A DNA stretch of 64,000 nt from Falsiroseomonas bella (GTDB lineage: Bacteria; Pseudomonadota; Alphaproteobacteria; Acetobacterales; Acetobacteraceae). Each line of letters starts with the position of its first letter. The first letter of the stretch is position 1. Made by a program: the position numbers and the translations under genes. Under the pieces are notes generated by a model. It was not told the DNA's origin and did not search any database. It was given only the letters and a program-made list of their open reading frames with translations. Shown here one piece after another: positions 1-64,000 of this stretch. Where the stretch lies: positions 186,001-250,000 of the forward strand of contig NZ_QGNA01000005.1 of NCBI RefSeq assembly GCF_003173615.1, written 5' to 3'.

Positions 1-367
1 CGCCCTCGCACAGCATCCCGGCCAGCTTGGCGCCGCCGAGCAGCAGGTCGTTCGGCCATTTCAGCCGGATCGCCGCCCTGTCGGCCATGAAGCCCGACAG
101 CGCCTCCGCCAGCGCGACGCCGCCAAGCAGGGCGAAGCGCGGCGCCGCGGCGGCCGGCGCATCGGGACGCAGCAGGAGCGAGATGTAGAGGTTGCCCTCC
201 GGGCTCTGCCAGCTGCGCCCGTCGCGGCCCCGCCCGGCGGTCTGCCGCCGCGCCAGGACCGCCAACCCCTCCGGCTCTCCCGCCGCGGCGAGGCGCCGCA
301 GCAGGTCGGAGGTCGAGGGAAGCTCGGCCTCGATGCGCAGCCGCCAGCCCGGCGGCAGCGCGGCCAC
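1..367 (-). CDS. birA: Biotin-[acetyl-CoA-carboxylase] ligase, N-terminal part (runs off the window)
   Basis: Attaches biotin to the biotin carboxyl carrier protein of acetyl-CoA carboxylase. About 122 residues are visible; the C-terminus lies beyond position 1. The biotin/ATP-binding signature GRGRDGRSW is followed by SPEGNLYISLLLRP and then LKWPNDLL and GAKLAGMLCEG, all in the order expected of the BirA/BPL catalytic domain. There is no N-terminal DNA-binding helix-turn-helix, so this looks like the short, ligase-only form. The GTG start at 367 lies 4 bases after the nuoN stop, so the gene is probably the last cistron of the nuo transcript, a common alphaproteobacterial arrangement. The start is inferred from spacing. 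Confidence 0.9.
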   Translation of the reverse strand, partial: MAALPPGWRLRIEAELPSTSDLLRRLAAAGEPEGLAVLARRQTAGRGRDGRSWQSPEGNLYISLLLRPDAPAAAAPRFALLGGVALAEALSGFMADRAAIRLKWPNDLLLGGAKLAGMLCEG

Positions 368-371
368 GCCC

Positions 372-1796
372 TCAGCCGGCGAGCGAGGCGACGGCAACCT
401 GCGCCGCGCCGATCAGCGCCGCGGGGAACAGGAAGAACAGCAGCGTGAGCAGCCCGGTGGAGGCCATCACCACCGTGAGGCTCGCCGGCCGCGCATCCAG
501 CGCACCGTCCGGAGCTGCGTCGAAATACATCACCTTCACGATGCGCAGGTAGTAGTAGCTGGCGATCACGCTGGTGACGATGCCGATGACGGCGAGCGTC
601 CAGAAGCCCCCCTGCACCGCCGCGAGGAAGACGTAGAGCTTGCCGAAGAAGCCGGCGAGCGGCGGGATGCCCGCCATCGAGAACATGAACACCGCCATCC
701 ACAGCGCCATCGCCGGATCGGTCTTCCCGAGGCCCGCCAGGTCCTCCACCTGCTCCAGCGCGCGGCCGCGGCGGCGCATGGCAATCAGCACGGCAAAGGT
801 GCCGAGGTTCATCACCACATAGATCGCCATGTAGACCAGCACGCCGCGATAGCCGGTGTCGTTCGCGACCGCGAGGCCCATCAGCGCGTAGCCGACATGG
901 CCGATGGAGCTGTAGGCCATCAGCCGCTTGATGTTGCGCTGCCCGATCGCCGCGAAGGCGCCGAGGATCATCGAGCCCGCCGAGCAGACCCAGATCACCT
1001 GCATCCACTGCGCGGACAGGTCGCCGAAGGGCCCGATCAGCACATGCATCAGAAGCGCGATGGCCGCGACCTTCGGCGCTGTGGCGAAGAAGGCCGTCAC
1101 CGGCGTCGGCGCGCCTTCGTAGACATCGGGCGTCCACATGTGGAAGGGGACGGCCGACACCTTGAAGGCGAGCCCCGCCAGCACGAAGACCAGCCCGACG
1201 ACCACGCCGGTGCCGACATCGTCGCCCGAGAGCGCATCCGCCAGCCGGTCGAAATTCGTCGTGCCCGCGAAGCCATATACCAGCGACGCGCCATAGAGCA
1301 GCAGACCGGAGGCGAGCGCGCCGAGCACGAAATACTTCAGTCCGGCTTCCGCGCTGCGCGGGTTGTCGCGGTCGAAGGCCGCGATGACATAGAGCGACAG
1401 CGACAGCAGCTCGAGCCCGATATAGAGCGACATCAGGTCGTTGGCCGAAACCATGACCATCATGCCGAGCGTCGCGAAGAGCATCAGCACCGGATACTCG
1501 AAGCGCCCGAGCCCCGCCTTCTCGTTGAAGTCGAGGGCGAGCAGCAGGCCGAGCGCCGCGCCGAGCAGGATCAGCACCTTGGCGAAGCGGGAGAAATTGT
1601 CCGCCACATACTGGCCGAGGAAGGCGGTGCCCTCCCCCTGGCCCAGCACCAGCACCGCGGCCAGGATCAGCGCGCCGATCACCGCCATGGAGACGGGGAA
1701 GAAGCTCTCCTTCTTCGGGATCACGCCACCCAGCAGGATGAACAGCCCGGAGACGCCGAGCACGATCTCCGGCAGGGCCAGGGTCCAGTTCAGCAT
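372..1796 (-). CDS. nuoN: NADH-quinone oxidoreductase subunit N
   Basis: Antiporter-like membrane subunit of complex I (proton pumping, inner membrane). 474 residues from the ATG at 1796; an upstream in-frame start would add 15 residues without hydrophobic character, so it was not used. The sequence is almost wholly membrane-embedded. YIGLELLSLSLYV carries the conserved membrane Glu of transmembrane helix 5, and a Lys-containing stretch (GLAFKVSAVPFHMWTPDVYEG) follows, as in NuoN/ND2. The start lies 4 bases after the nuoM stop. Last nuo subunit gene; birA follows at once. Confidence 0.96.
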   Translation of the reverse strand: MLNWTLALPEIVLGVSGLFILLGGVIPKKESFFPVSMAVIGALILAAVLVLGQGEGTAFLGQYVADNFSRFAKVLILLGAALGLLLALDFNEKAGLGRFEYPVLMLFATLGMMVMVSANDLMSLYIGLELLSLSLYVIAAFDRDNPRSAEAGLKYFVLGALASGLLLYGASLVYGFAGTTNFDRLADALSGDDVGTGVVVGLVFVLAGLAFKVSAVPFHMWTPDVYEGAPTPVTAFFATAPKVAAIALLMHVLIGPFGDLSAQWMQVIWVCSAGSMILGAFAAIGQRNIKRLMAYSSIGHVGYALMGLAVANDTGYRGVLVYMAIYVVMNLGTFAVLIAMRRRGRALEQVEDLAGLGKTDPAMALWMAVFMFSMAGIPPLAGFFGKLYVFLAAVQGGFWTLAVIGIVTSVIASYYYLRIVKVMYFDAAPDGALDARPASLTVVMASTGLLTLLFFLFPAALIGAAQVAVASLAG

Positions 1797-1800
1797 GGCG

Positions 1801-3312
1801 TCACATCCCCGCCAGGCGCGCGGCGCCGAGCGCGGCTTCATGCCGCGCGATCAGGTTGGCCACGCTCGCCTCGAAGAAGCTCAGGAAGGAGGAGGGATAG
1901 ACGCCCATCCACAGCGTCAGCAGGATCAGCGGCGCGAAGACCGCGTACTCGCGCGGGCTGAGATCGAGCAGGCTGCGCAGGTCGTCGCGCGTGATCCTGC
2001 CGAAGGCGACGCGGCGATACAGGTAGAGCATGTAGGCCGCGCCCAGGATCATGCCGAGCGCCGCGCCCAGCGCGACCCAGGGGTTCACCTTGAACGCGCC
2101 GACGATCACCAGCAGCTCGCCCGGGAAGCCCGCCGTGCCCGGCAGCGCGACGGAGGCCATGGTGAACAGCATGAAGATCAGCGCATAGGCCGGCATGATC
2201 TTCGCGACCCCGCCGTAGCGCGCAATCTCGCGCGAATGCACGCGGTCATACAGCACGCCGACGCAGAGGAAGAGCGCGCCGGAGACGACGCCGTGCGACA
2301 GCATGGTGAAGAGCGCGCCGGAAAGGCCCTGCTGCGTGAAGGTGAAGATGCCGAGCGTCACGATGCCCATATGGGCGACCGAGGAATAGGCGATCAGCTT
2401 CTTCATGTCCTCCTGCGCAAGCGCGACGAGGGAGGTATAGACCACCGCCACGACCGAGAGGCTGAAGATCAGCGGTGCGAAATCGGCGCTCGCCTGCGGC
2501 AGCATCGGCAGCGAGAAGCGGATGAAGCCGTAGGCGCCCATCTTCAGCAGCACGCCCGCCAGGATGACAGAGCCCGCCGTCGGCGCCTCCACATGCGCAT
2601 CCGGCAGCCAGGTGTGCACCGGCCACATCGGCACCTTCACCGCGAAGGAGACGAAGAAGGCCAGGAACAGCCAGAACTGCATCGCCAGCGGGAAGGCGGT
2701 GGCCATCAGCGTCGGGATGTCCGTGGTGCCGGCGTGGTACCACACCGCCAGGATCGCCAGCAGCATCAGCAGGGAGCCCGCGAGCGTGTAGAGGAAGAAC
2801 TTGAACGCGGCATACACGCGCCGCGCGCCGCCCCAGACGCCGATGATCAGGAACATCGGGATCAGCACGGCTTCGAAGAAGATGTAGAACACCACGAAGT
2901 CGAGTGCGCAGAACATGCCGACCATCATGCTCTCCAGCACGAGGAAGGCGACCATGTAATCCCGCACGCGGGTCTGCACGCTCTCCCACGACGCCAGGAT
3001 GCAGATCGGCGTCAGCAGGGTGGAGAGCAGCACGAACAGCACCGAGATGCCGTCCACGCCCATGTGGTAGTTCACGCCGAATTCGGGCAGCCACGCCGCG
3101 CGCTCGACGAACTGGAAATCGGCCGTCGAGGGATCGAAGCGGAACCACAGGATCAAAGAGAGCGCAAAGGTGATCAGGCTGGTCCAAAGCGCGGTCCAGC
3201 GCGCGTTGCGCGCCACCACCGCCTCCTCGCCGCGCACCATCAGGATGATGAAGGCGCCCGCCAGCGGCAGGAAGGTGACCAGGCTGAGGATCGGGAAGCC
3301 GGCGGCGTTCAT
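1801..3312 (-). CDS. nuoM: NADH-quinone oxidoreductase subunit M
   Basis: Antiporter-like proton-pumping subunit of the complex I membrane arm (ND4 family), 503 residues, the usual length. [16 protein letters not shown] contains the helix-5 Glu, [20 protein letters not shown] is the ND4-type signature, and an internal Lys is present in [13 protein letters not shown]. The ATG overlaps the nuoL stop as ATGA, so translation is probably coupled. Confidence 0.97.
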
Positions 3313-5222
3313 CGGGCACCGTAGAGCAGCAGGGAGACGAAGAGGACGAGGCCGATGATCATCGCGAAGGCGTAGTTCGCGACCCGCCCGGTCTGGATGC
3401 GCACCGCCCCGCGCGCCGCCTGCACCGCGAGATCCGCGGCGCCGTTCGGCACGCCGTCGATCAGCCGCGCATCACCGGTCTTCCAGAAGGCCCGCGCGAG
3501 ATACTGAGCGGGCCGGACGAAGATGGCGTCGTAGAGCTCGTCGAAATACCACTTGTTGAGCAGGAAGCGGTAAAGCCCGTCGAAGCGCGCTGCGAGCTGG
3601 CCGGGAATGCCCGGCGCGAACATGTAAAGCGCATAGGCGAGCGCGATGCCGGCGAGACCGACCACCGTCGGCGCGAGCGGCACCCAGGCCGGCACCTCAT
3701 GCGCGTCATGCAGCACGTGATTATGCGCGGCGGTGTAGATGGCGCCGTTCCAGAAGGGCTCCTGCTGGGCGCCCACGAAGAGCGGGTAGAACAGGAAGCC
3801 CGTCACCACCGCACCCGCCGCGAGCACAAGCAGCGGAATCAGCATCACCGGCGGGCTTTCGTGCACATGCTCCATCACGTGATGGTCCGCGCGCGGCGCG
3901 CCGTGGAAGGTCAGGATGATGAGCCGCCAGGAGTAGAAGGCCGTCAGGAAGGCGGCGAGCAGGCCCATGAGGAAGGCGTAGCTGCCGACGCCGCTATGCG
4001 CCGCATAGGCGACCTCCAGCACCATGTCCTTCGAGTAGTAGCCGGCGAAGAAGGGCACGCCGGCCAGCGCCAGGCTGCCGATCCACATCATCGCGTAGGT
4101 GATCGGGATCTTGCGCCAGATGCCGCCCATGCGGCGGATGTCCTGCTCGTCCGACATGGCGTGGATCACGCTGCCCGCGCCGAGGAACAGCAGCGCCTTG
4201 AAGAAGGCGTGCGTGAAGAGGTGGAAGATCGCCGCCTGGTACACGCCGACGCCGGCCGCGAAGAACATGTAGCCGAGCTGCGACATCGTGGAGTAGGCGA
4301 TCACGCGCTTGATGTCGTTCTGCACGCAGCCGATGGTCGCCGCGACGAAGGCCGTCGTGGCGCCGACCACCGTGACGATGGCGAGGGCCAAAGGCGCGTA
4401 TTCCATCACGGGTGACATGCGCGCCATCAGGAAGACGCCCGCGGTCACCATCGTCGCCGCATGGATCAGCGCGGAGACCGGCGTCGGGCCTTCCATCGCG
4501 TCCGGCAGCCAGGTGTGCAGGCCGAGCTGCGCCGACTTGCCGCAGGCGCCGAGGAAGAGCAGCACGCCGATCACCTCGAGCGCCGGCATGCCGAGGAAGG
4601 TGACGCCGCGCGCCGCCTCGACGCCCGCGAAGATCGCGGCGAACTCGACCGATTGGAAAGTCCAGAAGGTCAGCGCCAGGCCGAGCATGAAGAACAGGTC
4701 GCCGACGCGGTTGACGATGAAGGCCTTCATCGCCGCGCGGTTTGCGCTTTCCTTCTCGTACCAGTAGCCGATCAGCAGGTAGCTCGCGAGGCCCACGCCT
4801 TCCCAGCCGAAGAAGAGCTGCACGAGGTTGTCCGCCGTCACCAGCATCAGCATCATGAAGGTGAAGAGCGAGAGATAGGCGAAGAAGCGCGGCACCGTCG
4901 CGTCATGCGACATGTAGCCAACCGAGTAGATGTGGATCAGCGTGGAGATGAAGGTCACCATCGCCACCATCACCACGCTGAGCGTGTCGTAGCGCAGCGC
5001 CCAGGACACCTCGAAGCCGCCGACATCGATGAAGGTGACGATCGGCACCACGCCCGGCAGGCCGTTCAGCGCCACCTCGACGAAGGCGCCGAGGCCGCAA
5101 GCCGCGGCCAGCGCCATGCAGGCGACCGTGACCCACATGGACGCGCGGTCGCCGAGCCAGCGGCCGAAAAACCCCGCCAGGCACGCGCCGAGCAGCGGGA
5201 AGAAGATGGCGCCGACGTACAT
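3309..5222 (-). CDS. nuoL: NADH-quinone oxidoreductase subunit L
   Basis: Distal proton-pumping subunit of complex I (ND5 family), 637 residues. [17 protein letters not shown] holds the conserved Glu of helix 5; [20 protein letters not shown] is the diagnostic ND5 motif; the C-terminal third contains the amphipathic/transverse helix region and a final hydrophobic segment. The stop is 3 bases before the next upstream gene's region ends (nuoK stop at 5226) and the 3' end overlaps nuoM by 4 bases. Confidence 0.97.
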
Positions 5223-5225
5223 CGC

Positions 5226-5537
5226 CTAGCCCTTCAGGGTGGAGATTTCCTCCACCTCGATCGTGCCGCGGTTGCGGAAATAGATGACGACGATGGCCAG
5301 GCCGATCGCGGCCTCCGCGGCCGCGACGGTCAGGATCAGCATGGCGAAAACCTGCCCCGTCAGGTCGCCGAGCGTCGCCGAGAAGGCGACGAGGTTCAGC
5401 GTGACGGAGAGCAGGATCAGCTCGACGCTCATCAGGATGACGATGACGTTCTTCCGGTTGAGGAAGATGCCGAGCACGCCGAGGGTGAGCAGGATCGCAC
5501 TGACCGTGAGGTAGTGCCCGAGGCCGACGGCCATCAT
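5226..5537 (-). CDS. nuoK: NADH-quinone oxidoreductase subunit K
   Basis: Small membrane subunit of complex I (ND4L), 103 residues with three transmembrane helices. Conserved membrane Glu residues are in [13 protein letters not shown] and [12 protein letters not shown]. The ATG at 5537 follows the nuoJ TGA by one base and gives the family's usual length of about 102; a second ATG is the next codon. Longer in-frame starts would only duplicate the region encoding the His-rich NuoJ tail and were rejected. Confidence 0.96.
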
Positions 5538-5538
5538 C

Positions 5539-6246
5539 TCAGTGGTGTCCCCCATGGCCGTGGTCATGCCCATGGCCGGCATGCTCGACCTGCCTGGGCT
5601 TCTCGCCGGGCGGCGGCTCCACCGGCGGCCGCTCGATGCCGATCGCGCCGAGGCCCGCGCCGAGCGCCGGCTGGCGCAGGTTCACGCTGCCGCTGCGCGC
5701 CACCTGCTTCGCGATGTCCTGCCGCTTCGTGCTGGTCTTGCCGCGCAGCGTCAGCACGATCGCGCCGATCATGGCGACCAGCAGGATCAGGCCCGAGAGC
5801 TGGAAGAGCCAGACGAAGTCCGTGTAGAGGATCCGACCCAGCGCGCGGGTGTTGTCCACGCCCGCCGGCGCGGGGTTCAGCCGGAAGCCGGCGGCGTCCG
5901 AGGCGAACTGCCAGGTGCCGAAAACCAGCAGCAGCTCCAGCAGCAGGATCGCGCCGACCACGCCGCCGACCGGCGCGTAGCGCTGGAAGCCCTCCCGCAG
6001 CTTGGCGAAGTCCACGTCGAGCATCATCACGACGAACAGGAACAGCACCGCGACGGCGCCGACATAGACGATGACCAGGATCATCGCCAGGAACTCCGCG
6101 CCCGCCAGCAGGAACAGCGCCGCGGCGTTGAAGAAGGCGAGGATCAGGAACAGCACGCTATGCACGGGGTTGCGGCTGGTCACGACCATCACGGCCGCGG
6201 CGATCAGCACCGCGGCGAAGAGGTAGAAGGCGGCGGCGGCGATCAT
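5539..6246 (-). CDS. nuoJ: NADH-quinone oxidoreductase subunit J with His-rich C-terminal tail
   Basis: Membrane subunit of complex I (ND6 family), 235 residues. The ND6 core is clear: [17 protein letters not shown] followed by the pi-bulge helix region [19 protein letters not shown]. After the last transmembrane helix the chain continues for about 60 residues through a basic/proline-rich linker ([15 protein letters not shown]) and ends in [15 protein letters not shown], with 7 His in 15 residues. E. coli NuoJ has about 184 residues, so the tail is an extension. The start is an ATGA overlap with nuoI. Any metal binding by the tail is inference. Confidence 0.95.
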
Positions 6247-6734
6247 CGGTAGGGCGCGTCCAGCTCGAGCCGCTTGGCCAGCGCCGCTTCCCAGCGATCG
6301 CCGTTCTCCAGCAGGCGCTCCTTGTTGTAGAGCAGTTCCTCGCGCGTCTCGGTCGCGAACTCCATGTTCGGCCCCTCGACGATCGCGTCCACCGGGCAGG
6401 CTTCCTCGCACATACCGCAGTAGATGCACTTCACCATGTCGATGTCGTAGCGCGTGGTGCGACGGGACCCGTCCTCGCGCGGCTCGGCCTCGATGGTGAT
6501 GGCCTGGGCAGGACAGATCGCCTCGCAGAGCTTGCAGGCGATGCAGCGCTCCTCGCCGTTCGGATAGCGGCGCAGCGCGTGCTCCCCCTTGAAGCGCGGC
6601 GAAAGCGGCGTCTTCTCGTACGGGTAGCGGATGGTCGCCTTGGGGCGGAAGAAGTAGCGCAGCGTCAGCGCCATGCCGGAGACGAGCTCCGCCAGCAGGA
6701 AGCTGCGCGCGACGCGGTCGAGGGTGATGGCCAT
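6243..6734 (-). CDS. nuoI: NADH-quinone oxidoreductase subunit I (two 4Fe-4S clusters)
   Basis: Peripheral-arm ferredoxin-like subunit (TYKY family) that carries clusters N6a and N6b. 163 residues. The two CxxCxxCxxxCP motifs are complete: Cys64/67/70/74 ([12 protein letters not shown]) and Cys103/106/109/113 ([12 protein letters not shown]). An N-terminal amphipathic stretch precedes them, as usual. Twelve bases separate it from nuoH upstream; its stop overlaps the nuoJ start. Confidence 0.97.
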
Positions 6735-6746
6735 GTGCGTCCCTCC

Positions 6747-7763
6747 TCAGACGGCGCCCGGCAGCCAGCCGAACAGCTTGAGGGCGGCGGCGGTGATGAC
6801 CAGCCACACCAGGCTGAACGGCAGGAACACCTTCCAGCCGAGCCGCATGAGCTGGTCGTAGCGGTAGCGCGGGAAGGTCGCGCGCACCCAGATGAAGACG
6901 AAGAGGCAGAAGCAGATCTTGAACACGAACCACATCGGCCCGGGGATCCAGGTGAAGGGCGCGATGTCGAAGGGCGCGTACCAGCCACCCAGGAACAGGA
7001 TGGTGATGAGCGCGCTCATCAGGATCATGTTCGCGTATTCGCCTAGGAAGAACAGCGCGAAGCTCATCGAGCTGTATTCGACGAAGAAGCCCGCGACGAG
7101 CTCGCTCTCGCCCTCCGGCAGGTCGAAGGGGGCGCGGTTCGTCTCGGCCAGCGCCGAGATGAACATGATCACGAACATCGGAAACAGCGGGATGATGAAC
7201 CACATGTCCGCCTGCGCGCGGACGATCTCGGTCAGGTTCAGCGATCCGACGCAGAGCAGCACGGTGACGATCACGAAGCCCATCGAGACCTCGTAGGACA
7301 CCATCTGCGCCGCCGAGCGCAGCGCGCCGAGGAAGGCGTATTTCGAGTTCGACGCCCAGCCCGCGATGATGATGCCGTAGACGCCGAGCGAGCTGATCGC
7401 GAACAGGTACAGGATGCCCACGTTGATGTCGGCGATCGCCCAGCCGTCATTCACCGGGATCACCGCCCAGGCCAGCATCGCCAGCATGAAGGTGATCATC
7501 GGCGCCAGGATGAACAGCACGCGGCTGGCCCCGGCGGGGATGATCGTCTCCTTCATCAGCATCTTGATCGCATCGGCGAAGGGCTGCAGCAGGCCGAAGG
7601 GGCCGACCACGTTCGGGCCCTTGCGCAATTGCATCGCTGCCAGGACCTTGCGCTCGGCCCAGGTGAGATAGGCGACGCCGATCAGCAGCGGCACCAGCAG
7701 CGCCATCGCCTGCGCGACGGTCAGCGCCAGCACGCCGACGGGGGTTGCGAGGAAGGCTTCCAT
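6747..7763 (-). CDS. nuoH: NADH-quinone oxidoreductase subunit H
   Basis: Membrane subunit that forms part of the quinone site (ND1 family), 338 residues. Signatures: [20 protein letters not shown] near the N-terminus, [39 protein letters not shown], and a C-terminal [18 protein letters not shown]. The ATG at 7763 begins [14 protein letters not shown], giving the usual length; longer in-frame starts lead into non-conserved sequence antisense-like to nuoG and were rejected. The nuoG stop lies 4 bases upstream. Confidence 0.97.
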
Positions 7764-7767
7764 CACG

Positions 7768-9822
7768 TCACTCCGCCGCGAGCGCCGGCGCTTCGCCATA
7801 GACGCGCGCGCATTCCGCCATGACGTCGGAGGCGCGCGCGATCTGGTCGGCCAGGTGGTAATGCGTGATCGCCGGCGCGAAGGGCGCGTCCGACATCTCC
7901 GCTGCGTTCCCCGCAGGGCCGGCCGTGTCCTCGCAGCCGCGCGGCGCGAAGCCTTCGCCGAGCTGCGGCGCGGCCTGCACCATGCGCGCGCGCAGCTGGT
8001 CCAGCGTGTCGAAGGGCAGGCGCACGCCGAGCAGCTCCGCGGCTGCGCGGACGATCCGCCAATCCTCTCGCGCCTCGCCCGGCGCATGCACCGAAAGCCA
8101 CGCGCGCTGCGCGCGGCCCTCGGTGTTGACGTAGGTCGCGTCCTTCTCGGTGTAGGCGGCGCCAGGCAGGATCAGGCCGGCGCGCGAGGCCGCGCGGTCG
8201 CCGTGATGGCCCTGGTAGATCACGAAGGTCTCCGCGCCGATCGCCGCCGGATCGAAGCCGTCCGCGCCGAGCAGCCACAGCACGTCCACGCCGCCGCCGA
8301 GCATGCCGCCGAGCGTCTTGCCGCCGGCGCCCGGCAGGAAGCCGAGCTCCAGCGCGCCAACCTGGCCGCCGAAGAGGTGCAGCAGATTGAAGCCGTGCCA
8401 GTCCGGCCGCAGCGCATTCGCCGCCGCCGCCACCTGCCACGCCGCTGCCAGCACGTGCAGCCCGTCCGGCCGCGCCAGCGCGCCGCGGCCGACGATCACC
8501 ATCGGGTTCTTCGCGGCCTTCAGCACGTCCATGAAGGGGTGCGAGCCGTCGAGCAGCGCGCGCAGCGCCGCCGGGCCCTCGCCCAAATGATGGTGCGGAT
8601 AGGTCAGGTCCACGCCCGCCGGGCCGATGCGCCCGATCGGGAACTTGCCCAGCACGTGGCGCTTGCGGATGCGCGCATTGATCACCGGCGCTTCCTTGCG
8701 CGGGTCGCTGCCGATGATGAGCAGCGCATCCGCCTGGTCGATGCCGGCGATGGTCGTGTTGAACAGGAAGAAGTCGCGCCGTGTCGCGTCGATTGCGGCG
8801 CCGTCGGTGCGGCAGTCCAGGTTGCGCGAGCCGAGCGCGGTCATCAGCGCCTTCAGCGCGAAGACGCTCTCCGCATCCGCAAGCTCGCCCGCCACCGCGC
8901 CGATGCGGTCCGGCGTGGTCGCGCGGATGCGCTCGGCGATGGCGCGGAACGCCTCCGCCCAGCTCGCCGGGCGCAGCTTGCCGTCCACGCGCAGCCAGGG
9001 CTGGTCGAGCCGCTTGCGCTTCAGCCCGTCGAAGGAGAAGCGGCCGCGATCGGCCATCCACTCCTCGTTCACGTCGTCATTGATGCGCGGCAGGATGCGC
9101 AGCACTTCCGGTCCGCGATTGTCGATGCGGATGTTGGTGCCGGTCGCGTCCTGCACGTCGATGCTGTCGGTCTTGCGCAGCTCCCACGGCCGGCTGACGA
9201 AGGCGTATGGACGGCTGGTCAGCGCGCCGACCGGGCAGATGTCGATCAGGTTGCCGCTGAGCTCGGTGGTCAGCGCCTTCTCGACATAGGTCCCGATCTC
9301 CATGTTCTCGCCGCGATTCGTCGCGCCGAGTTCCGGCACGCCGGCAACCTCGGACGCGAAGCGGACGCAGCGCGTGCACTGGATGCAGCGCGTCATGATC
9401 GTCTTGATCAGCGGGCCGACGTATTTGTCCTTCACCGCCCGCTTCGGTTCCTTGTAGCGGGAATGGTCCATGCCGTAGCCGACCGCCTGGTCCTGCAGGT
9501 CGCACTCGCCGCCCTGGTCGCAGATCGGGCAGTCGAGCGGATGGTTGATCAGCAGGAATTCCATCACGCCGCGGCGCGCATTGCGAACCATCGGGCTGTC
9601 GGTCTTCACCACCATCCCGTCCGCGACCGGATAGGCGCAGGAGGCGACGGGCTTCGGCGCCTTCTCCACCTCCACCAGGCACATGCGGCAGTTGCCGGCG
9701 ACGCTCAGCCGCTCATGGTAGCAGAAGCGCGGGATCTCCTTCCCCGCGGCTTCGCAGGCCTGCAGCACCGTGGCCCCGTTCGGGACCTCCACCTCGATGC
9801 CGTCGACGATGACCTTCGCCAT
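7768..9822 (-). CDS. nuoG: NADH-quinone oxidoreductase subunit G (Fe-S electron wire)
   Basis: Largest peripheral subunit, 684 residues, the shorter alphaproteobacterial/mitochondrial form (compare about 900 in E. coli). The N-terminus has the [2Fe-2S] ligands ([16 protein letters not shown] and a later Cys), the His-coordinated cluster region [18 protein letters not shown], and [12 protein letters not shown] degenerate molybdopterin-oxidoreductase-like domain without cofactor role follows. The ATG lies 6 bases after nuoF; nuoH follows. Confidence 0.97.
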
Positions 9823-9828
9823 GGCGCG

Positions 9829-11133
9829 TTACTCCGCCGCCATCGGAAGAGGCTTCGCGTGCCGCCGCTTGTACTCGGCGATGCGCTCCTCCATCACCGG
9901 GCGGTAGTGCCGGATCAGCCCCTGCACCGGCCAAACGCCGCCATCGGCCAGCGCGCAGATCGTGTGGCCCTCGATGCGGCGCGTGACTTCTTCCAGGAGG
10001 TCGATCTCCTCCACTTCCGCGCGGCCTTCCACCATCCGCTCCATCATGCGGCTGACCCATCCCATGCCTTCGCGGCAGGGCGTGCACTGGCCGCAGCTCT
10101 CATGCTTGTAGAACTTCGACAGGCGCGCGATGGCTCGGACGATGTCGGTGGACTTGTCCATCACGATCACGCCCGCGGTGCCGAGGCCCGACTTGTGCTC
10201 GCGCAGCGCGTCGAAATCCATCAGCACGTCGTCGCAGATGTGCTTCGGCAGCAGCGGCGTCGAAGAACCGCCAGGGATCACGCAGAGCAGGTTGTCCCAG
10301 CCGCCGCGCACGCCGCCGGCGTGGCGTTCGATGAGCTCCCGCATCGGGATGCTCATCTCCTCCTCGACGTTGCAGGGCTTGTTCACATGGCCCTGGATGC
10401 AGAAGATCTTGGTGCCGGAGTTCTTCGGACGTCCGAACTGCGCGAACCACGCGCCGCCGCGGCGCAGGATGGTCGGCACCACCGCGATGGTCTCGACGTT
10501 GTTCACCGTGGTCGGCGCGCCATACAGCCCGACGGCGGCGGGGAATGGCGGCTTCAGCCGCGGCATGCCCTTCTTGCCCTCGAGGCTCTCGATCAGCGCG
10601 GTCTCTTCGCCGCAGATATACGCGCCGGCGCCGCGATGGACATACAGGTCGAAATCCCAGCCCGAGCCGCAAGCGTTCTTGCCGAGCAGCCCCGCCGCAT
10701 AGGCTTCCTCGATCGCGGCCTCCAGCACGACGCTCTCGTTGTAGTACTCGCCGCGGATGTAGATGTAGCCGGCATGCGCGCCCATCGCGAAGCCAGCGAT
10801 CAGGCAGCCCTCGATCAGCGTGTGCGGATCATGGCGGATGATGTCGCGGTCCTTGCAGGTGCCCGGCTCGGATTCGTCGGCGTTCACCACCAGGTAGTGC
10901 GGCCGTTCGCTCGCCTGCTTCGGCATGAAGGACCACTTCATGCCGGTCGGGAAGCCCGCGCCGCCGCGGCCGCGCAGGCCGGAATTCTTCACCTCCTCGA
11001 TGATCGCATCCCGCCCGCGTTCCAGGATGGCCTTGGTGCCGTCCCAGTTGCCGCGGCGCTGCGCGGCGGGCAGGCGCCAGTCCTGCACGCCGTAGAGGTT
11101 CGTGAAGATGCGGTCCTTGTCGGAGAGTGCCAT
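9829..11133 (-). CDS. nuoF: NADH-quinone oxidoreductase subunit F (NADH/FMN site)
   Basis: NADH-binding flavoprotein of complex I, 434 residues. FMN/NADH signatures [13 protein letters not shown] and [19 protein letters not shown] are intact, and the N3 cluster ligands are in [11 protein letters not shown]. It passes electrons from NADH via FMN to the NuoE and NuoG clusters. The ATG lies 4 bases after the nuoE stop. No frameshift or truncation. Confidence 0.98.
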
Positions 11134-11137
11134 CGCG

Positions 11138-11770
11138 TTATTCCCCCGGCACGTCTGTCAGCGTCAGCGGCCCGCCTTCCGGCGCGCTGGTCTGCCGCCC
11201 GATCGTCGAACCCGGCTTCGGCCGCTCGCCGCGCTTCAGCGCGTCGAGCAGCGCGACCGTGCGGTCGTAGTCCAGGTCCTCGTAGTAGTCGTCATCCACC
11301 TGCAGCACCGGCGCATTCACGCAGGCGCCGAGACATTCCACCTCGGTCAGCGTGAACAGCCCGTCCTCGCTGGTGTCGCCATAGCCCTTCAGGTGCCCGG
11401 CATCCTTGCAGGCGCGCAGCACGTCGTCCGATCCGCGCAGCATGCAGGGCGTCGTGCCGCAGACCTGCAGGTGGAAGCGCCCGATCGGGCGGGTGTTGAA
11501 CATGAAGTAGAAGGTCGCGACCTCGTAGACGCGGATCGGCGGCATGCCGAGCCGCGCCGCGATCGCATCCATCGCCGCGCGCGGCACCCAGGCGCTGCCG
11601 GATTGCCGCCCCATCTGCTTCTGCGCGACATAGAGCAGCGGGATCACCGCGCTCGCCTGGCGCCCCACCGGGTAGCGCGCGACGATCCGCTCGATCTGCG
11701 CGTTGCTCTGCTCGTCGAAGGCGAACTGCGTCGGCTCCGCGTGGTCGCCCTCTGCCCCTGCGGCACTCAC
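11138..11770 (-). CDS. nuoE: NADH-quinone oxidoreductase subunit E (24-kDa type)
   Basis: Thioredoxin-fold [2Fe-2S] subunit, 210 residues. The cluster ligands are visible in VCGTTPCML and in [26 protein letters not shown] and [16 protein letters not shown] are characteristic of the 24-kDa family. The start is a GTG that overlaps the nuoD stop as GTGA; no ATG is available near it. The Pro-rich C-terminal tail beyond the Fe-S fold is usual for alphaproteobacteria. Confidence 0.95.
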
Positions 11771-13038
11771 CGGTCGATCTCCCCGAAGACGATGTCGAGG
11801 CTGCCGATGATGGAGACGGCGTCCGCCAGCATGTGCCCCTTGGAAAGCGCCTCCATCGCCTGGAGATGCGCATAGCCCGGCGCGCGGATCTTCACGCGAT
11901 ACGGGCGGTTGGTGCCGTCGGCCACCATGTAGACGCCGAACTCGCCCTTCGGCGCCTCGGTCACCGTGTAGGTCGCGCCCTCGGGCACGTGATAGCCCTC
12001 GGTGTAGAGCTTGAAGTGGTGGATCAGGCTTTCCATCGAGCGCTTCATGTCGGCGCGCGAGGGCGGCGCGATCTTGTTGTCCGGCACCTTCACCCGGCCG
12101 GGCTTCATCCGCTCCAGGCACTGATGCACGATCCGCAGGCTCTGCCGCATCTCCTGCATGCGCACCAGGTAGCGGTCGTAGCAGTCGCCATGCACGCCGA
12201 CCGGCACCTCGAAGTCGAGCTGCCCGTACATCTCGTAGGGCTGCGACTTCCGCAGGTCCCAGGCGCAGCCGGAGGCGCGCAGGCAGGGCCCACTGAAGCC
12301 CCAGGCCATCGCCTGCTCGGCGGTCATCACGCCGATGTCCACGGTGCGCTGCTTGAAGATGCGGTTCTCCGTCAGCAGCCCCTCGAGTTCGTCGAGGAAC
12401 TTCGGAAACTGCGCGGCCCAGGTCGCGATGCGGTCCTCGAGGCCAGGCGGCAGGTCCTTGTGCACCCCGCCGGCGCGGAAATAGTTGACGTGGTAGTGGC
12501 TGCCACCAACCGCCTCGTAGAACTCGATCAGGTGCTCGCGCTGCTCGAAGCCCCAGAGGCTGGGCGTGATGGCGCCGACATCGAGCGCATAGGTCGTGAT
12601 GTTCAGCAGGTGGTTCGCGATGCGCGTCAGCTCCGCGAACATCGTGCGGATCCAGCGCGCGCGCTCCGGCACCTGGTCCTCGATTCCGAGCAGCTTCTCC
12701 ACCGCCAGCACCCAGCTGTGCTCCATGCACATGGGCGAGACGTAGTCGAGGCGATCCATGTACGGCATCGCCTGCAGATACGTCTTGTACTCCATCAGCT
12801 TCTCGGTGCCGCGATGCAGCAGGCCGATATGCGGATCGGCGCGCTCCACCACCTCGCCCTTCATCTCGAGGATGAGGCGCAGCACGCCGTGCGCCGCCGG
12901 GTGCTGCGGGCCGAAATTGATGTGATGCGAGTCGACCTCGATGGTGCGCCTCGCATTCGTCTCGCCGGTGAAGGCCGCCGGATCGGCGGAAGCCGCGAGC
13001 GGCCCGCCCCCGGACGCCATGGCGGAGCTGCCGCTCAT
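11767..13038 (-). CDS. nuoD: NADH-quinone oxidoreductase subunit D (49-kDa type)
   Basis: Quinone-site subunit of complex I, related to [NiFe]-hydrogenase large subunits; 423 residues. [15 protein letters not shown] holds the quinone-binding His, LLHRGTEKL and MDRLDYVSP follow, and the C-terminus ends in [11 protein letters not shown]. It is a separate gene, not fused to nuoC. The ATG at 13038 overlaps the nuoC stop (ATGA). The first 25 or so residues are poorly conserved. Confidence 0.97.
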
Positions 13039-13694
13039 CGCGCGCCTCCCGAATTGTCTTCTATCTGGCCGCGCGCCTCGCGCGTCAGATGCACCTTCTC
13101 GTCGCCCGGCAGCGTGGTCATCGCCTCCCACGGCGAGAGAAAGTCGAAGTTGCGGAAATCCTGAGTCAGCGAGACCGGCTCGTAGACCACCTGCTTGCGC
13201 GTCTCGTCGTAGCGGACCTCGACATGGCCGGTCAGCGGGAAGTCCTTGCGCAGCGGATGTCCCTCGAAGCCGTAGTCGGTCAGCAGGCGGCGCAGGTCGG
13301 TCTGGCCCTCGAAGACGATGCCGTACATGTCCCAGGCCTCGCGCTCGTACCAGGTGGCGGCGGGCCACATCTCCATCAGGCTCGGCACCGGCGTGTTCTC
13401 GTCGGTCGCGACGATCACGCGGATCCGGCGGTTATGCGTGAGGCTGAGCAGATTGTAGACCACCTCGAAGCGCTCCGCGCGCTCGGGGAAGTCCACGCCG
13501 CAGAGGTCCATCAGCTGCTCGAAGGCCAGGCGCGGATCGTCGCGCAGCAGCGCCATCACCGGCAGCAGCCCCTGCCGCGTCACGCGCAGCACCAGCTCCT
13601 GCCCGCGCTCCACGAAGGCTTCCTGCACGGCGGGCCCGGCGGCCTCGGCGATGGCGGCGCCGAGATCGGCCAGCGACATCTGCTGCTCAGCCAC
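13035..13694 (-). CDS. nuoC: NADH-quinone oxidoreductase subunit C (30-kDa type)
   Basis: Peripheral subunit next to NuoD, 219 residues from GTG at 13694. The family signature is present as [20 protein letters not shown] and [17 protein letters not shown], with [17 protein letters not shown] near the C-terminus. The GTG overlaps the end of nuoB by 8 bases; an ATG 15 bases further on (13679) is the alternative. Neither has a strong ribosome-binding site, so coupling to nuoB translation is likely. Confidence 0.95.
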
Positions 13695-14259
13695 GGAGGA
13701 TGGTTCCCGTCCGGCGGATCTTCTTCTGCAGCTGCAGGATGCCATAGACCAGCGCTTCCGCCGTCGGCGGGCAGCCGGGCACGTAGACATCCACCGGCAC
13801 GATGCGGTCGCAGCCGCGCACCACGCTGTAGGAATAGTGGTAGTAGCCGCCGCCATTGGCGCAGCTGCCCATGCTGATCACCCAGCGCGGCTCGCTCATC
13901 TGGTCGTAGACCTTGCGCAGCGCGGGGGCCATCTTGTTGGTCAGCGTGCCGGCCACGATCATCACGTCGGACTGGCGCGGCGATCCGCGCGGGATGATGC
14001 CGAAGCGATCGAGGTCGTAGCGCGCCATGTAGGCGTGGATCATCGGCACGGCGCAGCAGGCCAGCCCGAAGGTCATCGGCCAGAGGCTGCCCGTGCGGGC
14101 CCAGTTCACCACCTTGTCCAGGTTGGCGACCACGAAGCCCTTCTCTTCCATCTCGCCGGTGATGCCCTTGATCACCGCGTCCTGCGCGGGGCCGGGGGGC
14201 AGAGCCTCCCTGTTCCACGCGATTGCACCGTCCTGCGGCGCAGCAGTCGTACCACTCAT
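13687..14259 (-). CDS. nuoB: NADH-quinone oxidoreductase subunit B (N2 cluster)
   Basis: PSST subunit that binds the terminal cluster N2 and donates to quinone; 190 residues. The unusual adjacent cysteine pair is Cys68-Cys69 (LACCAVPM), with Cys133 (GSCANGG) and Cys163 (PGCPPTAE) completing the ligand set. Sixty-seven bases separate it from nuoA, the largest gap within the nuo genes; overlap with nuoC follows. Confidence 0.98.
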
Positions 14260-14326
14260 TCCGTTCTCCCTGGCGCCCGCCGCGCCCGAGGTCAGGAAGC
14301 GCCCTTCGGCGTCGTTCCCGGCACAA

Positions 14327-14695
14327 TCATTCCCAGTCCAGCGCGCCCTTCCGCCACTCGTAGACGAAGCCGACGGTAAGCACGCCGAGGAAGCCCATCA
14401 TGGAGAGGAAGCCGAACCAGCCGATCTCGCCGAGCGCCACCGCCCAGGGGAACAGGAAGGCGACTTCCAGGTCGAAGATGATGAAGAGGATCGCGACAAG
14501 GTAGAAGCGCACGTCGAAGCGCCGGCGCGTGTCGTCGAAGGGCTCGAAGCCGCATTCATAGGCCGAGAGCTTTTCCGGATTCGGCTTCTGCCGGGCGACC
14601 AGCATCGCGCCGCCCACCATCGCCGAGGCAATGGCCGCGGCGATGCCGAGGAAGACCAGGATCGGAAAATACTCGGCCAGCATCTGCTGGGTCAT
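14327..14695 (-). CDS. nuoA: NADH-quinone oxidoreductase subunit A
   Basis: ND3-type membrane subunit, 122 residues with three transmembrane helices. The conserved loop [12 protein letters not shown] carries the active/deactive-transition Cys of the family, and [22 protein letters not shown] is the membrane Asp/Glu helix. First gene of the complex I operon, so the main promoter is expected in the 260 bases between it and tRNA-Asp; I could not assign a convincing -35/-10 pair there. The longer in-frame extension upstream of 14695 lacks family similarity. Confidence 0.96.
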
Positions 14696-14956
14696 GTGCG
14701 CCTGCTCTTGAGCCTTGCCTTGCCTCGCCCGGGATCTTCGCGTCCCGCGGCGCGCCACGCTGCGCCAAGGGGGGACGTCCCACGCTCCCGCAGGGTCCCC
14801 GCCATGCCGCACCGCAGCGAGGCGGACATTACCCGCGGCTGCGGCGCTCCGCCATAGGGGGCGGGACTTACGAAAGGGACAGGGTTGAGATGCGCGCGCA
14901 GGCCCGGAACGTCCAGGGCACGGCGGCGAATCGGCTTGTGAGGGGTTTGCGCCGCG

Positions 14957-15033
14957 TGGCGCGAGTGACGGGGCTCGAACCCGCGACCTCCGGCGTGACA
15001 GGCCGGCGCTCTAACCGACTGAGCTACACCCGC
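14957..15033 (-). tRNA. tRNA-Asp (GTC)
   Basis: 77 bases including an encoded 3' CCA. The acceptor pairs GCGGGTG with CACTCGC (one G-T pair), the discriminator is G as expected for Asp, the anticodon loop reads CTGTCAC with anticodon GTC, and the T arm has GGTTCGAACCC. It lies upstream of and codirectional with nuoA. Confidence 0.97.
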
Positions 15034-15156
15034 ATAACGCGACAGGCCGCGGGGAATAGGGGGGGCCGGCGGGGGTGTCAAGCGCGCCCGCGCACGCCTC
15101 GTGCCCTGCCGCCACATTCACGAGGTTCCCTGGTCGGAGTGATCACGAATAAAGCG

Positions 15157-15185
15157 TTGACGCGTCTCCGCGCCGAGACTCTGAT
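15157..15185 (+). promoter_or_regulatory. Putative sigma70-type promoter of tctCBA
   Basis: TTGACG (15157-15162), a 17-base spacer and TCTGAT (15180-15185) match the vegetative consensus at 5/6 and 4/6. The start of tctC lies 45 bases further on, preceded by a strong GGAGGAG site. Assigned by inspection only. Confidence 0.4.
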
Positions 15186-15229
15186 CCTCGTCACAGGCCC
15201 GCCAACAGGGCCGCGGAGGAGACGTCGTC

Positions 15230-16192
15230 ATGCAGCCCACCCGCCGTAGCGCCCTGGCCCTGGGCCTCGGAACCCTTGCCCTGCCCGGCCTCGCCCGCGC
15301 CCAGGGTTGGCAGCCCACGCGGGATGTCGAGTTCGTCATCCCCTTCGGCGTCGGCGGCGGCGCCGACCTGATGGCGCGGGTGATCCAGAAGATCATCACC
15401 GATGAGCGCCTGGTCCCGGTGGCGGTCAACCCGGTGAACCGCCCGGGGGGCGGCGGCGCCGTGGGCATGGCCTATGTCGCCGCCAGCCGCAGGACGGACC
15501 CGAACACCATCGTCGCCATCAACGGCACCACCCAGATCACCCCGATCATGGTGCCGAACGCCCGCACCCTGACCCTGGTGCGGCCGATCGCCAATGTCAT
15601 GCTGGACGACTTCCTGCTGTTTGTCCGGGCCGACAGCCCGCACCAGACCGCCGCCGCCTTCGCCGCCGCCGCCAAGGCGGCCCCGGCCCGCAGCGTGAAT
15701 TTCGGCACCGGCGGCACCACCGACCAGATGGCCGTCACCGTCTTCGGCCGCGCCATCGGGGCCGAGCTCAACATGGTCAACTTCAACTCGGGCGGCGAGG
15801 CGCTGACCGCCCTGCTCGGCGGCCATGTCCAGGCGGTGATCGGAAACCCGCTGGAATTCATGGGCCAGTTGCAGGCCCGCGCGGTGCGGGCGATCGGCGT
15901 GTTCCGCGACACCCGCTTCGCCGACCTGCCCGACGTGCCGACCATGAAGGAGCAGGGCATCGCCGCCGAGAACTTCCAGATGTGGCGCGGCATCGCCGTA
16001 CCGGGCGGCGTCAACGACGCGGCAGCCGCCTACTGGACCGAGGTGATGCGCAAGGTCGTCGCGACCGAGGCCTGGAAGCGCTACCTGAAGGAGAACGTGG
16101 CCAGCGAGGCGCCGATGTTCGGCGCGGAGTTCACCGCCTTCCTCGAACGGCAGGAGAAGCTTTACCGCGAGCTGCTCGGCCGGCCGGCCTGA
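15230..16192 (+). CDS. tctC: TctC/Bug-family periplasmic solute-binding protein
   Basis: Periplasmic receptor of a tripartite tricarboxylate transporter (TTT); substrates of the family are carboxylates, but the ligand here cannot be told from sequence. 320 residues. The N-terminus has a signal peptide with twin Arg (QPTRRSALALGLGTLALPG) and an ARAQ cleavage site near residue 25. The mature part starts with a FVIPFGVGGGADLMARV segment, the Bug-family ligand loop. Followed 4 bases later by tctB and then tctA, so a complete transporter operon. No TctDE two-component genes are nearby. Confidence 0.93.
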   Translation: MQPTRRSALALGLGTLALPGLARAQGWQPTRDVEFVIPFGVGGGADLMARVIQKIITDERLVPVAVNPVNRPGGGGAVGMAYVAASRRTDPNTIVAINGTTQITPIMVPNARTLTLVRPIANVMLDDFLLFVRADSPHQTAAAFAAAAKAAPARSVNFGTGGTTDQMAVTVFGRAIGAELNMVNFNSGGEALTALLGGHVQAVIGNPLEFMGQLQARAVRAIGVFRDTRFADLPDVPTMKEQGIAAENFQMWRGIAVPGGVNDAAAAYWTEVMRKVVATEAWKRYLKENVASEAPMFGAEFTAFLERQEKLYRELLGRPA

Positions 16193-16196
16193 TCCG

Positions 16197-16652
16197 GTGA
16201 TGCGCCGCGTCTCCTGGGGCGATCTCGGCCTTTCGGCCGGGTTCGCCGCGATGGGTCTCGTCTGGATCGCCGGCGCCCGCGAGATGCCGATGTGGGAGCG
16301 GGAGACGCCCGGCCCGGGCTGGCTGCCGCTCGCATTCGGGGTGCTGCTGGTCGGTCTGTCGGCCGCGGCGGCGCTGCAGGCGCTGATCTGGCCGGCCGCG
16401 GCGCCGGAGGGCGGCGGCAGCGTGCGCAAGCCGCTGCTGGTGCTTGGCGCCACCCTCGCCGCGGTGCTGGGGCTCGAGCTGATCGGCTTCCTGCCCGCGG
16501 TCTTCCTGATGCTGCTGGTGCTGTTCGTGCTGGCCGAGCGGAAGGCGCTGCTGCCCTCGCTGCTGGCGGCCCTCGGCGTCTCCGCCGCGCTGCACCTGAT
16601 CTTCGTCACCTGGCTCGGCGTGCCGTTGCCCGCCGGCCCCTTCGGCGGCTGA
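16197..16652 (+). CDS. tctB: TctB-family small membrane subunit of the TTT transporter
   Basis: Small integral membrane subunit (about 150 residues, four predicted hydrophobic segments) of the tripartite tricarboxylate transporter. The sequence is poorly conserved, as is typical of TctB; assignment rests on size, hydrophobicity, an ETPGPGWLPLAFGVLL segment typical of the family, and its place between tctC and tctA. GTG at 16197 and ATG at 16200 are adjacent candidate starts. Confidence 0.88.
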   Translation: MMRRVSWGDLGLSAGFAAMGLVWIAGAREMPMWERETPGPGWLPLAFGVLLVGLSAAAALQALIWPAAAPEGGGSVRKPLLVLGATLAAVLGLELIGFLPAVFLMLLVLFVLAERKALLPSLLAALGVSAALHLIFVTWLGVPLPAGPFGG

Positions 16653-16656
16653 GCGC

Positions 16657-18144
16657 GTGGACGCATTCACCCAGTTGATGGCGGGCTTCGCCGCGGCGCT
16701 CACGCCCGGCCATGTCGCGATGTGCTTCCTCGGCGTGCTGCTCGGCCAGGTGGTCGGCGTGCTGCCGGGAATCGGTCCCTCCGCGGCGATCGCGCTGCTG
16801 CTGCCGATCACCTTCGGGCTGGAGCCGACCGCGGCCCTGATCCTCTTCGCCGGCATCTACTACGGCAGCCAGTACGGCGGCACGCTGACCTCGGTGCTGA
16901 TCTCGGTGCCCGGCGAATCCTCCACCGTGATGACCAGCATCGACGGCTACCAGATGGCGCTGCAGGGCCGTGCCGGCGCGGCACTCGGCATCGCGGCCAT
17001 CGGCAGCTTCATCGCCGGCACCCTCGGCACCATCGGCCTGATGCTGATCGCCCCGCCGCTGGCCAAGATGGCGCTGGCCTTCGGCCCGCCCGAGTATTTT
17101 TCCCTCGTCGTCCTCGGGCTTGTCGCGTTGGCGGCCGTGGGCAGTTCGGTGCTGAAGGGGCTGGTCGCCGGCGTCGCGGGCCTCGCCCTCGGCACCATGG
17201 GGATCGACCCGCAGGTCGGCACCGCGCGCTACGATTTCGGCCAGATCTGGCTGCTGGACGGCATCGAGTTCATCGTCCTGACCGTCGCCCTGTTCGGCCT
17301 GGGCGAGGTCCTCTCGGGCTGCGCCGACGCCGCGGCGCGGCCGGTTGCCAAAGTCAAGGACGTGCTGCCGACGCGGGAGGACTGGCAGCGCTCGAAATGG
17401 CCGATCGCGCGCGGCTCGGTCATCGGCTTCGTCATCGGCGTGCTGCCCGCCACCGGCGCCACCATCGCGAGCTTCGTCGCCTACATCGTGGAAAAGAAGC
17501 TCGCCCGCGACCCGTCCCGCTTCGGTAAGGGCGCGATCGAGGGCGTGGCCGGACCCGAGGCCTCGAACAACGCCGCGGCCTCCGGCGCGCTGGTCCCGAT
17601 GCTCTCGCTCGGCGTGCCCGGCTCCGGCACCACGGCCGTGATCCTCGGCGCACTGATCATGTTCGGCGTGCGGCCGGGGCCGGAGATGTTCACCACCAAT
17701 GCCAGCCTGGTCTGGGCGCTGATCGCCTCCATGCTGATCGGCAACCTGATCCTGCTGGTGATGAACCTGCCCCTCGCGGGTCTGTTCGCCCGGCTCCTGA
17801 GCGTGCCCTATTCCTGGCTTTATCCGCCGATCATCGCGCTCTGCATCGCGGGCGTGTATTCCCAAGCCAACAGCATCGAGGATTGCTGGCTTCTGGTCGG
17901 CTTCGGCCTGGTGGGCTGGATGATGCGCCGGCACGACTGGCCGATGGCGCCGATGGTGCTGGGCCTCGTGCTCTCACCACTGTTCGAGACCGCGATGCGC
18001 CAGTCGCTGACGCTGAGCCTCGGCGATCCCGCCATCTTCGTCGCGCGCCCGCTGTCGGCCGGGCTGCTGGCCTGCGCGGCGCTGGCCCTGCTGGTGCCGC
18101 TGGCCGCACTCGCCTGGCAGCGCCGCCCATCCTCCGTCCGATAG
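16657..18144 (+). CDS. tctA: TctA-family permease, large subunit of the TTT transporter
   Basis: Main transport subunit, 495 residues, about 12 transmembrane helices. Family motifs are evident: GVLPGIGPSAAIALLLPITF, YYGSQYGGTLTSVLISVPGE, and in the second half EASNNAAASGALVPMLSLGV with PGSGTTAVILGA. Start is GTG at 16657, 4 bases after tctB. Uses the proton or sodium gradient to import the solute delivered by TctC. Nothing unusual in length. Confidence 0.96.
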   Translation: MDAFTQLMAGFAAALTPGHVAMCFLGVLLGQVVGVLPGIGPSAAIALLLPITFGLEPTAALILFAGIYYGSQYGGTLTSVLISVPGESSTVMTSIDGYQMALQGRAGAALGIAAIGSFIAGTLGTIGLMLIAPPLAKMALAFGPPEYFSLVVLGLVALAAVGSSVLKGLVAGVAGLALGTMGIDPQVGTARYDFGQIWLLDGIEFIVLTVALFGLGEVLSGCADAAARPVAKVKDVLPTREDWQRSKWPIARGSVIGFVIGVLPATGATIASFVAYIVEKKLARDPSRFGKGAIEGVAGPEASNNAAASGALVPMLSLGVPGSGTTAVILGALIMFGVRPGPEMFTTNASLVWALIASMLIGNLILLVMNLPLAGLFARLLSVPYSWLYPPIIALCIAGVYSQANSIEDCWLLVGFGLVGWMMRRHDWPMAPMVLGLVLSPLFETAMRQSLTLSLGDPAIFVARPLSAGLLACAALALLVPLAALAWQRRPSSVR

Positions 18145-18152
18145 AGAGATCC

Positions 18153-19361
18153 ATGCACAGGGGCACGCTGATCGTCGCCAGCGGGCGATGGGACAACACC
18201 GTCGCGGCGATTGACGCCGCGATGGCGCGCGATCCGGCGCATGACGGCACCGACCGCGCCGTGCTCTCGCGGCCCCGCGCGACGCCGGACGTGGGCGGCG
18301 CGCCGGCCTCGGGCCAGCCGGTCAATGTGCTGGTGCCGCCCGACGGGCCGCATGCCTATGTCGTCTGCCATTCGGGCCGCGCCTCGGCCGCGGCGGCGGG
18401 CGCCTATCAGCACGGCCATCCGGGCACGGTGACACTGCTCGATCTCGCCGCGCTCCGCGACCCGGGCAACGACGGCACCACCGGCGCCATCGCCGGCATC
18501 CTGGAGACCGGCACCGCCGGCCCGGTCGGCCAGGCGCTGACGCCGGACGGGCGGCACCTGCTGGTCGGCTCCGCCGAGGCACCGGAGGCCGAGGATGGCG
18601 GCGTCGAGGTCACCGCGTTCGATCGTGCCAGCCTCTCGGTCGCCGCGCGCATCCGGCTGCGCGACGGCGGCGGGGCGCCGGTGCGCGATTCGCCCGATCC
18701 CCGTTTCGGCCGCTTCCCCAACCCGAACGGCATCGCCTGCAGCCCGCTCGGCACCGGCTGGCTGTTGACCGCGAATGGCGGCACCGACGACGTCTCGATC
18801 ATCGACCTCACCGCCGCGCTCGCCGGCGATCCGGGGGCAGAGGTGGCGCGGGTGCCGGTGCAGTCCGGCGGCTTCGGCATCAGCGTCTCGCCCGACGGCC
18901 GGCTGGCGGCAGTCGCGGCGCGGGAGAGCATGCGCACCGGCGCCTTCGGCAACACGGTCAGCCTGATCGACATCGCCGCAAGGCAGGAGGTGGCGCGCAT
19001 CCGGGTCGGCACCGATGACGCCCGGCAGGGCACGCGGCCCTTCGTGGCCGCCTTCACGCCGGACGGGCGGCACCTGGTGGTGTCCTGCTTCGCCTCCAAC
19101 ACGCTCTCCCTGGTGGAGGTCGCGGCGGCGCGGGAGGTGGAGCGCCTGGTGCTGGAAGACCCAACGGGCGGCCCGGCGCAGCCCCGCGGCATCGCCATCA
19201 ACGGCGCCGAGGGCTGGATCGCCGTGACGGGCGGCAAGAAGCGCGGGCCGCGGAGCTCGGTGCTGTGGATGCTCGACCTCGCGCGATTCGCGGTGACCTC
19301 GCGCGTCACGGGGATCGGGAACGAGACCTATCTGCTGGGCGTGCTGCCGGCGGGGCGGTGA
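18153..19361 (+). CDS. YncE/lactonase-like beta-propeller protein
   Basis: 402 residues from ATG at 18153, 8 bases after tctA. Repeated blade motifs of the NHL/YVTN type are visible: PDGRHLLVGS, GISVSPDGRLAAVA, FTPDGRHLVVSCFASN and NTLSLVEVAA. No signal peptide is evident, which is unusual for this family. Its position as the last gene of the tct operon suggests a role tied to the transported substrate (for example lactone or sugar-acid metabolism), but that is inference; catalytic residues cannot be assigned. Confidence 0.75.
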   Translation: MHRGTLIVASGRWDNTVAAIDAAMARDPAHDGTDRAVLSRPRATPDVGGAPASGQPVNVLVPPDGPHAYVVCHSGRASAAAAGAYQHGHPGTVTLLDLAALRDPGNDGTTGAIAGILETGTAGPVGQALTPDGRHLLVGSAEAPEAEDGGVEVTAFDRASLSVAARIRLRDGGGAPVRDSPDPRFGRFPNPNGIACSPLGTGWLLTANGGTDDVSIIDLTAALAGDPGAEVARVPVQSGGFGISVSPDGRLAAVAARESMRTGAFGNTVSLIDIAARQEVARIRVGTDDARQGTRPFVAAFTPDGRHLVVSCFASNTLSLVEVAAAREVERLVLEDPTGGPAQPRGIAINGAEGWIAVTGGKKRGPRSSVLWMLDLARFAVTSRVTGIGNETYLLGVLPAGR

Positions 19362-19372
19362 CAAGGATCCCC

Positions 19373-19395
19373 TCCCCCGCTGTTGGGGGACTTTT
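19373..19395 (+). terminator. Weak intrinsic terminator after the tct operon
   Basis: TCCCCC and GGGGGA arms (6 bp) around a GCTGTT loop are followed by CTTTT. It lies 12 bases after the stop at 19361. It also resembles a degenerate copy of the CCCTCCCCCGC hairpin repeat found twice further on. Confidence 0.4.
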
Positions 19396-19438
19396 CCTTG
19401 ACGCGTAGCGCAACGGGTATCGCGGGTGGCTGACCGCG

Positions 19439-19460
19439 CCGCGACGCGTGCGCGTCGCGG
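19439..19460. repeat. Perfect 10-bp inverted repeat
   Basis: CCGCGACGCG (19439-19448) and CGCGTCGCGG (19451-19460) are separated by TG. The 2-base gap makes it a poor RNA hairpin, so it may be a protein-binding palindrome or part of the repeat-rich tract between the convergent tct operon and tRNA-Val. Confidence 0.5.
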
Positions 19461-19485
19461 GTCGCTTCTCTACCCCTCCGGCGGA

Positions 19486-19516
19486 TTTTTCCTTCGGCCA
19501 CAGGCCGAAGGAAAAA
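19486..19516. repeat. Perfect 14-bp inverted repeat with T-rich outer ends
   Basis: TTTTTCCTTCGGCC (19486-19499), loop ACA, GGCCGAAGGAAAAA (19503-19516). It abuts the 3' end of tRNA-Val. On either strand the T run lies on the 5' side of the stem and A on the 3' side, so it is not a normal rho-independent terminator despite its strength. Confidence 0.7.
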
Positions 19517-19588
19517 TGGGCGCTGACGGATTCGAACCGCCGACCAACGGTGTGTAAAACCGCCGCTCTACCACTGAGCTAAGCGCCC
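19517..19588 (-). tRNA. tRNA-Val (TAC)
   Basis: 72 bases plus no encoded CCA. The acceptor GGGCGCT pairs with AGCGCCC, the D arm has TTAGCTCAGTGGTAGAGC, the anticodon loop TTTACAC gives anticodon TAC, and the T arm has GGTTCGAATCC. It lies 110 bases downstream of hup on the same strand. Confidence 0.96.
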
Positions 19589-19635
19589 GGCGCTGCCCTA
19601 CGCCGCCGCGCCGCGCTCGCCAAGTCCCACCCCGA

Positions 19636-19666
19636 ATCGAAAGGGCCGCACCTTGCGGCGCGGCCC
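19636..19666 (-). terminator. Intrinsic terminator after hup
   Basis: Read on the minus strand, a 10-bp stem (GGGCCGCGCC with GGTGCGGCCC, one G-U pair) closes a GCAA tetraloop and is followed by TTTCGATT. It sits 33 bases after the hup stop. Confidence 0.75.
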
Positions 19667-19698
19667 CCGACCCCTGCCGGCTCGAACCCGGCGGAAAC

Positions 19699-19971
19699 TC
19701 AGTTCACGGCGTCCTTCAGGCCCTTGCCGGCCTTGAAGCGCACGCTCGTCGAGGCGGGGATCTTGATCTCCTCGCCGGTGCGCGGGTTGCGGCCCTTGCC
19801 GGCCTTCCGCTTCGACGTCGAGAAGGTGCCGAAGCCCACCAGGCGGACTTCCTGCTTCTTCTTCAGCGACTTCGTGATCGCCTCGAACACCGCGTCCAGA
19901 ATGTCGCCGGCCTTCGCCTTGGACAGGTCGCCCGCCTCGGCGACCACCGCCACCAGATCCTGCTTGTTCAT
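19699..19971 (-). CDS. hup: DNA-binding protein HU
   Basis: Histone-like nucleoid protein that binds and bends DNA as a dimer. 90 residues, the standard length, from ATG at 19971 (a longer in-frame start adds 12 non-conserved residues). The family signature GFGTFSTSKRKAGKGRNPRTGE and the arm residues are complete, beginning MNKQDLVAVVAEAGDLSKAKA. It is downstream of lon on the same strand but separated by a terminator and has its own candidate promoter. A GGGGGG tract lies 6 bases before the start. Confidence 0.97.
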   Translation of the reverse strand: MNKQDLVAVVAEAGDLSKAKAGDILDAVFEAITKSLKKKQEVRLVGFGTFSTSKRKAGKGRNPRTGEEIKIPASTSVRFKAGKGLKDAVN

Positions 19972-20040
19972 CTCGAACCCCCCTAAGGTTCCCTGCATCA
20001 CCTGCAACCGGGCGGCCGACTCGCGTCCGCCACTGCCGCG

Positions 20041-20070
20041 ACACTAGGCTCGCTGTTTCGAGAGCGTCAA
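20041..20070 (-). promoter_or_regulatory. Putative promoter of hup
   Basis: On the minus strand TTGACG (20070-20065), an 18-base spacer and TAGTGT (20046-20041). The hup ATG lies 70 bases downstream. Assigned by inspection. Confidence 0.45.
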
Positions 20071-20186
20071 CTTACGGTGCCCGATTCGCGGCGGAAATCC
20101 GCCATTTCCGCGCGGGGTGCGGCGCGCACCCCACAGCAGGGGCGGGATTGCGCGAGTCGCTCGCCGCAGGCCAAGGCAGAAGCTTG

Positions 20187-20225
20187 CAAAATCAAAAGGG
20201 GCGCCCGCCTCGCGGCGGACGCCCC
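20187..20225 (-). terminator. Strong intrinsic terminator after lon
   Basis: On the minus strand a 12-bp stem (GGGGCGTCCGCC with GGCGGGCGCCCC, one U-G pair) with a GCGA tetraloop is followed by TTTTGATTTT. A second inverted repeat, CGGTCCGGCC/GGCCGGACCG (20241-20269), straddles the lon stop codon just before it. Confidence 0.85.
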
Positions 20226-20252
20226 TCTTGCGCTAGGTCGCGGTCCGGCCCG

Positions 20253-22679
<2,427 letters not shown>

Positions 22680-22781
22680 CAGGACCTCGCTAGGGACGAT
22701 CGGCGCGGAGCCGCCCAGGGGAAGCCGTATCGGTGGCTCCCCATGTCGCGGCACGGCCCCGGCGCCACGGGATTGTCATTG

Positions 22782-22811
22782 CAGATGGCCCCCCGGGGAC
22801 CCCGCCGCAAG
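22782..22811 (-). promoter_or_regulatory. Possible heat-shock (sigma32-like) promoter of lon
   Basis: On the minus strand CTTGCGG and GGCCATCT are separated by 14 bases; they match the sigma32 pattern CTTGAAA/CCCCATNT in 4 of 7 and 6 of 8 positions. It lies about 100 bases upstream of lon, a known heat-shock gene in many proteobacteria. Weak evidence. Confidence 0.25.
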
Positions 22812-22871
22812 CACCGGCCGAGAGATTGGCCGCGGGCGGGCCGGCACCCCTGGGAAGCCCGGGCATGCGGC

Positions 22872-24128
22872 TCAGGCGGAGGACTGCTCCGCCTTGCGCT
22901 CGCCATAGATGAAGAGCGGGCTGGCCCGGCCTTCCGCGACCTCGCGGTTGACCACCACCTCCTCCACGTCCTCGAGCCCCGGCAGGTCGAACATCGTGCC
23001 AAGCAGGATGTTCTCCATGATGGAGCGCAGGCCGCGGGCACCGGTGCGGCGCTGGATCGCGCGGGTGGCGACCGAGCGCATCGCGTCCTCGGTGAAGGTG
23101 AGCTTCGCCCCCTCCATCTCGAACAGGCGCTGGTACTGCTTGACCAGGGCGTTCTTCGGCTTGGTCAGGATTTCGATGAGTGCCTTCTCGTCGAGATCCT
23201 CAAGGGTTGCCACCACGGGCAGGCGCCCGATGAATTCCGGGATCAGGCCGAACTTCAGCAGGTCCTCGGGCTCCACCTCGCGCAGGATCGCGCCCGTGCG
23301 GCGGTCGTCGGGGGAGCGGACCTCGGCGCCGAAGCCGATGCCCGAGCCCTTGCCGCGCGCCCCGATGATCTTCTCGAGGCCCGCGAAGGCGCCGCCGCAG
23401 ATGAACAGGATGTTCGTGGTGTCCACCTGCAGGAATTCCTGCTGCGGGTGCTTGCGCCCGCCCTGGGGCGGAACGGAGGCGACCGTGCCCTCCATGATCT
23501 TCAGCAGCGCCTGCTGCACGCCCTCGCCGGAGACGTCCCGCGTGATCGAGGGGTTGTCCGACTTGCGGCTGATCTTGTCGACCTCGTCGATGTAGACGAT
23601 GCCGCGCTGGGCGCGCTCCACGTTGTAGTCGGCGGCCTGCAGCAGCTTGAGGATGATGTTCTCCACATCCTCGCCCACGTAGCCGGCCTCGGTCAGCGTG
23701 GTCGCGTCCGCCATCGTGAAGGGCACGTCGAGGATGCGCGCGAGCGTCTGGGCCAGCAGCGTCTTGCCCGAGCCGGTCGGCCCGATGAGCATGATGTTGC
23801 TCTTCGCGATCTCGACGTCGCCCGACTTCCCGCTATGGGCGAGCCGCTTGTAGTGATTGTGGACGGCGACGGAGAGCACGCGTTTCGCGTGATCCTGGCC
23901 GATCACGTAGTCGTCCAGGACCTTGCAGATCTCCTTCGGCGTCGGGACGCCGTCGCGGGACTTCACGAGGTGCGTCTTGTGCTCCTCGCGGATGATGTCC
24001 ATGCACAGCTCGACGCATTCGTCGCAGATGAACACGGTGGGCCCGGCGATGAGCTTCCGGACCTCGTGCTGCGACTTCCCGCAGAACGAGCAGTACAGGG
24101 TGTTCTTCGAGTCGCCGGACTTGCTCAT
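22872..24128 (-). CDS. clpX: ClpX, ATP-dependent unfoldase subunit of ClpXP
   Basis: Hexameric AAA+ unfoldase that feeds substrates to ClpP. 418 residues. N-terminal zinc-binding domain with Cys13/Cys16/Cys35/Cys38 (YCSFC and CDEC), Walker A GPTGSGKT (116-123), Walker [11 protein letters not shown], the GYVGEDVE pore-1 segment, and the IGF loop for ClpP docking in the [11 protein letters not shown] segment. Followed by lon, preceded by clpP with a 187-base gap that contains a strong CCCCGCC/GGCGGGG hairpin (24180-24197) in the clpX leader. Confidence 0.98.
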
Positions 24129-24315
24129 GCGCGCTCCAGAGCCCTCACCCCCCGGCAGGAGGGGTCGGCATCACACTGCCCCCGCCTCCTGGCGGGGCGG
24201 ATGGCCAAAGGGGACCATAGACCCCGGCCGAGGCCAGGGAAAGCACTACAAAGTGCGGAGAGGAAGGCCCGGGGCGGGGTGTGGCACCGCCGCCCGGCCG
24301 GGCCGGACCGGCCTC

Positions 24316-24960
24316 TCAGCCCTTCGCCGCCTCCGACGGCGGCATCGGGCGCTGCTCCACCACCTCGTCCACCAGGCCGAACTCCTTGGCCTCCAGGGCG
24401 GTCATGTAGGTGTCGCGCTCCATCTTGGCCTCGATCTCCGAGAGGGGCTGGCCCGTGTGATGGACATAGATCCGGTTCAGCCGCTCCCGCGTCTTCAGGA
24501 TCTCGCGCGCCTGGATGGCGATGTCGCTGGCCTGGCCCTGGGCGCCGCCAGAGGGCTGGTGGATCATCACCTGGCTGTTCGGCAGCGCGAAGCGCTTGCC
24601 CTTGGCGCCGGCCGTGAGCAACAGACTGCCGGCGGATGCCGCCATGCCGATGCAGACCGTGCTCACCGGGCTGCGGATGTATTGCATCGTGTCGTACATC
24701 GCGAGACCGGCCGTCACCACGCCGCCCGGGCTGTTGATGTAGAAGGCGATGTCCTTGTTCGGGTTCTCGCTTTCCAGGAACAGGAGCTGGGCGGAAACCA
24801 GGGAGGCGACCTGGTCGAAGATCGGCCCGGTCAGGAAGATGATCCGCTCCTTGAGCAGGCGCGAATAGATGTCGAAGGCGCGCTCGCCACGGGCGGTCTG
24901 CTCGACGACCATGGGAACGAGGGTGTTGTTGTAGACCTCGACGGGGTCGCGATCACGCAT
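24316..24960 (-). CDS. clpP: ClpP, ATP-dependent Clp protease proteolytic subunit
   Basis: Tetradecameric serine protease partner of ClpX. 214 residues. The catalytic triad is Ser109 (GMAASAG), His134 (MIHQPSGG) and Asp183 (MERDTYM), spaced exactly as in E. coli ClpP. Starts at ATG 24960. A small GCACT/AGTGC hairpin followed by TTT lies in the gap after it and may attenuate transcription into clpX. No terminator of full strength was seen between clpP and clpX. Confidence 0.98.
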
Positions 24961-24995
24961 GGGTCGTCCTTTCGCGCCAGCAGCGGGGCGCAGTG

Positions 24996-26009
24996 TCAGC
25001 GGGTCGTCTTAATGTGGGCAGAATAGGGCGGCGCGCAAACCCCCGGCACGAAACTGGAACGGCCGGGGCGGTTGGCCAGGGTTGCCGACGGGGTTTCGCC
25101 GAACATCCGGCGGTAGGCCAGCGAGAAGCGGCCGAAATGCCAGAAGCCCGCATCCAGGGCGATCTGCTTGACCAGCACCGGCCCCTCCGGCTCGCGCAGC
25201 CGGCTGCGCGCCAGGTTCAGCCGCCGGGTCAGCAGGTATTGCTGCAGCGTGACGCCATAGACGGACCGGAAGGCGGCGTTGAGGGCACGCGGCCCGACAT
25301 CGAGCGCCGCACAGACCGACTGCGTGTAGACCGGCCCTTCGAGGGCAGCCTCCAGATACTCGACGGCCGACCCGACCAGGCGCAGCTGCCGGCGCCCGGC
25401 CCGGACATCGTCGGCGGCAGGCGCGCCGGCCAGCCCTTCGACCAACGCCCCCATCACCTGTTCCGTCACGGCGGCGCCCACGGCCCTGCGTTCCAGCCGC
25501 GCCGGATCGGCGCGCGCGGCGAGGGCAAGGTCGCGGGCGAGCGCGGCCAGCGCGGGCGTCCGGTGGAGGAGGTCGGGCACATGGCCGACCTGCCCCGCGC
25601 CAGGCGCCGCGACGCCGTCGAGCATCGCCGCGACCGGATCGCTGGACAGCGTCAGCATCGCCCATTGCTGGCCCTTCGCGACCTGCGCGTGCAACTCCGC
25701 CCCGGGACCGAACAGCACCGCACCGGCGCTGCCGATATGCAGGCCGTTGATCCGCGACCGTCCCGGCACGGCGCCAAGGTCGAAGAAGACCGCCCAGCGG
25801 TCCCGGTGTACCGTGGCGCGGGCGAGATAGCTGTTGTCCACCGCATTGGCGTGCACGCGAACGGGCCCGAATTCGGCCAGGGTCAGCCGCAGGCGCAGCG
25901 CTCCCGCGCCGAGCTGCATGTTCTCCGCCTCCCCGTCCTGCATCGCGGCGCTGAACGCGCCCAGGTCGGTGAACTCCGCGGAGAGGATGCGCGGCACGGC
26001 GGGGTGCAT
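24996..26009 (-). CDS. AraC-family transcriptional regulator
   Basis: 337 residues from ATG at 26009. The C-terminal 100 residues form the double helix-turn-helix: [21 protein letters not shown] (first HTH) and [22 protein letters not shown] with the family-typical [10 protein letters not shown]. The N-terminal part (residues 1-220) resembles the AraC-binding-like domain of activators such as ToxR/FeaR types. It is divergent from the two DUF1254 genes with a 176-base shared upstream region, so regulation of those genes is the simplest inference; the ligand is unknown. Confidence 0.9.
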
Positions 26010-26185
26010 GACCGTCCTTCCTGACCAGAAGCGGGGGCGAACGCCCCGCGCCGGCGTCCCGATACGGATAGCGAATCGTACGGACCCGGGCAGCCCCTCA
26101 TGGCAATCATGCCCCGTGGACGCCGCTGCGAACCCGCCGCGAACCCATGCCGCAGCGCACATGGCGCATGAAGAAGGATGGACCC

Positions 26186-27613
26186 ATGAGCATTCCACGC
26201 CGCTCCGCGGCCCTGGCAGGTCTCGGACTGCTGACCGGTGCCGCGCTGCCGCCGCAGGGCACCGCCCTCGCTGAAGGCCTGCGCCTGTTCGAAGGCATGG
26301 AGGACTTCTGGACCGCGAGCGAGGCCTACATCTTCGGCTACCCGCTTGTGACGATGGAGATGACGCGCCGCGTCATCACCAACGTCGCGGAGCCGGCCGG
26401 CACGCGCGGCCCGATGGGGCACATCATCAAGCTCCGGCAGTATCCGGATGCGAGCTTCCGCGACGTCACGGCGCCCAATGCCGACACGCTCTACACCACG
26501 TCCTTCTTCGATGTGGGGCGCGAGCCGATGGTGCTGTCGCTGCCCGACATGAAGGGCCGCTACGCGCTGTTCCCGATGCTGGATGGCTGGACCACGGTGT
26601 TCCAGGTGCCGGGCAAGCGCACCACCGGCACCGGCGCGCAGACCTACGCCATCACGGGGCCGGGCTGGACCGGCACGCTGCCGCCCGGCGTCACCGAGTA
26701 CAAGTGCCGCACCAACATCGTCTGGCTGCTCGGGCGCATCTATTGCACCGGCACGCCGGAGGACTACCGCGAGGTGCATGCCCTGCAGGACCAGGTCTCT
26801 TTGGTGCCGCTCAGCGCCTATGGCCGGCCCTATACGCCGCCGCCGGGCCGGGTCGACCCGTCAGTCGACATGCGCACCGCGGTGCGCGACCAGGTGAACC
26901 GGATGTCCGCGGTGGAATACTTCACGCTGCTGGCGCAACTGCTGAAGACGAACCCGCCCGCGCCGGCCGACGCGCCGCACATCGCCCGCTTCGCGCGCAT
27001 CGGCCTGGTGCCCGGCCAGGATTTCGACGCCGCCAAGCTGCGCGCCGACTTCGCCAGCCGCATCCCCTCGGTCTCCTTCGACCGGATCATGATCCAGTAT
27101 CGGATCAACCCGGCGGTGCAGAACATCAACGGCTTCGGCTTCACGACCAAGACCGGCATCTACGGCACCGACTACCTGATGCGCGCGCTGGTCACCGCCA
27201 TCGGGCTCGGCGCCAACCGGCCGCAGGACGCGGTCTATCCGACCTCCCTGAAGGATGCCGACGGCAGCGAATACAGCGGCGCCAACCGCTACGTCATGCG
27301 CTTCGCGCCGGGTCAGTTGCCACCGGCGGAGGGCTTCTGGTCGCTGACCATGTACGACGCCGACTACTTCTTCGTGGCGAACCCGATCAACCGGTATTCG
27401 ATCAGCGCGCGCCAGGACCTCAAGCGCAACCCGGACGGGTCGGTCGACCTCCTGATCCAGCACGCCTCGCCCGGCGCCGACCGCGAATCGAACTGGCTGC
27501 CGGCGCCCGCGGGCAAGTTCGTGCTGATGCTGCGCCTCTACTGGCCGAGCGAGACCGATCCCTCGATCCTGGATGGCAGCTGGACGATCCCGGCCGCGCG
27601 CAAGGTGAGCTGA
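26186..27613 (+). CDS. Exported DUF1254/DUF1214 protein (first of a tandem pair)
   Basis: 475 residues from ATG at 26186, which is preceded by an AAGGATGG site. A signal peptide with IPRRS and an Ala-rich core ends near residue 30. The N-terminal half matches DUF1254 (YIFGYPLVTMEMTRR, DVTAPNADTLYTTSFFDV), the C-terminal half DUF1214 (GFWSLTMYDADYFFV, NPINRYSI, LLIQHASPGADRESNWLPAP, MLRLYWPSE). The family's biochemical role is not established. It is adjacent to and codirectional with a paralogue of exactly the same length. Confidence 0.88.
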   Translation: MSIPRRSAALAGLGLLTGAALPPQGTALAEGLRLFEGMEDFWTASEAYIFGYPLVTMEMTRRVITNVAEPAGTRGPMGHIIKLRQYPDASFRDVTAPNADTLYTTSFFDVGREPMVLSLPDMKGRYALFPMLDGWTTVFQVPGKRTTGTGAQTYAITGPGWTGTLPPGVTEYKCRTNIVWLLGRIYCTGTPEDYREVHALQDQVSLVPLSAYGRPYTPPPGRVDPSVDMRTAVRDQVNRMSAVEYFTLLAQLLKTNPPAPADAPHIARFARIGLVPGQDFDAAKLRADFASRIPSVSFDRIMIQYRINPAVQNINGFGFTTKTGIYGTDYLMRALVTAIGLGANRPQDAVYPTSLKDADGSEYSGANRYVMRFAPGQLPPAEGFWSLTMYDADYFFVANPINRYSISARQDLKRNPDGSVDLLIQHASPGADRESNWLPAPAGKFVLMLRLYWPSETDPSILDGSWTIPAARKVS

Positions 27614-27638
27614 CCTGCCCGGCGCAAGGCCGGCCCCC

Positions 27639-27670
27639 GCACCGGGCCGGCCGGCGGCCCGGCCCGGTGC
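27639..27670 (+). repeat. Perfect 12-bp hairpin between the tandem DUF1254 genes
   Basis: GCACCGGGCCGG (27639-27650), loop CCGGCGGC, CCGGCCCGGTGC (27659-27670). It starts 26 bases after the first gene's stop. No T run follows, so it is either a rho-type/structural 3' end or a processing stabiliser of the upstream cistron. Confidence 0.6.
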
Positions 27671-27808
27671 GGCCGCGCCGCGCGCTTGCCTCTTTCGGCT
27701 ACCGGTTCCGCTTGGCCATGCCGACCCCGCAATGGCACCGTTCAGCGGTATGGGCCGGGCCGGCCGTGCTGGGGCGCGGCGGGCGCCGATCGGCGAGAGG
27801 AAATCGGC

Positions 27809-29236
27809 ATGACCACCAAACGCAACCTTCTTCTGGCGGCAGGATCCGCCGCACTGGCCGGCGGGGCCCTCTCCCGCCCGGCGCTCGCCCAGGCAAGCCG
27901 CTCCGGCATCGTCGCGTCCTTCGAAGCCGCCGAGGCCGCCTTCGTCTTCGGCCTGCCGATCGTGTCGAACTACGCCGTGATGTACGAATACGCGATCGAC
28001 CGGAACAGCGGCCAGTTCAAGGCGCCCTTCAACCAGATCTTCAACGAGGCGCGGGTCTTCACCTGGCAGGACACGGCAATCCCCACGCCGAACAGCGATA
28101 CGCCCTACTCCGTGGCCTGGCTCGACCTGCGCGCCGAGCCGGTGGTGATCTCGGTCCCCGACGTGCCAGCGGGCCGCTACTTCTCCGTCATGATCTGCGA
28201 CGGCAACACGTACAATGTCGGCTACATCGGCAGCCGCGCGACAGGACAGGGCGCGGGTTCCTGGCTGATCGTCGGCCCGGGCTGGCAGGGCCAGACCCCG
28301 GCCGGGATCAAGGGCGTCATCCGCTCCACCACCTGGTTCACGATGGCGGCGTTCCGCACCCAGCTCTTCGGCCCCGAGGACATGCCGAACGTCGTCGCGG
28401 TGCAGCGCGGCTACAAGGTCGAGCCACTCTCGACCTTCCTCCGCCAGCCCGCCCCGCCGCCGGCGCCGGAGATCCGCTGGCCGCGCATCACCGCCGACCT
28501 CGCGAAACACCACTTCTTCGACTACCTGGCCTTCGCGCTGCAGTTCAACCCGCCGCAGCCGAACGAGGCGACGATCCGCGCGCAGTTGGCCTCCATCGGC
28601 ATCGACGGCCGCGGCTCGCCCCTGCCGGGCTCCCTGTTCGACCGGCTCGAGCTGCTTGCCGGCGCCGTCGAGGGCGAGCGCAAGGTGGACGCTGCCTTCG
28701 GTGCCGCCGGGGTGCCGATGAACGGATGGCGCGTGACGCCGATCCCCGGCAGCCCCGAGGCCTACAATGGCGACTGGATGCTGCGGTCGGTCGCGACCAA
28801 GGCGGGGATCTACGGCAACTCCACCGAGGAGGCGACCTATCCCTTCACCCGGCACGACGTGACGGGCGCCGTGCTGGACGGCAGCACCGGGCGCTACACG
28901 CTGACCTTCGCGGAGAACGCACTGCCGCCGGTCAACGCCTTCTGGTCGGTGACGATGTACCACGGCGGCAACCAGCTGCTCGTCCAGAACCCGATAGACC
29001 GCTACCTGATCAATTCGCCCATGCTGAACGGCATGCGGCGCAATCCCGATGGCGGGCTGACCATCCACATCCGGAAGGACGACCCGGGCGCCGAGCTGCG
29101 GGCGAACTGGCTGCCGGCGCCGGACGGGCCGATCTATCTGGTCATGCGGCTCTACTGGCCGAAGACGGAGGCACCGTCGCTCCTGCCGATCGGCCGCGGC
29201 GCGTGGCAGCCGCCCGGTATCGTGAAGGTGGGGTGA
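27809..29236 (+). CDS. Exported DUF1254/DUF1214 protein (second of a tandem pair)
   Basis: 475 residues from ATG at 27809 with a GAGAGGAAA ribosome-binding site. Signal peptide to about residue 25 (TTKRNLLLAAGSAALAGG, then RPALAQA). Same domain order as its neighbour: FVFGLPIVSNYAVMYEYA and IPTPNSDTPYSVAWLDL (DUF1254), then NAFWSVTMYHGGNQLLV, NPIDRYLI, IRKDDPGAELRANWLPAP, MRLYWPK (DUF1214). The two copies are clearly diverged, so the duplication is old. Function unknown. Confidence 0.88.
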   Translation: MTTKRNLLLAAGSAALAGGALSRPALAQASRSGIVASFEAAEAAFVFGLPIVSNYAVMYEYAIDRNSGQFKAPFNQIFNEARVFTWQDTAIPTPNSDTPYSVAWLDLRAEPVVISVPDVPAGRYFSVMICDGNTYNVGYIGSRATGQGAGSWLIVGPGWQGQTPAGIKGVIRSTTWFTMAAFRTQLFGPEDMPNVVAVQRGYKVEPLSTFLRQPAPPPAPEIRWPRITADLAKHHFFDYLAFALQFNPPQPNEATIRAQLASIGIDGRGSPLPGSLFDRLELLAGAVEGERKVDAAFGAAGVPMNGWRVTPIPGSPEAYNGDWMLRSVATKAGIYGNSTEEATYPFTRHDVTGAVLDGSTGRYTLTFAENALPPVNAFWSVTMYHGGNQLLVQNPIDRYLINSPMLNGMRRNPDGGLTIHIRKDDPGAELRANWLPAPDGPIYLVMRLYWPKTEAPSLLPIGRGAWQPPGIVKVG

Positions 29237-29326
29237 CCGCGATGCGCGCGGTCGCCACCGCACGCAGACCTTCAGGACCGGCGAGCGGCCGGTGAACACG
29301 CAGGCCCGGCCGCTGCTGCATCGTCA

Positions 29327-29348
29327 TCCGGCCCGATACCGGGCCGGA
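29327..29348. repeat. Perfect 9-bp hairpin in the gap between convergent genes
   Basis: TCCGGCCCG (29327-29335), loop ATAC, CGGGCCGGA (29340-29348). It lies between the end of the second DUF1254 gene and the end of tig. A further CCCCCC/GGGGGG pairing is present near 29383-29402. No T run, so any terminator role is uncertain. Confidence 0.5.
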
Positions 29349-29417
29349 CCGGGAGACCCGCTTCCCGCGCGCCGGGAACCCACCCCCCGGCAGCGCGGGG
29401 GGCGGGGCGCAGGCAGG

Positions 29418-30758
29418 CTACTCCGCCGCCGCCGCCGTCAGGTCCTTCGGCGCAACCTGCTTCTCGTTCACCTGCGCAAGCTCCAGCACGAAGTCCACGA
29501 CCTTCTCCTCGAAGATCGGCGCGCGCAGCCCGTCCACCGCCTGGGGGTTGTTCCGGAAGAACTCGATCACCTGCTTCTCCTGCCCCGGATAGCGGCTGGC
29601 CTCCGTGCGCATGGCGTTCGCAAGCTCGTCGTTCGAGACCTGGATGTTGTTCGTGCGCCCGATCTCGGAGAGCAGCAGGCCGAGGCGGATGCGGCGCTCC
29701 GCGATGGCCCGGTAGTCGGCCTTCAGCGTCGCCTCGTCCTTGTCCTTGTCCTCGTCGTCGAGGTTGCCGGCCTTGAGGTCGGCCTCGACGCGCTGCCAGA
29801 TCTGGCTGAACTCGGCGTCCACCATGCCTTCCGGCACCGTGAAGCTCGCGCGCTCGGACAGCGCGTCGAGCAGCGCGCGCTTCACCTTCATGCGCGACAG
29901 CGCGTCGTATTCGCGCTGCAGGTTCTCCGTCACGCGGGCGCGCAGCGCCGCCACGTCCTCGACGCCGAGCCGCTTCGCGAACTCGTCGTTCACCTCGGGC
30001 AGCACCTTGGTCTTGAGCGCCTTCGCGGTGATCGCGAAGACCGCCGGCTTCCCGGCAAGCTCGGCCGCCTGGTAGCCCTCGGGGAAGGCGACCTCGATGT
30101 CCTTCTTCTCGCCCGGGCTCATACCCTCGAGCTGCTCGGTGAAGCCCGGGATGAAGCCCGTGCCGCCGACCTCGATCGGCATGTCGCTCGCGGTGCCGCC
30201 CTGGAAGGGCTCGGCGAGGCTGCCATCCTCGTTCTTCAGCCGTCCCTCGAAGTCGCAGACCAGCACGTCGCCCTTGGCGGCCGGGCGCGCCTCGGCCACG
30301 TCCTCGGTGCCGGCCAGGCGCTCGCGCATGGTGGCCAGGAACTCGTCCACCTCGGCCTCACCAGGAGCCGCCTTCTCGCGCTCCAGGGTGATGCCGGCGA
30401 ATTCCGGCATCGGGATCTCGGGCAGCAGCTCCAGGTCGAGCTTGTATTCGAGGTCGGCGCCCTCGCTGTAGTTCACCAGCTCGATCTTCGGCTGCAGGGC
30501 CGGGCGCAGGCCGCGGTCGGAGATGACCTGGCGGGTCGCCTCGTTCACGCTCTCCTCCAGCACCTCGCCGGCGACGGCCTGGCCGTAGCGCGCCTTGACG
30601 ACGGCCGGCGGCACCTTGCCGGGGCGGAAGCCGGGCAGGCGGAGCTCGGCGCCGAGCTTCTTCAGCCGCGCGTCGCGCCGCTCGGCCAGGCTCGCGGCGG
30701 GCACCACGACCTGGAATGCCCTCTTCAGCCCCTCGGCCGGCAGCTCGGTGACCTGCAT
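29418..30758 (-). CDS. tig: Trigger factor, ribosome-associated chaperone/PPIase
   Basis: 446 residues from ATG at 30758, preceded by GAGGG at 5 bases. Ribosome-binding loop LPGFRPGKVP is intact at about residues 46-55, the FKBP-type prolyl isomerase domain starts near GDVLVCDFEGRL, and the C-terminal chaperone arms follow (VDAEFSQIWQRVE, ANAMRTEASRYPGQ). The longer open frame upstream of 30758 is not conserved. In many alphaproteobacteria tig sits beside clpP; here it is 4.5 kb away with the AraC/DUF1254 block between. Confidence 0.96.
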   Translation of the reverse strand: MQVTELPAEGLKRAFQVVVPAASLAERRDARLKKLGAELRLPGFRPGKVPPAVVKARYGQAVAGEVLEESVNEATRQVISDRGLRPALQPKIELVNYSEGADLEYKLDLELLPEIPMPEFAGITLEREKAAPGEAEVDEFLATMRERLAGTEDVAEARPAAKGDVLVCDFEGRLKNEDGSLAEPFQGGTASDMPIEVGGTGFIPGFTEQLEGMSPGEKKDIEVAFPEGYQAAELAGKPAVFAITAKALKTKVLPEVNDEFAKRLGVEDVAALRARVTENLQREYDALSRMKVKRALLDALSERASFTVPEGMVDAEFSQIWQRVEADLKAGNLDDEDKDKDEATLKADYRAIAERRIRLGLLLSEIGRTNNIQVSNDELANAMRTEASRYPGQEKQVIEFFRNNPQAVDGLRAPIFEEKVVDFVLELAQVNEKQVAPKDLTAAAAE

Positions 30759-31082
30759 GTGACCCTCGGAATCCTTTTTGTGGCGCTTCGCCCCCGGGAG
30801 CGGCGCCCGCCAGTATGAAGCCCGCCCCGTTAGCGCCACGCGCGCCCGGGGGCAATCCTTCGGGTCCCGCCACCGGCCCCGGCCCGGGGCGTCACCGCAC
30901 GCGCCACGCCTCGCCTCCCACCGCGCGGCCGGGGCCACTCGCCCGGCGGCCGCCAGAGGGGGCACGCCGGTCCGCGCATCACCGCCCGTGGCGCCGACGA
31001 AGACGCGCCTGCGCGGGGCTTGAAGGTCACTGCGCTCGTTACTTCATGAATGCAATATGACAATGACGGTGAGGATGGCCGG
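30759..31082. other. Intergenic region between divergent tig and arsR-type gene
   Basis: 324 bases without a supported gene. The tig side is GC-rich and holds its GAGGG ribosome-binding site. The last 50 bases before the regulator gene are notably AT-richer (ACTTCATGAATGCAATATGA, 31041-31060), the most probable place for its promoter and operator. No RNA gene or clean terminator was seen. Confidence 0.5.
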
Positions 31083-31415
31083 ATGAGCGAAACGACGGCT
31101 GGCGCCCAGGAAGACCCGGGCGTCATGCAGGAGAAGGCGGCGGAGGCGGCGCGGTTGCTGCGCCTGCTGGCCGACGAGGACAGGCTGCTCCTGCTCTGCC
31201 TGCTCGCCACCGAGGGTGCGATGACCGCGGCGGCTCTGGCCCGGGCGCTCAACCTGCCGGACGTCAGGCTGTCGCGGCTGCTGGACGGGCTGCGCGAGGA
31301 TGGGCTCGTGGCCCCCTGCGACGGGCCGCGGGAGGTCACCTACCGGCTGACCGATCCCAGGACCGGCCGCATCCTGACCCTGCTGCACGACATCTGCTGC
31401 CGGCCCGCCGGCTGA
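31083..31415 (+). CDS. ArsR-family repressor of the SqrR/BigR (persulfide-sensing) type
   Basis: 110 residues from ATG at 31083 with GAGG 8 bases before it; a start at 31050 would add 11 residues. Winged-helix protein with LLRLLADEDRLLLLCLL, a recognition segment LNLPDVRLSRLLDGLREDGLV, and RLTDPRTGRILTLLHDICC. Cys39 and Cys105 are 66 residues apart, the same spacing as the redox pair Cys41/Cys107 of SqrR and Cys42/Cys108 of BigR, which form tri/tetrasulfide links with reactive sulfur. Cys79 and Cys106 are extra. Convergent with the activase operon, 19 bases from its end. Ligand assignment is inference from spacing. Confidence 0.8.
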   Translation: MSETTAGAQEDPGVMQEKAAEAARLLRLLADEDRLLLLCLLATEGAMTAAALARALNLPDVRLSRLLDGLREDGLVAPCDGPREVTYRLTDPRTGRILTLLHDICCRPAG

Positions 31416-31434
31416 GGCGGCGGCACGACGGGGC

Positions 31435-32649
31435 TCAACCCGGCGCGAGCGGGCAGTCCGGCGGCAGCAGCGCCCGCTTGCGCGCGATGATCCCGGCCGA
31501 GGACCGGCCGAGATAGTGCAGGATCGTCTCCACGCGGATGCGGACGGAGCCCGCCGGCTTGGTGGAATCCAGCTCCTGGAACGCGAAATACAGCGTCCCC
31601 GAATGTTCCACGATGGCCTGCACCGGCGTGAAGGTCGGCTGGTCCATGCCGCATTCGTAGCTGGTCATGCGGATCACGCCGGCGATCCAGGGCATGCGCG
31701 CAGCGAATTTCGCGCCCCAGATGATCTCGTTGGTGTTCGCGCTGTAGGAGGAAGGCCAGACATCGGCGATGTCGAAGGGCGAGGCCATGAGGCCCGCGCG
31801 CACCTCCTCGCCGAACAGCCAGTCCATCAGCGCGGGATCCTGCGGCAGGTATTGCGACCACAGCACCGGATAGCCGGCATTCTGCAGGTCGTTCTCGATC
31901 TCGTGGCCGATGCCGGGGTCCATGTGGTAGGGCCGCGCGAGCACGAGGATGCAGGGCCTGCCCTCGGCCGCGCAGCGTTCCAGCACGTGCCGGCTGCGCC
32001 CGCGCATGTCTGCGTCGAAGCGGGCGAGCGCGGCGAAGCCCTCGGCCACCGCCGCCTCGGTCTCCGCCGGCGTCAGCCCGGGCAGGATGCCGTCGAAGGC
32101 CTTGAAGAGCTGGCCCGCCACCAGCTGCGGCTCGGCCAGCGTCACCAGCGGCGCGACGTAGCGCAGCCCCGCCTCCGCGAAGAGGTCCTTCTCCCGCGTG
32201 AAGCCGGCCCGCACCATCTCCGGCCCGGCCATCACGCGCGGGCAGGCCAGGTTGTCCACCACATGCCCGGCCAGCATCGAAGGCATGTTGTAGATCAGCG
32301 GCGAGAACAGCACGTCGAGCTTGCGGCGCTGGCCGAACATCAGCTCGCCATAGTGGGCCGAGGCGCATTTCACCGGCCAGCAGCAATCCACCGTGCCGCG
32401 GCCGCGGCCGAACTCGCGGAACTGCTCCTCCGAGGTGTCGCTCGAGAAGACCAGGCGGTTCGCCGGCAGGCCGAGCGCGCCGAAGAAGCCGAGCCAGAAG
32501 CGGTGCGTGGACCAGACGTTCAGGACGCGCGGCATGCCGATGCGCAGCTTTGCGCGCGCCGCCCGCTCGGCCTCGGTCAGCTCAGGCGACGAGGCGGACG
32601 GACCGGAAGGCTTCCTCGCGAACCAGGGCACCAATGTTCGGCGAGACAC
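31435..32649 (-). CDS. CoA-dehydratase activase-associated protein, COG3580/DUF2229 type
   Basis: 404 residues. Start is GTG at 32649, which has a strong GGAGGAG site 7 bases upstream, although it overlaps the preceding gene by 68 bases; the conserved part begins at IGMPRVLNVWSTHRFWLGFF. DUF2229-like pattern: DCCWPVKCASAHYGELM near residue 90, CPRVMAGPEMV, and YECGMDQPTFTPVQAIVEHS near the C-terminus, with the cysteines available for an Fe-S cluster. Corresponds to the C-terminal module of large fused activase proteins in anaerobes. Last gene of a three-gene operon. Catalytic role unknown; family ties to the D-component of 2-hydroxyacyl-CoA dehydratases are from general knowledge. Confidence 0.82.
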   Translation of the reverse strand: MSRRTLVPWFARKPSGPSASSPELTEAERAARAKLRIGMPRVLNVWSTHRFWLGFFGALGLPANRLVFSSDTSEEQFREFGRGRGTVDCCWPVKCASAHYGELMFGQRRKLDVLFSPLIYNMPSMLAGHVVDNLACPRVMAGPEMVRAGFTREKDLFAEAGLRYVAPLVTLAEPQLVAGQLFKAFDGILPGLTPAETEAAVAEGFAALARFDADMRGRSRHVLERCAAEGRPCILVLARPYHMDPGIGHEIENDLQNAGYPVLWSQYLPQDPALMDWLFGEEVRAGLMASPFDIADVWPSSYSANTNEIIWGAKFAARMPWIAGVIRMTSYECGMDQPTFTPVQAIVEHSGTLYFAFQELDSTKPAGSVRIRVETILHYLGRSSAGIIARKRALLPPDCPLAPG

Positions 32650-34747
32650 CGGCGTTCTCCTCCATCGCGTCCTTCACCGCGCGCATCTCGTTGACGTCCT
32701 CCACCAGCCCCTTCGGGCAGGAGTTGGCGGCGATGACGCGCTGCCATCCGGGCTCCAGCGGCACCTTGCTCCAGGGGCGGCCCGGCGCGCCGGGCAGTTC
32801 CACATCGATGAAGCTGCGCTTGCAGTTCACCGTGCACCAGCGGCAGACGGTGTCCTCGCTGGTCGTGGTGCGCCAGGTCAGCGCCTCGATCGCGTCGAAG
32901 CCGCGGAAGCGCGTGGCCTTGCCCGGCGACCAGGCATCGAGCGCCGAGAGCGCCGCGCCCATCGCGCCGGCCTCGCCGGCGTAAGGGTGCACGCGGATCT
33001 CGGCATCGGGGATGCGGGCGGTGATGAAGTCCACCTGCGCCTTGACCACGGCCAGGTTGCGATGCGTGCCGCCCTGCAGCACGAAGCGTCGCCCCGCCGC
33101 GCGCAGATTGTTGAGCTGGCCGGCATAGACCCAGACATTCAGCGGCAGCACCGCGGCGAGCGCGGCCATGATCTCCTCCGCCGACCAGCCCTTGCGCTGC
33201 TGGTTGACGATGTCGGATTGCAGGAAGACACCGCAGCCCATGGCGAGGGAGGGCATGGCGCGCGCCGCGAAGGCCTTCTCGGCATAGTCCTCCAGACGGA
33301 TGCCGTAGCGTTCCGCGACACCCTGCAGGAAGGCGCCGTTGCCCGAGGAGCATTGCGAGTTCAGCCGGAAATCCGCGACCGTGCCCTGCCGCAGCATCAT
33401 GATCTTCACGTCGGTGCCGCCGACGTCGCAGATGACATCGGCATCGGGGAAGACCGCGATCGCGGAGCGCGCATGCGCGACGGTCTCCACCACCGCCTCG
33501 TCCGCGCCGAGGATGTCGCGCAGCAGGTCCTTGCCGTAGCCGGTCAGCGCGAGCGCCCCGATCTCGGTGAGCCCCGCCGCGCTGATGTCGCGGAACAGCG
33601 CACGCGCATCCTCGATCGGGTTGCCCTTGGAGGGCGTGTAGGCGGTGTGCAGCAGCCTGCCGTCGGGCGCGAGCGCCACGGCCTTGGCGGTGGTGCTGCC
33701 GAAGTCGCAGCCGAGGATCACCGGGCCGCGATGCCCCTCCGCGCCCACGGGCGGCGGCCCCGCGGTCGCGCCGTAGCGCGCGCGGAAGTCTGCGAGCGCC
33801 GCGGGATCGCCACCGAGCGGCGTGCCGCCTTCCTTCGCCTTCGCCGCGTGCTGCCCTTCCTCGACCCACCAGCGCAGCGTCGTGCCGCCGACATAGCGGC
33901 CGGAGTCCGGCGGCTCGGTTCCCGCCACCTCCACGCAGCCGAGCGCACCGTAGTAGAGCGCGTCCGCCGGCACCGTGATCAGCATCTCAGGCGTCGCGTC
34001 CTCGGGCAGCGCCACGCCGCGCTCCTGCCAGAGCAGGCCGAGATGGTGCCGCCAGGCCTGCTGCAGCCCCAGGAAGAAGCAGTTGGGGCCGCCGAGCAGC
34101 AGCACCTGCGGCATCGGCGTGTTGCCCTTCGTCAGCGTCGCCAGGTTCTGGTAGACCACCGCCTCGAACAGGCTGGCGACGATCTCCTCCACCTTCACGC
34201 CCGACTTCAGCAGCGAATTCGCGTCCGCCTCCGCAAAGATGCCGCATTTCGAGCTGATCTTGTGCAGCGTGTGCCCGTCATAGGGCATGCGCGCGAGGTC
34301 CTCGGGCGGGATGCGCAGCTTGCGGGCCGTCTTCTCGATGAAGGTGCCCGTGCCGCCGCTGCAGGCGGACTGCATGTAGATCTGCTTGCCCTTCCCCGAC
34401 TCGGAGGCCGTGAAGAAGATCGTCTTCATGTCCTCGCCGCCGATCTCGGAGACGAAGTGGACATCGGGATGCAGCCTCTCCACCGCGGCGGCGACGGCGA
34501 CGACCTCCTGCACGATGCGGCCGCCGACCAGCGGCGCGATCACCCCCGCGCCGGAGCCGGTGAAGAACAGCCGGTCGCGCCCCGGCTGCAGGCCGCATTC
34601 GGCCTCAAGCCGCACCAGGAACTCCAGCACCTTCTCCGCCTGGTGGGTGTTGTGGCGCTGGTAGTCGCGCCACAGCACCGCATCGCCTTCGCAGAACACC
34701 GCCTTGACGGTGGTGGAGCCGACATCGATGCCGAGCGTGCGCATCAC
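32582..34747 (-). CDS. Tandem-domain ATPase activase of the BcrAD/BadFG/HgdC family
   Basis: 721 residues with two copies of the ASKHA-fold activase domain (COG1924). Copy 1 opens with LGIDVGSTTVKAVF and has Cys129 (QSACSGGTG) and Cys168 (SKCGIF); copy 2 opens near residue 345 with ILGCDFGSTTAKAVAL and has NSQCSSGNGAF and GCGVFLQSD. In HgdC two such cysteines per subunit bind the bridging 4Fe-4S cluster of a homodimer; here both halves lie in one chain, so an intramolecular pseudo-dimer is likely. The family couples ATP hydrolysis to very low-potential electron transfer. ATG at 34747 overlaps the upstream stop (ATGA). Confidence 0.9.
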   Translation of the reverse strand: MMRTLGIDVGSTTVKAVFCEGDAVLWRDYQRHNTHQAEKVLEFLVRLEAECGLQPGRDRLFFTGSGAGVIAPLVGGRIVQEVVAVAAAVERLHPDVHFVSEIGGEDMKTIFFTASESGKGKQIYMQSACSGGTGTFIEKTARKLRIPPEDLARMPYDGHTLHKISSKCGIFAEADANSLLKSGVKVEEIVASLFEAVVYQNLATLTKGNTPMPQVLLLGGPNCFFLGLQQAWRHHLGLLWQERGVALPEDATPEMLITVPADALYYGALGCVEVAGTEPPDSGRYVGGTTLRWWVEEGQHAAKAKEGGTPLGGDPAALADFRARYGATAGPPPVGAEGHRGPVILGCDFGSTTAKAVALAPDGRLLHTAYTPSKGNPIEDARALFRDISAAGLTEIGALALTGYGKDLLRDILGADEAVVETVAHARSAIAVFPDADVICDVGGTDVKIMMLRQGTVADFRLNSQCSSGNGAFLQGVAERYGIRLEDYAEKAFAARAMPSLAMGCGVFLQSDIVNQQRKGWSAEEIMAALAAVLPLNVWVYAGQLNNLRAAGRRFVLQGGTHRNLAVVKAQVDFITARIPDAEIRVHPYAGEAGAMGAALSALDAWSPGKATRFRGFDAIEALTWRTTTSEDTVCRWCTVNCKRSFIDVELPGAPGRPWSKVPLEPGWQRVIAANSCPKGLVEDVNEMRAVKDAMEENAGVSPNIGALVREEAFRSVRLVA

Positions 34748-36255
34748 AGGTGCTTCCCCGCCATGTGCAGCACGGCGTTCGCCGCCGTGCCCGCTGCGCC
34801 GCGATGCGGCAGCTTCCAGGTCGCGCGGCGCAGATCGGCATCGTCCGCCGCGCGTTGCCGCGCCTGGTCGAGCGTCATGCCCGCGGTCTTCAGCGCCTGC
34901 TCGAACTCCGCCGCGGCGCGCTTCTTCGCTTCCGTCAGGATCATCTGGCAGCGCGAGAGCGCGTGCACCTCGGCATCGCCCTTCACCTCGATCGGCGCGT
35001 AGAGCAGGTCGGGATGGTCGCCGAGCACGCGCGCCATCGCGCCGACGCTCATCGTGTTCGGCATGCAGGAATAGGGCGACAGCTCGCAGGTCATGTGCGC
35101 ATGCCGGTGCCGGTGCGCCCAGATCGCCTTGCCGATCAGCATGTCGCCCTCGCCGCCGGACAGGCGGTGGTGGAAATAGGGCGCGGCGAGCGCGCGCAGC
35201 TCCTCCTGCCGCGGCATCCCATGCGGGATGTGGTTCAGCGCGCCGCGCAACCGGTCATAGGTGAGGCGCAGCGCGCGCTGCAGCACGCCCGCCGCCGCGA
35301 TGCGCAGCCCGGCGTGGCGGATCGCGCCGCGCCGCTCCTCCGCTTCCTGCTTCGCGAAGCGGATCAGGTAGTCCAGCCAGACGGCGATGGAGGCCGGATA
35401 GACCTCCGCCCCCTCGGCCTCCAGCCAGCGATGGATGTTGTAGTTCGGCTCGCCCTCCACCGTATGGAGGTAGAACTCGCCGGTGATCTTCACGACCGGC
35501 TTCACGCGCAGCCGGTCCACCGCCACCGCGTCGAAGCGGCGGCGCGCCTGGCGCAGCGCATCGGTGAAATACGGCGTGGCGAGATGCCAGGCGAGCGCGC
35601 CCCATGTCTCGCCGCGCTTCGGCCGGTTGCGGAAGGCGTCGGCCAGCAGGTCCACGCTGTCCCGCACCGCGCGATCGGTCGCGCCGGGCTCCGTCTCGTA
35701 GGGGCGCGTGCGGTACTCCATGCCCTGGATCAGGTCGCCGCAGAGGCAGGCCCAGATGGCGCCGAGGATCAGCGGCAGGTCGGGCTGGAAGGCATCGGCG
35801 GCGCCATCCGACTGGTCCACCCGGTCCTGTGCCAGCAGCAGCATGCGGAAGCGCTCGAGCCCGAGGTTGCGCAGCGCAAGCTCGTAGCTCTGGTGATACT
35901 GCCCGAAGCGGCAGGCGCCGCAGGAGCCGACGGTGAGGAAGACATAGCGGTCGCGCACCGCCTGCGGCCCGGATCGCGCCGCCTCCTCGCGCAGGAAGTT
36001 GGCGAGGTTCCCGGTGGTGAAGGAGGTCGGGCAGCATTGGCCGATATCGGCCAGCTCGCGCCCGGTCATCAGGTCGGCGCGGGTCGCGGTGGGCAGGGCG
36101 CGGGCGCGGTAGCCGAGATTGGCGAAGACCGCCTCGATCAGCCGCTCGCTACGCCAGTGCAGGCCGCCGAACAGGAACTCGGCCTGGCGCGCCTCCGCCG
36201 CCGTCAGCCGCGCGGCGCGCGGCGGGCGCCAATGCCGGGTCGCGATCCCGTCCAT
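34744..36255 (-). CDS. CoA-dehydratase activase-associated protein, COG3581 type
   Basis: 503 residues, first gene of the activase operon. Cysteine-containing motifs suggest an Fe-S protein related to dehydratase D-components: ADIGQCCPTSFTTGN near residue 75, GSCGACRFGQYHQSYELAL near residue 112, WACLCGDLIQGMEYR, and CELSPYSCMPNTM near residue 405. Corresponds to another module of the single-chain fused activases. A perfect FNR/FixK-type palindrome lies 76 bases upstream of the ATG. The substrate or partner enzyme is not encoded in the window. I recognise the family but not a demonstrated function. Confidence 0.8.
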   Translation of the reverse strand: MDGIATRHWRPPRAARLTAAEARQAEFLFGGLHWRSERLIEAVFANLGYRARALPTATRADLMTGRELADIGQCCPTSFTTGNLANFLREEAARSGPQAVRDRYVFLTVGSCGACRFGQYHQSYELALRNLGLERFRMLLLAQDRVDQSDGAADAFQPDLPLILGAIWACLCGDLIQGMEYRTRPYETEPGATDRAVRDSVDLLADAFRNRPKRGETWGALAWHLATPYFTDALRQARRRFDAVAVDRLRVKPVVKITGEFYLHTVEGEPNYNIHRWLEAEGAEVYPASIAVWLDYLIRFAKQEAEERRGAIRHAGLRIAAAGVLQRALRLTYDRLRGALNHIPHGMPRQEELRALAAPYFHHRLSGGEGDMLIGKAIWAHRHRHAHMTCELSPYSCMPNTMSVGAMARVLGDHPDLLYAPIEVKGDAEVHALSRCQMILTEAKKRAAAEFEQALKTAGMTLDQARQRAADDADLRRATWKLPHRGAAGTAANAVLHMAGKHL

Positions 36256-36330
36256 GCGTATTCCCCCCAGTCCGAAGCGGGCCGGAGCCCTGGTCGGGAG
36301 AGACAGAGCAGGGGCGAGACCGGCCGCGCC

Positions 36331-36344
36331 TTGACGTAAGTCAA
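36331..36344. promoter_or_regulatory. FNR/FixK/Dnr-type binding site upstream of the activase operon
   Basis: TTGACGTAAGTCAA is a perfect TTGAC-N4-GTCAA palindrome, the consensus recognised by CRP/FNR-family oxygen or NO sensors. Its centre is about 82 bases before the ATG at 36255, so a transcript started about 41 bases downstream would leave a 40-base leader. The surrounding 40 bases are AT-rich against a GC-rich background. GTAAGTCAA recurs 25 bases away (36361-36369), and on the minus strand TTGACT (36369-36364) with TATTGA (36346-36341) at 17 bases makes an overlapping promoter-like pair. Confidence 0.65.
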
Positions 36345-36420
36345 TACGAATGTTTTATGTGTAAGTCAAAGTTAATATACGGCGACAGTGGGGTGGCGAG
36401 GCCGGCGGCAGGGTCCCGGG

Positions 36421-39393
36421 CTACTCGCCCTCCGCCAGCAGGGCGGCGTCGCCGCCGGCCGCGGCGGTGTTGATGCTCACCACGCGCTCCGACACGAAGC
36501 GCAGCAGGTAGTGCGGGCCGCCGGCCTTGGGTCCGGTGCCCGAGAGGCCCTCGCCGCCGAAGGGCTGGGTGCCGACCACGGCGCCGACCATGTTGCGGTT
36601 CACATACACATTGCCGCCCGGCACCGCCGCCGCGACGCGCGCCGCGAAGCCGGCGCGCCGGCTCTGCACGCCGAGCGTCAGGCTGTAGCCGCTCGCAGCC
36701 AGGCTGCGCAGCAGCCCGTCCAGCCCATCGGCGCGCCAGCGCACCACATGCAGCACCGGGCCGAACACTTCCTGCGTCAGGTCCTCCGGCCGCTGCAACG
36801 CCACGATGCGCGGCGCGAGGAAGTTGCCGGGCTCCGGCGCGGGATGCCGGAAGATCTCGCGCGCGCCCGGCGGCAGCCGGGCGAGCCAGCGCATGATGCG
36901 CGCCTTCGCCGCGGCGTCGATCAAGGGGCCGACATGCGTCGCCGGGTCGCGCGGATCGCCGAGCTTCAGCTCCGCGCAGGCGCCGGCGATCATCGCCAGC
37001 ATCCGCTCCGCCGCATCCTCCTGCAGGCAGAGCAGGCGCAGCGCGGAGCAGCGCTGGCCGGCGGAGCGGAAGGCACTGGTCAGCACGTCGTCCGTCACCT
37101 GCTCGGGCAGCGCGGTCGCGTCCACGATCATCGGGTTGAGCCCGCCGGTCTCCGCGATCAGCGGCACGATCGGGCCGTCCTTGGCCGCCAGCGCGCGATG
37201 GATGCTGCGCGCGGTGGCGGTGGAGCCGGTGAAGGCGACCCCCGCGATGGCAGGATGCGCGACCAGCGCCGCGCCGGTCTCGGGACCGCCGGGCACCAGG
37301 CGGCACGCCTCCCGCGGCACGCCGGCATCGTGCAGCGCGGCGATGGCGAGTGCGCCGATGCGCGGCGTCTGCGGCGCGGGCTTCGCCACCACGGCATTGC
37401 CCGCGACCAGCGCCGCGGCGACCTGGCCGAGGAAGATGGCGAGCGGGAAGTTCCAGGGCGCGATGCAGAGGAACACGCCGCGCCCATGCAGCGTCAGCCG
37501 ATCGCTCTCGCCGACCGGGCCGGGCAGCGCGACGGGCGCCATCACGCGCTCCGCTTCCTCGGCGTAGTAGCGGCAGAAATCCACCGCCTCCCGGAGTTCC
37601 GACAGCGCGTCGTCCAGCGTCCGAAAACCCTCGTCCTGGATGGCGGCGATGAAGGCGCCGCGGCGTTCCTCCAACAGGTCGGCGGCGCGGCGCAGGATCG
37701 CCGCACGGCGGGCGACGGGCGTGGCGTTCCAGGCACGGAAGGCCGATTGCGCGCGCGCGACCTCCAGTGCCGCCTCGCCTTCGGTCGCGTCGCGAGGGGC
37801 GGGTGGCAGGGGCGGCGCGGCGTCGCGCTCGGCGACCAGCGCGGCGAGTGAAGCGGCCTCGCCGAATTCTACGCCGCGGCTGTTGCGTCGCGTCCCGAAC
37901 AGCGCGGGCGGCGGCTTCACGCGCGGATGGCGCGGCGGGCCTTCGGCCAGCGGCTCCGCCGGATGGCGGACGAGGCGTTCCAGCGGTACGCCCTCGTCCG
38001 CGACGGCCGCGACGAAGCCGCCATTCGCGCCATTCTCCAGCAGCCGACGCACCAGATAGGCGAGCAGGTCCTCATGCACGCCGACCGGCGCGTAGACGCG
38101 CAGCGCCACATCGGGCCGCGCCGCGCGCAGCCTTTCGTAGAGCGCGCCGCCCATGCCGTGCAGGCGCTGGAACTCGTATTGTCCGGGCGCCACGCCACGC
38201 GCCTCGGCCAGAGCCAGCGCCTCGGCGACGCTCCGCGCATTGTGGGTCGCGAACTGGGGGAAGATGCGGCCCTGGCGCGCGGCGTCGAGCATCGCGGCGG
38301 CCTGCGCGATCCAGTTCAGGTCCGTCGCGGCCTTGCGCGTCCAGACCGGGAAGTCCTCGAGCCCGCGTTCCTGCGCACGCTTGATCTCGGCATCCCAATA
38401 GGCGCCCTTCACCAGCCGCACCATGAGGTGCCGCCGCCGCGCCGCCGCCCGCTCCGCGAGCCACGCCACCACCGCGCCCGCGCGCTTCTGATAGGCCTGG
38501 ACGGCGAGGCCGAGCCCGTCCCAGCCGGCCAGGCTGTCCTCCGCCAGCAGCGCATCGAAGATTTCGAGCGAGAGCTCCAGCCGGTCGGCTTCCTCGGCGT
38601 CCAGCGTCAGGTTCAGCTGCTGCGCCTTCGCCGCACGGGCGAGGTCGAGCAGGTCCGGCACCAGCTCCTTCATCACCCGGTCGCGCGAGACCGCCTCGTA
38701 GCGCGGATGGATCGCGGAGAGCTTCACCGAGAGCCCCGGCCGCGAGGGCAGCCTGCCCGTCGCCGCGCGCCCGATGGCGGCGCAGGCGGCGTGGTAGGCG
38801 GCCAGATAGCGGCGCGCATCCGCGGCGGTCCGCGCCCCCTCCCCCAGCATGTCGAAGGAATGCCGCACGCCTTCGGGCGCCTTGGCGGCGCGGGAAAGCG
38901 CATCCTCGATGGTCTCGCCCAATACGAACTGGCCGCCCATCAGCCGCACCGCGCGCCGTGCCGCGGCGCGCACCGCCGGCACGCCGAGCCTGCGCGCCAT
39001 CGGCGCCAGCACGCCGCCCGGCGTCTCGCCGGGCGACACCAGCCGCGCGCCGGTCGCCAGCGCCCAGGCGGAGGCGGTGGAGGCCCAACCCTCCGCATGC
39101 TTCGACCAGTCGCCCTCGGCCAGCTTCTCGGCGATCAGCGCATCGGCGGTGGCGTCGTCCGGCACGCGCAGCAGCGCCTCGGCCAGCGCCATCAGCGCCA
39201 GCCCTTCCCTGGTGGAGAGCGGCCAGCCGCGCAGCACCTCCTCCACCGCCAGCGGGCCGCCGCCTGCGCGCGCCGCGGCGGCGAGATCGAGGGCGAGCGG
39301 CAGCGCCTCCGCCCGCGGCGGCGGCGCTGCGGCGAGCAGCGCGGCGCGGGCAGCTTCCTCGGGCGGGCAGAAAGGCGCGTGGAAGGGGCTCAT
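36421..39393 (-). CDS. putA: Bifunctional proline dehydrogenase / L-glutamate gamma-semialdehyde dehydrogenase
   Basis: Oxidises proline to glutamate with FAD then NAD. 990 residues: the short form without the N-terminal ribbon-helix-helix DNA-binding domain or long C-terminal extension, close to the 999-residue Bradyrhizobium protein. The PRODH barrel has HSFDMLGEGART, SVKLSAIHPRYE, YWDAEIKRAQERG and EFQRLHGMG. The dehydrogenase domain has IAPWNFPLAIFLGQ, AFTGSTATARS, the general-base Glu in AETGGLNPMIVD and the nucleophile Cys782 in AGQRCSALR. Not autoregulatory because the DNA-binding domain is absent. Its stop is 166 bases upstream of the activase operon's first gene. Confidence 0.97.
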   Translation of the reverse strand: MSPFHAPFCPPEEAARAALLAAAPPPRAEALPLALDLAAAARAGGGPLAVEEVLRGWPLSTREGLALMALAEALLRVPDDATADALIAEKLAEGDWSKHAEGWASTASAWALATGARLVSPGETPGGVLAPMARRLGVPAVRAAARRAVRLMGGQFVLGETIEDALSRAAKAPEGVRHSFDMLGEGARTAADARRYLAAYHAACAAIGRAATGRLPSRPGLSVKLSAIHPRYEAVSRDRVMKELVPDLLDLARAAKAQQLNLTLDAEEADRLELSLEIFDALLAEDSLAGWDGLGLAVQAYQKRAGAVVAWLAERAAARRRHLMVRLVKGAYWDAEIKRAQERGLEDFPVWTRKAATDLNWIAQAAAMLDAARQGRIFPQFATHNARSVAEALALAEARGVAPGQYEFQRLHGMGGALYERLRAARPDVALRVYAPVGVHEDLLAYLVRRLLENGANGGFVAAVADEGVPLERLVRHPAEPLAEGPPRHPRVKPPPALFGTRRNSRGVEFGEAASLAALVAERDAAPPLPPAPRDATEGEAALEVARAQSAFRAWNATPVARRAAILRRAADLLEERRGAFIAAIQDEGFRTLDDALSELREAVDFCRYYAEEAERVMAPVALPGPVGESDRLTLHGRGVFLCIAPWNFPLAIFLGQVAAALVAGNAVVAKPAPQTPRIGALAIAALHDAGVPREACRLVPGGPETGAALVAHPAIAGVAFTGSTATARSIHRALAAKDGPIVPLIAETGGLNPMIVDATALPEQVTDDVLTSAFRSAGQRCSALRLLCLQEDAAERMLAMIAGACAELKLGDPRDPATHVGPLIDAAAKARIMRWLARLPPGAREIFRHPAPEPGNFLAPRIVALQRPEDLTQEVFGPVLHVVRWRADGLDGLLRSLAASGYSLTLGVQSRRAGFAARVAAAVPGGNVYVNRNMVGAVVGTQPFGGEGLSGTGPKAGGPHYLLRFVSERVVSINTAAAGGDAALLAEGE

Positions 39394-39491
39394 GCGAGGA
39401 ATATGGGGCGCCGCGGGGCGGGCGTGCCACCGGCTTGACCGGTGCCGCCGCGCGGCGGAGCGTCGCCGCCGCCGGGCAGGAGAATCGCAGC

Positions 39492-40097
39492 ATGACAGGC
39501 TTCGCCGAGCAGGTGGTCGCCGGCCTCGCGGACGCCGGCGCGGCGGCGGCCGCGGCGGAGGGGCCGGAGGCCGCGATGCGCGCGCTCACGGCGTTCTGTC
39601 ATGCGACGCTCGGCGACCATGCCGCCGCCGCGCGGCCGGGCGCGCTCAAGCCGGGCGAGCGCGACTATCGCGTCTCCGGCTGCTTCCTCGTTACGCCGGA
39701 CCGGCGCTGGCACATGCTGGTCGGCAATGTCGGCTTCCCGCCCGAGCAGGCGCGGCTGATGATCCCGATCGAGGGCGGCCATCCCGGCCGCGTCATGCGG
39801 AGCGGCCAGCCGCTGCTGCTGGCCAACACCGACGAGGACCAGGATTTCCGGCAGTATCTCAAGACCTCGCGCATGGGCTCCTCGGCCTATGCGCCGATGG
39901 TCTGGCGCGGCGAATTCCTCGGGCAGATCGTGGTCGCGGCGCAGGCGCGCTGGACCTACCGGCCGGAGGACCTGGCGGCGCTGGTGCTGGCCTCGCGGCT
40001 CGCCGCCGCAAGCTGGGTGGCGCAGGGCGGGCCGGACTGGCTGCGCGCCAATGCCGACCCGCCGGATGCCTGGCGCGTTACGCTCGACGGCATGTAG
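39492..40097 (+). CDS. GAF-domain protein
   Basis: 201 residues from ATG at 39492, divergent from putA with 98 bases between the starts. A single GAF-like sensory domain fills residues 20-170 (ALTAFCHATLGDHAAAA, GHPGRVMRSGQPLLLANTD, GSSAYAPMVWRGEFLGQIVVA). No output domain, so it may bind a small ligand and act by protein contact. No signal peptide or membrane segment. Its neighbours give no clear functional clue; divergence from putA allows shared regulation. Confidence 0.75.
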   Translation: MTGFAEQVVAGLADAGAAAAAAEGPEAAMRALTAFCHATLGDHAAAARPGALKPGERDYRVSGCFLVTPDRRWHMLVGNVGFPPEQARLMIPIEGGHPGRVMRSGQPLLLANTDEDQDFRQYLKTSRMGSSAYAPMVWRGEFLGQIVVAAQARWTYRPEDLAALVLASRLAAASWVAQGGPDWLRANADPPDAWRVTLDGM

Positions 40098-40143
40098 CCC
40101 GCCCGCTTGGACCCTGCGGCGCGACACGCTATCAGCCCGCGCC

Positions 40144-40398
40144 ATGACCGACACCCTGCCCGACCGCCTCTCCGTCGACCCGCGCAGCCCGCATCATGAC
40201 GAGGCCCTGCTCAAGCGCGGCATCGGCATCCGCTTCAACGGGGCGGAGAAGACCAATGTGGAGGAATACTGCATCAGCGAGGGCTGGATCCGCGTGGCCG
40301 TCGGCAAGACGCTGGACCGCAAGGGCAACCCGCTGACCATCAAGCTGCAGGGCAAGGTCGAGCCCTACATCAAGGACGAGCCGCCCGAGCAGGGCTGA
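40144..40398 (+). CDS. DUF3297 family protein
   Basis: 84 residues. Conserved family sequence from the start: MTDTLPDRLSVDPRSPHHDE, then GIGIRFNGAEKTNVEEYCIS and a C-terminal KGNPLTIKLQGKVEPY. Small soluble protein found widely in proteobacteria; no known function. Lies 46 bases after the GAF gene on the same strand. Confidence 0.88.
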   Translation: MTDTLPDRLSVDPRSPHHDEALLKRGIGIRFNGAEKTNVEEYCISEGWIRVAVGKTLDRKGNPLTIKLQGKVEPYIKDEPPEQG

Positions 40399-40444
40399 CA
40401 AGCGCCCGCGCCGCGCCCATCTGCCGCCCATCCGGGAAGAAGGA

Positions 40445-40840
40445 ATGCGTGGCATGGGCGCGGGATGCATCGGCCGGCGGACGCTGGCGGTATTGGGCTT
40501 CTCGGCGCTGGGCGCCCGCGGCGCCGCGGCGCATCACGGCTGGTCCTGGGCCGAGGGCGAGCAGATGACGCTCACCGGCACCATCCGGGAGGTCTATGTC
40601 GGCCAGCCGCATCCGACGCTGCGGGTGGAGGCCGATGACGGCCTGTGGACGGTGGAGCTCAGTAATCCGCGGCAGACCGCGCGCTCCGGCTTCTCGGCCG
40701 AATCGGCCGCCGCGGGCGACCGGGTGGTGGCGATCGGCAACCGCGCGCGGGAGCGGAACGAGCGGCGCATGAAGGCGGTGCGCATCACCGTGCGCGACCG
40801 CACCTACGACATCTACCCGGACCGCATCCGGTCGAGCTGA
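40445..40840 (+). CDS. Exported DUF6152-like protein
   Basis: 131 residues from ATG at 40445. An in-frame ATG at 40454 has the better distance (9 bases) to the GAAGGA ribosome-binding site, so the true product may be 128 residues. Signal peptide with GRRTLAVLGFSALGARGAAA and predicted cleavage before HHGWSWAEG. The mature domain (LTGTIREVYVGQPHPTLRV, AAGDRVVAIGNRARE, YDIYPDRI) is a small beta-rich OB-like fold. Followed 8 bases later by a membrane protein gene; this pair recurs together in related genomes as far as I recall. Function unknown, possibly metal- or haem-related because of the His-His N-terminus (inference). Confidence 0.75.
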   Translation: MRGMGAGCIGRRTLAVLGFSALGARGAAAHHGWSWAEGEQMTLTGTIREVYVGQPHPTLRVEADDGLWTVELSNPRQTARSGFSAESAAAGDRVVAIGNRARERNERRMKAVRITVRDRTYDIYPDRIRSS

Positions 40841-40848
40841 CCCCCGCG

Positions 40849-41316
40849 GTGTGGGAGGCGCTGGCCGCCTGGCCGGTGGCCGAGGCGCTGCGGCGCTCGG
40901 CGATCCTCTACCCGCTGGTCAATGCCGCCCACATCCTGGGCATCGGGCTGCTGCTCGGCACCATAGCGGCGCTGGACCTGCGGCTGCTCGGCGCCTTCCG
41001 GGCGGTGCCGCTGGCGCTGGTCGGGCCGATGCTGGCGCGTCTGGCGGCGGCCGGGCTGGGCGTGGCAGCCGTGACGGGGCTGCTGCTCTTCTCGACCCGG
41101 CCGGCGGCCTATGCGGAGAACCCGGCCTTCCTGGCGAAGCTCGCCCTCGTGGGACTCGGCCTCGGCAATGTCGCGCTGCTGCGGGCCGGGCGAGGCTGGC
41201 GCGCGGCCCTGGCCGGGGCGGCGCCCTCCCCCGGGGTGCGGGCCGCGGCCGCGCTGTCGCTCGCCGCCTGGGTGGGCGCGGTGGTGGCGGGGCGCTGGAT
41301 CGGGTTCCTGCAGTAG
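40849..41316 (+). CDS. Small membrane protein, DUF6644/DUF2214-like
   Basis: 155 residues from GTG at 40849. Four hydrophobic segments, with the first preceded by RRSAILYPLVNAAHILGIGLL, where the His lies in the membrane as in DUF2214-type proteins, and the last ending at GRWIGFLQ. Coupled to the exported DUF6152-like gene, so they may form one membrane-associated unit. No known activity. Confidence 0.7.
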   Translation: MWEALAAWPVAEALRRSAILYPLVNAAHILGIGLLLGTIAALDLRLLGAFRAVPLALVGPMLARLAAAGLGVAAVTGLLLFSTRPAAYAENPAFLAKLALVGLGLGNVALLRAGRGWRAALAGAAPSPGVRAAAALSLAAWVGAVVAGRWIGFLQ

Positions 41317-41337
41317 GGGGGCCGAGACGGTCAGGGC

Positions 41338-41387
41338 GGTCGCGCCCCCAATCCCGACCCTCCCCCGCACGGCGGGGGAGGGAGGGC
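41338..41387. repeat. Dispersed hairpin element, copy 1
   Basis: Starts GGTCGCGCCCCCA and contains a perfect 11-bp hairpin: CCCTCCCCCGC (41358-41368), loop ACG, GCGGGGGAGGG (41372-41382). A near-identical copy is at 52833-52880. It lies in the gap between two convergent genes, like a REP element. Confidence 0.75.
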
Positions 41388-41408
41388 AAGCGGAGCCGGC
41401 GTGCGCGC

Positions 41409-42161
41409 TCAGCCCTTGCGGAACAGGCGCCGCAGCATCCCCCAGAAACCCTCGCCCTTCGCCGCCACGCGGTGATGGCTGACATGCGGCCGGCGGGAGG
41501 GGGGCGGCAGCGCGCTGGCCACCGTGTGGCGGCCGGCATCGCCCGCCTCGATCAGGCGCTGTTCCAGCATCACCACCTGCGCCACCGCCTCGGGCGGCGC
41601 CTGCCTGGCGATGCCCTCGGCCGTGCTGGCCGCATCGTCCCAGGCCTCGGCCCGGCGCAGCGCATCCACCACCCGCACGGACTGCTCGAGGTCGAGCGGC
41701 GGGCCGCCGCGCCACAGCGCGACCGCATCCAGCCGCCAGCTTCGCGCGAGCTCCGGCCGGCCGAGATCGTCGGCCACCCAGGCGGCCTGCAGCGTGGCCT
41801 CGGCCGCGGCGTGCAGCGCGCCCGTCTCCTCCAGCACCAGGGCCCAGGCCAGGAAGCGCCGGCCGAGCGGGGGGATGGAGGTATCGGCCATCAGGGCGCG
41901 GAAGGGCGCGGCGCGCACAGCCTCGGCGGCCGCCGGATGGGCGCGGCTGATGTCGGGCGCGCAGTAGCCGCAATTCGGGCATTGCTGCAGCCAGCGCGCC
42001 ATGGTGGAGCGCACCGGCTCGCCCGGGCGCAGGTCGAGGTCCGGCGGCTGCTCCGGCGGGGCGGGACGGAAAGGCGGTTGCCGGCTCTCGGTACCGCAGA
42101 CGCCGCAGCGCAGCGTGCCGGACGGGGCGGATCGTGAGCCGGGCGAGGGGATCTCGGCCAT
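41409..42161 (-). CDS. Zinc-ribbon protein, DUF2225-like
   Basis: 250 residues from ATG at 42161 (an upstream in-frame start adds 24 residues but lacks conservation). Two paired-Cys knuckles: LRCGVCG near residue 19 and QCPNCGYCAPD near residue 64, suggesting a zinc ribbon. The rest is helical with a TPR-like feel (RFLAWALVLEETGALHAAAE, EATLQAAWVADDLG). Ends in a basic RRLFRKG tail. No signal or membrane segment. DUF2225 membership is a tentative reading. Confidence 0.6.
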   Translation of the reverse strand: MAEIPSPGSRSAPSGTLRCGVCGTESRQPPFRPAPPEQPPDLDLRPGEPVRSTMARWLQQCPNCGYCAPDISRAHPAAAEAVRAAPFRALMADTSIPPLGRRFLAWALVLEETGALHAAAEATLQAAWVADDLGRPELARSWRLDAVALWRGGPPLDLEQSVRVVDALRRAEAWDDAASTAEGIARQAPPEAVAQVVMLEQRLIEAGDAGRHTVASALPPPSRRPHVSHHRVAAKGEGFWGMLRRLFRKG

Positions 42162-42324
42162 TCCCCTCAAACTAGGCAGCTTCCGGCCCGGGGCGAAGAG
42201 GGAAGCGCGCCAAACTTGCCGCGCGCGGGCCACAAGCCTGCCGGCCGGCGGGCGGGGCGGCGCCGCGGCGCCTTGCCCGGCGACCTTGCCCAGCCACCGG
42301 GGGCATCGCTAAACCTGGGTTCCC

Positions 42325-43275
42325 ATGCCACGCGGCGACCTCTTTCCCGACATCGCTCCCTACGAAACAGGGCTGCTCCCGCTCTCGGGCGGGCATGTCA
42401 TGTATTGGGAGCAGGTGGGGAACCCGCGCGGCCAGCCCGTGCTGTTCCTGCATGGCGGGCCCGGCGCCGGGGCCGGGGCGATCCATCGGCGCTTCTTCGA
42501 CCCCGGCCATTGGCGGGTGGTGATCTTCGACCAGCGCGGCGCCGGCCGCTCCCGCCCGCTCGGCGAGCTGCGGGAGAACACCACCCCGCATCTCGTTTCC
42601 GACATCGAGGTGCTGCGCCGCTTCCTCGGCATCGAGAAATGGCTGCTCTTCGGCGGCTCCTGGGGCTCGACCCTCGCGCTCGCCTATGCCCAGGCCCATC
42701 CCGAGCGCGTGGCGGGCTGCGTGCTGCGCGGCGTCTTCCTCGGCCGCCAGACGGAGGTGGAATGGTTCCTCTACGGCCTGCGGCGGGTCTTCCCCGATGC
42801 CTGGGCCGCCTTCGCCGAGCATATCCCGGCGGCGGAGCGAACCGACCTGCTCGGCGCCTATCTGCGCCGCCTCTGCGACCCCGATCCGCTGGTGCATGGC
42901 CCGGCGGCGCGGGCCTGGAGCCTCTACGAGGGCTCCTGCTCCACCCTGCTGCCGAGCCCGGAGACGGTGGCGAGCTTCGCGCAGGACCGCAGCGCGCTCG
43001 GCCTCGCGCGGATCGAGGCGCATTACTTCGCCAACGACCTCTTCCTGCCCCCCGAAGGGCTGCTGGGCGGCATGGAGCGCATCGCGCATGTCCCCGCGGA
43101 GATCGTGCAGGGCCGCTACGACATGGTCTGCCCGCCCGACACGGCCTTCGACCTGGCAGGCGCCTGGCCGCGCGCGCGGCTGACCATCGTGCCGGATGCC
43201 GGGCATTCGGCGCTGGAGCCCGGCGTGCGCACCGCGCTGGTGGCCGCGGTGGAGCGGTTCAGGCGGCGGGGATAG
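42325..43275 (+). CDS. pip: Proline iminopeptidase
   Basis: Alpha/beta-hydrolase (peptidase S33) that removes N-terminal proline from peptides, cytoplasmic. 316 residues. Oxyanion motif LFLHGGPGAG, nucleophile Ser112 in GGSWGSTLAL, Asp266 in GRYDMVCPP and His294 in DAGHSALEPG. The cap contains the family's FDQRGAGRSRP segment just before the nucleophile elbow. Transcribed alone, convergent with the peptidase G1 gene, with a hairpin array in between. May share peptide/proline catabolism with putA 3 kb away (inference). Confidence 0.95.
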   Translation: MPRGDLFPDIAPYETGLLPLSGGHVMYWEQVGNPRGQPVLFLHGGPGAGAGAIHRRFFDPGHWRVVIFDQRGAGRSRPLGELRENTTPHLVSDIEVLRRFLGIEKWLLFGGSWGSTLALAYAQAHPERVAGCVLRGVFLGRQTEVEWFLYGLRRVFPDAWAAFAEHIPAAERTDLLGAYLRRLCDPDPLVHGPAARAWSLYEGSCSTLLPSPETVASFAQDRSALGLARIEAHYFANDLFLPPEGLLGGMERIAHVPAEIVQGRYDMVCPPDTAFDLAGAWPRARLTIVPDAGHSALEPGVRTALVAAVERFRRRG

Positions 43276-43296
43276 GCCGCACGCCTCATACTGCGC

Positions 43297-43431
43297 GCAC
43301 AAAGGTTTCACCTTTGTGCCCCTCATACGCCGGGCGGGCCGCATCCGCGGCCCTTGGCTTCGCGCCGTGCGGCGCGGCGCGCATTCGCGCGCTCGGCCCT
43401 TCGGGCCGCAGGTCGGAACTTCCTGCGTATG
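43297..43431. repeat. Array of five perfect hairpins framed by an inverted heptamer
   Basis: In order: GCACAAAGGT/ACCTTTGTGC (43297-43319, 10 bp); GGGCCGC/GCGGCCC (43336-43353); GCGCC/GGCGC (43362-43375); GCGCGC/GCGCGC (43377-43392); CGGCCC/GGGCCG (43394-43408), all with 3- or 4-base loops. CATACGC (43324-43330) and GCGTATG (43425-43431) bracket the last four. It fills the 159-base gap between convergent pip and the G1 peptidase gene. Confidence 0.7.
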
Positions 43432-43434
43432 CTA

Positions 43435-44622
43435 TCAGGCAGCGACGGCGCTGGGTGGCGAGCCGGCGGCCTTCGGAATGGCGGGGGGCTGCTCCTCGCG
43501 ATAGCGCACCAGCAGGCGCGTGCGGTCGCCGACGGGGTTCTCCGGCAGCGAGATGCGCGGCGCGCGCCAGGGCTCGGCGCGCTGGTCGAACATGCGGATC
43601 AGCCGCCGCCCCTCCAGCGCGCGCAGCTCCGCCACCTCATGGAAGGGCTGATCGGCGCGGCGCAGCCCCGCGATGCAGTCGCGGAACTCCACCTCACCGA
43701 AATCGGGCAGCGGGTAGAGCAGTTCCTGGTACATCACGGTCGGACGCTCCACCACCCAGACCGCGCCCATGCCCTGCACCGGCGCCGGATCGTCATGCGC
43801 CTGCTCGGCGCCGTCGCGCCGGGCGCCCCCGTCCTTCGGGCCGGAACGCCAGAGCACGCTGTCCTCGGCGCCGGTGGTCTCGTTGCGGATGCACATCACC
43901 ACGCGCCGCGGATCGAGCAGCGCGAGCCAGCACACGACCTCGTCCCCCGGAGAGACGGTGAAGCCTTCGAACTTCACCTCGCCGTAGTTCTCGCCGCGCA
44001 CCCACCATTGCGCCCAGGCGTAGCAGCGCACCTCGCGCCGGCCACGGTCCAGGAACACTTCCTTCGTGGTCGTGCCGATCTGCGGCATGGACCGCGCGAC
44101 GGCGCGGTGGCCGTCGAGCCCGATCCACACGGAGCAGCGCCGCGAGGGGGGCGAATCCTCGGACCCCGTCACGCCGGGGGGCGCCACATGGTTCACCCGA
44201 GCATCCGGCACCCGCCAGCGGGCGGTGACCGAGGAGAAGCGAAGGCCGCCCCGGGCGGTGGTGAAGGCGCCCGACCAGTTGCTGCTGCCTTGCCAGACGG
44301 AGCCGGCGAGGTCCGTGCCGCTGTTGCTCGATCCCGCCACGTCGGACCGCCCGCGATGCTCGGCCTGCTGCTCCGCCCGCATCGTGCCGCTGGCGCCGGT
44401 GCGGCGCAGCGCGACCCAGCGCTCGACCAGGTGGCGCGCCGCGCGCGGCCCCGGCCAGGGCAGGCGCGCCCCGGCATGGAACGCGGCCTCGAAGCCGGCG
44501 GGAAGCTCGCCGAAGTGGCTGCGCGGATCGTCGCGGCATTCGGCCAGGCGCTCGGCGCGGCGGGCCAGGGCCTCGGCCGCCGCCCTGGCCGGATCCGCCG
44601 GTCGGCGGGGCGTGCGGCTCAT
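43435..44622 (-). CDS. Peptidase G1 (eqolisin)-like protein
   Basis: 395 residues from ATG at 44622, overlapping the PAP2 stop as ATGA. The first 110 residues are basic and unique. The beta-sandwich of the glutamic peptidase family then begins: SSNWSGAF, a SVTARWRVP segment, CSVWIGLDGH, MPQIGTTT, YAWAQWWVRGENYGEV, SPGDEVVCWLAL and VWVVERPT. Eqolisins use a Gln/Glu pair; the Gln in MPQIGTT and the Glu in VWVVERP are candidates, but exact equivalence needs a structural alignment. The family's Tyr/Trp-Glu-Trp position reads WAQW here, so the acid residue there is replaced by Gln. No signal peptide, unlike the secreted fungal enzymes. Substrate unknown; activity uncertain. Confidence 0.7.
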   Translation of the reverse strand: MSRTPRRPADPARAAAEALARRAERLAECRDDPRSHFGELPAGFEAAFHAGARLPWPGPRAARHLVERWVALRRTGASGTMRAEQQAEHRGRSDVAGSSNSGTDLAGSVWQGSSNWSGAFTTARGGLRFSSVTARWRVPDARVNHVAPPGVTGSEDSPPSRRCSVWIGLDGHRAVARSMPQIGTTTKEVFLDRGRREVRCYAWAQWWVRGENYGEVKFEGFTVSPGDEVVCWLALLDPRRVVMCIRNETTGAEDSVLWRSGPKDGGARRDGAEQAHDDPAPVQGMGAVWVVERPTVMYQELLYPLPDFGEVEFRDCIAGLRRADQPFHEVAELRALEGRRLIRMFDQRAEPWRAPRISLPENPVGDRTRLLVRYREEQPPAIPKAAGSPPSAVAA

Positions 44623-45584
44623 TGTTCGGCCCACTCCTCCCGGGCGGCCTTCACCTGGGCGCGTGCCAGCGGCACGGCGACCAGCGCCTTGCGCAGCGCC
44701 TCCGCCAGTTCGCGCCCGACCTCGGTGTCGCTGCGGTAGTGCACGCCGGCGATCTCGCGGTTGCGCGCGATGCGCGCGGCGAGCGCATCGACCGCCTCCT
44801 GCGCCTTCTCCCAGGGCGACCCCTGCAGCACGGCCCGGGCGACATGCGCCATCAGGAAGGCCTGCGTCGCATGGCCGGACGGATAGGCGGCGTGCCCCGG
44901 CACCTCGATCGCCGGGCGCAGCGCGGCGCAGACCTGCGAGGGGCGGGGGCGGTCCTCCAGCATCTTGAAGTGCTGCACGGCGAGCGCCGCGACCATGGAG
45001 GCCGATGTCAGCGCGGCGAATGTCGCCGGGTGGCTCGCCGGCCTCGCGCAGAGCACGCCCATGAACTGGCTGATGAACTCGTCCGATTGCGTGACGATCT
45101 CGCCCATCGCATCGGCGCGCTCGTCCTCCGCCAGGCGGATCAGCTCGTCGATCTCGTCGTCCACCGCCTGGCGGAGCGACTTGCCGCCCTTCGGAAGCCG
45201 TTGCCGCCAGCCGAGGATGGCGAGGCCGCCTTCGCCGGCCGCGGGCTCGCCCGACCTGCGCTGGCGGTTGCGCCAGGCCTCGCCGTCGGTGAACTCCGCC
45301 AGGACGTGCCAGGCGCGCCAGCCGCCGCTCCAGCGGCGGCCGAACCGGCCCTCATGGCCGGCGCGGTATTCGCCGTCCGAGATGCGCGTCCAGGCGGCGG
45401 TGGCGGGCTCGGCGACGAAGGGCAGGTCCACGCGGTCCGCAAAGAACCAGCCGGTGCCGCCGGCATTTCCCGTATTGCCCTGATTTCCCTGATTGCCCTG
45501 ATTCCCTTGGTTCCCCTGATTGCCCTGGTTCCCCTGGTTGCCTTGATTTCCCTGGTTGCCCTGGTTGCTTGCGCCGCCAGACAT
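44619..45584 (-). CDS. PAP2/vanadium-haloperoxidase-fold protein with collagen-like N-terminus
   Basis: 321 residues, ATG at 45584 with a GGGGGAGG ribosome-binding site. Residues 7-36 are ten perfect Asn-Gln-Gly triplets, then NTG and NAG, that is a Gly-Xaa-Yaa collagen-like run with Xaa-Yaa mostly Asn-Gln. The C-terminal half has all three PAP2 motifs: Lys207-X6-Arg214-Pro, PSGH with His238, and Arg276-X5-His282-X3-Asp286. Such enzymes are acid phosphatases or vanadate-dependent haloperoxidases; which one cannot be read here. There is no signal peptide or membrane helix. Lies 33 bases after the ToxR-like regulator and overlaps the G1 peptidase gene. Confidence 0.82.
   Translation of the reverse strand: MSGGASNQGNQGNQGNQGNQGNQGNQGNQGNQGNQGNTGNAGGTGWFFADRVDLPFVAEPATAAWTRISDGEYRAGHEGRFGRRWSGGWRAWHVLAEFTDGEAWRNRQRRSGEPAAGEGGLAILGWRQRLPKGGKSLRQAVDDEIDELIRLAEDERADAMGEIVTQSDEFISQFMGVLCARPASHPATFAALTSASMVAALAVQHFKMLEDRPRPSQVCAALRPAIEVPGHAAYPSGHATQAFLMAHVARAVLQGSPWEKAQEAVDALAARIARNREIAGVHYRSDTEVGRELAEALRKALVAVPLARAQVKAAREEWAEQ
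45477..45566. repeat. Ten 9-base coding repeats (Asn-Gln-Gly)
   Basis: Ten in-frame 9-base units encode NQG ten times; the nucleotide copies vary at third positions (for example CAG/CAA, GGG/GGA/GGC), so protein-level selection has kept the repeat while DNA has drifted. It encodes residues 7-36 of the PAP2-fold protein. Confidence 0.85.
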
Positions 45585-45617
45585 GAGCCGCCTCCCCCTT
45601 TTTGGTTGTTCCTGGCC

Positions 45618-47180
45618 TCAGGCCGGCAGGCCAGCCGCGGCGAGCCGTTCGACGAACCGGTCGCGCATCGCGCCGCGCAGCGGCGTGCGGGCCGCGAAGC
45701 CGGCGAGGCTGAAGCCCGGCTCGACCGCGAGCAGCCGCGGCACCTCCGCGCGCGCCTCCTCCACCCGTCCCTCCGCGACGAGCCCGGCGATCAGCACCCG
45801 CCAGTTCGGCGCATGCTCGGGGTTCGTCTTGGCGGCGCGGCGTGCCCAGGCGATCGCCTGGTCGTGGTTTTCGCAGGTGTAGTGGGCCTGCGCGACGATA
45901 TGCTCGTGCAGGAAGGTGAAGGCGTCGGACGGGGCGAGACGCAGCGCGCGCTCGGCCCAGGCGAGCGCCTCCTCGCCCTCGCCGAGCCAGCACCGGACGG
46001 CGCCGCCCCAGCTCCAGGCGAGCGCGTTGCTCGGGCTGATCGCGACCGCCTGGTCCAGGATCCGGCGCGCCTCCTCGAAGGCGTGCTTCATGTAGCCGAG
46101 CAGGAAGCCGCGCAGCGCCAGCGCGAAGCCGTCCTGCCGGTCCCGCTCCAGCGCCTGGTCCGCGAAGCGGCCGGAGGCCTCGGCCTCGGCCGCGACATCG
46201 TCGGACCAGCCCTGGGCGATGCGCAGCGAATACCACCAGGCCGTGTAGCTGTAGGGCAGCGCGCTTTGCGGATCGGCCTGCTTCGCCAGGTCGAGCAGCA
46301 GGCGCGCGCGGTCCATCGCGGAGCGGTCCATGCGCCGCATCTCGTCCAGCGCGCGCAGGACGTAGTCATAGGCGGTGAGGCTGCTGGGCGGCTTACGCAT
46401 GGCGCGCGCCAGCTCCTCGGCCTTCACCTGGGGCAGGATCAGGCCGGCGACCTGCTCCGCGATGCGGTCCTGCATCTCGAACAGGTCGGCCTCGACGCCG
46501 TCGTAGCGGTCGGTGCGCAGGATCGTGCCGCGTTCCGTCTCGCTGAGCTCGGTGGTCACGCGCAGGCGGCCGCCGGCGCGGCGCACGCCGCCATAGAGCA
46601 CGTAGCGCACGCCGAGCTCGCTGCCCGCCGCGCGCGGGTCGAGCGAGGTCTGGGCGAAGGCGAGTGCCGAGCCGCGGCTGACCACGAACAGCCCGTCGAG
46701 CCCCGAAAGGACATGCACGATGCCCTCGATGATGCCGTCGGCGAAGTAGGCATCCCGCGGATCGCCGGCATTCGCACGGAAGGGCAGCACGGCGATGGAG
46801 GGGCGATCGTCCGCGCGGCGGGAGATCGGCGCCGGCGCGGGCGGCGCGGCGGGCGCCTCGGCGACCTCGCCCTGCAGCAGGTAGCCGCGGCGGGGCAGGG
46901 TCTTCAGCGTGGCGGCGCCGGCCGCGCCCATCGCCTTGCGCAGCTCCACCACGCATTGCGTGATGCTGTCGTCGGTGACGAAGAGGCCGGGCCAGACCGT
47001 GTCCAGGATCTCCGCCCGCGGCACCACGCGACCGGGATTGGCCAGCAGCAGGCGCAGCAGATCGAGCGTCTTCGGACGCAGGACGGTCTCCGTGCCACCC
47101 GGCGCCACAAGGACGCCGCGGCCCTCGTCCAGCAGGCATTCGCCGAACCGGACCTTCCGCGCGCTGCCCCTGATCTCCAT
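45618..47180 (-). CDS. ToxR/CadC-like winged-helix regulator with TolB-like and TPR domains
   Basis: 520 residues from ATG at 47180. Residues about 5-105 form an OmpR/PhoB-type winged helix (LRPKTLDLLRLLLANPGRVV, RAEILDTVWPG, DDSITQCVVELRKAMG, LKTLPRRGYLL). A Pro/Ala linker is followed by a TolB N-domain-like segment (RPSIAVLPFRANAGD, YFADGIIEGIVHVLSGL, YVLYGGVRRAGGRLRV), then TPR repeats to the C-terminus. No transmembrane helix, so unlike CadC/ToxR it appears soluble. It heads the operon with the PAP2 and G1 peptidase genes and likely controls them (inference). Confidence 0.82.
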   Translation of the reverse strand: MEIRGSARKVRFGECLLDEGRGVLVAPGGTETVLRPKTLDLLRLLLANPGRVVPRAEILDTVWPGLFVTDDSITQCVVELRKAMGAAGAATLKTLPRRGYLLQGEVAEAPAAPPAPAPISRRADDRPSIAVLPFRANAGDPRDAYFADGIIEGIVHVLSGLDGLFVVSRGSALAFAQTSLDPRAAGSELGVRYVLYGGVRRAGGRLRVTTELSETERGTILRTDRYDGVEADLFEMQDRIAEQVAGLILPQVKAEELARAMRKPPSSLTAYDYVLRALDEMRRMDRSAMDRARLLLDLAKQADPQSALPYSYTAWWYSLRIAQGWSDDVAAEAEASGRFADQALERDRQDGFALALRGFLLGYMKHAFEEARRILDQAVAISPSNALAWSWGGAVRCWLGEGEEALAWAERALRLAPSDAFTFLHEHIVAQAHYTCENHDQAIAWARRAAKTNPEHAPNWRVLIAGLVAEGRVEEARAEVPRLLAVEPGFSLAGFAARTPLRGAMRDRFVERLAAAGLPA

Positions 47181-47203
47181 ACCCTGCGCCCGAGTCGAAA
47201 CCA

Positions 47204-47222
47204 CCCTGATCGTATGTCAGGG
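47204..47222. promoter_or_regulatory. Inverted repeat upstream of the ToxR-like regulator
   Basis: CCCTGA (47204-47209) and TCAGGG (47217-47222) are separated by TCGTATG. It sits 24-42 bases before the regulator's ATG, where an autoregulatory site would be expected. The regulator's binding site is not known. Confidence 0.35.
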
Positions 47223-47407
47223 TTCCGACACTGCGCCAGGGGGCCAAGCCGCGATGCGGCAAGGCGATCACATGCCGCACCCGGGGTCGGCGCGGAGCGG
47301 GTAGCGACATGCGGCTCTCCAGCAAGCCTGCGCGGAGAGTCTAGATGCGCCGCCGCATCGAATCCCGAAGCCGATCCGAATTCCGTCCGAAAGCCGAAGC
47401 CGGGCCG

Positions 47408-49093
47408 CTACCCGTCGGCAAGCCTCAGCAGATCAAGCTTCAGCAACCATGCAAGCGAACGATTCATACGCCACGCACGCAAGGGTTGCAATTCGGCGCT
47501 GAGTCGGGCGGCCGTTGCCGGCCCCTGCTCCAGCACCTCCAGCGCCGCCTGGATTGAATCCATTGACGGCAGCAGGTCGCGCCGCGGCGCCGCCCCGGGC
47601 AGCCCGGCATAGGCGCGCAGCCGCACGAGCACGGCGGCGGCATCCTCGCCCGGCGGCAGCATCAGCCGCGTCTCCGGCGCGAGCCGGCGCGTCGGGTAGT
47701 GGGCGAAGAGGATCGAGGGATCGGGCCGGTGCGGCACCCGCGCCTCCCCCCGCAGCGGGGCCGCGCGCTCCGCCCGCGCCTCCCGGCGCAGCCGCGCCAG
47801 CTCCGCCCACAGCGCACGCCACTGCCCGATCACCACGGGCCAGTCGAAGCGCGCCAGCGCATCGCGCCGCGCCGCCGCGCCCATCGCCCGCCGCATGACG
47901 GGATCGGCGATCAGCGCGGCGAAGGCGGCCTCGGCGGCGGGCACGTCCACGGCGGTGAACTGCGCGACGCCGGCGATGAAGGAATCGTAGCTGTCGAAGC
48001 CGGCATCGTGGCGCTCGGCGAGGTCGGGCATCGGGCCGCCCAGCGTGGTCGGCACGCGATAGCCGGTCTCGCCGTGGCGGATCGTGTCCTTCAGCCCGTC
48101 CCAGTCGGTGCCGACCACCGGCAGGCCGGCCGCCAGCGCCTCCACCGGCGCCAGGCCGAAGCTCTCCTGCACGTTGTCGGAGAGCAGGGTGAAGATGTCC
48201 GCGGCGTTGCGCAGCGTCGTGCCGGTCTCCGGCCGCTCGACCAGGCAGATCTCGAGATGCGGCGCGACGGCCTTCGCCTGCTCGTGGAAGGCGCGGCGCT
48301 GCGTCTCGTCGGCGAACCAGCCGGACAGGATCAGCACCACCCGCGCGCCGGGCGGCGCCTTCGCGGCGGCGCGCCCGAGCGCGAGGAACATCGGCAGCGG
48401 ATGCGCCTTCGCGTGGAAGGAGAGTCGCCCGTGATGCAGCACCGCCACGTCCTGCTCGCGCAGTTCAAGGCGCGCCCGCCATTCCGCCCGCGCGCGCGGG
48501 TCGGGCGCCAGCGCCGCGCAATCCACGCCGAGCGGGATCACCGGCAGCGCCGGCCCCTCGATGCGCGTGGCGCCGAGGCGGCGGGCGAGATAGCCGCCCT
48601 GCATCTCCAGCAACCGCCGCACCGCGCCGCGCACCGGCTCGGAGGTGCAGACGATCGCATCCCAGGGCTGCACCGGCGCGACCAGGCTGTCGAGGATGGA
48701 ATCCATCGCGCCGGCGGAGGCGATGGTGTGGGTGACGCCGACCAGCGACCAGGCCGTGGCAGGGCCGATCCGCCGCCGGCGCCAGGCATGCTCCCCGAGG
48801 CCAGGGCCGGGCAGCATCAGGCATCCGATGCCGGCCAGGCGTTGCAGCTCGTTGTCCGGGATCGCCTCGGCCGGCGCGGCGGCGCCGAGCGTGGCGACAT
48901 GGCGGCGGAAGGCCTCGGCATCTGCCTCGCCGCGGGTCAGCGCCACCATGCGCTCGAAGCCGGCATGCCGGACGAGACCGATGAGGAACCCCTCCCCCGC
49001 CGCATGGCGGCCCATCAGCCGCGGGCGCGAGGTGTCGTAGCCATCCGGCGCGTAGAGCAGCGCGGCGCTGGGGGGCGAGGGCGGCGGCGGCAT
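47408..49093 (-). CDS. GT4-type glycosyltransferase
   Basis: 561 residues. A GT-B fold with a C-terminal donor domain: LHHGRLSFHAKAHPLPMFLA marks the start of the nucleotide-sugar domain and ESFGLAPVEALAAGLPVVGT holds the EX7E-type signature of family GT4, followed by DWDGLKDTIRHGETGYRVP. The N-terminal acceptor domain is Pro/Ala-rich and not conserved. About 130 residues after the GT domain are of unknown fold. No other polysaccharide genes are adjacent, so the acceptor is unknown. The gap to the ToxR-like gene downstream (about 200 bases) shows no other feature. Confidence 0.85.
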   Translation of the reverse strand: MPPPPSPPSAALLYAPDGYDTSRPRLMGRHAAGEGFLIGLVRHAGFERMVALTRGEADAEAFRRHVATLGAAAPAEAIPDNELQRLAGIGCLMLPGPGLGEHAWRRRRIGPATAWSLVGVTHTIASAGAMDSILDSLVAPVQPWDAIVCTSEPVRGAVRRLLEMQGGYLARRLGATRIEGPALPVIPLGVDCAALAPDPRARAEWRARLELREQDVAVLHHGRLSFHAKAHPLPMFLALGRAAAKAPPGARVVLILSGWFADETQRRAFHEQAKAVAPHLEICLVERPETGTTLRNAADIFTLLSDNVQESFGLAPVEALAAGLPVVGTDWDGLKDTIRHGETGYRVPTTLGGPMPDLAERHDAGFDSYDSFIAGVAQFTAVDVPAAEAAFAALIADPVMRRAMGAAARRDALARFDWPVVIGQWRALWAELARLRREARAERAAPLRGEARVPHRPDPSILFAHYPTRRLAPETRLMLPPGEDAAAVLVRLRAYAGLPGAAPRRDLLPSMDSIQAALEVLEQGPATAARLSAELQPLRAWRMNRSLAWLLKLDLLRLADG

Positions 49094-49180
49094 GGCGGGG
49101 TGCAGGCTGCGGGGCGGGCGGGCGGGACGTCAACCGCGGCCGGGTTGCCGCAGGCCCAGGCGCGGCGTATCGCGCGGCGC

Positions 49181-50341
49181 ATGGATGCCTCGCCCGCCGC
49201 CGGGGGCCCCCTGCCCGCCTATCGCGCCATGCTCGCCGAGGGAACGCTGCAGCCGGACGCCGCGCAGGCGCGCGCGGCGGAGATGCTGCACGACCTCTGG
49301 CGCCGCACCCGAGGCTACGACCCGCATCCGGAAGAGCCCGAGCAGGGCGGCTTCTTCGGTCGCTTCCTGCGCCGCAAGCCGGTGGCGCCGGAGGAAGCGC
49401 CGGCCGGCACGCCGATGGGGCTCTACCTCGTCGGCGAGGTCGGGCGCGGCAAGTCCATGCTGATGGACCTGTTCTTCGCGACGGCGGAGGTCGCGCGCAA
49501 GCAGCGCATCCACTTCCACGAATTCATGCAGCATCGCGTGCATGCGCGCATCCACGCCTGGAAGCGCAAGCATGGCAACACCGCCGATCCGATCCCGCCG
49601 CTGGCGGATTCGATCGCGGAGGAGGCGGCGCTGCTCTGCTTCGACGAGTTCCAGGTGCACGACATCGCCGATGCGATGATCCTGGGCCGGCTGTTCCAGG
49701 CGCTGTTCGCGCGCGGCACCGTCGTGGTCGCGACCAGCAACACCGCGCCCGACGACCTGTTCAAGGGCAGGCCCGGCCGCGACGCCTTCCTGCCCTTCAT
49801 CGCGCTGATCAAGCGACGACTCGAGGTGCTGGTGCTGGATGCCGCGCGCGATTACCGGCGCGAGCGCATCCTCGACATGCCGACCTGGCACATGCCGGCC
49901 GATGCGCGCGCCGAGGCCGCGATGGACCGCGCCTTCCGTGAGCTGACGGGGCAGGACCACGGTTCGCCGATGCAGCTCACGCTGCTCGGCCGCGCGATAT
50001 CGGTGCCGCAGGCGGTGGACGGCGTGGCGCGATTCGACTTCGACGCGCTCTGCGGCCAGCCGCTCGGGCCGGCGGACTACCTGGCGGTCGCAACGCATTT
50101 CCACACCCTGCTGCTGGATGGAATCCCGCGACTCGGCGCCGAGAATTTCGACAAGGCGAAGCGATTCATCACGCTGGTGGATGCGCTGTACGAGCATCGC
50201 GTGAAGCTCGTTGCGAGCGCGGCGGCCAGCCCGGATCGCATTTACGAACGTGGCGAAAATGCGGCGATGTTTGCGCGCACGGCAAGCCGCCTGCACGAGA
50301 TGCAGAGCCGCGATTGGCGGGGCCGTCCGCACCTCACGTAG
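49181..50341 (+). CDS. zapE: AFG1/ZapE-family ATPase
   Basis: 386 residues from ATG at 49181, divergent from the glycosyltransferase. Single P-loop ATPase of the AFG1/LACE1 family: Walker A LVGEVGRGKSMLMDLFF, the family motif RIHFHEFMQHRVHARIHAW, Walker B LLCFDEFQVHDIADAMIL, and sensor region VVVATSNTAPDDLFKG. ZapE acts at the division septum in E. coli and its mitochondrial relative in respiratory-complex turnover; which role applies here is not visible. C-terminal RGENAAMFARTASRLHEMQS is the usual end. Confidence 0.95.
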   Translation: MDASPAAGGPLPAYRAMLAEGTLQPDAAQARAAEMLHDLWRRTRGYDPHPEEPEQGGFFGRFLRRKPVAPEEAPAGTPMGLYLVGEVGRGKSMLMDLFFATAEVARKQRIHFHEFMQHRVHARIHAWKRKHGNTADPIPPLADSIAEEAALLCFDEFQVHDIADAMILGRLFQALFARGTVVVATSNTAPDDLFKGRPGRDAFLPFIALIKRRLEVLVLDAARDYRRERILDMPTWHMPADARAEAAMDRAFRELTGQDHGSPMQLTLLGRAISVPQAVDGVARFDFDALCGQPLGPADYLAVATHFHTLLLDGIPRLGAENFDKAKRFITLVDALYEHRVKLVASAAASPDRIYERGENAAMFARTASRLHEMQSRDWRGRPHLT

Positions 50342-50467
50342 AATCTGAAGATCGGCCGTTGACAGGGCCACGCTGCACGGGTCTAGAGACAGGCAGTCGC
50401 GGAGTGGTCCAGGGGGGACCGGCCGCCTCGTGGTGGGCGGCAGCACCAGAAGGGGAACACCGTACGC

Positions 50468-50977
50468 ATGCGCAGGATCCTGCTGGCGTTGATCGTTCTT
50501 GCCTGCTCGATGCCCACGGCGGATGCCGCGCGGCGCGACGAGACGAACAGGACAACAGCCGGCAGATCGGCGCAGGCGCAGAAGCCGCCGCAGCAGGCGC
50601 GGACCAGCGCGCCGCGGCAGCAGGCGGCGTCGCGTTCCAGCGCGCGCAGCGCATCACGGCAGCAGGCAACGTCGCGCCAGGCGACGACCTCGCGCAGCAG
50701 CGCGCGGCGCAGCGCGGCGCTTCGGCCGGGCGATGCGCGAAGCTCGCGCAACGGCGTGGTCGTGCGCGGCGCATCCGCGGCGGCCGTGCCGCGCAACGCG
50801 GCGCAGAGCTGCACGCGCCGCAACGGCCGCACCAGCTGCGCGCCGGCGCGCAGCAGCATCGCCGGCTGGCAGAGCGGCCTTCCGACAGCGAGCTACGCGC
50901 AGCAGGAATGCCCCGTCGGCACCTTCGCCACGCTCGCACGCGGGCATGACGACGTGGTCCGCTGCATGCCGCTCTGA
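50468..50977 (+). CDS. Small secreted basic protein, Arg/Gln/Ser-rich
   Basis: 169 residues. Clear signal peptide (MRRILLALIVLACSMPTADA) with cleavage near residue 20. The mature middle is low-complexity and strongly basic, with recurring RQQA and SRSSAR units. The last 60 residues are more ordered: two Cys in SCTRRNGRTSC and two in ECPVGTFATLARGHDDVVRC, which could form two disulfides. No family recognised; related small proteins probably occur in neighbouring genera. It might bind DNA or negatively charged envelope polymers because of its charge, which is inference only. Preceded by no clear promoter. Confidence 0.6.
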   Translation: MRRILLALIVLACSMPTADAARRDETNRTTAGRSAQAQKPPQQARTSAPRQQAASRSSARSASRQQATSRQATTSRSSARRSAALRPGDARSSRNGVVVRGASAAAVPRNAAQSCTRRNGRTSCAPARSSIAGWQSGLPTASYAQQECPVGTFATLARGHDDVVRCMPL

Positions 50978-51096
50978 GCCGGCCCGGCCAGACGCAGTCT
51001 CGGGGGCGCCTTCGGGCGCCCTTCGCGTTTCCGGCCCTTGCGGCGACGCGCGCCTCGGCGGAAGCTCCCGGAAAATCGGGAAGGGACGCCAAGGAC

Positions 51097-52071
51097 ATGC
51101 ATCGCCGCACGCTGCTCGCCACCGCGACCGCCGCGCTCGCCACCGCCATCGAGGCACGGGCGCAATCCGCCGGATGGGCACCGAACCGCCCCATCCGCCT
51201 GATCATCCCCTATCCGCCGGGCGGCGGCACCGACACGCTGGCGCGGCCCTGGGCGGAGAGGATGCGCGTCCGGCTCGGCCAGCCGCTGGTGATCGAGAAC
51301 CGCGGCGGTGCAGCGACCAACATCGGCATGGAGGCCGCGGCGCGCGGCACCGCGGATGGCCATACGCTGGTGATCAACGCCGACAACATCGCCTATTTCC
51401 CGATGCTCTATCGGAACATGCCCTACGACCTGTTCCGCGATTTCATCCCCATCGCCTACATGGCCGAGACTCCGCTGGTCGTTGCCATCAACCCGGAGGT
51501 ACCGGCGCGCACGCTGCGCGAGTTCGTCGCGCTGGCGAAGGCGAACCCGGAGAAATACAGCTTCGCCAATCCATCCGTCGGTTCGCCGCATCACCTCGGC
51601 TTCGAGCTGCTGGCGCGGGAGGCCGACATCAAGCTGGTGCAGGCGCAGTATCGCGGCGGCGGACCGGCGATGAACGACGTGCTGGCCGGGCATGTGCATC
51701 TCGGCGTGTTCAGCCTGGGCTCGGTGACGCAGCATTTCGCCGCCGGCAAGCTGCGGCCGCTGGCGGTGCTCTCCACCCAGCGCTCCCCGGCGGCGCCGGA
51801 TGTGCCGACCACGGCGGAGGAGGGCCTGCCGCGCGTGGTGAATGCGTTGCGCTTCCTGGTGCTGGCACCCGCCGCGACGCCGCCCGAGGCGATCGCGGCG
51901 CTGCATGCGGCGACGCTCGCTTCCCTGAACGACCCTGAGCTGCGCGCGCAGCTGACGCAGGCCGGCTTCACGATCACGCCAAGCACGCCCGACCAGGCCG
52001 CGGCCATGCTGCGCGAGGAGCGCGACCGCTGGGCGCCGATCCTGCCGGGCCTCAACCTCAATCTTGGGTGA
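51097..52071 (+). CDS. Bug-family (TctC-like) periplasmic binding protein, orphan
   Basis: 324 residues with a signal peptide (HRRTLLATATAALATAIEA, ARAQ cleavage motif). The ligand loop IIPYPPGGGTDTLAR and VIENRGGAATNIG are typical of Bug receptors. Unlike the tctC at 15230 there are no tctA/tctB genes next to it, as is common for the many orphan Bug genes in Acetobacteraceae and Burkholderiales. The stop is 7 bases before the YrdC-domain gene. Ligand unknown. Confidence 0.92.
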   Translation: MHRRTLLATATAALATAIEARAQSAGWAPNRPIRLIIPYPPGGGTDTLARPWAERMRVRLGQPLVIENRGGAATNIGMEAAARGTADGHTLVINADNIAYFPMLYRNMPYDLFRDFIPIAYMAETPLVVAINPEVPARTLREFVALAKANPEKYSFANPSVGSPHHLGFELLAREADIKLVQAQYRGGGPAMNDVLAGHVHLGVFSLGSVTQHFAAGKLRPLAVLSTQRSPAAPDVPTTAEEGLPRVVNALRFLVLAPAATPPEAIAALHAATLASLNDPELRAQLTQAGFTITPSTPDQAAAMLREERDRWAPILPGLNLNLG

Positions 52072-52078
52072 GCGCGCG

Positions 52079-52810
52079 ATGAGCAGGCTCGACATCTCGG
52101 GCGATGCCCGCCGCGTGGTCGCGGCGGTGAAGGCAGGCGGCGTCGCGATCATCCCGATGGATGTCGGCTATGCCGGCATCGGCGGCTGCCACGACGCGCT
52201 GATGCGCTTCTTCCACGCCAAGGGGCGCGGCGCACACAAGCGCAACGCGATGCTCGGCAATCTCGCGCTCCATGACGAGCTGCATCTGCTGGATGCGCGT
52301 GGGCGCGACATGGTGCGCTGCCTGGTGGAGGACCACGACCTGCCGGTGGCGGTCGTCGCCGGCTTCCGCGAGCAGCATCCGCTGCTGCGCGCGCTGGGCG
52401 ACGAGGCGCTGGCAGCGAGCACCGATGGCGGCACGCTGGCGATGCTGCTGAACGCCGGCAACTTCCTGCGCGCGGTGACCGAGGAAGCCACCGCGCAGGG
52501 CCAGCCGCTGTTCGGCAGCAGCGCGAACCTCACCGGCACCGGCACGCGCTTCCGCGCGGCCGATGTGCAGCCGGAGATCCTGGCGGTCGCAGATGTGGTC
52601 GTGGATTACGGGCTGCAGAAATACAACCGCTACCGCCGGTCCTCGACGATGATCGACTTCCGCACGATGGAGGTGATCCGCATCGGCAGCTGCTACGAGG
52701 TGATCGCGGAGGCGCTGAAGCGCCACTTCGACGTGGAACTGCCGCCCGATCCGGGGCTGGAGGCGCTGCCGTCCGGCCATCTGCGGGAGGCGCAGCGGGT
52801 CTATTCGTAG
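52079..52810 (+). CDS. Sua5/YciO/YrdC-domain protein
   Basis: 243 residues from ATG at 52079 (a TTG at 52064 is possible but overlaps the previous gene). The YrdC fold is recognised by AIIPMDVGYAGIGG, the PLFGSSANLTGTG motif near residue 150 and VVDYG before the last strand. The usual Lys-x-Arg/Lys-Pro substrate motif of threonylcarbamoyl-AMP synthase is altered to HAKGRGAHKRNAML, so it may not be the housekeeping TsaC. Coupled to an orphan Bug receptor gene, suggesting a catabolic or ligand-processing role (inference). Confidence 0.75.
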   Translation: MSRLDISGDARRVVAAVKAGGVAIIPMDVGYAGIGGCHDALMRFFHAKGRGAHKRNAMLGNLALHDELHLLDARGRDMVRCLVEDHDLPVAVVAGFREQHPLLRALGDEALAASTDGGTLAMLLNAGNFLRAVTEEATAQGQPLFGSSANLTGTGTRFRAADVQPEILAVADVVVDYGLQKYNRYRRSSTMIDFRTMEVIRIGSCYEVIAEALKRHFDVELPPDPGLEALPSGHLREAQRVYS

Positions 52811-52823
52811 GGGGCATGCGGCT

Positions 52824-53531
52824 TCAAGGGTCGGTCGCGCCCCCACCCCGGCCCTCCCCCGCATAGCGGGGGAGGGAGAGAGCGGCGAGCACGAACTCCA
52901 CCACGTGCCGGCGGCGCTCCGCCAGCGCGTCGGCCGCCAGCAGGTCTCGTCCGAACACGGCGGACAGCGTGTAGGCGTTCGAGAAGGTGAAGTAGCAGAG
53001 CGCGCTGATCGAGACGTAGAGCTGCAGCGCGTCCATCCCCGGCCGGAAGACGCCCGCGCGCTCGCCGCGCCGCAGGATCGCGTCCAGCCCCGCGATCAGC
53101 GGCGCATAGACATCGGCCAGCACCTTCGACTTACGGATGTGCCGGCCCTTGTTGACGTTCTCGTCGCCGAGCAGCGCGACGAAGTCGCGGTTGGCGCGGA
53201 GGTGGTCGAAGGCCAGGCCGACGAAGCTGCGCAGCGCCTCGACCGGGTCGGCGTCATCCGCCTGCAGCCGCGCGTCCTGCGCGCGGGATGCGCGGTAGGC
53301 GGCTTCCAGCACGGCCAGGTGCGCATTCGCCTTCGAGCCGAAATGGTGGGTCAGGATCTGCTTGGAGACGCCGGCGCGGCGGCAGATCCGCTCGATGCTG
53401 GCGCCGTGATAGCCGGAGGCGGCGAATTCCCGATAGGCGGCGTCGAGCAGGTTGCGGCGCGTCCGCTCCGGGTCGCGGACACCGTTCGAGGGCGCGCGGC
53501 GGCGGCGCGACGAGATCAGCTTGGTGTCCAT
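52824..53531 (-). CDS. TetR-family transcriptional regulator
   Basis: 235 residues from ATG at 53531. N-terminal HTH: NLLDAAYREFAASGYHGASI and RICRRAGVSKQILTHHFGSK, then an all-helical ligand domain (GLAFDHLRANRDFVALLGDE, ISALCYFTFSNAYTLSAVF) of the TetR_C type seen in RutR-like and related regulators. The last 17 or so residues (RYAGEGRGGGATDP) are encoded by the dispersed hairpin element, so the C-terminus has been rewritten by it. Divergent from the binding-protein/cupin/amidase operon, with a palindrome in the shared region; it probably represses that operon. Confidence 0.9.
   Translation of the reverse strand: MDTKLISSRRRRAPSNGVRDPERTRRNLLDAAYREFAASGYHGASIERICRRAGVSKQILTHHFGSKANAHLAVLEAAYRASRAQDARLQADDADPVEALRSFVGLAFDHLRANRDFVALLGDENVNKGRHIRKSKVLADVYAPLIAGLDAILRRGERAGVFRPGMDALQLYVSISALCYFTFSNAYTLSAVFGRDLLAADALAERRRHVVEFVLAALSLPRYAGEGRGGGATDP
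52833..52880. repeat. Dispersed hairpin element, copy 2 (inside the TetR gene's 3' end)
   Basis: Begins GGTCGCGCCCCCA as copy 1 does. Perfect 11-bp hairpin CCCTCCCCCGC (52852-52862), loop ATA, GCGGGGGAGGG (52866-52876). The arms are identical to copy 1 at 41358-41382; only the loop and flanks differ. Confidence 0.75.
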
Positions 53532-53577
53532 CGCCGCCCCCAATGGCGCCCCGTGGCCATCCGCGCAAGCGCATGAA

Positions 53578-53593
53578 TCAACCGAGCGGTTGA
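53578..53593. promoter_or_regulatory. Probable TetR operator
   Basis: TCAACCGAGCGGTTGA: two 7-base arms (TCAACCG and CGGTTGA) around AG, a perfect palindrome of the size TetR dimers bind. It lies 46 bases before the regulator's ATG on one side and overlaps the -35 hexamer of the divergent operon on the other, so binding would block that promoter. Confidence 0.65.
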
Positions 53594-53619
53594 CTCGCAT
53601 CCCGCGGAAATCCTAGCGT
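53590..53619 (+). promoter_or_regulatory. Putative promoter of the binding-protein/cupin/amidase operon
   Basis: TTGACT (53590-53595), 18 bases, TAGCGT (53614-53619). The -35 shares four bases with the palindrome. The first gene starts 87 bases downstream. The pair has the same form as the hup promoter (TTGACG, 18 bases, TAGTGT). Confidence 0.5.
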
Positions 53620-53705
53620 CCACTCCAAGAGGGAATGTCCGGCCCGCCCGGCGCATGGGCGGTGCCCGCCGTGCAGCATCGCGTCATGGGTGGGAGGATT
53701 CCGTC

Positions 53706-55292
53706 ATGCGTTCCGCTCTTCTCGGCCTGGGGGTTGGCCTCGGGCTCGGCTTGTCGCTGCTGGCGCCGCCGGCCGCGGCGCAGGATGCGCAGCGCGTGCT
53801 GCGCGTCGTGCCCTCGGCCGATTTGTCGGAGCTCGACCCCACGCGCGGGCCGAACCTGGTGGCGCGCATCTACCAGCAGATGGTCTTCGACACGCTCTTC
53901 GCCTTCGACAAGGACCTGCAGCCGCAGCCGATGATGGTGGAGAGCCGCTCCGTCAGCGACGACGGGCTCACCTACCGCTTCACGCTGCGGCCGGGGCTGC
54001 GCTTCCACGACGGCAGCCCGGTGACCACGCGCGACGTGGTCGCTTCCATCGAGCGCTGGATGGGCGGCACCTCCATCGGCGGGCAGCTCAAGGCGCGGCT
54101 GGCCAGCATGCAGGTTGTCGACGAGCGGAGCTTCACCCTCACGCTCAACCAGCGCTTCGGCCTGGTGGAGTTCCTGCTCGCCGGCCCCGGCGCGCCGATC
54201 GCCGCGATCATGAAGGAGGCGGATGCAAGGCGGCCGGACAACGTGCCGATGACGCGCCCGATCGGCTCCGGCCCCTTCCGCTTCCTGGCCGACGAACGGC
54301 GGGAGGGCAACCGCGCGGTCTTCGCGCGCAACCCCGACTATGCGGTGCGCAGCGAGCCGACCAGCGGCCTCGCCGGCGCGCGCAACGTGAAGGTGGACCG
54401 CGTCGAGTGGGTGATCATGCCGGACGCGACGACGGCCGCGAATGCGCTGGCGACCGGCGAGGTGGACTTCCTCGAGGCCGTCGGCCCCGACCTTGCGGGC
54501 TTCCTGCGCCGGCGCGGCATGACGGTGCGGCGCATCGCGGCGCTGCCGACCTATGCGTTCGTGCGGCCGAACTTCCAGGTGCCGCCCTTCAACGACGTGC
54601 GCGCGCGCCAGGCGCTGGCGCTCATCATCGACCAGAACGAGATGATGCCCGCGGTCGCCGGCGGCGACGGCCGCTGGAGCGTCTGCCATTCGTTCAGCGT
54701 CTGCGGTTCGGTCTATGGCACGGAGGCGGGCAGCGAGCCGTATCGCAGGCCTGACATCGCCCGCGCGCGGCAATTGCTGCAGGAAGCAGGCTATCGCGGG
54801 GAGCCGCTGATCCTGCTCGGCACCACCACGCTCGCGCCGATCAACACCATGACGCAGGTGCTCGCGCGGCGGCTGCAGGATGCGGGCGTGACCGTGGACG
54901 TGCAGATGACGGACTTCCCGACCATGCTGCAGCGGATGCATGCTCAGGATCGCCCGATCGGCCAGGGCGGCTATCACCTGTTCACCTATTATGCGATCGG
55001 CACCAGCTGGTTCCACCCGCTGATGAACCTCTCGCTCGACCTGCGCTGCGGCGAGCGGAACTGGGCCGGCTATCCCTGCGACCAGCAGGGCGAATCGCTG
55101 CGCCAGGCCTTCTTCGCGGCCCCCGACGACGCCGCGCGCCGCGCCGCCTTCGAGGCCTTCCAGCGCCGCGCCTGGGAGTACATCCCCTACATCCCCGCCG
55201 GCCAGTTCGACGTGTTCAGCGGCTACCGCCCGAACGTCACCGGCATCCCGGACGGCGCCTTCATCGCCTACTGGAATATCGAGAAGAGGTAG
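53706..55292 (+). CDS. ABC-transporter substrate-binding protein, family 5 (peptide/opine type)
   Basis: 528 residues from ATG at 53706, with GGGAGG 8 bases before it. Signal peptide to about residue 26 (ending PPAAAQDAQ). SBP_bac_5 features: VVPSADLSELDPTRG, YRFTLRPGLRFHDGSPVTTRDV, RPIGSGPFRF and VRARQALALIIDQ. Periplasmic receptor for peptides, opines or similar amides. No permease or ATPase genes lie within the window, so the rest of the transporter is elsewhere or shared. First gene of an operon with a cupin, an amidase and an acetyltransferase; this grouping suggests uptake and hydrolysis of an amide compound. Confidence 0.92.
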   Translation: MRSALLGLGVGLGLGLSLLAPPAAAQDAQRVLRVVPSADLSELDPTRGPNLVARIYQQMVFDTLFAFDKDLQPQPMMVESRSVSDDGLTYRFTLRPGLRFHDGSPVTTRDVVASIERWMGGTSIGGQLKARLASMQVVDERSFTLTLNQRFGLVEFLLAGPGAPIAAIMKEADARRPDNVPMTRPIGSGPFRFLADERREGNRAVFARNPDYAVRSEPTSGLAGARNVKVDRVEWVIMPDATTAANALATGEVDFLEAVGPDLAGFLRRRGMTVRRIAALPTYAFVRPNFQVPPFNDVRARQALALIIDQNEMMPAVAGGDGRWSVCHSFSVCGSVYGTEAGSEPYRRPDIARARQLLQEAGYRGEPLILLGTTTLAPINTMTQVLARRLQDAGVTVDVQMTDFPTMLQRMHAQDRPIGQGGYHLFTYYAIGTSWFHPLMNLSLDLRCGERNWAGYPCDQQGESLRQAFFAAPDDAARRAAFEAFQRRAWEYIPYIPAGQFDVFSGYRPNVTGIPDGAFIAYWNIEKR

Positions 55293-55303
55293 AGGAGCGC
55301 GCG

Positions 55304-55831
55304 ATGGCCAATCTCCAGATCTCCGTCGAGGCGATGAAGCAGCGCGTTGCGCTGTTCCGAGACCTCAAGCCCTCCTCGCGCCCGCTGGTGGATGCGGTGC
55401 TGCCGCAATACGAACGCCAGATCTACCAGGTGATCGGCGGCGGCGTGATCGAGGACCCGGCGATGCGCGCGCCGATCCCGGCCGACGGCTTCCACCTGTC
55501 CATCGTGCGCTGCGGGCCGGGCAAGGGCACCGGCCTGCACAACCACAAGACGGTCGAGGTCTTCATGCCGTTGACCGGCACCTGGTCCGTCATCTGGGGC
55601 GACGAGGGAGAGAGCGAGTTGCAGATCGGGCAATACGACACGATCAGCATCCCCCCCGGCGTGCTGCGCGGCTTCCGGAACGACAGCGACCATGAGGCCT
55701 TGCTGCTGGCGCTCGTCGGCGGGCAGGATCCGGGGAAGGTGGCCTGGATCCCGACGGTGCTGGAAGCCGTGGCGCAGAAGGGCTTCGGCCTGGATGAGAA
55801 GGGGCAGATCGTGGAGTTGCAGAAGCCTTGA
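55304..55831 (+). CDS. Cupin-domain protein
   Basis: 175 residues, 11 bases after the binding-protein gene. Conserved cupin motif 1 is GTGLHNHKTVEVFMPLTG with His79, His81 and Glu85 as metal ligands. In motif 2 (PPGVLRGFRND) the usual His is replaced by Arg, so the metal site may be three-ligand or incomplete. No signal peptide. Probably an enzyme or sensor acting on the same compound class as the following amidase. Its TGA overlaps the amidase TTG start. Confidence 0.82.
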   Translation: MANLQISVEAMKQRVALFRDLKPSSRPLVDAVLPQYERQIYQVIGGGVIEDPAMRAPIPADGFHLSIVRCGPGKGTGLHNHKTVEVFMPLTGTWSVIWGDEGESELQIGQYDTISIPPGVLRGFRNDSDHEALLLALVGGQDPGKVAWIPTVLEAVAQKGFGLDEKGQIVELQKP

Positions 55832-57210
55832 CCGAGCTCTGGCGCCTGCCCGCGACGCGGCTCGCCGCCGACATCGCGGCGAAGCGCGTCTCGCCGGTGG
55901 AGGTGATGGAGGCGGTGCTGGCGCAGGCGGAGCGCCAGCATGCGCGGCTCAACCTCTTCGTCCTGCCGCTGTTCGACGCGGCGCGGGAGGCGGCGAAGCG
56001 CGCGGAAGCCGCGGTGATGCGCGGTGAGACCCTGGCGCCGCTGCATGGCGTGCCCTTCACGGTGAAGGACAATGTCGCCATGCGCGGCCTGCCGACCGGC
56101 AACGGCACCGCCGCGATGGAAGCGCCGCCGGCGACGGAAAGCTGGGCGGTGGTGGATCGGCTGGTCGCCGCGGGCGGCATCCCCATCGGAAAGACGACGC
56201 TGCCGGAATTCGCGCACAAGGTGCTGACCGACAGCATCGCCTGCGGCGTCACCCGCAACCCCTGGCACCTGGAGCGCACGCCGGGCGGCTCCTCCGGCGG
56301 CGCCAGCGCGGCGCTGGCGGCGGGCGTCGCGCCGCTGGCCATCGGCACCGATGGCGGCGGCTCCATCCGCTGCCCCGCAAGCTGCACCGGCGTGGTCGGG
56401 CTGAAGGCGACACTCGGAAAAATCCCGAACGAAAGCTTCCCGGATCCGTTCGGCAACTACGCCTATGTCGGGCCGATGGCGCGCACCGTCGCCGATTGCG
56501 CGTTGATGTTCGACATCATGCAGGGGCCGCAGCCGCGCGATCCCTGGTCGCTGCTCGCCCCGCCCATGCCGCCCGTGCCCGCCGTGCAGGGCCTGCGCAT
56601 CGGCTGGATGGAGCACGTGGGGAAACATCGCACGCATCCCGAGGTGCTGGCGGCGATGCAGCGAGCCCGCGCCGCGCTGGAACAGGCCGGCGCCGTCACC
56701 GAGGATCTGCGCGCCCCCTGCTTTGACGACGCCTTCGAGACCTACATCGTCGTCGCCACCACCGCTCATGCCGCCCGCCTCGGCCCGCTGGAGGAGAAGC
56801 AGGGCGCGCGCATGACGGAGTCCATGCGGGAGAGCATCGGCATCGGCCGGGGCTTCTCGGGCGCCGACCTGGTGCGGGCGATGGACCGGCGCGGGGCGCT
56901 GCACCGGGCGGTGCAGGCGCTGTTCGACCGATTCGACCTGATCGCGACGCCGACCATGCTGGCGCCGCCCGTGGCGCTCGACGCCGGCGGGTCGGTCGCC
57001 AGCAGTTTCTATGCGGAATGGGCCGCACCGCTCTATCCGCTGAACCTCACGGGCAATCCCGGCGCGTCGGTGCCCATCGGCTTCGGAGCCGAGGGCACGC
57101 CGATCGGCCTGCAGCTGATCGGCCCCTGGCACGGGGAGGCGCCGATCCTGGCCGCCGCGGCGGCGCTGGAGCAGGCGCTGGACTGGCCGGCGCGATGGCC
57201 CGATCTCTAG
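55828..57210 (+). CDS. Amidase signature family enzyme
   Basis: 460 residues. Hydrolyses an amide bond by the Ser-cisSer-Lys triad: Lys80 (PFTVKDN), Ser155 (TPGGSSGGAS) and Ser179 (GTDGGGSIRCPAS), with spacing matching malonamidase E2. Start is TTG at 55828, overlapping the cupin stop as TTGA; no ATG or GTG with conserved sequence lies nearby. Similar to GatA-like amidases but not adjacent to gatB/gatC, so a catabolic amidase is likelier. Substrate unknown. Confidence 0.92.
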   Translation: MTELWRLPATRLAADIAAKRVSPVEVMEAVLAQAERQHARLNLFVLPLFDAAREAAKRAEAAVMRGETLAPLHGVPFTVKDNVAMRGLPTGNGTAAMEAPPATESWAVVDRLVAAGGIPIGKTTLPEFAHKVLTDSIACGVTRNPWHLERTPGGSSGGASAALAAGVAPLAIGTDGGGSIRCPASCTGVVGLKATLGKIPNESFPDPFGNYAYVGPMARTVADCALMFDIMQGPQPRDPWSLLAPPMPPVPAVQGLRIGWMEHVGKHRTHPEVLAAMQRARAALEQAGAVTEDLRAPCFDDAFETYIVVATTAHAARLGPLEEKQGARMTESMRESIGIGRGFSGADLVRAMDRRGALHRAVQALFDRFDLIATPTMLAPPVALDAGGSVASSFYAEWAAPLYPLNLTGNPGASVPIGFGAEGTPIGLQLIGPWHGEAPILAAAAALEQALDWPARWPDL

Positions 57211-57214
57211 GGGC

Positions 57215-57757
57215 ATGACCGGTCCCGTCCTGGACACGCCCCGCCTGCTGCTGCGCCCGCCCCGCCTCGAGGATCTGGAGGGCTGGACCGCGCTGGCCTC
57301 CGATCCCGAATCGGCGCGCTTCATCGGCGGCGTGCAGCCGCCCTTCGGCGCCTGGCGCAGCCTCTCGGCCATGGCCGGATCCTGGAGCCTGCAGGGCTTC
57401 GGGATGTTCTCCGTCATCGAAAAGGCGACCGGCGCGTGGATCGGCCGGATCGGGCCCTGGCACCCGGTGGGCTGGCCGGGGCCGGAGATCGGCTGGGGCA
57501 TCCTGCGCAGCACCTGGGGCAAGGGCCTGGCGCTGGAGGCGGCGACGGCCAGCATGGACTGGGCCTTCGGCACCTTGGGCTGGGACCGGGCGGTCCATCT
57601 GATCCACCCGGACAACGCCCCCTCCCGCGCGCTGGCCGGGCGGCTCGGGTCGCGGCTGCTCGGGCCGGCCAGCCTGCCCCCGCCCTTCGCGGAGGAGCCG
57701 GCGGAGCTCTGGGGCCAGACGGCGACGGAATGGCGGGTGCGGCGGGCCCCGGGCTGA
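57215..57757 (+). CDS. GNAT-family N-acetyltransferase (RimJ/RimL-like)
   Basis: 180 residues, 4 bases after the amidase. RimJ/RimL-type pattern: LDTPRLLLRPPRLEDLEGW at the start, GPEIGWGILRSTWGKGLALEAATA with the acetyl-CoA-binding GKGLA segment, and HPDNAPSRALAGRLGSR. It may acetylate a small amine or protein N-terminus. Last gene of the operon; a Pro-rich C-terminus follows. Confidence 0.88.
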   Translation: MTGPVLDTPRLLLRPPRLEDLEGWTALASDPESARFIGGVQPPFGAWRSLSAMAGSWSLQGFGMFSVIEKATGAWIGRIGPWHPVGWPGPEIGWGILRSTWGKGLALEAATASMDWAFGTLGWDRAVHLIHPDNAPSRALAGRLGSRLLGPASLPPPFAEEPAELWGQTATEWRVRRAPG

Positions 57758-57878
57758 CCCCCTCCCTGCCCCGCCTTGCCCATGTTGCACCGCGGGAGTA
57801 GGAACCCGCGGGGCGGTCATCGCCCTTGAAAAACGACATGCCCGGGACCACCCGCACCGGCGGCCGGGCCAGGTTTGA

Positions 57879-58841
<963 letters not shown>

Positions 58842-58851
58842 CTGCTCCGGT

Positions 58852-58869
58852 CGGGGGAGCGGTCCCCCG
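58852..58869 (+). other. Intercistronic hairpin between mdh and sucC
   Basis: CGGGGGA (58852-58858), loop GCGG, TCCCCCG (58863-58869). No T run follows, so it may stabilise or process the mRNA rather than stop transcription. The sucC ribosome-binding GGAG follows at about 20 bases. Confidence 0.5.
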
Positions 58870-58896
58870 GCCGCTTCCACCTGACCGGAGACCGGC

Positions 58897-60093
<1,197 letters not shown>

Positions 60094-60096
60094 GCC

Positions 60097-60993
60097 ATGG
60101 CCGTCCTCGTCGACAAGAATACGCGGGTGATGACCCAGGGCTTCACCGGCGCCCAGGGCACTTTCCACGCCTCCCAGGGCATCGCCTATGGCAGCACCTA
60201 TGTCGGCGGCACGACGCCCGGCAAGGGCGGCACGATGCACCCCGAGCTGAACCTGCCGGTGTTCAACACGGTGGCCGAATGCGTCGCCGCCACGCAGGCG
60301 AACGCCTCCGTCATCTACGTGCCCGCGCCCTTCGCCGCGGATGCGATCCTGGAGGCGATCGACGCCGAGGTGCCGCTGATCATCTGCATCACCGAAGGCA
60401 TCCCGGTGCTGGACATGGTGAAGGTGAAGCGCGCGCTCTCCGGCTCGAAGTCGCTGCTGGTCGGGCCGAACTGCCCGGGCGTCATCACGCCGGATGCCTG
60501 CAAGATCGGAATCATGCCGGGCCACATCCATCGTCGCGGCTCGGTCGGCATCGTCTCCCGCTCCGGCACGCTGACCTATGAGGCGGTGGCGCAGACCACC
60601 GCGGCCGGCCTCGGCCAGTCCAGCTGCGTCGGCATCGGCGGCGACCCGGTGAAGGGGCTCGACTTCATCGACGTGCTCGAGATGTTCCTGAAGGACGACG
60701 AGACGCAGTCCATCATCATGATCGGCGAGATCGGCGGCGAGGCCGAGGTGCGCGGGGCGGAATTCCTCCGCAAGGAGAACTTCGGGCCGGGCAAGCCGAA
60801 CAAGCCGGTGGTCGGCTTCATCGCCGGCGCCACGGCCCCGCCTGGCCGCCGCATGGGCCATGCCGGCGCGGTGATCTCGGGCGGCAAGGACACGGCGGCG
60901 GCGAAGATGGAGGCCATGGCCTCGGCCGGCATCCGGGTGGCGGACAGCCCGGCGGCGCTGGGCTCGACCATGGTGAAGGCGCTGGGCCGTTAA
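60097..60993 (+). CDS. sucD: Succinyl-CoA ligase, alpha subunit
   Basis: CoA-binding and phosphohistidine subunit, 298 residues. CoA fold signature [36 protein letters not shown], and the phosphorylated His255 in [12 protein letters not shown]. Partner of SucC. The 191 bases before sucA contain a strong hairpin and no terminator, so read-through to sucA is expected. Confidence 0.98.
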
Positions 60994-61081
60994 GGGTCCG
61001 GAAGGGCTTGGGGCGGAGGCTCCGGGCCCGCGGGGGACGGATCTGCCGCAAAGCCGCCCTTCGGACTATGTAGGCAGCGGG

Positions 61082-61103
61082 CCGCCGCCCCACGGGGCGG
61101 CGG
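61082..61103 (+). other. Hairpin in the sucD-sucA intergenic leader
   Basis: CCGCCGCCC (61082-61090), loop CACG, GGGCGGCGG (61095-61103), a perfect 9-bp stem about 80 bases before sucA. No T run follows. No riboswitch class could be recognised around it. Confidence 0.5.
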
Positions 61104-61184
61104 TCGCGTATCCGGGGCGGAACCCGGAACGAAGAGGTTGAGGATCCGGCGGCAGCCAGGCAGGCCCCCGCCGAGGAGGACATG

Positions 61185-64000
61185 ATGGCCGGAGTGGACA
61201 TCCTTGCGAGCGCGATGTCGGGGGCGAATGCCGCCTTCCTCGCGGATCTCTACGCCCGCTGGGTGGAGAAGCCGGACAGCGTCGATCCCTCCTTCGCCGA
61301 GCTCTTCGCCGCGCTGAACGACGAAGCCCGCGCGGTGCTGGAGGATGCCTCCGGCGCGTCCTGGGCGCCGCGCACCCGCGGCAAGTTCGGCCCCGACCCC
61401 GAGCCGCCGCCGGCGCCCCGGAAAGACGGGAAGGGCGCGCCCGCCGCCGCCCCTACCGGCGCGGCCACGCCCACCGTGGACAAGGCCGCCGCGCAGCGCG
61501 CGGTGCTGGATTCGATCCGCGCGCTGATGCTGATCCGCAGCTACCGCGTGCGCGGCCATCTGGAAGCGCAGCTCGATCCGCTCGGCCTTCAGAAGCCGGC
61601 CCCGCACCAGGAGCTGACGCCGGCCACCTACGGCTTCACCGACGCCGACATGGACCGGCCGATCTTCCTCGATTTCGTGCTGGGCAAGGAATACGCGACG
61701 CTGCGGGAGATCCTGGCGATCTGCCGCGCCTCCTATTGCGGCTCGATCGGCGTCGAGTTCATGCACATCCAGGACCCCGACCAGAAATCCTGGATCCAGC
61801 GCCGGATCGAGGGGGCGCCCTGGCTCACCGCCTTCGGCAAGGCCGAGAAGACGAAGATCCTGCAGGAGTTGACCGAGGCGGAGGGCTTCGAGGCCTTCTG
61901 CGCAAAGAAATACGCCACCACCAAGCGCTTCGGCCTGGAAGGCGGCGAGAGCACCATCCCCGCCATCGAGACGGTGATCGAGACCGCGGCCTCGCTCGGC
62001 GTGAACGAGGTCACCATCGGCATGGCGCATCGCGGGCGCCTCAACGTGCTGGTGAATGTGGTCAAAAAGCCCTACTCGGCGGTCTTCTCGGAGTTCAAGG
62101 GCGTCTCCGCACACCCCGAGGACGTGCAGGGCTCGGGCGACGTAAAGTACCATCTCGGCACCTCGACCGACATCGAGATCGCCGGGCGCATGGTGCATCT
62201 CTCGCTGCAGCCGAACCCCTCGCATCTGGAAGCGGTGGACCCGGTGGTGGTGGGCAAGGTGCGCGCGCGCCAGGACATGGCGGGCGACACCAAGACCCGC
62301 CGTTCCGTCATGGGCATCACCCTGCATGGCGACGCCGCCTTCGCCGGCCAGGGCGTGGTGTATGAGACGCTGGCGATGAGCCAGCTCATCGGCTACCGCA
62401 CCGGCGGCACCATCCACATCGTCACCAACAACCAGATCGGCTTCACCACCGTCGCGGCGCATGCCTATTCGGGCCTCTACTGCACCGACGTGGCAAAGAG
62501 CATCCAGGTGCCGATCCTGCACGTGAACGGCGACGACCCGGAAGCGGTGGTGTTCTGCGCGCGGATGGCCGCCGAGTTCCGCATGCAGTTCGGCGCGGAC
62601 ATCGTGCTCGACATCGTCTGCTATCGCCGCCACGGCCACAACGAGACGGACGAGCCGGCCTTCACCCAGCCGATCATGTACGGCCGCATCAAGGAGATGC
62701 GCACCACGCGCGCCCTCTACGCCGAGAGGCTGGCGCGCGAAGGCTCGCTCTCGGCCGACGAAGCGAAGGCGATGTACGACGCATTCAACGCCACGCTGGA
62801 GGAGGCTTTCCAGGCGGCGCAGAGTTTCCGGCCGAACAAGGCGGATTGGCTGGAAGGCCACTGGTCCGGCCTCAAGGCGGTGGCCGTCGGGGAGGAGGTC
62901 GAGAAGCTGCATGAGACGGCGGTCGGCCTCGATGCACTGCGCGAGGTCGGCGCGGCGCTGACCCGTGTGCCAGCGGAGTTCAACGTCAATCCGAAGATCG
63001 CGCGCCAGCTTGAAGCGAAGAAGCAGGCGATCGAAACGGGCGAAGGCCTCGACTGGGCGACAGGCGAGGCGCTGGCCTTCGGCACGCTGCTGCTGGAAGG
63101 CCATCGCGTGCGCCTCTCGGGCGAGGACGTGCAGCGCGGCACCTTCAGCCATCGCCACGCCTACCTGATCGACCAGAAGACGCAGGCGGAATACGTCCCG
63201 CTGAACAACATCCGCGCCGGCCAGCCGCGCTTCGAGGCGTTCAACTCCCTGCTGTCGGAGTTCGGCGTGCTCGGCTTCGAATACGGCTACAGCCTGGCCG
63301 ATCCGCGCACCCTCGTGCTGTGGGAAGCGCAGTTCGGCGACTTCGCCAACGGCGCGCAGGTGATCATCGACCAGTTCATCGCCAGCGCGGAGACGAAGTG
63401 GCTGCGCATGTCCGGCCTGGTGATGCTGCTGCCGCATGGCTACGAGGGCCAGGGGCCGGAGCATTCCTCGGCGCGCCTCGAGCGCTACCTGCAGCTCTGC
63501 GCGGAGCGCAACATGCGCGTCGGCAACCTGACCACGCCGGCCAACTACTTCCACGCGCTGCGCCGCCAGCTCAAGGCGAACTACCGCAAGCCGCTGGTGC
63601 TGATGACGCCGAAGTCGCTGCTGCGCCACAAGCTGGCCGTCTCCTCGCTGGCGGATTTCGCGCCGGGCAGCGGCTTCCAGTACGTGATCCCGGAGATCGA
63701 CGCGATCGCCCCGGATGCCGAGGTGAAGCGCGTCGTGCTCTGCACCGGCAAGGTCTACTACGACCTGCTGCAGGAGCGCCGCGAGAAGGGCGTGAAGGAC
63801 GTCGCCATCGTGCGGCTGGAGCAGCTCTATCCCTTCCCGCAGATGAGCCTGGGCAAGGCGCTTGCGCCCTATGTGAACGCCGAGGTCGTCTGGTGCCAGG
63901 AGGAGCCCGAGAACATGGGCGCCTGGAGCTTCGTGGACCGCCGCATCGAGAAGGTGCTCGGCGGGCTGGAGCACAAGGCGCGGCGCCCGCGCTACATCGG
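61185..64000 (+). CDS. sucA: 2-oxoglutarate dehydrogenase E1 component (C-terminus beyond the window)
   Basis: Thiamine-diphosphate E1 of the oxoglutarate dehydrogenase complex. About 938 residues are visible and the C-terminal few dozen are cut off at 64000. ATG at 61185 has GAGGAGG 5 bases upstream; an ATG one codon earlier sits too close. Order: N-terminal E2-interaction helix (ANAAFLADLYARWVEKPDSV), a low-complexity Pro/Ala linker, then the E1 core with EVTIGMAHRGRLNVL, HLGTSTDIEI, SLQPNPSHLEAVDPVV, the ThDP pocket VNGDDPEAVVF and RRHGHNETDEPAFTQP. Follows mdh-sucC-sucD; sucB and lpd are expected just beyond the window. Confidence 0.98.
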   Translation, partial: MAGVDILASAMSGANAAFLADLYARWVEKPDSVDPSFAELFAALNDEARAVLEDASGASWAPRTRGKFGPDPEPPPAPRKDGKGAPAAAPTGAATPTVDKAAAQRAVLDSIRALMLIRSYRVRGHLEAQLDPLGLQKPAPHQELTPATYGFTDADMDRPIFLDFVLGKEYATLREILAICRASYCGSIGVEFMHIQDPDQKSWIQRRIEGAPWLTAFGKAEKTKILQELTEAEGFEAFCAKKYATTKRFGLEGGESTIPAIETVIETAASLGVNEVTIGMAHRGRLNVLVNVVKKPYSAVFSEFKGVSAHPEDVQGSGDVKYHLGTSTDIEIAGRMVHLSLQPNPSHLEAVDPVVVGKVRARQDMAGDTKTRRSVMGITLHGDAAFAGQGVVYETLAMSQLIGYRTGGTIHIVTNNQIGFTTVAAHAYSGLYCTDVAKSIQVPILHVNGDDPEAVVFCARMAAEFRMQFGADIVLDIVCYRRHGHNETDEPAFTQPIMYGRIKEMRTTRALYAERLAREGSLSADEAKAMYDAFNATLEEAFQAAQSFRPNKADWLEGHWSGLKAVAVGEEVEKLHETAVGLDALREVGAALTRVPAEFNVNPKIARQLEAKKQAIETGEGLDWATGEALAFGTLLLEGHRVRLSGEDVQRGTFSHRHAYLIDQKTQAEYVPLNNIRAGQPRFEAFNSLLSEFGVLGFEYGYSLADPRTLVLWEAQFGDFANGAQVIIDQFIASAETKWLRMSGLVMLLPHGYEGQGPEHSSARLERYLQLCAERNMRVGNLTTPANYFHALRRQLKANYRKPLVLMTPKSLLRHKLAVSSLADFAPGSGFQYVIPEIDAIAPDAEVKRVVLCTGKVYYDLLQERREKGVKDVAIVRLEQLYPFPQMSLGKALAPYVNAEVVWCQEEPENMGAWSFVDRRIEKVLGGLEHKARRPRYI

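Follow-up and report, generated by a model that had tools for sequence, protein, structure and literature searches.

A three-gene operon of Falsiroseomonas bella related to plasmalogen synthase and glycerol ester reductase

Introduction

Bacterial ether lipids serve as climate proxies and blur the divide between archaeal and bacterial lipids, and to our knowledge their makers are poorly known. Two related routes are described in the available text of one set of papers (PMC8788747, PMC9702350, PMC13274423, PMC11868695, PMC11150832, PMC10087280, PMC12838417). Specifically, plsA/plsR are the genes by which C. perfringens turns the sn-1 ester into a vinyl ether, and the PlsA homologues (Ger, a modified PlsA) of Thermotoga maritima and Desulfatibacillum alkenivorans gave alkyl ethers upon anaerobic expression in E. 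coli. According to the same set, PlsA comprises the activation domains Act1 and Act2 and the reduction/dehydration domains Red1 and Red2. The 2026 paper of this set on Ger and PlsA proposes that two activation domains (PF01869) accompany alkyl rather than vinyl ethers, and states that Ger cannot be told from PlsA by sequence alone; PlsA proteins with both Act1 and Act2 nevertheless make vinyl ethers. Solibacter usitatus, a maker of brGDGT, is described there as having PlsAR homologues.

A second, more distant comparison is with the class I benzoyl-CoA reductase/HAD/DCCP family (BcrABCD, BzdNOPQ, HgdABC, YjiML). In the accessible part of PMC11971306, the [4Fe-4S] ligands of BzdO are given as Cys95/128/380, and BzdN and BzdO are said to be built of three domains each, the N- and C-terminal ones being alpha/beta.

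Here, we compare a locus of Falsiroseomonas bella with these systems. The window, that is, the whole stretch of DNA that was analyzed, is 64 kb long.

Results

Operon layout and domains

The earlier note had read positions 31435-36255 as a three-gene operon, and this reading held: three minus-strand ORFs, termed geneA, geneB, and geneC, overlap by 4 and 68 bases (Table 1) and have 128 confirmed relatives in named genomes. The start of geneC is preceded by a Shine-Dalgarno-like GGAGGAG, and putA lies 165 nt upstream of geneA on the same strand. Profile searches with the three proteins, which the note had suggested, returned two BcrAD_BadFG (PF01869) stretches in geneB (2.5e-67, Pfam), as expected from its claim of two activase domains in the middle gene, and DUF2229 in geneC (4e-38, Pfam). 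For geneA there was no Pfam or NCBIfam match at E 0.001, and profile searches with A1/A2 returned no significant match.

Past the 3′ end of the operon come an ArsR-like gene (31050-31415) and trigger factor. The former was set aside as an operon partner, being convergent to the operon and having no match in the Roseomonas HF4 and Caldovatus loci. A foreign composition was likewise dismissed, as the GC3 of the operon (0.93) is similar to that of its neighbors. The search of the putA flanks for an insertion scar was uninformative because, in comparison with three congeners, homology stops at putA on both sides.

Table 1. Positions of the operon features in the window.
Feature	Position	Strand	Description
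geneA, 503 aa	36255-34744	minus	Start ATG; putative second reduction/dehydration subunit (from sequence)
geneB, 721 aa	34747-32582	minus	Start GTG; two fused activase (BcrAD_BadFG) domains
geneC, 404 aa	32649-31435	minus	Start GTG; DUF2229; putative first reduction/dehydration subunit (from sequence)
A/B stop/start overlap, 4 bases	34744-34747	minus	ORF reading
B/C overlap, 68 bases, different frames	32582-32649	minus	ORF reading
Candidate FNR/FixK/Dnr-type box TTGAC-N4-GTCAA	36331-36344		Motif; 89 nt ahead of the geneA start codon

Kinship to single-chain PlsA/Ger-type proteins

B, C, and A match successive parts, in the order B-C-A, of single-chain proteins from Listeria, Collinsella, Haliovirga, and alphaproteobacterial MAGs. 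In six full-length matches, geneB was 30-34% identical to the single-chain forms over 643-683 aligned positions (E 4e-79 to 1e-90). Identity of geneA was 20-26% to single-chain proteins and 38% to locus L044 of an Acetobacteraceae MAG (G492), an intermediate form in which B and C occupy one frame that is followed by A. Another intermediate form, A followed by a B-C fusion, was present in four Acidobacteria. By this alignment, geneA corresponds to the C-terminal segment of single-chain PlsA/Ger-type proteins and is probably the PlsR-like part.

Reconstructions of A and B comprised 46 rows each, 26 of them split into three genes and none an enzyme proven by expression; they were rooted at the midpoint, and long branches were flagged by the program. 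The 26 split rows formed a single clade in both (100/100 for B; 99/100 for A), separated from the single-chain forms by a long branch. Adjacent to it, five BC-fused rows formed a clade in the B tree (98/92), and in the A tree the four acidobacterial BC-fused rows grouped together (96/89), with L044 outside. Split and BC-fused rows, 31 in total, were united at 100/100 in both trees, and this group joined six Listeria-type single-chain rows (100/100 for B; 100/99 for A, under the midpoint root), apart from which stood nine other acidobacterial rows. The earlier note had regarded the locus as a candidate undescribed system. Judged by its collinear homology, it instead belongs, in split form, to the superfamily of the PlsA/PlsR plasmalogen synthase and the Ger glycerol ester reductase, and the midpoint-rooted trees are in keeping with this.

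Like PlsA/PlsR (C. perfringens; single-chain PlsA of Enterococcus, Lactococcus, and Listeria), the operon has two activase and two reduction domains; it is collinear in the order B-C-A with the Listeria-type rows, has the identical family-wide cysteines, and shares TetR neighbors in several lineages. It differs in being three separate genes in the order A-B-C, in its extra cysteines, in its oxygen-respiring hosts, and, in the window, in an FNR box in place of TetR. These comparisons rest on 20-34% identity to the single-chain rows, and on published descriptions for PlsA of C. perfringens, Enterococcus, and Lactococcus. Ger, also compared by description, is likewise a PlsA homolog with two PF01869 domains; unlike the operon, it is, in the accessible accounts, a single protein of ~159 kDa in D. 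alkenivorans, and its hosts are anaerobic. In the open-access literature, as far as its accessible text extends, we found no description of a three-gene PlsA/Ger form.

Distribution and overlap with ether-lipid makers

The operon is sporadic close to home. DUF2229 was present in two of 59 genomes searched, including that of F. bella, and in none of 14 congeners. Among 200 genomes of the family, 16 had geneB matches, which were full-length in three (F. bella itself; G520, 73%; G492, 45%) and partial, at 25-36%, in the remaining 13. Among 385 genomes of the class, five had geneA: F. bella and four at 23-26% identity, these four lying inside frames of 1001-1415 aa, one of which (G285) has internal stops. 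Farther afield, the best 80 of the 128 confirmed relatives included Roseomonas sp. HF4 (78%) and Caldovatus sediminis (67%), as well as Serpentinimonas, Hydrogenophaga, Gallionella, Rokubacteria, Acidobacteria, Aquificaceae, and others, mostly MAGs. Of 121 Aquificota genomes, 62 carried geneA, its frame there not exceeding 600 aa, and in several forms it was found in 54 of 297 Acidobacteriota genomes, three of them at >860 bits. In one genome (G639), A and B are together and C is elsewhere on the same contig.

In the open-access text of the respective papers, Hydrogenobacter thermophilus TK-6, an aerobic hydrogen oxidizer, has glycerol monoethers, with diethers not detected (PMC3111988), Aquifex aeolicus has phospho-ether lipids (PMC3917532), and Aquificaceae are listed as alkyl-ether makers (PMC5552659). 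The hosts of geneA thus overlap with known bacterial ether-lipid lineages, which is a correlation rather than proof. Additionally, none of 17 split-operon genomes matched PF10520 in a search in which no positive control matched either. The aerobic CarF/PEDS1 route, which we take PF10520 to represent, was set aside, and on this search it may still be present.

Conservation of the operon

Among the best 80 of the 128 relatives, 58 loci are on contigs that include the 3′ end of B, and 57 of these have the order A-B-C; the other 22 contigs end inside B and were outside this count. The sole exception (L101) is a MAG with a broken A. Four of the 57 ordered loci show C only as a fragment (L062, L080, L095, L123), and L128 has an internal stop in B. 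In 26 of the 57 split loci, the overlap of A and B is the 4 bases seen in the window. Overlap of B and C occurs in 54 of the 57, at exactly 68 bases in 18, and the two share one relative frame in 53. Start codons of the relatives were chosen by closeness to the starts in the window, so overlap lengths are biased toward those of the window. Residues F10 and S15 of geneC, coded within the B/C overlap, are at least 90% conserved, which fits translation of C inside the overlap, although the B frame also constrains these bases.

The surroundings vary. Across the best 80 loci, no neighbor gene was common to all, and recurrent neighbors were lineage-bound. No lipid gene was recognized beside the operon across the clade, in a survey in which ten neighbors were annotated with Pfam (three of those, or their kin, twice) and many neighbors had no annotation.

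Candidate oxygen-responsive control

An AT-rich patch upstream of geneA contains TTGACTTACGTCAA, 89 nt from the ATG, which corresponds to what we take to be the FNR/FixK/Dnr consensus, TTGAC-N4-GTCAA. TTGAYNNNNRTCAA occurs once in the 64-kb window, where 0.01 occurrences are expected, and the F. bella genome has 22 sites, whereas the pattern reversed as a control occurs once. A neighboring protein was scanned at 16 of the other 21 sites; some sites lie inside frames. Neighbors include ccoN, hemA (ALA synthase), bchE, OmpW, GroEL, cytochrome b561, and, at one box, a transporter that is NarK-like, though its score is below the curated cut-off, and that has a Crp-type regulator divergent to it. 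Less telling are acetate-CoA ligase, patatin, SDR, PDH E1, a TPP enzyme, an NMT1-like protein, and DUF2252. Such a composition is typical of FNR/FixK regulons.

Among relatives, Roseomonas HF4 keeps the half-sites at -93 with a different spacer, and a Burkholderiales MAG has a box at -78. These were the only two of 79 upstream regions with the box (0 of the other 77; Caldovatus is without it), so control differs between lineages. With one mismatch allowed, the box was not enriched upstream of the relatives (2/79 compared with 103/4700 background windows). A TetR gene lies directly upstream of geneA in 13 of the 80 loci (Pfam-annotated in one), and in Collinsella a TetR gene is beside the single-chain gene.

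Conserved cysteines and the question of substrate

Cysteines were surveyed in 79 (A), 59 (B), and 53 (C) split rows, excluding those with stops, X, or cut ends, and in five BC-fused, six Listeria-type, and seven to eight other acidobacterial rows. The earlier note had named loss of the cluster cysteines in most homologs as counter-evidence to its reading; instead, a family-wide set is present in every row that is not gapped at the position, namely C74, C115, and C397 of geneA, C90, C136, and C333 of geneC, and C129, C168, C466, C505, C642, and C677 of geneB. Each activase domain of geneB has one pair of cluster cysteines (C129 and C168; C466 and C505). A C-terminal four-Cys site comprises C635, C638, C642, and C677, of which C635 is absent from one split row and C638 from three of the eight other acidobacterial rows.

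Beyond this set, the split clade has cysteines of its own. geneA, with seven invariant or near-invariant cysteines, adds C390 (79/79 split rows), C436 (79/79), and C75 (77/79), all absent from the six Listeria-type rows, and C112, found in all 79 split rows, 5/5 BC-fused rows, and 1/6 Listeria-type rows. In geneC, C89 (52/53 split rows), C233 (50/53), and C226 (51/53; 2/7 other acidobacterial rows) were found in no Listeria-type row (0/6 each). The same holds in geneB for C271 (59/59 split rows; 1/8 others), C347 (58/59), and C440 (59/59; 2/5 BC-fused rows), again 0/6 each.

The earlier note had left the reduced substrate blank. Kinship to PlsA/PlsR and Ger suggests glycerolipid ester bonds, and the blank is narrowed to that extent, with the substrate itself still one that we infer. 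Function may have shifted in the split clade, because the identity of geneA is low and the clade has invariant extra cysteines absent from the Listeria-type rows. An alternative is, therefore, that the same machinery acts on another substrate: having diverged from PlsA/Ger, the split clade would reduce some other recalcitrant acyl ester, a thioester, or a small molecule (as DCCPs do), with extra clusters on the extra cysteines. The invariant or near-invariant extra cysteines in all three proteins, the long branch to the single-chain forms, and the lack of a neighbor gene common across the clade would suit this reading. However, the full domain set and the family-wide cysteine sets are retained, the nearest kin are PlsA/Ger-type, and the hosts overlap with known ether-lipid makers, and we consider it unlikely, if deserving of attention.

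Relation to the HGD-D proteins

Profile alignment joined geneA and geneC over 367 columns (probability 95.6%, E 1.1e-8), and by this measure the two are paralogs. The alignment of geneC with HGD-D proteins spans 348 columns (probability 81%, E 1.2e-5) and places the three geneC cysteines on or near the CPLIK, TTCD, and QACH columns of YjiM; in terms of profiles, geneC is thus detectably related to HGD-D, whereas geneA aligned with HGD-D directly in a weak match (probability 6%, 0.006). This shared descent, of A with C and of C with HGD-D, argues for the earlier suggestion that the flanking proteins are themselves the catalytic partner, which is most likely the case. The AlphaFold2 model of geneA (pLDDT 84.9, pTM 0.88; <50 at 113-118, around C115) shows strands and helices in a predicted succession compatible with two alpha/beta parts separated by a helical one. 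By sequence comparison, the BCR/HAD family has this same pattern of three cysteines in each putative catalytic subunit and four across the two activase domains. The operon thus resembles the class I benzoyl-CoA reductase/HAD/DCCP systems in the activase domains and cysteine pairs of B, in the homology of C to HGD-D, and in the three-Cys pattern of a catalytic [4Fe-4S] cluster, and differs in having no Pfam HGD-D match and, as far as the profile alignments show, no double-cubane cysteine set.

A double-cubane-cluster reductase (DCCP) acting on small molecules might be read from the seven invariant or near-invariant cysteines of geneA, but only the three shared columns coincide with HGD-D cysteines, in a comparison where the geneA match is weak and the double-cubane ligands of YjiM are placed by the ligand order of BzdN as given in the accessible text of PMC11971306. 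Additionally, the ITGC site of YjiM is ITGE in geneA when aligned through geneC (the weak direct alignment of geneA with HGD-D puts the ITGE stretch elsewhere), and the extra cysteines of the split clade appear, in these alignments, to sit away from the double-cubane positions. We hold this alternative to be very improbable.

That the operon encodes an ordinary 2-hydroxyacyl-CoA dehydratase or a class I benzoyl-CoA reductase is hardly credible. geneB does match TIGR00241 above its cut-off, and HgdC by sequence, but it falls far under the cut-offs of the bcr/bzd equivalogs (BcrA/BcrD, BzdQ), with 101, 99, and 94 bits against 578, 313, and 380. The earlier note had seen no dehydratase near the activase set and had pointed to relatives as the place where one might be adjacent. 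Neither geneA nor geneC matched PF06050 (HGD-D), and the Pfam search of the F. bella genome found no HGD-D (control matches in E. coli and M. jannaschii) and, of further BcrAD, two weak matches below the cut-off. Nor, at a threshold of E 10, did a profile of ten HGD-D proteins match any of the 6252 ORFs from the 80 loci, L044, and 24 kb of the window, in a search in which benzoyl-CoA-type control loci matched. An adjacent dehydratase was accordingly rejected for the genome itself and for the 80 related loci. Direct sequence searches of geneA and geneC against the PDB also gave no significant match.

Finally, that the operon is a relic, or that its activase stands alone and serves a partner encoded elsewhere, would be in keeping with the sporadic occurrence (full-length geneB in three of 200 family genomes, DUF2229 in none of the congeners), but is scarcely to be believed given the intact frames, conserved overlaps, invariant cysteines, GC3 like that of the neighbors, the regulatory box, and the lack of an HGD-D partner in the genome.

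Discussion

Taken with its kinship, the operon probably encodes a PlsA/Ger-type reductase of three subunits that is driven by ATP and induced at low oxygen, and which would convert the ester-bound fatty acids of membrane glycerolipids into ether-bound chains. As oxygen falls, an FNR/FixK-type regulator would turn the operon on, as the box and its motif regulon suggest. B, with two activase domains in a single chain, would bind a [4Fe-4S] cluster through the four cysteines of these domains and, by analogy with the family, would use ATP to bring an electron to very low potential. A and C would pair as the catalytic heterodimer, and the three conserved cysteines of each would bind a [4Fe-4S] cluster. 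There, following the outline proposed for PlsA in the accessible literature, the ester would be reduced to a radical and, through further reduction, protonation, and loss of water, become an ether, so that the product would be an alkyl or vinyl ether lipid.

Relative to the accessible open-access literature, the novelty lies in the division over three genes, the additional cysteines, the taxonomic spread, and the position within an FNR-type regulon. This cysteine-enriched form spans Roseomonas, Caldovatus, Serpentinimonas, Rokubacteria, Acidobacteria, and Aquificaceae. We tentatively raise a broader possibility, in which we place less confidence, that in oxygen-respiring bacteria the missing enzyme of ether-bond formation is this split clade, a Ger that low oxygen would switch on and that might make alkyl ether lipids in Aquificaceae, Acidobacteria, Rokubacteria, and scattered Proteobacteria. 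Additional Fe-S or thiol chemistry in A would in that case let a BCR/HAD-type catalyst survive traces of oxygen.

If the reading as an ether-lipid-forming reductase is true, the operon could serve as a marker by which ether-lipid makers that respire oxygen are recognized from their genomes, isolates such as Roseomonas sp. HF4, Caldovatus sediminis, and Serpentinimonas barnesii included, and a respiring cell would be able to use an oxygen-sensitive enzyme class by inducing it at low oxygen.

Conserved cysteines of A and B

In the split clade, in which A, B, and C are separate genes, the reduction/dehydration subunit A had four extra conserved cysteines (C75, C112, C390, and C436), enough for one more cluster. 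All except C436 were near the canonical ligands in sequence, and C112 was also kept beyond this clade, in the BC-fused forms. The activase subunit B had a second four-Cys site (C635, C638, C642, and C677), which was C-terminal to both activase domains and conserved across nearly the whole superfamily; we know of no described role for it.

Gene neighborhoods

Because six Aquificota genomes (G608, G609, G610, G612, G622, and G645) encoded a divergent A apart from a B-C fusion, the subunits can be unlinked. Among the best 80 of 128 relatives, a TetR-type regulator gene was located immediately 5′ of A in 13 loci; such a regulator is also reported to adjoin the pls genes of facultative anaerobes. 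In 13 of the same 80 loci, from Rokubacteria, this position was occupied by a protein with EExxH/DExxH-type diiron motifs, recognized by eye, and three of these proteins matched the acyl-ACP desaturases (PF03405) below the cut-off (E 0.002 to 0.02). This protein may be a desaturase whose substrates are the lipids on which the A-B-C system would act.

The window also contained two tandem genes for DUF1254/DUF1214 proteins and an ArsR-family gene, to which BigR was closest, below the cut-off (48.6 of 155 bits). Elsewhere in the genome, bchE was preceded by one of the several FNR-type boxes present there, and the organism may therefore be an anoxygenic phototroph.

Locations of the features discussed
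Feature	Location
DUF1254/DUF1214 pair	window 26147-29236
ArsR-family gene	window 31050-31415
B	window 32582-34747
A	window 34744-36255
Putative diiron protein	L069:9217-10026 and 12 further Rokubacteria loci
TetR-type gene 5′ of A	L059, L103, L105, L106, L108, L109, L112, L113, L118, L119, L120, L122, L123
FNR-type box before bchE (L192)	G000:C1:1541792-1541805
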